Assembly: GCA_017411235.1 (NCBI GenBank)
Contig: JAFPMR010000013.1
Coordinates: 1-5,661, forward strand
Length of the DNA stretch: 5,661 nt
Reading direction: 5' to 3'
From: Bacilli bacterium
GTDB taxonomy: Bacteria > Bacillota_I > Bacilli_A > RF39 > UBA660
The stretch's first letter is position 1. The number at the start of each line of letters is the position of its first letter. Made by a program: the position numbers and the translations under genes. This document shows, piece by piece, positions 1-5,661 of this stretch. The notes beneath the pieces were generated by a model, which did no database searches, had not been told where the DNA came from, and saw nothing but the letters and a program-made list of their open reading frames with translations.

Positions 1-1170
1 GAACATTATTATCAAGCAATGAAGTTTGATAATGAAGAAATAAGAAATAGAATTATTAATGCTCTGACTCCTAAAGAAGCATCAAATATCGGAAGAGATA
101 GAAATAATAAAAGAATAGATAATTTTAAAAAAATAAAGAATGATGTAATGTTTAATGGTGTTCTAGAAAAGTTTAGACAAAATAGAGACATTGCTTATAA
201 ATTAATTGAAACAAGAAATAATGATATTGCGGAAGCTACAGTAGACGAATACTATTGGGGTATTGGTAAAGATAAAAGTGGAGAAAACAATATTGGTAAG
301 ATTCTTGTTAAGGTTAGAGATAGAATAAAAAGGGAAATATTAGATAGTATTATTAATAATGCTAAAAAAGAAAAAGAAGTATTTGTAATAGGACATTATA
401 ATCCAGATATTGATTCAATCTTTAGTAGTTATTTATTAACTAAGGTCTTAAATAGTTTAGGTGTTAATGCCAAGTTTGCTTTTTTAGATAATTATGTTGT
501 TAATGATAATGATCAACGAATTATAGATGATTATTTAGATGAACAACCTATAGTTGTAGATAAGAATAATAAGTTTATAATAGTAGACCATAATAATCTA
601 GAGGGGTTAGAAAAAGAAAATGTTATTGGATCTATAGATCATCATATTATAAGTGGAGAAGTATATGATACTTTAGAAATAGAATATGCTTCTACTGGTT
701 TGTTAATATATGATTTATTTAAGGATGTATATAAATTCAAGAAAAAAGAAAAAGAATTAATAGCATTAACAGTTTTAACTGATACAGATTATTTATGTAG
801 TTCAAGATTTACAGAAGAAGATAAAAAATTATTTAATGAATTAAAAATAAAGGTTGATGTTAAAGAATTACAACGTAAATACTTTGTTATTAATGATTTT
901 AATAAAGAGATTTCTTTAGCTGTAAAAGATAATTATAAAGAATATGATTTCAATGGTAAACATATATGTCGTACGATGATTTATAGTTATCATGATGAAT
1001 ATAAAAAATACTATCAAGATTATTTAGAATATGCTAAGAAGAATAATTATTTATTAATATGGTGTGATTATGAAAGTATGAAAACTTATGTTTACTATAA
1101 TGATGAAAAGATAAGTTTAGATTATATTCTTACTAGTACCAATTTAGTATTAAAAATGTTAAATATATAA
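1..1170 (+). CDS. NADAR domain fused to DHH phosphoesterase (5' end outside window)
   Basis: The reading frame is open from base 1, and its first residues, EHYYQAMKF, are the classic internal NADAR (YbiA-like) motif. The ATG at 19 is therefore an internal methionine and the true start lies upstream. Residues are numbered from the first codon in the window. NADAR hallmarks continue with PKEASNIGR (24-32), DVMFNGVLEKFRQN (48-61), EATVDEYYWGIG (78-89) and a GxNxxGKxLxxVR-like end (about 94-106). A DHH domain follows at once: GHYNPDIDS (131-139), DHN (196-198), DHH (213-215) and TDTD (260-263). This matches the metal ligands of Mn-dependent family II pyrophosphatase (PpaC). The C-terminal region (about 300-389) sits where DHHA2 should be but lacks the SRKKQ signature, so pyrophosphatase activity is uncertain. 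NADAR proteins cleave N-glycosidic bonds of riboflavin precursors or remove ADP-ribose; DHH enzymes split phosphoesters. A cytosolic bifunctional nucleotide or ADP-ribose enzyme is an inference. Confidence 0.88.
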   Translation, partial: EHYYQAMKFDNEEIRNRIINALTPKEASNIGRDRNNKRIDNFKKIKNDVMFNGVLEKFRQNRDIAYKLIETRNNDIAEATVDEYYWGIGKDKSGENNIGKILVKVRDRIKREILDSIINNAKKEKEVFVIGHYNPDIDSIFSSYLLTKVLNSLGVNAKFAFLDNYVVNDNDQRIIDDYLDEQPIVVDKNNKFIIVDHNNLEGLEKENVIGSIDHHIISGEVYDTLEIEYASTGLLIYDLFKDVYKFKKKEKELIALTVLTDTDYLCSSRFTEEDKKLFNELKIKVDVKELQRKYFVINDFNKEISLAVKDNYKEYDFNGKHICRTMIYSYHDEYKKYYQDYLEYAKKNNYLLIWCDYESMKTYVYYNDEKISLDYILTSTNLVLKMLNI

Positions 1171-1194
1171 GATTACTTTAGTAATCTTTTTTTT
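1171..1194 (+). terminator. Intrinsic terminator of the NADAR-DHH gene
   Basis: A 6-bp stem (GATTAC, 1171-1176, with GTAATC, 1181-1186) with a 4-nt loop is followed by eight T residues. It begins directly after the TAA stop. The stem is short, but the T-tract is uninterrupted. Confidence 0.75.
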
Positions 1195-1260
1195 ATAAAT
1201 ATAATTTATTGTTGGGGTGTGATATAAACAATTTTTATTGTATATATTAATAATATATAT

Positions 1261-1288
1261 TTGACTTATGAATTTAATGATAGATAAT
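1261..1288 (+). promoter_or_regulatory. Putative promoter of the Nudix-like gene
   Basis: TTGACT (1261-1266) and GATAAT (1283-1288) are separated by 16 bp. Transcription would start near 1295, at the edge of the ribosome binding site, giving a leader of about 14 nt. A 9-bp AT-only inverted repeat (1241-1249 with 1251-1259) lies just upstream of the -35. It may be an operator or only low-complexity DNA. Confidence 0.5.
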
Positions 1289-1308
1289 ACAATTAGGAAG
1301 GAATAAGT

Positions 1309-1755
1309 TTGTTTATGAGAAAGGTTTGCGATAGTGATTTTGGTGGCAAAGAATACGAAGGGGAATGCAAAGAAAAGAAATGCTTTAAATACATTATTTT
1401 AGATAATAGTGGTAGTGTAGCATTGTTTGGAAGTGAGAATGATTATAGACTTCCGAAAGTAGATGAATTAAATGAGGAGATTGTTGTAGATAAGGTTGTT
1501 GCAGAATTAAATGATCAATTAACAACGATTGAAGAAATAAAAGGGGAAGAAAAAACTAAGTACAATATTGATGTGTACGTAGCTAAAGTAAATAAAAAAG
1601 ATGACATTAATGTTAAATGGGTAGCTCCAGAAGAAGCATTAAAGATTATTAGTATGTTTAAAAGAAATATTGAAGCACAAGAATATGATCGTAAATTTGA
1701 AATCTTAGAAGATGAAAATGCTTTAAGAGATTATATTATTAAATATATTTATTAA
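1309..1755 (+). CDS. Nudix-fold protein with degenerate catalytic box
   Basis: The protein has 148 residues and a TTG start. The TTG lies 7 nt after GGAAGG (1296-1301), whereas the in-frame ATG at 1315 would be 13 nt away, so TTG fits better. The layout follows Nudix hydrolases of the type opening RKxxDxDFGGKE (residues 4-15). A first strand FKYIILDNSGSVALF (26-40) leads to YRLPK at the usual YxLPGG position (46-50), and the end KWVAPEEALKII (103-114) matches the W-x-x-x-EAL-x-x-I signature. The Nudix box itself (GX5EX7REUXEEXGU) is not recognisable: LPGG has become LPKV, and REVxEExG aligns to about VAELNDQL (63-71), so the Mg-binding glutamates are missing. It is probably inactive as a pyrophosphohydrolase and may bind a nucleotide or a partner protein. 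The family assignment rests on motif order and flanking motifs. It follows a NADAR gene but has its own promoter and terminator. Confidence 0.7.
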   Translation: MFMRKVCDSDFGGKEYEGECKEKKCFKYIILDNSGSVALFGSENDYRLPKVDELNEEIVVDKVVAELNDQLTTIEEIKGEEKTKYNIDVYVAKVNKKDDINVKWVAPEEALKIISMFKRNIEAQEYDRKFEILEDENALRDYIIKYIY

Positions 1756-1779
1756 GATTAGTTTTACTAATCTTTTTTT
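1754..1779 (+). terminator. Intrinsic terminator of the Nudix-like gene
   Basis: A 9-bp perfect stem (1754-1762 with 1766-1774) and a 3-nt loop run into a T-tract (1773-1779). The TAA stop codon (1753-1755) overlaps the left arm. Confidence 0.85.
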
Positions 1780-1780
1780 A

Positions 1781-1789
1781 TGATATAAT
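1781..1789 (+). promoter_or_regulatory. Extended -10 promoter of the 104-aa gene
   Basis: TGATATAAT is a perfect extended -10 (TGnTATAAT). It starts one base after the T-tract of the preceding terminator. No good -35 is seen; the region where it should lie is the terminator hairpin. Start of transcription is expected near 1796, where GAGGG (1796-1800) begins. Confidence 0.65.
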
Positions 1790-1806
1790 CTACAAGAGGG
1801 AAGAGT

Positions 1807-2121
1807 ATGAATAAGATAGAAACGTTAAAAGATACTTATAGATATATATGTGGTGCTTATTATGGTATTCGCGAAATGGATGAGTATGATTTGAAAGAAT
1901 ATATATTAAAAGATATCGATGAATATATTGATACTTTTATAGAATTAAATCCGATTCCAGATTTTGATTTTAAGAAAGAAAGAGAACAAGTTGACAATGA
2001 TTTACCATTAATAACAAAATTACAAGATGCACTCTTAGTTTTGCCTAAAATAGGGGCACCAATGGAGTTGGTGCTATTAGTAAAGAAAAGAATAAAGAGA
2101 TGTAAAGAAGACAAATTGTAA
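1807..2121 (+). CDS. Hypothetical protein, 104 aa
   Basis: I do not recognise a family. The ATG at 1807 has GAGGG (1796-1800) 6 nt upstream and a good extended -10 before it, which supports a real gene. The protein is charged and looks mostly helical, with no signal peptide and no convincing membrane segment. The N-terminal half is acidic and rich in Tyr, Asp and Glu (YDLKEYILKDIDEYIDTFIE at about 27-46). A central proline-containing turn (about 48-53) follows. The C-terminal part has a short hydrophobic stretch (about 75-92, with ALLVLP and ELVLLV) and a basic tail (KKRIKRCK). A cytosolic helical bundle is plausible, but no function can be given. Codon use matches the neighbours. It is the last protein gene before the tandem RNA genes, and its terminator is weak. 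Confidence 0.65.
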   Translation: MNKIETLKDTYRYICGAYYGIREMDEYDLKEYILKDIDEYIDTFIELNPIPDFDFKKEREQVDNDLPLITKLQDALLVLPKIGAPMELVLLVKKRIKRCKEDKL

Positions 2122-2138
2122 AATAATTTATTTTTTTT
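2113..2138 (+). terminator. Weak possible terminator after the 104-aa gene
   Basis: AAATT (2113-2117) can pair with AATTT (2125-2129), followed by A and eight T residues. The stem is all A-T and only 5 bp, so read-through into the RNA genes is possible. The T-run directly precedes the -35 of the first RNA promoter. Confidence 0.3.
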
Positions 2139-2140
2139 GA

Positions 2141-2169
2141 TTGACATATATTTATATACTTTGTATAAT
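2141..2169 (+). promoter_or_regulatory. Consensus promoter of structured RNA copy 1
   Basis: TTGACA (2141-2146), a 17-bp spacer and TATAAT (2164-2169) form a perfect housekeeping-sigma promoter. The start is expected at about 2174-2176. This and its twin at 2670 are the best promoters in the window, which suggests strong transcription. Confidence 0.9.
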
Positions 2170-2175
2170 TAAGAT

Positions 2176-2626
2176 ACTTAATAGTATTAAGATAGAAGGA
2201 CGAAATTCCAAAGGTCCTAGCGATACTTTTATAGTATTGAAATGGTGATAAACATTTGCTTTAGTGTAATATGAATAATATTATACTGGAACTGTGAGAA
2301 GCATTGTTTTGATCGACATTTTATTAATTAATTAGGTTATTAAGTTAACCTTGTTGGTTGTATATGGGAATGAAAGACTTCTTGTATGCATTATTTAATT
2401 AATAATTTGTAATAGAAGATTGATGATCTTAATTGGTTTTAAGATGGTATATGTGAGCTCATCTCACATATACTTGTACTCACTTCTACGATTTATCATT
2501 CAGCTATTAAGTTGGATATCCTCAGCGGGCTTATATTTAAATGGATGAGCCGAGCAAATTTTACCTGTCAGTAAGATCTTGGTAACCCGCCGAAAAAAAA
2601 GCAGTGTTGACAGACATTGCTTTTTT
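2176..2626 (+). ncRNA. Large structured noncoding RNA, copy 1 (about 450 nt)
   Basis: This transcript has its own promoter and terminator and no conserved reading frame. Helices seen by eye: ACTTAATAG (2176-2184) with CTATTAAGT (2504-2512), closing most of the molecule; AGGAC/GTCCT (2197-2201, 2214-2218); a 7-bp hairpin (2221-2227, 2233-2239); a copy-1-only 10-bp hairpin (2263-2272, 2278-2287); an 11-bp helix (2321-2331, 2395-2405) enclosing a GGTTA/TAACC hairpin (2335-2339, 2346-2350) and a stem-loop (2359-2365, 2384-2390) capped by the invariant GGAATGAAAGACTTCTT (2367-2383). Then TAGAAG/CTTCTA (2413-2418, 2483-2488) encloses two hairpins (2426-2432/2439-2445 and 2447-2457/2463-2473). A 3' domain has GCGG/CCGC (2525-2528, 2587-2590) and TTACC/GGTAA (2561-2565, 2581-2585). 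It is not tmRNA, RNase P, SRP or 6S RNA by signature. The family is not identified; ROOL is a candidate to test. Confidence 0.85.
2595..2626 (+). terminator. Intrinsic terminator of RNA copy 1
   Basis: A perfect 13-bp stem including one G-T wobble: A6 plus GCAGTGT (2595-2607) pairs with ACATTGC plus T6 (2614-2626) around a 6-nt loop. It starts 4 nt after the last helix of the RNA. Confidence 0.93.
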
Positions 2627-2669
2627 CATGTGTAAAATTACATTTATTTTGTAAATTTTAAAAAATGTA

Positions 2670-2698
2670 TTGACATCTATAAATATAGTATGTATAAT
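2670..2698 (+). promoter_or_regulatory. Consensus promoter of structured RNA copy 2
   Basis: TTGACA (2670-2675), a 17-bp spacer and TATAAT (2693-2698) form a second perfect promoter. The spacer differs in sequence from copy 1, so the promoter elements are conserved while the DNA between them has drifted. The start is expected at about 2703-2705. Confidence 0.9.
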
Positions 2699-2704
2699 AA
2701 AGAT

Positions 2705-3104
2705 ACTTAATAGTATTAAGATAGAAGGACATAATCAAAAAAGTCCTGTCAATACTTTTTTAAGTATTGGAGCAATCGAAAGATTGTTTTAAACGGTTAT
2801 TTGATAATTATTGGTTATTAATTTAGCCATTCTTGTATTTAGGAATGAAAGACTTCTTTTATACATATTATTAATTATCATTAACTTTAGAAGTATGATG
2901 GCTTAATTGGTTTTAAGCTGGTATGTGTAAGATTAATTTCTTACACATATCTGGTAATCACTTCTACGATTTATCATTCAGCTATTAAGTTGGATATCCT
3001 CAGCGGGCTTATATTTAAATGGATGAGCCGAGCAAGTTTTACCTGTCAGTAAGATCTTGGTAACCCGCCGAAAAAAAAGCAGTGTTGACAGACATTGCTT
3101 TTTT
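2705..3104 (+). ncRNA. Large structured noncoding RNA, copy 2 (about 400 nt)
   Basis: This is the paralogue of the RNA just upstream, with the same helices in the same order: closing helix 2705-2713/2982-2990; AGGAC/GTCCT (2726-2730, 2743-2747); an 8-bp hairpin (2750-2757, 2762-2769); CAATC-GAAA-GATTG (2773-2786), a GNRA-capped hairpin where copy 1 has a longer arm; a 9-bp helix (2802-2810, 2872-2880) enclosing GGTTA/TAGCC (2813-2817, 2824-2828) and a stem-loop (2834-2838, 2861-2865) with the same 17-nt cap (2842-2858); TAGAAG/CTTCTA (2888-2893, 2961-2966) enclosing hairpins 2901-2906/2913-2918 and 2922-2932/2939-2949; and an almost identical 3' domain. Several helices differ from copy 1 by paired changes (for example T2427-A2444 versus G2901-C2918), which supports the fold. 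Function unknown. Confidence 0.85.
3073..3104 (+). terminator. Intrinsic terminator of RNA copy 2
   Basis: Sequence-identical to the terminator of copy 1, loop included: a 13-bp stem (3073-3085 with 3092-3104) ending in six T residues. Confidence 0.93.
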
Positions 3105-3124
3105 CATGAGTTAATTTATTTTTA

Positions 3125-3133
3125 TGTTATAAT
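3125..3133 (+). promoter_or_regulatory. Extended -10 promoter of the AI-2E family gene
   Basis: TGTTATAAT is a perfect extended -10. There is no clear -35 at 17 bp. The start is expected near 3140, overlapping the ribosome binding site GAGGTG (3138-3143), so the leader is only about 10 nt. Confidence 0.65.
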
Positions 3134-3149
3134 TATAGAGGTGAAGCAT

Positions 3150-4247
3150 ATGGAAAAGAAAACATTTAAAGAGAAAATTTTACTAATTACTTATGCAATA
3201 GTTTTATTTGTCTTCTTAATGAATTATCATTGGGTTGTTAATGTTTTTAAATACTTATGGAAGATTCTGACACCATTTATTATGGGTGGAATTATTGCTT
3301 TTATAGTAAATGTTTTAGTTAATTTAATAGAGAAGAATTTGCTATTTAAAATGAAAAAAGGTAAGAGAGCATGTTCTATTATTTTATCTTTATTAATCAT
3401 ATTTAGTATTCTTTCTATTTTAGTTGGTATTCTAGTTCCACAAATTAAAGGAGCTGGAAAGATATTCGTTGATAATCTTCCTAAATATAAAGAAACGGTT
3501 TATAATCTAGGAACTAAATGGGGACTTAGTGAAGAAGTTCTAGATGTTATTGATTTTGAAAACGTTGATATTTCTAAGGAAGTATCTAAATATTTATATA
3601 GACATTCAGATAGTGCTTTACCAATAATATTTGGTTATGCTAGTTCAGTAATGGGTGTTATTGGTAATATCGTAGTTGGTATCATCTTTGCTATTTATTT
3701 GTTGTCTACTAAAGAGAGTTTAAGTAGACAGATTAAAAAGTTATTAAAGAAGATTTGTAAGAAAGATAAATATGATAGAATTCTAGAAATAGCATCTTTA
3801 ACTAATGATCGTTTTACTAATTATGTTAAGATTCAAGTTACAGAAGCATGTATTTTAGGTATTTTATGTTTTATAGGTATGTTAATATTAAGACTTCCTT
3901 ACGCAGCACCAATTAGTGTTATTATAGGCTTTACTGCCTTAATACCAATATTTGGTAGTTTAATAGGTGGCGCTGTTGGTGTATTCTTAATATTCATGGT
4001 TAATCCAGTTAAAGCTATTATATTCTTAGTATTCTATTTAATATTACAACAAGTAGAAACTAACGGTATATATCCTAAAGTAGTAGGAGATAAGATTAAT
4101 CTTCCTGGTATTTGGGTATTAGTTGCTGTATCTTTAGGTGGAACTATTTGGGGAGTACTTGGTATGTTAATAGGTGTTCCTACATGTTCAGTTATTTATC
4201 AATTGCTAAAGGAATATGTTAATGGTAAGAAAGAAACTAGTAAATAG
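3150..4247 (+). CDS. AI-2E family transporter (membrane permease)
   Basis: The 365-residue protein starts at ATG 3150, with GAGGTG (3138-3143) 6 nt upstream. A longer frame from TTG 3057 would run through the RNA terminator and the promoter and is rejected. Hydrophobic segments lie at about residues 10-25, 33-60, 74-97, 157-185, 228-247, 253-282, 285-302 and 320-350. A soluble extracytoplasmic loop (about 98-155) follows segment 3 and a basic loop (186-222) follows segment 4. Family signatures are clear: LPYAAPISVIIGFTALIPIFG (249-269, key residues Y251, P254, P266, G269), GDKINLPGIWVLVAVSLGG (313-331) and IWGVLGMLIGVPTCSVIY (333-350). Length is normal for PF01594. Members export varied small molecules or exchange cations; the autoinducer-2 role holds only for some, and the substrate here is unknown. 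The stop codon lies inside the terminator stem. Confidence 0.93.
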   Translation: MEKKTFKEKILLITYAIVLFVFLMNYHWVVNVFKYLWKILTPFIMGGIIAFIVNVLVNLIEKNLLFKMKKGKRACSIILSLLIIFSILSILVGILVPQIKGAGKIFVDNLPKYKETVYNLGTKWGLSEEVLDVIDFENVDISKEVSKYLYRHSDSALPIIFGYASSVMGVIGNIVVGIIFAIYLLSTKESLSRQIKKLLKKICKKDKYDRILEIASLTNDRFTNYVKIQVTEACILGILCFIGMLILRLPYAAPISVIIGFTALIPIFGSLIGGAVGVFLIFMVNPVKAIIFLVFYLILQQVETNGIYPKVVGDKINLPGIWVLVAVSLGGTIWGVLGMLIGVPTCSVIYQLLKEYVNGKKETSK

Positions 4248-4258
4248 TTTCTTTTTTT
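4230..4258 (+). terminator. Intrinsic terminator of the AI-2E family gene
   Basis: A 10-bp stem (4230-4239 with 4245-4254) and a 5-nt loop end in a T-tract (4252-4258). The left arm is coding and the TAG stop (4245-4247) forms the start of the right arm, so terminator and gene end overlap. Confidence 0.88.
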
Positions 4259-4259
4259 A

Positions 4260-4268
4260 TGGTACAAT
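4260..4268 (+). promoter_or_regulatory. Extended -10 promoter of the lipoprotein gene
   Basis: TGGTACAAT (TGn plus TACAAT) begins one base after the T-tract of the preceding terminator. The predicted start near 4275 coincides with the ribosome binding site AGGTGA (4275-4280). No -35 is evident. Confidence 0.55.
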
Positions 4269-4284
4269 TTATTTAGGTGATAGT

Positions 4285-5037
4285 ATGAAAAAGAAATTGT
4301 TAGTATTATTCTTGTTTTTATCTATATTTATGATAGTAGGTTGTAAGAAAAAAGAAGAAGAAAAGCCAAAGGCTGTAGATGAGGTTAGAGACCTAAAAGA
4401 AGACGAAATAGAAGAATTAACAAATAGAATAGATGCATTCTACTATTTTGATATAAATCCTGCTAAAAGCTTTAAAACGAGTGAATTAACGAATCAAGAA
4501 GTATTATTATGGGCTAGTTTTAAGGAATATGTTGATGGAACAGATTTCTCTAAGTTTGAAACATATGCTAAGGAATATTTAGATTTTTCTTTAGAGCCTG
4601 AAGATATTCTTTGTATGACCCATTCAAATATTCTTGGAACTTCTGATTATTTATTCAAATATGATGTTAATACTAAGAAATATATTGAAAACAAAGAACA
4701 TGTTAAGCATTCAGAAACTGGATATTATGCGTACGTTTATAACAAGTATTTAAGTTCTCAATTTAAAAATGGTGAATATATTATTACTTTTGGCAAACTA
4801 TTCAGCGATACTGATGTTGTTTATAGTAATAATGTAGATTATACAATAAAAAGAAATTGGTATAAGTCTTATAGTGATGCTAAAGCTAAGAAAAATCCAG
4901 TTATAACTAATTATAATAATACTAAGGCTGAAGAATATTTAAAAACGTTAGATGAAAAAGATTTAGTTAAATATACATATACATTTAAATTAAAAGATGG
5001 TAATTATATTTTAAAGAGTTACGAAATTGAAGAATAA
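4285..5037 (+). CDS. Putative lipoprotein of unknown function
   Basis: The 250-residue protein starts at ATG 4285, 4 nt after AGGTGA. The longer frame from 4216 is rejected because it reads through the previous terminator and this promoter. The N-terminus is a textbook lipoprotein signal: KKK (2-4), a hydrophobic core (5-18) and the lipobox IVGC with Cys20 as the lipidated residue. A charged Lys/Glu linker follows (about 21-45). The mature domain (about 46-250) is rich in Tyr, Lys and Asp, with no further membrane segment and one more cysteine in CMTH, near residue 112. It ends in a strand-like stretch (YTYTFKLKDGNYILKSYEIE). I recognise no domain. It should sit on the outer face of the cytoplasmic membrane. 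Its own promoter and the upstream terminator argue against tight co-transcription with the permease, though some read-through is possible. Confidence 0.85.
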   Translation: MKKKLLVLFLFLSIFMIVGCKKKEEEKPKAVDEVRDLKEDEIEELTNRIDAFYYFDINPAKSFKTSELTNQEVLLWASFKEYVDGTDFSKFETYAKEYLDFSLEPEDILCMTHSNILGTSDYLFKYDVNTKKYIENKEHVKHSETGYYAYVYNKYLSSQFKNGEYIITFGKLFSDTDVVYSNNVDYTIKRNWYKSYSDAKAKKNPVITNYNNTKAEEYLKTLDEKDLVKYTYTFKLKDGNYILKSYEIEE

Positions 5038-5062
5038 AAAAAGAAGCTATTAAGCTTCTTTT
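5036..5062. terminator. Bidirectional terminator between convergent genes
   Basis: A 10-bp stem (5039-5048 with 5053-5062) has a 4-nt loop, an A-run on the left (5036-5042) and T-rich sequence on the right (5059-5062, then 5065-5070). It can stop transcription in both directions. The - strand stop codon (5050-5052) sits in the loop, so the hairpin's right arm encodes the last residues of the symporter. Confidence 0.82.
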
Positions 5063-5661
5063 AATTTTTTACTTGTTTTTTGTTTCATCCAATCTTTACC
5101 ATCAACAACTCTTGATACAAGCATTGAAGAAGATGTATCACCAACAACATTTAATAGTGTTGCAGGTGGATCGATAATTGTTGCAATAATTGTTAGGATA
5201 GGTAAAGCTGTTAATGGGAATCCCATCATTGTTAAGATTAATGTTTCTGAAATTGTTCCACCACCAACTGGTACAGCTGTAACTAGTAATGTTGCAAGTA
5301 ATGCAACTCCTAGAACAGTCCATACACTTGGATGTGTTCCGAATAAGTATACTAAGAACATAATCTTAAATACAGAGCCAATAACTGATCCATCTTTATG
5401 GAAACTAGTTCCTAATGGAATCATTGTTTCAGCAATATCATTTGATACACCAATCTTTTTAGCACAATCAGTATTTACTGGAATTGATGCTGCAGATGAA
5501 CATGTACTGATTGCTGTTGCAGTAGCAGGTAGGATATTAGCCCAGAAGGCTTTGAATCCTTTAGCACCACCAGCAATAAAGGCATATAGTGAATAAACTA
5601 TGAAGTAGAATAGTAATGCTACTACTGTATAAACGATAAATGTTTTACCGAAGCCAACAGC
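5050..5661 (-). CDS. Dicarboxylate/amino acid:cation symporter, C-terminal half (5' end outside window)
   Basis: The - strand frame stays open from 5661 to the TAA at 5050-5052 (203 residues); the ATG at 5424 is internal. Residues are numbered from the window edge. Landmarks of the DAACS/glutamate transporter family appear in order: a hydrophobic segment (about 5-30), the serine-rich HP1 loop STCSSAASIP (about 53-62), LGTSFHKDGS (about 82-91) where the family has the NMDGT motif, the HP2 region AVPVGGGTISETL (about 129-141), and TM8 with IDPPATLLNVVGD (about 162-174), then SMLVSR. TM8 retains the Asp, Thr, Asn and Asp of the substrate and sodium sites. The arginine that holds acidic side chains in GltPh (R397) aligns to alanine, and NMDGT has become HKDGS. 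The substrate may therefore not be glutamate or aspartate. It should be an inner membrane secondary transporter, normally trimeric. Confidence 0.92.
   Translation of the reverse strand, partial: AVGFGKTFIVYTVVALLFYFIVYSLYAFIAGGAKGFKAFWANILPATATAISTCSSAASIPVNTDCAKKIGVSNDIAETMIPLGTSFHKDGSVIGSVFKIMFLVYLFGTHPSVWTVLGVALLATLLVTAVPVGGGTISETLILTMMGFPLTALPILTIIATIIDPPATLLNVVGDTSSSMLVSRVVDGKDWMKQKTSKKLKEA

What the first reader, a model, noticed from the sequence alone, without database searches (positions are those of the whole stretch)
2141..3108. Two tandem, independently transcribed large structured RNAs of unidentified family
About 1 kb without protein genes holds two homologous transcription units. 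Each has a perfect TTGACA-17-TATAAT promoter and a 13-bp intrinsic terminator, giving RNAs of about 450 and 400 nt. The elaborate nested helices and conserved single-stranded segments recall the class of ornate large bacterial RNAs (OLE, GOLLD, ROOL, raiA). The length is below the roughly 580-nt average of ROOL, and I cannot match a signature. The pair may be a divergent member of such a family or an undescribed one. A tandem pair with separate promoters implies high dosage or two specialised forms.
Basis: partly seen in the sequence, partly recalled or inferred. Interest (0 to 1): 0.88.

Follow-up and report, generated by a model that had tools for sequence, protein, structure and literature searches.

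The report
New family of self-pairing bacterial RNAs
This stretch of bacterial DNA carries two copies of an RNA gene of no listed family, whose relatives keep an intricate knotted fold and a self-matching stretch that probably lets two copies of the RNA lock together.

Summary
In detail: two tandem RNA genes (about 2175-2626 and 2704-3104), each with a perfect TTGACA-17-TATAAT promoter and a 13-bp terminator. No Rfam family fits. Synteny and covariance searches gave 48 accepted homologues in 39 genomes, plus 14 later copies in 10 further genomes as a held-out test. Hits concentrate in one order of Bacilli.

The shared core is covariation-supported: P1 pairs the transcript's 5' end inwards; a pseudoknot (PK) crosses both P1 and closing stem Px; a hairpin loop (CUGUCA) pairs with the terminator's own loop (UGACAG), with compensatory changes. 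Right after P1 lies a palindrome, usually 8-12 bases, that changes sequence (28 versions in 50 RNAs) but stays self-complementary, including its central four bases, which cannot pair within one chain. In OLE and GOLLD RNAs such changes mark homodimer contacts.

Best reading: a new family of free-standing, homodimerising structured RNAs (about 260-450 nt) acting in trans. It resembles OLE/ROOL/GOLLD in kind; no homology was found. Neighbouring genes vary, so it is not a leader RNA. RNase P, 6S and tmRNA lie elsewhere in most genomes checked. No transcript or dimer has been measured; the cellular role is inferred.

The parts
2141..2169 (+). promoter of RNA copy 1 (TTGACA-17-TATAAT)
2175..2626 (+). 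RNA copy 1, about 452 nt, ending in an intrinsic terminator (ends predicted, not measured)
   Evidence: promoter and terminator anatomy; fold z -5.99; model match
2176..2184 (+). P1 5' strand ACUUAAUAG, close to the predicted 5' end of the transcript
   Evidence: covariation
2193..2198 (+). P2 5' strand UAGAAG
   Evidence: pairs with 2483-2488; other base pairs at this place in G001, G002, G003 and G196; P2 is not clear in many distant rows
2199..2482 (+). variable, multi-branched internal domain of copy 1
2483..2488 (+). P2 3' strand CUUCUA
2496..2502 (+). pseudoknot strand PKa UCAUUCA
   Evidence: pairs 7 of 7 (one G-U) with 2542-2548; helix 1
2504..2512 (+). P1 3' strand CUAUUAAGU
2514..2521 (+). 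palindrome GGAUAUCC, predicted homodimer contact
2525..2529 (+). Px 5' strand GCGGG
2542..2548 (+). pseudoknot strand PKb UGGAUGA
2565..2570 (+). hairpin loop CUGUCA that pairs with the terminator loop
2586..2590 (+). Px 3' strand CCCGC
2595..2626 (+). terminator hairpin; its loop UGACAG (2608-2613) pairs with 2565-2570
2670..2698 (+). promoter of RNA copy 2 (TTGACA-17-TATAAT)
2704..3104 (+). RNA copy 2, about 401 nt (ends predicted)
   Evidence: (z -6.79)
2705..2713 (+). P1 5' strand of copy 2
2722..2727 (+). P2 5' strand of copy 2
2961..2966 (+). P2 3' strand of copy 2
2974..2980 (+). PKa of copy 2
2982..2990 (+). P1 3' strand of copy 2
2992..2999 (+). palindrome GGAUAUCC of copy 2, the same as in copy 1
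3003..3007 (+). Px 5' strand of copy 2
3020..3026 (+). PKb of copy 2
3043..3048 (+). hairpin loop CUGUCA of copy 2
3064..3068 (+). Px 3' strand of copy 2
3073..3104 (+). terminator hairpin of copy 2; loop UGACAG at 3086-3091
1807..2121 (+). 104-aa lineage-specific protein upstream of the RNA (neighbour, not part of the RNA)
   Evidence: nearest upstream gene in 10 of 51 rows, the window counted twice; all-helical AlphaFold model, mean pLDDT 96.8

Best explanation
This is a new family of free-standing structured RNAs, about 260-450 nt, here as a tandem pair. Each copy has its own consensus sigma-70-type promoter and its own terminator. SHOWN by covariation: helix P1 between the first bases of the predicted transcript and an inner strand; pseudoknot PK crossing P1; the terminator stem; and pairing of the CUGUCA hairpin loop with the terminator's UGACAG loop. 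SHOWN by repeated compensatory sequence pairs: Px, which PK also crosses. SHOWN statistically: a palindrome after P1 that changes sequence while staying self-complementary through its centre. INFERRED: the palindrome makes two molecules pair (kissing loop or extended duplex), so the working unit is a homodimer. INFERRED: both ends being tied into the fold makes a stable, abundant RNA. INFERRED, least certain: it acts in trans as a structural scaffold, probably with protein, the way OLE RNA does, and the variable internal domain carries the species-specific part. Whether the loop-terminator contact is within one chain or between the two chains of a dimer is open.
For: Structure, 16-row MAFFT alignment A6 not fitted to the structure: 90.1% of 474 cells paired, covariation score 0.550 against 0.274 in shuffles (0 of 500 reach it) and at most 0.219 when slid; PK 95.5% paired, 5 of 7 pairs with both-sided changes. 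43-row model-fitted alignment A8: 91.6% of 1269 cells, 25 of 30 pairs with both-sided changes, score 0.568 against 0.222 (0 of 500) and at most 0.182 when slid; PK 96.9% paired, both-sided changes in 7 of 7; the loop-terminator helix, never modelled as pairs, 96.4% paired with 5 both-sided cells. P1: 402 of 414 cells paired (97.1%) in 46 of 51 rows; 1000 shuffles mean 93.4%, maximum 94.9%. Palindrome: 41 of 50 RNAs have a Watson-Crick palindrome of 8 or more (mononucleotide shuffles mean 1.6, maximum 8, in 500 rounds); 28 distinct sequences. Held-out: 14 copies from 10 genomes used in no model: 9 of 14 Watson-Crick 8+ (shuffles mean 0.57, maximum 4, in 2000); loop-terminator complement exact in 13 of 14. 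Kretsch et al. 2025 (PMC12286853, passages read) took the same kind of change, self-complementary tetranucleotides replacing each other, as evidence of intermolecular pairs in OLE and GOLLD. Free-standing: the -10-like box lies exactly 5 nt before the TACTTAATAG-like motif in 44 of the 50 accepted rows (G200b was assigned to its neighbour copy and is not counted), and nearest genes of distant copies belong to unrelated families, some facing the other way.
Against: No RNA-seq, no measured dimer, no phenotype. 9 of 50 palindromes need G-U pairs to reach 8, and in G200a and G202a the counted Watson-Crick 8-mer overlaps P1. With G-U allowed the test is weak: shuffles reach 8+ in 16.8 of 50 on average, and 28.8% of 950 upstream control windows do. 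Two held-out copies (L158, L159) keep only 6. G200b, G202b and G155a show no matching terminator loop, and 9 of 49 rows match with one mismatch. In the 16-row set the loop-terminator helix shows no both-sided change. The letters CUGUCA and UGACAG, and average letters of the palindrome, are part of the models' sequence preferences, so held-out agreement is not fully independent. R2 and R3 include PK and the two outer palindrome pairs. P1 5' strands were picked by likeness to the motif. The palindrome's outer pairs could form a small hairpin in one chain. Nothing points directly at a function.
Confidence: 0.72

Rival explanations
1. Same new RNA family, but it works as a monomer; the palindrome is only a short variable hairpin.
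For: 2-4 bp stems with a four-base loop can be drawn in many copies; some copies need G-U pairs or have a shortened palindrome.
Against: The central four bases, which cannot pair within one hairpin, are themselves self-complementary and take the forms ACGU, AUAU, GUAC, UAUA, AAUU, GCGC, CAUG, CCGG, GAUC and AGCU. A hairpin loop has no reason to do this. Upstream control windows reach a Watson-Crick palindrome of 8+ in only 9.4% of 950.
Confidence: 0.2
2. A cis-acting leader (riboswitch or attenuator) of the downstream gene.
For: In the window copy 2 ends 45 nt before the AI-2E transporter gene, and AI-2E is one of the two nearest downstream genes in 9 of 51 rows, the window counted twice.
Against: Downstream genes of distant copies differ and are unrelated (ABC, ACPS, EamA, SLBB/HHH, cation efflux, SDF); the gene after the RNA faces the other way in G055, G203, G466a and G472; the terminator loop is tied into the fold. 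I did not search systematically for anti-terminators.
Confidence: 0.04
3. A divergent copy of a known RNA (RNase P, tmRNA, 6S, raiA, OLE, ROOL, GOLLD) that Rfam models miss.
For: Size and complexity recall these. raiA was not found in 20 family genomes, which would fit this RNA standing in for it, but that search proves nothing.
Against: RNase P found elsewhere in 20 of 20, tmRNA over cut-off in 17 of 20, 6S in 19 of 20 (9 over cut-off). None of these families is listed at E<=1 or E<=10 for the window or the homologues scanned. The raiA genome search was silent in all its controls.
Confidence: 0.05
4. A defence, antisense or mobile-element RNA (for example a toxin-antitoxin or retron-type RNA) that uses loop-loop contacts on a target.
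For: Loop-loop contacts and tandem copies are common in such systems (recalled).
Against: Both partners of the loop contact lie in the same RNA and change together; no gene recurs beside most copies; three exact-pattern scans of viral contigs gave only chance hits, and blastn of copy 2 against phage and plasmid records only short matches, best E 0.1. These searches would miss divergent copies.
Confidence: 0.05
5. The palindrome is a DNA site for a dimeric DNA-binding protein inside the RNA gene.
For: Palindromes are typical of operators (recalled).
Against: 28 different sequences in 50 copies, five different ones in one genome (G202), always just after P1.
Confidence: 0.03

Closest known systems
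OLE RNA
   Same: Large Bacillota RNA of unclear biochemical role; RNA-only dimer; a self-complementary loop tetranucleotide that switches between palindromes (PMC12286853, passages).
   Different: About 600 nt (abstracts in the listing) against 260-450; no Rfam match here; here the palindrome directly follows P1 in a P1-PK-Px interleaved pseudoknot.
ROOL and GOLLD RNAs
   Same: Ornate, homo-oligomeric, with kissing loops and a variable internal region (PMC12286853, passages).
   Different: Larger, and encoded in prophages and phages according to the same paper (passage); no Rfam match here; the loop contact here is with the terminator hairpin itself.
raiA motif / ModT (RF03072)
   Same: Abundant structured Bacillota RNA with two pseudoknots and eight stems (PMC11706538, passages).
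   Different: 209 model positions; not matched here; the words palindrom- and dimer do not occur in that paper's main text.
HIV-1 dimerisation initiation site
   Same: Palindromic loop that pairs between two identical RNAs (PMC7357161, passages).
   Different: A GC-rich hexamer in a viral genome; here the palindrome varies widely and sits in a bacterial non-coding RNA.
smtA motif ('Soda Lake RNA')
   Same: Large (>350 nt) bacterial RNA of unknown role (PMC11109978, passages).
   Different: Reported only in Thioalkalivibrio; sequences not compared here.

Membership tests
ROOL | match to the Rfam covariance model | tested here: not met
   not listed at E<=1 in the whole window, E<=10 in 2120-3140, E<=1 in 12 homologue loci, E<=10 in two single homologues
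ROOL | length near 580 nt (the finding's figure) | tested here: not met
   263-452 nt in rows with a credible 5' end
OLE | match to the Rfam covariance model | tested here: not met
   same cmscan calls
OLE | homodimer in solution | not testable with these tools
   palindrome changes only predict it
GOLLD | match to the Rfam covariance model; many members over 800 nt | tested here: not met
   same cmscan calls; 263-452 nt
GOLLD | phage or prophage home | tested here: inconclusive
   exact-pattern scans of viral contigs gave only chance hits; prophage context of the loci was not examined systematically
raiA/ModT | match to RF03072 | tested here: not met
   not listed by cmscan for the RNA. The genome search for a separate raiA gene was uninformative because its controls were silent
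6S RNA | match to RF00013 | tested here: not met
   not listed by cmscan; 6S is at another place in 19 of 20 genomes
RNase P RNA / tmRNA | match to RF00011 / RF00023 | tested here: not met
   found elsewhere in 20 of 20, and over cut-off in 17 of 20 genomes
self-dimerising RNA (functional class, not a family) | self-complementary segment kept while its sequence changes | tested here: met
   held-out
self-dimerising RNA (functional class, not a family) | physical dimer | not testable with these tools
   needs biochemistry

The most novel reading that the evidence does not exclude
A family of RNAs that recognise themselves: each gene carries its own palindromic code, paralogues in one genome carry different codes (G202: five copies; G200: four), and matching copies in these two genomes keep the same core code (a, b and d of both, and G200c with G202e). 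This would be natural, evolvable, partly orthogonal RNA homodimerisation, joined to a fold that uses the transcription terminator as a structural element. For: calculated pairing favours self over cross for both copies of G466 and for copies b and d of G202. Against: in G202 copies a, c and e could pair with each other, and a with d, about as well as with themselves, and the window's two copies share one code.
Probability: 0.3. Interest if true: 0.9.

Novelty: new variant of a known kind. Interest (0 to 1): 0.8.

Why it matters
Few large bacterial RNAs of this complexity are known (recalled), and homo-oligomer structures of OLE, ROOL and GOLLD were reported in 2025 (PMC12286853). A new family with a short, swappable self-pairing element makes the question 'why do such RNAs assemble with themselves?' directly testable by half-palindrome swaps in a 300-400-nt RNA. 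It also shows an intrinsic terminator loop used, with compensatory changes, as part of a tertiary fold.

Tried and rejected
Pattern CAGCGGGCT...GAGCCGAGCAA in viral contigs: two hits (L001, L002), coding DNA that looked like terminase to me, rejected. Core pattern with up to 3 mismatches in 193 genomes of one family: 2 hits, both already known. Core pattern in viral contigs: none. Pattern CTATTAAGT..CTGTCA..TGACAG in viral contigs: 8 stretches (L146-L153), no model match and no matching palindrome by eye, rejected. Phage and plasmid blastn: short matches only, best E 0.1. SpF25 (E 2.5) looks like a terminator match; mir-553 (E 0.011, 25.2 bits against a cut-off of 82), RT-17 and others are far below their cut-offs. 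Rows dropped: five of 17 genomes (G237, G215, G205, G247, G232), by reading, as lacking P1b, palindrome and loop pair; G440/L092; a second weak match in G282 (E 0.048), not examined; G155b (E 0.005, no palindrome); from the P1 count G155b, G104, G188, G347 and G282, for want of a convincing 5' strand; from the P2 listing those five plus G200b and G359. For the P1 count I set the 5' strand of G200b by hand, because the script had picked the neighbouring copy. The fold of the 104-aa neighbour could not be compared with known folds.

Full report
WHAT IS THERE. Between a 104-aa gene (1807-2121) and an AI-2E transporter gene (3150-4247) lie two RNA genes. They hold the only two perfect TTGACA-17-TATAAT promoters in the window. 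Each ends in a 13-bp terminator with a six-base loop. Their folds are 6.0 and 6.8 standard deviations better than shuffles. The last 149 bases differ at one position, while the 5' parts are only 75% identical with many gaps. This fits a duplication whose 3' core is either under strong constraint or kept alike by gene conversion; I cannot tell which.

NO KNOWN FAMILY. cmscan against 4227 Rfam families gives nothing at E<=1 for the window. At permissive settings it gives only matches far below the curated cut-offs, the strongest being a microRNA hairpin model on a homologue's terminator region (E 0.011, 25.2 bits, cut-off 82). Twelve homologue loci give one sub-threshold hit, outside the RNA.

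FINDING RELATIVES. The NADAR-DHH neighbour led to three MAGs with the same synteny and one RNA copy each: L003, L004 and L010 (Candidatus Coprovivens excrementavium). There another gene, VanZ-like in L010, stands where the window has its second copy. A covariance model of the 3' domain (R1, five sequences) found more in 146 relatives (17 matching genomes, 5 rejected by reading). R2 (16 sequences) matched 29 of 385 genomes of the order (one rejected). R3 (43 sequences) matched 4 of 395 genomes in a class sample and 2 of 392 in a phylum sample, no new lineage far from the order being evident; under laxer filters it matched 11 of 39 relatives of G466. The large samples used strict filters that score few candidates per genome, so these are lower bounds. 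Re-searching the 39 positive genomes gave 39 of 39, with four copies in G200 and five in G202. After dropping G155b this is 48 copies in 39 genomes, 50 with the window.

ANATOMY. The order along the RNA is P1a, P2a, a variable domain, P2b, PKa, P1b, palindrome, Pxa, PKb, hairpin with loop CUGUCA, Pxb, terminator with loop UGACAG. P1a follows a -10-like box at a fixed 5-nt distance in 44 of the 50 accepted copies, so it marks the 5' end of the transcript (boxes with up to two mismatches were allowed). PK crosses both P1 and Px, giving a chain of interleaved pseudoknots. On the 16-row MAFFT alignment PK is 95.5% paired with both-sided changes in 5 of 7 pairs; on 43 rows fitted to the model it is 96.9% paired with both-sided changes in all 7. 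P1 has 402 of 414 cells paired in 46 rows, with swaps such as C-G to G-C, A-U and U-A at one position. Px changes from GCGGG/CCCGC to UGUGG/CCACA to GUAGC/GCUAC, among others; in a few rows the best stem found is not convincing. P2 is clear in the closest relatives and several others, not in all. The hairpin loop and terminator loop, which no model treats as paired, pair in 96.4% of cells of 43 rows and change together in five sequences (CUGACA in three, CUAUCA in two). Counted separately in 49 rows, 37 match exactly, 9 with one mismatch and 3 not at all.

THE PALINDROME. Directly after P1b lies a self-complementary stretch. Of 50 RNAs (51 rows, G155b dropped), 41 have a Watson-Crick palindrome of at least 8, and 50 one of at least 8 with G-U allowed. 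Mononucleotide shuffles of the same 23-base segments give on average 1.6 and 16.8, maximum 8 and 28, in 500 rounds; 950 control windows upstream give 9.4% and 28.8%. So the Watson-Crick test is strong and the G-U test alone is weak. There are 28 different palindromes, and the central four bases take ten Watson-Crick self-complementary forms. Among relatives ACGU becomes AUAU with the rest of the palindrome kept (G351 against G031). Adjacent bases cannot pair with each other in one chain, so such changes point to pairing between two molecules. Kretsch et al. (PMC12286853; passages seen) use the same argument for OLE L9.3 and GOLLD L21a. As a held-out test I took 14 copies from 10 genomes that entered no model: 9 of 14 have a Watson-Crick palindrome of 8+ (shuffles mean 0.57, maximum 4, in 2000), 13 of 14 reach 8 with G-U (mean 4.7, maximum 12), and 13 of 14 have exactly complementary hairpin and terminator loops. 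The models do prefer the common letters of both elements, so this is not fully independent. L167 was misanchored by the script and shows ATGTACGTACAT just outside the scan; L158 and L159 keep only TGTACA.

WHAT IT IS NOT. RNase P RNA lies elsewhere in 20 of 20 family genomes, tmRNA over cut-off in 17 of 20, and 6S in 19 of 20 (9 over cut-off). The raiA genome search was silent in its controls too and proves nothing. It does not look coding: ORF lengths equal those of shuffles. It is not a leader: nearest genes of distant copies are unrelated and partly face the other way; 20 of them were scanned against Pfam. Three exact-pattern scans of viral contigs and blastn of copy 2 against phages and plasmids gave no credible copy.

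NEIGHBOUR. The 104-aa protein is the nearest upstream gene in 10 of 51 rows (the window counted twice), mostly one clade but also copy d of G200 and G202. It has 270 relatives, none of the 120 listed with a Pfam domain, a confident all-helical model, and no relative of solved structure by sequence. It may be a partner or a mere neighbour.

HOW IT PROBABLY WORKS. Consensus promoter, both ends folded in, no fixed neighbour: a stable RNA acting in trans. The palindrome most likely makes a homodimer. The loop-terminator contact either closes each chain or swaps between the two chains. The variable domain is where species or paralogues differ most. I rate homodimerisation at about 0.75, the loop-terminator contact at 0.9, and a scaffold role in trans with protein at about 0.5. 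In G200 and G202 different paralogues carry different palindromes, and matching paralogues share them across the two genomes; calculated pairing is only partly exclusive.

PRINT. Searches for ROOL/GOLLD/OLE papers, RNA discovery surveys, palindromic homodimers, RF39 with noncoding RNA, Coprovivens/Onthousia with RNA and terminator-hairpin kissing loops showed no description of this family in the rows listed. I saw listings and, for four papers, passages; the library holds open-licence papers, so subscription journals are mostly not covered. That the order is the one called RF39 is recalled, not looked up; NCBI places Coprovivens and Onthousia in Bacilli incertae sedis.

Noticed in passing
window 1-1170: Fusion of a NADAR domain with a DHH phosphoesterase domain; 310 relatives scored; it seems to mark this lineage, and some contig lengths recur in the AI-2E list, suggesting shared contigs.
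   Followed up: partly
window 1807-2121: 104-aa all-helical protein of unknown family, next to the RNA in 10 of 51 rows, including copy d of G200 and G202.
   Followed up: partly
L059 5928-6069 and L061 5745-5881: Second tandem copies whose terminator loop lacks GACAG; a UGACA occurs instead in the strand before Pxb, so the loop contact may have moved.
   Followed up: no
L003, L004, L010 between RNA and AI-2E gene: A gene of about 235 aa (VanZ-like, PF04892, tested for L010) at the place where the window has its second RNA copy.
   Followed up: partly
20 family genomes: 6S RNA scores below Rfam's cut-off in 10 of the 19 genomes where it is found, so this lineage's 6S is divergent.
   Followed up: no
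G036, G200, G202: No tmRNA over the cut-off, although the other 17 of 20 genomes have one; may be incomplete assemblies.
   Followed up: no
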